A stretch of 5,463 nt of DNA, from positions 1-5,463 of the forward strand of contig JACPHL010000255.1 of assembly GCA_016188625.1 (NCBI GenBank), given 5' to 3'. This DNA is from Candidatus Rokuibacteriota bacterium. Its GTDB lineage: Bacteria; Methylomirabilota; Methylomirabilia; Rokubacteriales; JACPHL01. This document shows positions 1-5,463 of the stretch, one piece after another. Below the pieces are notes generated by a model, which was not told the DNA's origin, searched no databases, and saw only the letters and a list, made by a program, of their open reading frames with translations. Positions within the stretch are counted from its first letter, which is position 1. Each line of letters begins with the position of its first letter. The translations under genes were made by a program, and so were the position numbers.

Positions 1-1
1 A

Positions 2-99
2 ACTCGGAGGGGGGCTCCGCCCCCCTTCCGAGCCTCCCCCCCAAAGTGGCGCGGGCCAAGCCCGCGCTCGGAGCGGACCATCCATCCGCGTGCCGAGAA
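2..99. repeat. Two-hairpin intergenic repeat, copy A (downstream of pdhB)
   Basis: This 98-base element is about 91% identical by eye to copy B at 1135-1231 (8 substitutions and one C indel). On the plus strand it has hairpin 1 at 3-32, with outer arms CTCGG/CCGAG, inner arms GGGGGGC/GCCCCCC and loop TCC. A C-rich linker follows, then hairpin 2 at 49-67, with arms GCGCGGGC/GCCCGCGC and loop CAA. Weaker similarity to copy B may continue to about 127 (shared ATCGGCAT). With the rest of 100-142, this is all that lies between pdhB and the left edge. I see no gene here, and no T tract on either side of the hairpins to suggest a classical terminator. Confidence 0.85.
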
Positions 100-142
100 C
101 CGAGAGCGTGCGAGCCGCATCGGCATTCCTTGCACAGGTCCT

Positions 143-1129
143 CTAGCCCAGGTAGCAGACCTTCCGGAGCGCCTCGATGATCCGCTCCTTGGAGGGGGTC
201 TTGAGGCGCTCGAGGTTCCGCGCGTACGGCATGGGGGCGTTGGCGCCGGTGACCCGCTCCACGGGGGCGTCGAGGTCGTCGAAGGCGCCCTCGGTGATAA
301 ACGAGGCGATCTCCGAGCCCATCCCCGCGAAGCCGGCCCCCGACTCGGCGACCACGGCCCGGTGGGTCTTCCGGACCGAGGCCAGGATCGTCTCCTTGTC
401 CATGGGGCGGAGGGTCCGGGGGTCCACGATCTCCACCGAGAGCCCGTCGCTCTTCTCCAACTCCTCGGCGGCCTCGAGGACCCGGTAGTACATGCCGGCG
501 TAGGCGATCACGGTCACGTCCCGCCCTTCGCGCTTGACCTCCGCCTGCCCGAGGGGGATCGTGAAGTCGGGGTCGTCCGGCACCTCGCCCTTGATGCCGT
601 AGAGGGTCTCGGACTCGATGAAGATGACGGGGTTGTCGTCCCGGATGGCGCTCTTGAGGAGCCCCTTGGCGTCCCGCGGCGAGGTCGGGCGCACCACCTT
701 GAGGCCCGGGACGTGGTAGAAGTAGCTCTCCATGGACTGGGAGTGCTGGGCCGCGAGCTGGTGGGCCGGCCCGCCGGGACCCCGGACCACCAGCGGGATG
801 GGGAACTGCCCGCCGGACATGTAGTGGATCTTGGCGGCGTGGTTGACGATCTGGTCGAGGGCCAGGATGGCGAAGTTGAAGGTCATCATCTCGACGACCG
901 GTCGGAGCCCGACCATGGCCGCCCCGATCCCCACCCCCGTGAAGCCGGACTCGCAGATGGGGGTGTCCACCACCCGGCGCTCGCCGAACTTCTCCAGGAG
1001 CCCCTGGGTCACCTTGTAGGCCCCCCCGTAGACCCCGATCTCCTCGCCGATCAGGAAGACCCGCTCGTCCCGCTCCATCTCCTCCCGGAGGGCGTGGTTC
1101 AGGGCCTCGCGGTAGGTGATCACCGCCAT
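143..1129 (-). CDS. pdhB: Pyruvate dehydrogenase E1 component, beta subunit
   Basis: This 328-aa protein is the beta subunit of the heterotetrameric pyruvate dehydrogenase E1. It completes the ThDP site with PdhA and binds the E2 core. Clear family blocks are IGEEIGVYGGAYKVTQGL (27-44), DTPICESGFTGVGIGAAM (55-72) with the conserved Glu60 expected to contact the ThDP aminopyrimidine, MTFNFAILALDQIVNHAAK (82-100), MSGGQFPIPLVVRGPGG (104-120) and AQHSQSMESYF (127-137) with the active-site His129. A C-terminal transketolase-like domain follows, including VVAESGAGFAGMGSEIA (259-275) and RVTGANAPMPYA (292-303). Length is normal. The ATG at 1129 gives the standard N-terminus. The ribosome binding site is weak (only GAG about 6 bases upstream) and lies in the last arm of a strong hairpin belonging to a repeat. 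The gene ends in TAG and is flanked on both sides by copies of that repeat. An E2 (pdhC) gene would be expected next but is not in the window. Confidence 0.95.
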   Translation of the reverse strand: MAVITYREALNHALREEMERDERVFLIGEEIGVYGGAYKVTQGLLEKFGERRVVDTPICESGFTGVGIGAAMVGLRPVVEMMTFNFAILALDQIVNHAAKIHYMSGGQFPIPLVVRGPGGPAHQLAAQHSQSMESYFYHVPGLKVVRPTSPRDAKGLLKSAIRDDNPVIFIESETLYGIKGEVPDDPDFTIPLGQAEVKREGRDVTVIAYAGMYYRVLEAAEELEKSDGLSVEIVDPRTLRPMDKETILASVRKTHRAVVAESGAGFAGMGSEIASFITEGAFDDLDAPVERVTGANAPMPYARNLERLKTPSKERIIEALRKVCYLG

Positions 1130-1165
1130 AGATCACTCGGAGGGGGGCTCTGCCCCCCTTCCGAA
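1130..1165 (-). promoter_or_regulatory. Hairpin covering the pdhB translation start region
   Basis: In the mRNA, hairpin 1 of repeat copy B ends in CCGAG, then TGATCT, then the pdhB ATG. The GAG in the 3' arm is the only Shine-Dalgarno-like stretch near the start, and it is paired with CTCGG or its near match. A stem of about 11-12 G/C-rich pairs with one bulge could limit ribosome access or form a transcript-processing or stability site. The structure is seen directly; the regulatory role is inferred. Confidence 0.4.
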
Positions 1166-1231
1166 CCTCCCCCCAAAATTGCGCGGGCAAAGCCCGCGCT
1201 CGGAGCAGAACATCCATCCGTGTGCCGAGAA
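1135..1231. repeat. Two-hairpin intergenic repeat, copy B (between pdhA and pdhB)
   Basis: This is the second copy of the repeat, 97 bases, in the 124-base gap between the pdhA stop and the pdhB start. Hairpin 1 is at about 1136-1165, with arms GGGGGGC/GCCCCCC, loop TCT, and the outer CTCGG/CCGAA losing one end pair. Hairpin 2 is at 1181-1199, with arms GCGCGGGC/GCCCGCGC and loop AAA. Compared with copy A, both loops have changed while every inner stem base is kept. The only stem change is at the outermost pair of hairpin 1. The sense of transcription puts hairpin 2 first and hairpin 1 directly before pdhB. Confidence 0.85.
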
Positions 1232-1253
1232 TCCAGGTATCGGCATCATCCGT

Positions 1254-2261
1254 TCAGCCCTCCTCGTGGTAGACGTTCTGGAGGAGCCACTCGGCCGGCG
1301 GCTCCGGGGAGGCCTCGGCGAACTCCACCGCCTCCGCGACGGTCTGCTCAACCTCCTCCGCGAGGAGTTTCCACTCCGCCTCGTCGAGGACCTCCTCCCG
1401 GAGGAGCCGCTCGCGGAAGACGGCGATGGGGTCGCGCTTCTTCTCCTCCTCCACCTCCGCCTTCGTCCGGTAGATGGCGGCCGAAGGGTCGCGCATGGAG
1501 TGGCCGCGGAACCGGTACGTCCGGGCCTCGAGCAGGGTCGGGGTCTTCTCGCACCTCGCCCGCTCGACCGCCCGGGCCACCGCCTCCCGGACCGCCAGGA
1601 CGTCCATCCCGTCGCAGGCCTCGCCCGGGATCCGGTACGACTCGGCGTGCCGGGCGATCTCGGTCTGGGCCAGGGCCCGCTCCACCGCCGTCCCCATGGC
1701 GTAGCGGTTGTTCTCGCAGATCCAGACCACGGGGAGCTTCCAGAGGGCGGAGAGGTTCAGGGCTTCGTGGAACTCCCCCTGGGGGACCGAGCCGTCTCCG
1801 AAGAAGCAGAGGATGACCCGGTCCTCCTCCCGGTACTTGATGGCGAAGCCGACCCCGGCCGCGATGGGGGGGTAGCCGCCCACGATGGCGTGCCCGCCCA
1901 GGAAGCGGTGGGCCTTGTCGAAGAGGTGCATGGAGCCGCCCTTGCCCTTGGAGACCCCGTCGCGCCGGCCGAACAGCTCGGCCATCACCCGCCGGGGCTC
2001 GACCCCCTTGGCGAGGGCGTGGCCGTGCTCCCGGTAGCCCGCGATGACGTAGTCGTCGTCCCGAAGGGTGGAGATGGCCCCGACCGCCACCGCCTCCTGG
2101 CCGATGTAGAGGTGGAGGAACCCCCCGATCTTCCCGAGGGCGTACATCTCGGCGGCCTTCTCCTCGAACCGCCGGATCAGGAGCATCTGCTGGAGGAGGT
2201 GCCGCAGGGGCTTCTCCTCCCCCGAGGCCTCGCGCGCCGCCGCCTTTGACTTCCCTGCCAC
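1254..2261 (-). CDS. pdhA: Pyruvate dehydrogenase E1 component, alpha subunit
   Basis: This 335-aa protein is the alpha subunit of the thiamin-diphosphate-dependent E1 of the pyruvate dehydrogenase complex. With the beta subunit it decarboxylates pyruvate and passes the acetyl group to the E2 lipoyl domain. The ThDP/Mg signature GDGS (155-158) ... ENN (183-185) is complete. HLYIGQEAVAVGA (50-62), YREHGHALAKG (76-86) and GKGGSMHLFD (106-115) match family blocks, and RFRGHSMRDPS (250-260) is the phosphorylation-loop region with its conserved His. ICENNRYAMGTAVERA (181-196) favours pyruvate dehydrogenase over the acetoin or branched-chain 2-oxoacid enzymes, which remain weaker alternatives. The start is GTG at 2261, supported by GGGGAGG ending 5 bases upstream and by the normal N-terminal length. 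It lies 67 bases after nuoK, with a possible promoter in the gap, and 124 bases before pdhB. The gene looks intact. Confidence 0.95.
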   Translation of the reverse strand: MAGKSKAAAREASGEEKPLRHLLQQMLLIRRFEEKAAEMYALGKIGGFLHLYIGQEAVAVGAISTLRDDDYVIAGYREHGHALAKGVEPRRVMAELFGRRDGVSKGKGGSMHLFDKAHRFLGGHAIVGGYPPIAAGVGFAIKYREEDRVILCFFGDGSVPQGEFHEALNLSALWKLPVVWICENNRYAMGTAVERALAQTEIARHAESYRIPGEACDGMDVLAVREAVARAVERARCEKTPTLLEARTYRFRGHSMRDPSAAIYRTKAEVEEEKKRDPIAVFRERLLREEVLDEAEWKLLAEEVEQTVAEAVEFAEASPEPPAEWLLQNVYHEEG

Positions 2262-2285
2262 GTCGCCCTCCCCTATGCCCTCACA

Positions 2286-2314
2286 AGTATACCCCGTCGG
2301 CCCGGTCGCGCCAC
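2286..2314 (-). promoter_or_regulatory. Possible promoter for pdhA
   Basis: On the minus strand, TATACT (2286-2291) matches the sigma-70 -10 consensus TATAAT at 5 of 6 bases, which stands out in such GC-rich sequence. About 16 bases upstream is only a poor -35 (TGGCGC). A start about 7 bases below the -10 would leave a leader of about 18 bases that still contains the pdhA ribosome binding site GGGGAGG (2267-2273). This would let pdhAB be expressed apart from nuo, but the -35 is weak and the call is tentative. Confidence 0.3.
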
Positions 2315-2328
2315 GCCTTCCGGCGGCC

Positions 2329-2631
2329 TCACCACCGCATGAGGTTGAGGTCGTCCACGTTGATCCGCTGCCGGGCGCGGAAGATGGCCACGATGATGGC
2401 CAGCCCCACCGCCACCTCCGCGGCGGCCACGGTCATGACGAAGAAGACGATCACCTGCCCGTCCAGCTGCCCCGCCTCCCGGCCGAAGGCGACGAAGGCG
2501 AGGTTGGCGGCGTTGAGCATCAGCTCGATGGACATGAAGATGACCAGGGGGTTTCGGCGGACCAGGACCCCCACCACCCCGATGGTGAACAGGACGGCGG
2601 AGAGGGTCGTGTAGTAGCCGACCGGGACCAT
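2329..2631 (-). CDS. nuoK: NADH-quinone oxidoreductase subunit K
   Basis: NuoK (ND4L family, exactly 100 aa, the standard length) is a three-helix subunit of the complex I membrane arm that takes part in proton translocation. Two membrane-embedded glutamates known to matter in E. coli NuoK are present at the same positions: Glu36 in [14 protein letters not shown] (33-46) and Glu72 in [12 protein letters not shown] (68-79). The C-terminus [16 protein letters not shown] is also typical of the family. The ATG at 2631 shares its A with the TGA of nuoJ, and GGAGG lies 5 bases upstream inside nuoJ, which settles the start against longer readings of the same open frame. Translational coupling to nuoJ is likely. 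The gene normally next in line, nuoL, does not follow; pdhA begins 67 bases downstream. Confidence 0.97.
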
Positions 2632-3119
2632 CAGGCCCTCCGCCGGGCCAGGACGAGGGCCCCGACCAGGGCCGCCAGGAGCAGGACCGCCGTGATCTCG
2701 AACGGCAGGAGGTAGTCGGTGAAGAGCAGCCGCCCTACCGCCGCGGCGCCGCCCGGCGGCGGCGGGGCCCCGCCCGGTGGCGGGCCGCCCCACATCAGGA
2801 CGCCGACCAGGAGGAGGAAGGCGGCCCCGAGGGGGAGGGCGGCGAGGCGCTGGCGCCGGAAGGGGTCGCGCCCGGTCTCGGCCCGGCCCGGGATGAGGAT
2901 CATGATGGCGAAGAGGAAGAGGACCATGATCGCCCCGGCGTAGATGATCACCTGGGCCGCGGCCAGGAACTCGGCCCGGAGCAGGAGGTAGAGGACGGCG
3001 ACGCAGAAGAGGTTCACCACCAGGAACAGGGCCCCGTGGAGGGGGTTCCGCCGGACCACCAGGCCGATGGCCGAGGCGACGGCGATGAGGGCGGTGACGA
3101 AGAAGGTGACCTGCTCCAC
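2631..3119 (-). CDS. nuoJ: NADH-quinone oxidoreductase subunit J
   Basis: NuoJ (ND6 family, 162 aa with the chosen start) is a small membrane subunit of complex I near the junction between the quinone site and the proton channels. Five hydrophobic segments are visible at about 1-21, 27-47, 52-75, 92-110 and 137-157. The third contains the family hallmark [20 protein letters not shown] (53-72), and [10 protein letters not shown] (23-32) and [18 protein letters not shown] (137-154) are also typical. I chose the GTG at 3119, giving [10 protein letters not shown]. It is the only start that gives a normal ND6 N-terminus, and GAGG lies about 9 bases upstream. The frame stays open to another GTG at 3167, but the extra 16 residues read through a hairpin and look unlike the family. 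A Pro/Gly-rich stretch (111-124) sits in the loop before the last helix. The TGA shares one base with the nuoK ATG (TGATG). Unusually, 329 bases separate it from nuoI. Confidence 0.94.
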
Positions 3120-3448
3120 CCTTACTGACCTCGGGGCGGGGCTCCGCCCCCCGACCGAGCACCCCACCGGGCCGCTGGCCCGGCGTGGATCCCCGGGGGA
3201 GGCGGCGGCCCTGAGCGGAACGTTAAGCGGAGCGGCGCGGGTCCCCGTCGTGAGCGAGCCGGGTGGGGAAGCCGGAAGGCGGGCTCAGGACGAAGCAGGA
3301 GGGGCCCCGCCCGGCGGGCCACTGACGGGTGCGCCGCGGAGCGTGTGGAGCGAGGGGTCGGCGCCTCCCCAAGGGGCGTTCGACCACCCGAGAATGGATA
3401 GGCCCGCCGGGGGACAGCGCCCCCAAACGCCTCACTCGGACACATTGC
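3120..3448. other. 329-base spacer between nuoI and nuoJ, no convincing gene
   Basis: No protein-like reading was found. The open frames on both strands here are Pro/Arg/Gly-rich and look like GC-rich chance frames. What it does hold is the diverged two-hairpin element at 3130-3183, an inverted repeat GGCCC/GGGCC at 3303-3320, and a small hairpin GGGGG/CCCCC at 3409-3424. No T tract follows these on the minus strand. A structured RNA or an old insertion remnant cannot be excluded by eye. Confidence 0.6.
3130..3183. repeat. Diverged copy of the two-hairpin element upstream of nuoJ
   Basis: The layout matches copies A and B although the sequence has drifted. Hairpin 1 is at 3130-3159, with outer arms CTCGG (3130-3134) and CCGAG (3155-3159), inner arms GGGGC (3138-3142) and GCCCC (3146-3150) and loop TCC. 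Hairpin 2 is at 3167-3183, with perfect arms CCGGGCC/GGCCCGG around a GCT loop. The shared core of hairpin 1 (CTCGG...GGGGCTCCGCCCC...CCGAG) makes common origin plausible. Hairpin 2 shares only its form, so membership is less certain. On the minus strand hairpin 1 ends 10 bases before the nuoJ GTG. Confidence 0.55.
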
Positions 3449-4040
3449 TCACCTCTCCTGGGCCCAGAGCGCCTCGGGGACGGTCGAGCGGGGGAGCCCG
3501 TCGGCCCCCGCCGGCTCCAGGGCCAGGAGGGTCTCCTTGGTGTAGATCATCCCCTCGCGGCTCAGGGCCGAGAACTCCAGGATCCCGGTGTCCATCCGGA
3601 TCGCGTCCTCCGGGCAGACCTCCACGCAGAAGCCGCAGAAGACGCACTTGCCCAGGTCGATGTCGAACCGCTCCGGGTACTTCTCGATGTCGGGGTTCGG
3701 GTGCTCCGCGGCCACGATGTAGATGCAGTGGGCCGGGCAGACCGTCTGCCACGCACCGGGGGGAGCCGTCCTCGCGCCGGACCAGGCGGTGGAGGCTCCG
3801 GTGCCGGGGCTCCAGCGGGCGCCGCTCCTCGGGGTACTGGAAGGTCACCGCCCCCTTGGCCTCCTTCCGCCCGAGCAGGTAGCGCGCCGTCCAGCGGCCG
3901 AGGTTCCCGAAGAAGTGGGCCGCGGTCACCCCGAGCCCCACCAGGACCTCGACCAGGTAGAACCGCCGCCACCAGCGGAGGGGCGGGGCGAGCGCGGCCC
4001 GGCGGAGGAGCCGCATCACGGTCGGGACGGGATCAGCCAT
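3449..4040 (-). pseudogene. nuoI: NADH-quinone oxidoreductase subunit I, frameshifted by an apparent 14-bp deletion
   Basis: NuoI is the ferredoxin-like subunit of complex I. It holds two [4Fe-4S] clusters (N6a, N6b) that pass electrons toward the quinone. The gene reads in two frames. From the ATG at 4040 the first frame gives 98 codons, including FFGNLGRWTARYLLGRKEAK (43-62) and FQYPEERRP (67-75), ending [10 protein letters not shown]. The homology then continues in another frame from CAG at 3748: [20 protein letters not shown], then [12 protein letters not shown], to the TGA at 3449. The first family motif is C-x2-C-x2-C-x3-C-P, so the first cysteine codon (3755) and the last (3739) should be 30 bases apart. 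They are 16 apart, so 14 bases are missing, including the codons for the second and third cysteines. Restoring 14 bases gives 201 aa, a normal length, with the second motif intact. As written, the product would lack both clusters. The gene lies 6 bases after nuoH, with GAGG over the nuoH stop as a possible SD. I cannot tell a real lesion from a consensus or assembly error. Confidence 0.9.
3736..3750. repeat. Perfect inverted repeat at the nuoI deletion junction
   Basis: GGCAGAC, one base, then GTCTGCC: 7-base arms with a single-base spacer, lying exactly where the nuoI reading frame breaks. If the missing 14 bases were restored, the arms would shorten to about CAGAC/GTCTG, so the break sits at the edge of a pre-existing palindrome. 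Confidence 0.8.
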
Positions 4041-4046
4041 CGCGCC

Positions 4047-5135
4047 TCACACCCAGAGGATGACTCCTGCGGTCAGCACCACGTTCAGGACGGACAGGGG
4101 GAGCAGCCCGAGCCAGCCCAGGCGCATCGCCTGATCGTAGCGGAACCGGGGGAGGGTCCAGCGGATCAGCATCAGGAACCAGCACATGACGGCGACCTTG
4201 ACGCTGAAGGCGAGGACCTGGAGGCTGACCACCGCGAGGTGCGGGAGGGGAACCATCGCGCCCCACGGGAAGGCGAAGCCGTCGGCGGCGAGGTAGGGGA
4301 CCTGCCAGCCGCCCAGGAAGAGCGCCGTGGAGATCCCGGCGATGACCACGGTCTCGACGAAGTCGGCCATCATGAACATCCCGAACTTCATCCCGCTGTA
4401 CTCGACGAAGTAGCCGATGATCTCCGACTCCCCCTCGGGGAAGTCGAAGGGGATCCGCTTGGTGGCGGCGATCCCGGCGGTGAGGAAAAGGACGAAGCCG
4501 AGCGGCTGGAGGAAGAGCCCCCAGGCGGGGAGCCACCCCCAGAGGAGGTCCCCCTGCCGGCGGGCGATCTCCATGAGGTCGAGCGAGCCGTAGACCATGG
4601 TCACCCCCATGATGGAGGCGCCGATGGCGATCTCGGCCGAGATCATGAGGGCGGCGGCCCGCTGCCCGCCCAGGAGGGCGTAGTTGTTCGCCGAGGCCCA
4701 CCCGGCCAGGACGACCCCGTAGACCCCCAGGGAGAGCATGGCGAAGATGTAGAGGAGGCCCACGTCGAGGCCCACGGCCTGGAGCGGGATCTCCCGGTCC
4801 CCGACCCGGAGGACGTCCCCGAAGGGGATGGTGGCGAAGGCCACCAGGGCGAAGAAGAGGGAGACGAAGGGCGCCACCTGGAAGAGGACCCGGTCCGCCC
4901 GGAGGGGCATGAAGTCCTCCTTGGTGAGCATCTTGACCGCGTCGGCGAGCGGGTGGAAGAGCCCCCAGAGCCGGAGCCCGAGGATCCGGGCCCGGTTCGC
5001 CCCCACCCGGTCCTGCATGACCGCCGACTGCTTCCGCTCCACCCAGGTCAGGAGCCCGCCGAGGTTCAGGACGAAGAGCATGAGGAAGCTGACCTTGGCG
5101 AGGGCGATCCCCAGCTCCGCCGCCACCGCACTCAC
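4047..5135 (-). CDS. nuoH: NADH-quinone oxidoreductase subunit H (complex I membrane subunit)
   Basis: NuoH (ND1 family, 362 aa) is the membrane subunit that joins the peripheral arm to the membrane arm of complex I and forms much of the quinone-binding chamber. Family signatures are clear: WVERKQSAVMQDRVGANRA at 31-49, ADAVKMLTKEDFMP at 64-77, GWASANNYALLGGQRAA at 145-161 followed by the SAEI of a charged helix (166-169), PFDFPEGESEIIGYFVEYSG at 229-248, and RWTLPRFRYDQAMRLGW at 325-341. About eight hydrophobic segments are visible, as expected for the family, and the length is slightly above the usual 320-350. The start is GTG at 5135. It overlaps the nuoG stop as GTGA and is preceded by AAGGTGG about five bases upstream, a fair ribosome binding site. 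An internal GTG at codon 4 is a less likely alternative. The stop is 6 bases before nuoI. No damage is seen. Confidence 0.97.
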   Translation of the reverse strand: MSAVAAELGIALAKVSFLMLFVLNLGGLLTWVERKQSAVMQDRVGANRARILGLRLWGLFHPLADAVKMLTKEDFMPLRADRVLFQVAPFVSLFFALVAFATIPFGDVLRVGDREIPLQAVGLDVGLLYIFAMLSLGVYGVVLAGWASANNYALLGGQRAAALMISAEIAIGASIMGVTMVYGSLDLMEIARRQGDLLWGWLPAWGLFLQPLGFVLFLTAGIAATKRIPFDFPEGESEIIGYFVEYSGMKFGMFMMADFVETVVIAGISTALFLGGWQVPYLAADGFAFPWGAMVPLPHLAVVSLQVLAFSVKVAVMCWFLMLIRWTLPRFRYDQAMRLGWLGLLPLSVLNVVLTAGVILWV

Positions 5136-5463
5136 TGGTCCACCTTGGGGGGGAGCGCCGCGAGCCGCCCCGGCTCGCCCAGGTCCCGGTACGAGAGGCC
5201 GGCGAAGGCGGGGACCGCGCCGGCCAGTTCGCGGAAGAGCTCCTCGGACCCCCGGGGGCGCCAGTCATGGCCGAGGGCGTGGGCCACCCGGACCAGGATC
5301 TCCCCGTCCGGGAGGCTCTGCCCGAGGGGCGAGACCGCCCGCCAGAAGCGCTGGACCCGCCCCTCGAAGTTGGCGAAGGTCCCCTCCTTCTCGGCGTAGG
5401 TCGCGCCGGGGAGGACGAGGTGGGCGAGCCGGCTCGTCCCGTTGGCGTTCGTCCCCTGGAAGA
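5132..5463 (-). CDS. nuoG: NADH-quinone oxidoreductase subunit G, C-terminal end (partial)
   Basis: This is the last 109 codons of NuoG, the large peripheral-arm subunit of complex I that carries several iron-sulfur clusters and a molybdopterin-oxidoreductase-like domain. The 5' part lies beyond the right edge of the window. Reading back from position 5461, the fragment begins FQGTNANGTSRLAHLVLPGA, followed by a YAEKEGTFANFEGRVQ stretch at about residues 22-37. That pattern (LP, then aEkeGTf.N.EGRvQ) is a hallmark of the C-terminal part of molybdopterin oxidoreductases and of NuoG. The remaining roughly 70 residues form the variable tail ending in PPKVDQ. The TGA stop (5132-5134) overlaps the GTG start of nuoH as GTGA, which implies translational coupling. 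Family identity rests on this motif plus the position directly before nuoH. A related molybdopterin enzyme is possible from the fragment alone but unlikely in this context. Confidence 0.88.
   Translation of the reverse strand, partial: FQGTNANGTSRLAHLVLPGATYAEKEGTFANFEGRVQRFWRAVSPLGQSLPDGEILVRVAHALGHDWRPRGSEELFRELAGAVPAFAGLSYRDLGEPGRLAALPPKVDQ

Follow-up and report, generated by a model that had tools for sequence, protein, structure and literature searches.

A 14-nt gap in the first [4Fe-4S] motif of a Rokubacteria nuoI is very probably an error of draft assembly

Introduction

Many apparent bacterial pseudogenes are likely to stem from the assembler, the platform or coverage, according to a large study (Cooley and Wright 2024, PMC11017572). 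Here, we analysed a 5,463-nt stretch of DNA (the window), which makes up all of contig C58 in a draft Rokubacteria genome (G000; 2.60 Mb, 344 contigs, completeness 84.5%), in which the complex I gene nuoI appears to be broken. The locus has much in common with the described NuoI family (TIGR01971 and NF004538; E. coli NuoI, mitochondrial TYKY), including the nuoG-H-I-J-K gene order, the protein on either side of the break and a complete second cluster motif. Unlike members of this family, however, the window gene as assembled is missing the second and third cysteines of the first motif and has a broken reading frame. Comparison with relatives, together with a count of similar breaks across the same draft, led us to conclude that the gap is most likely an assembly error and not a mutation carried by the organism.

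Results

nuoI changes frame within its first cluster motif

The nuo genes of the window are located on the minus strand and nuoI sits between nuoH and nuoJ, as in relatives. The N-terminal part of nuoI (3750..4040, minus strand), 97 aa from ATG 4040 up to the Cys-Val of the first [4Fe-4S] motif, matched TIGR01971 positions 11-45 and NF004538 positions 23-64, and was 62-78% identical to the tabulated relatives. The C-terminal part (3449..3748, minus strand; 99 aa), which lies in another frame, contained the end of motif 1 (TVCP) and a complete second C-x2-C-x2-C-x3-C-P motif, matched TIGR01971 positions 52-121, and was 82-87% identical to the tabulated relatives. As originally predicted, the gene is therefore undecayed on both sides. 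The two halves scored 24.0 and 67.8 bits in their separate frames, and the TIGR01971 cut-off (113.05) was not reached in one open frame.

The switch in frame occurs at 3748/3750, inside the first C-x2-C-x2-C-x3-C-P motif, and an independent frame model (described below) placed the break at 3747/3748, far above chance. Reading along the coding strand, the first Cys codon (TGC, 3755-3753) is followed by GTG (3752-3750), a single surplus base (3749), CAG (3748-3746) and, further on, the last Cys codon (TGC, 3739-3737). The first and last Cys codons are thus 16 nt apart (3755-3739), with the junction of the apparent loss at 3746..3752. In contrast, motif 1 was intact in 29/29 nuoI loci fetched from genomes related to G000 at the order level only (L018-L046; CVACMMCETVCP), reading C-V-A-C-M-M-C-E-T-V-C-P in one open frame with its Cys codons 30 nt apart, and none had the short form. 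Because the relatives' motif spans 30 nt and that of the window 16 nt, 14 nt are missing from the window gene and, as assembled, two of the four motif-1 cysteines (the second and third) are absent. This confirmed the original prediction with respect to the position of the frame change, the size of the loss and the two lost cluster ligands.

The shifted product was also predicted to lack the second cluster motif and to stop early. The former was correct, but the frame reads on as nonsense beyond the native stop to a stop at 3432-3434, giving a product of 202 aa. We considered whether the break could be functional, either through a ribosomal frame shift or as a shortened NuoI without cluster N6a. 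The normal coding signal kept in both halves is consistent with this, but translation from an internal GTG at 3715 would yield just an 88-aa fragment and the window junction was absent from all of the relatives' loci fetched. Since the two ligand cysteines that are missing could not be recovered by any frame shift, we give this reading next to no chance.

Upstream of nuoI, nuoH is intact (4047..5135, minus strand; 362 aa; best NCBIfam match NuoH NF004741, E 7e-85) and its closest named loci, with a protein identity of 74-82%, were from Candidatus Rokubacteria / Rokuibacteriota. This is preceded by the 3' end of a molybdopterin-oxidoreductase-like nuoG (5132..5461, minus strand), truncated by the contig end, whose best match was Fdh-alpha (422-517) and which also matched NuoG (549-603). 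Downstream, both nuoJ (2631..3119, minus strand; NF005165, E 6e-41) and nuoK (2329..2634, minus strand; NF004320, E 2e-40, above cut-off) are intact and are followed by two pyruvate dehydrogenase E1 subunit genes, also on the minus strand. The E1-beta gene is flanked, at 3-104 and 1136-1236, by two copies (78% identical) of a stretch that is rich in GC and bears a hairpin (CTCGGAGGGGGGCTCCGCCCCCCTTCCGAG...), and a third, shorter relative is found at 3130-3168. In one of the relatives (G044:C51, L050 ~10120), the pyruvate dehydrogenase E1-beta gene was itself split by an internal loss similar to that in nuoI.

The draft genome contains a second, intact nuoI

Complex I had been forecast to fail if the genome held no other nuoI. 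This forecast is not supported, as our search of the genome identified an intact second copy on a separate contig (G000:C110:16723-17268), encoding 181 aa with both cluster motifs and scoring 117.4 bits against the TIGR01971 cut-off of 113.05. This gene comes after NuoD- and NuoH-matching genes, with a NuoB-like gene upstream, and belongs to a second nuo cluster. Both proteins are NuoI, but they share only ~32% identity over the C-terminal part of the window protein. A further nuoD, adjoining nuoB- and nuoC-like frames, was found on contig C15, and this stretch probably holds the rest of the cluster to which the window's nuo genes belong. Two NuoI types, distinguished by a profile match starting at position 2 or at approximately position 11, occurred in most of the 59 genomes covered by the relatives search. 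A literature search on complex I in Rokubacteria returned nothing specific.

These data bear on the possibility that the deletion is real. It would then have arisen very recently in the strain that was sampled, or belong to one allele within a mixed population; this copy of complex I would lack NuoI, and the cell would depend on its second complex I. The undecayed sequence on either side of the break fits a recent event, and an intact second nuoI with nuoB, nuoD and nuoH neighbours would make the loss survivable. However, the retention of both complex I types across the order argues against simple redundancy. Taken with the genome-wide data presented below, we judge a real deletion to be unlikely, and the specific scenario of a sampled population that has just lost the NuoI of one complex I and lives on a second, distantly related one to be quite improbable.

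In another Rokubacteria draft (G052:C42 ~7692; L160 ~1193), a nuoI of the second type was broken within the same first cluster motif. The loss there was larger (~32 nt relative to the C110 gene) and that contig also carries an N run. A hot spot, suspected at first, was dropped: the two genes are different paralogues, the contig has an N run, and two cases are insufficient. Partial NuoI look-alikes in relatives (G006, G033:C74, G044:C172 and G002) were contig-end fragments in which the frame model showed no break.

Gene-internal frame breaks recur across the draft genome

The frame model, a hidden Markov model built on codon-position statistics with stops forbidden and trained on the genome itself, was run on the window and on 75 G000 contigs totalling 626 kb (557 kb coding), giving 562 kb of coding sequence overall. 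Breaks were curated by eye, discarding gene boundaries, unclear cases and gaps of N. Candidates excluded as gene boundaries or doubtful were L060 (parA/parB boundary), L061:3921, L078, L236:3363, L047 and L248, and those excluded at N runs were L079, L230 and L257. Fourteen clear gene-internal breaks remained, nuoI included, which equated to ~1 per 40 kb coding, compared to one accepted break in 290 kb coding for the controls (long contigs of five relatives). G000 thus accounted for 14/15 break events against 66% of the exposure (p ~0.02); the low number of control breaks keeps this p value modest. As the controls were long contigs of cleaner drafts, their choice may account for part of the G000 excess.

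The broken genes were named by eye from their translations where no profile matched. Besides nuoI, they were metG, leuS, gcvT and a thiolase, a DEAD/Lhr-type helicase, a TonB-type receptor, a HEAT-repeat-like protein, an acyl-CoA dehydrogenase, an ABC ATPase, an ABC-type substrate-binding protein, a formate-dehydrogenase/NuoG-like alpha subunit and a glycosyltransferase with two breaks. metG (C226, break at ~15227), the sole copy found in the draft, was split between two frames matching TIGR00398 1-252 and 270-506; this profile was matched above its cut-off in 28/30 genomes searched. leuS (C106, break at ~26945) was split such that one frame matched TIGR00396 244-505 and another continued onward to 842, and the thiolase and gcvT were split in the same manner. 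Both metG and leuS are essential in bacteria, and for this reason no living population could have become fixed for these breaks. This argues that breaks of this kind in the G000 assembly are generally not real, and weighs against a true deletion of nuoI, since breaks at the same rate also hit metG and leuS, whose loss would not be survivable.

The breaks also differed in form. The acyl-CoA dehydrogenase (L182) had lost ~25 nt compared with an intact copy next to it on the contig. Two others were imperfect tandem duplications within genes, offset by 50 and 47 nt, whose copies differed at a few bases (L235 ~9039-9137 and L181 ~5230-5330, on G000:C99 and C18, respectively), and are likely to be overlapping assembly ends left unmerged. 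N runs, five in all and 1-73 nt long, were also present in the G000 sample.

We also weighed whether a local DNA hairpin at the junction could cause a polymerase or assembler to skip bases. On the coding strand, the nuoI junction reads GGCAGAC-G-GTCTGCC, which forms a stem of 7 bp closed by a loop of 1 nt, and stems of at least 7 bp were present within 25 nt of 4/14 break sites compared to 7% of random sites, which is suggestive only. The overall rank test was not significant (p = 0.10) and the measure was picked after two junctions had been seen, making this explanation doubtful. Hairpin skipping would in any case be a cause of the artefact and not an alternative to it.

An inverted-repeat element lies beside nuoI

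The spacer between nuoI and nuoJ is 329 nt long; in most relatives it measures -1 to 8 nt. Within it lies an element of ~171 bp (3199-3369, minus strand orientation) with imperfect inverted ends of ~15 nt (GGGAGGCGCCGACCCC ... GGGCCGCCGCCTCCCC). In 626 kb of G000, we identified 38 copies that were 140 nt or longer, with a mean identity of 90%, which extrapolates to ~160 copies genome-wide. Both ends were present in 35/38 copies and every copy was located outside predicted coding sequence. The element was not found in roughly 400 kb of the relatives' sequence and had no family match in Rfam, and its RNA did not fold better than shuffled sequences (z -1.1). It resembles a MITE-type element. Given that several copies are near contig ends, the element may help to account for the fragmentation of the assembly.

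Discussion

A 14-nt loss alone is not diagnostic of an assembly error. The case for one comes from its context: similar breaks occur at ~1 per 40 kb coding across the draft and include essential genes, making an assembly artefact the best explanation for the nuoI gap. The original prediction had offered a recent mutation, strain heterogeneity in the sample or an assembly error as causes; these recurrent breaks favour the last.

The combination of short losses, uncollapsed overlaps and N runs points to mis-sized joins between assembly pieces, and we infer that the nuoI break shares this cause with the other breaks in the genome. Pieces would have been joined, or a gap closed, inside nuoI, with the join mis-sized and 14 nt dropped. 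The same assembly step would have given rise to the short losses, short uncollapsed duplications and N runs found elsewhere.

Caution is needed when ligand loss is observed in a core enzyme of a fragmented draft, as this may be just one among dozens of join errors. Tallying breaks across the same assembly, above all in essential genes, is a quick discriminator; should the rate found here hold, ~60 genes of G000 would be wrongly called broken. The ~171-bp inverted-repeat element is, in our opinion, a more interesting sighting than the nuoI break itself.

The breaks in G000 resemble the spurious assembly pseudogenes described previously (PMC11017572) in that they are frame breaks in otherwise undecayed genes and are elevated across one assembly. 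They differ in that the published study is framed around frameshifts and internal stop codons of public genomes, whereas the breaks here comprise measured losses of ~14-25 nt plus short duplications.
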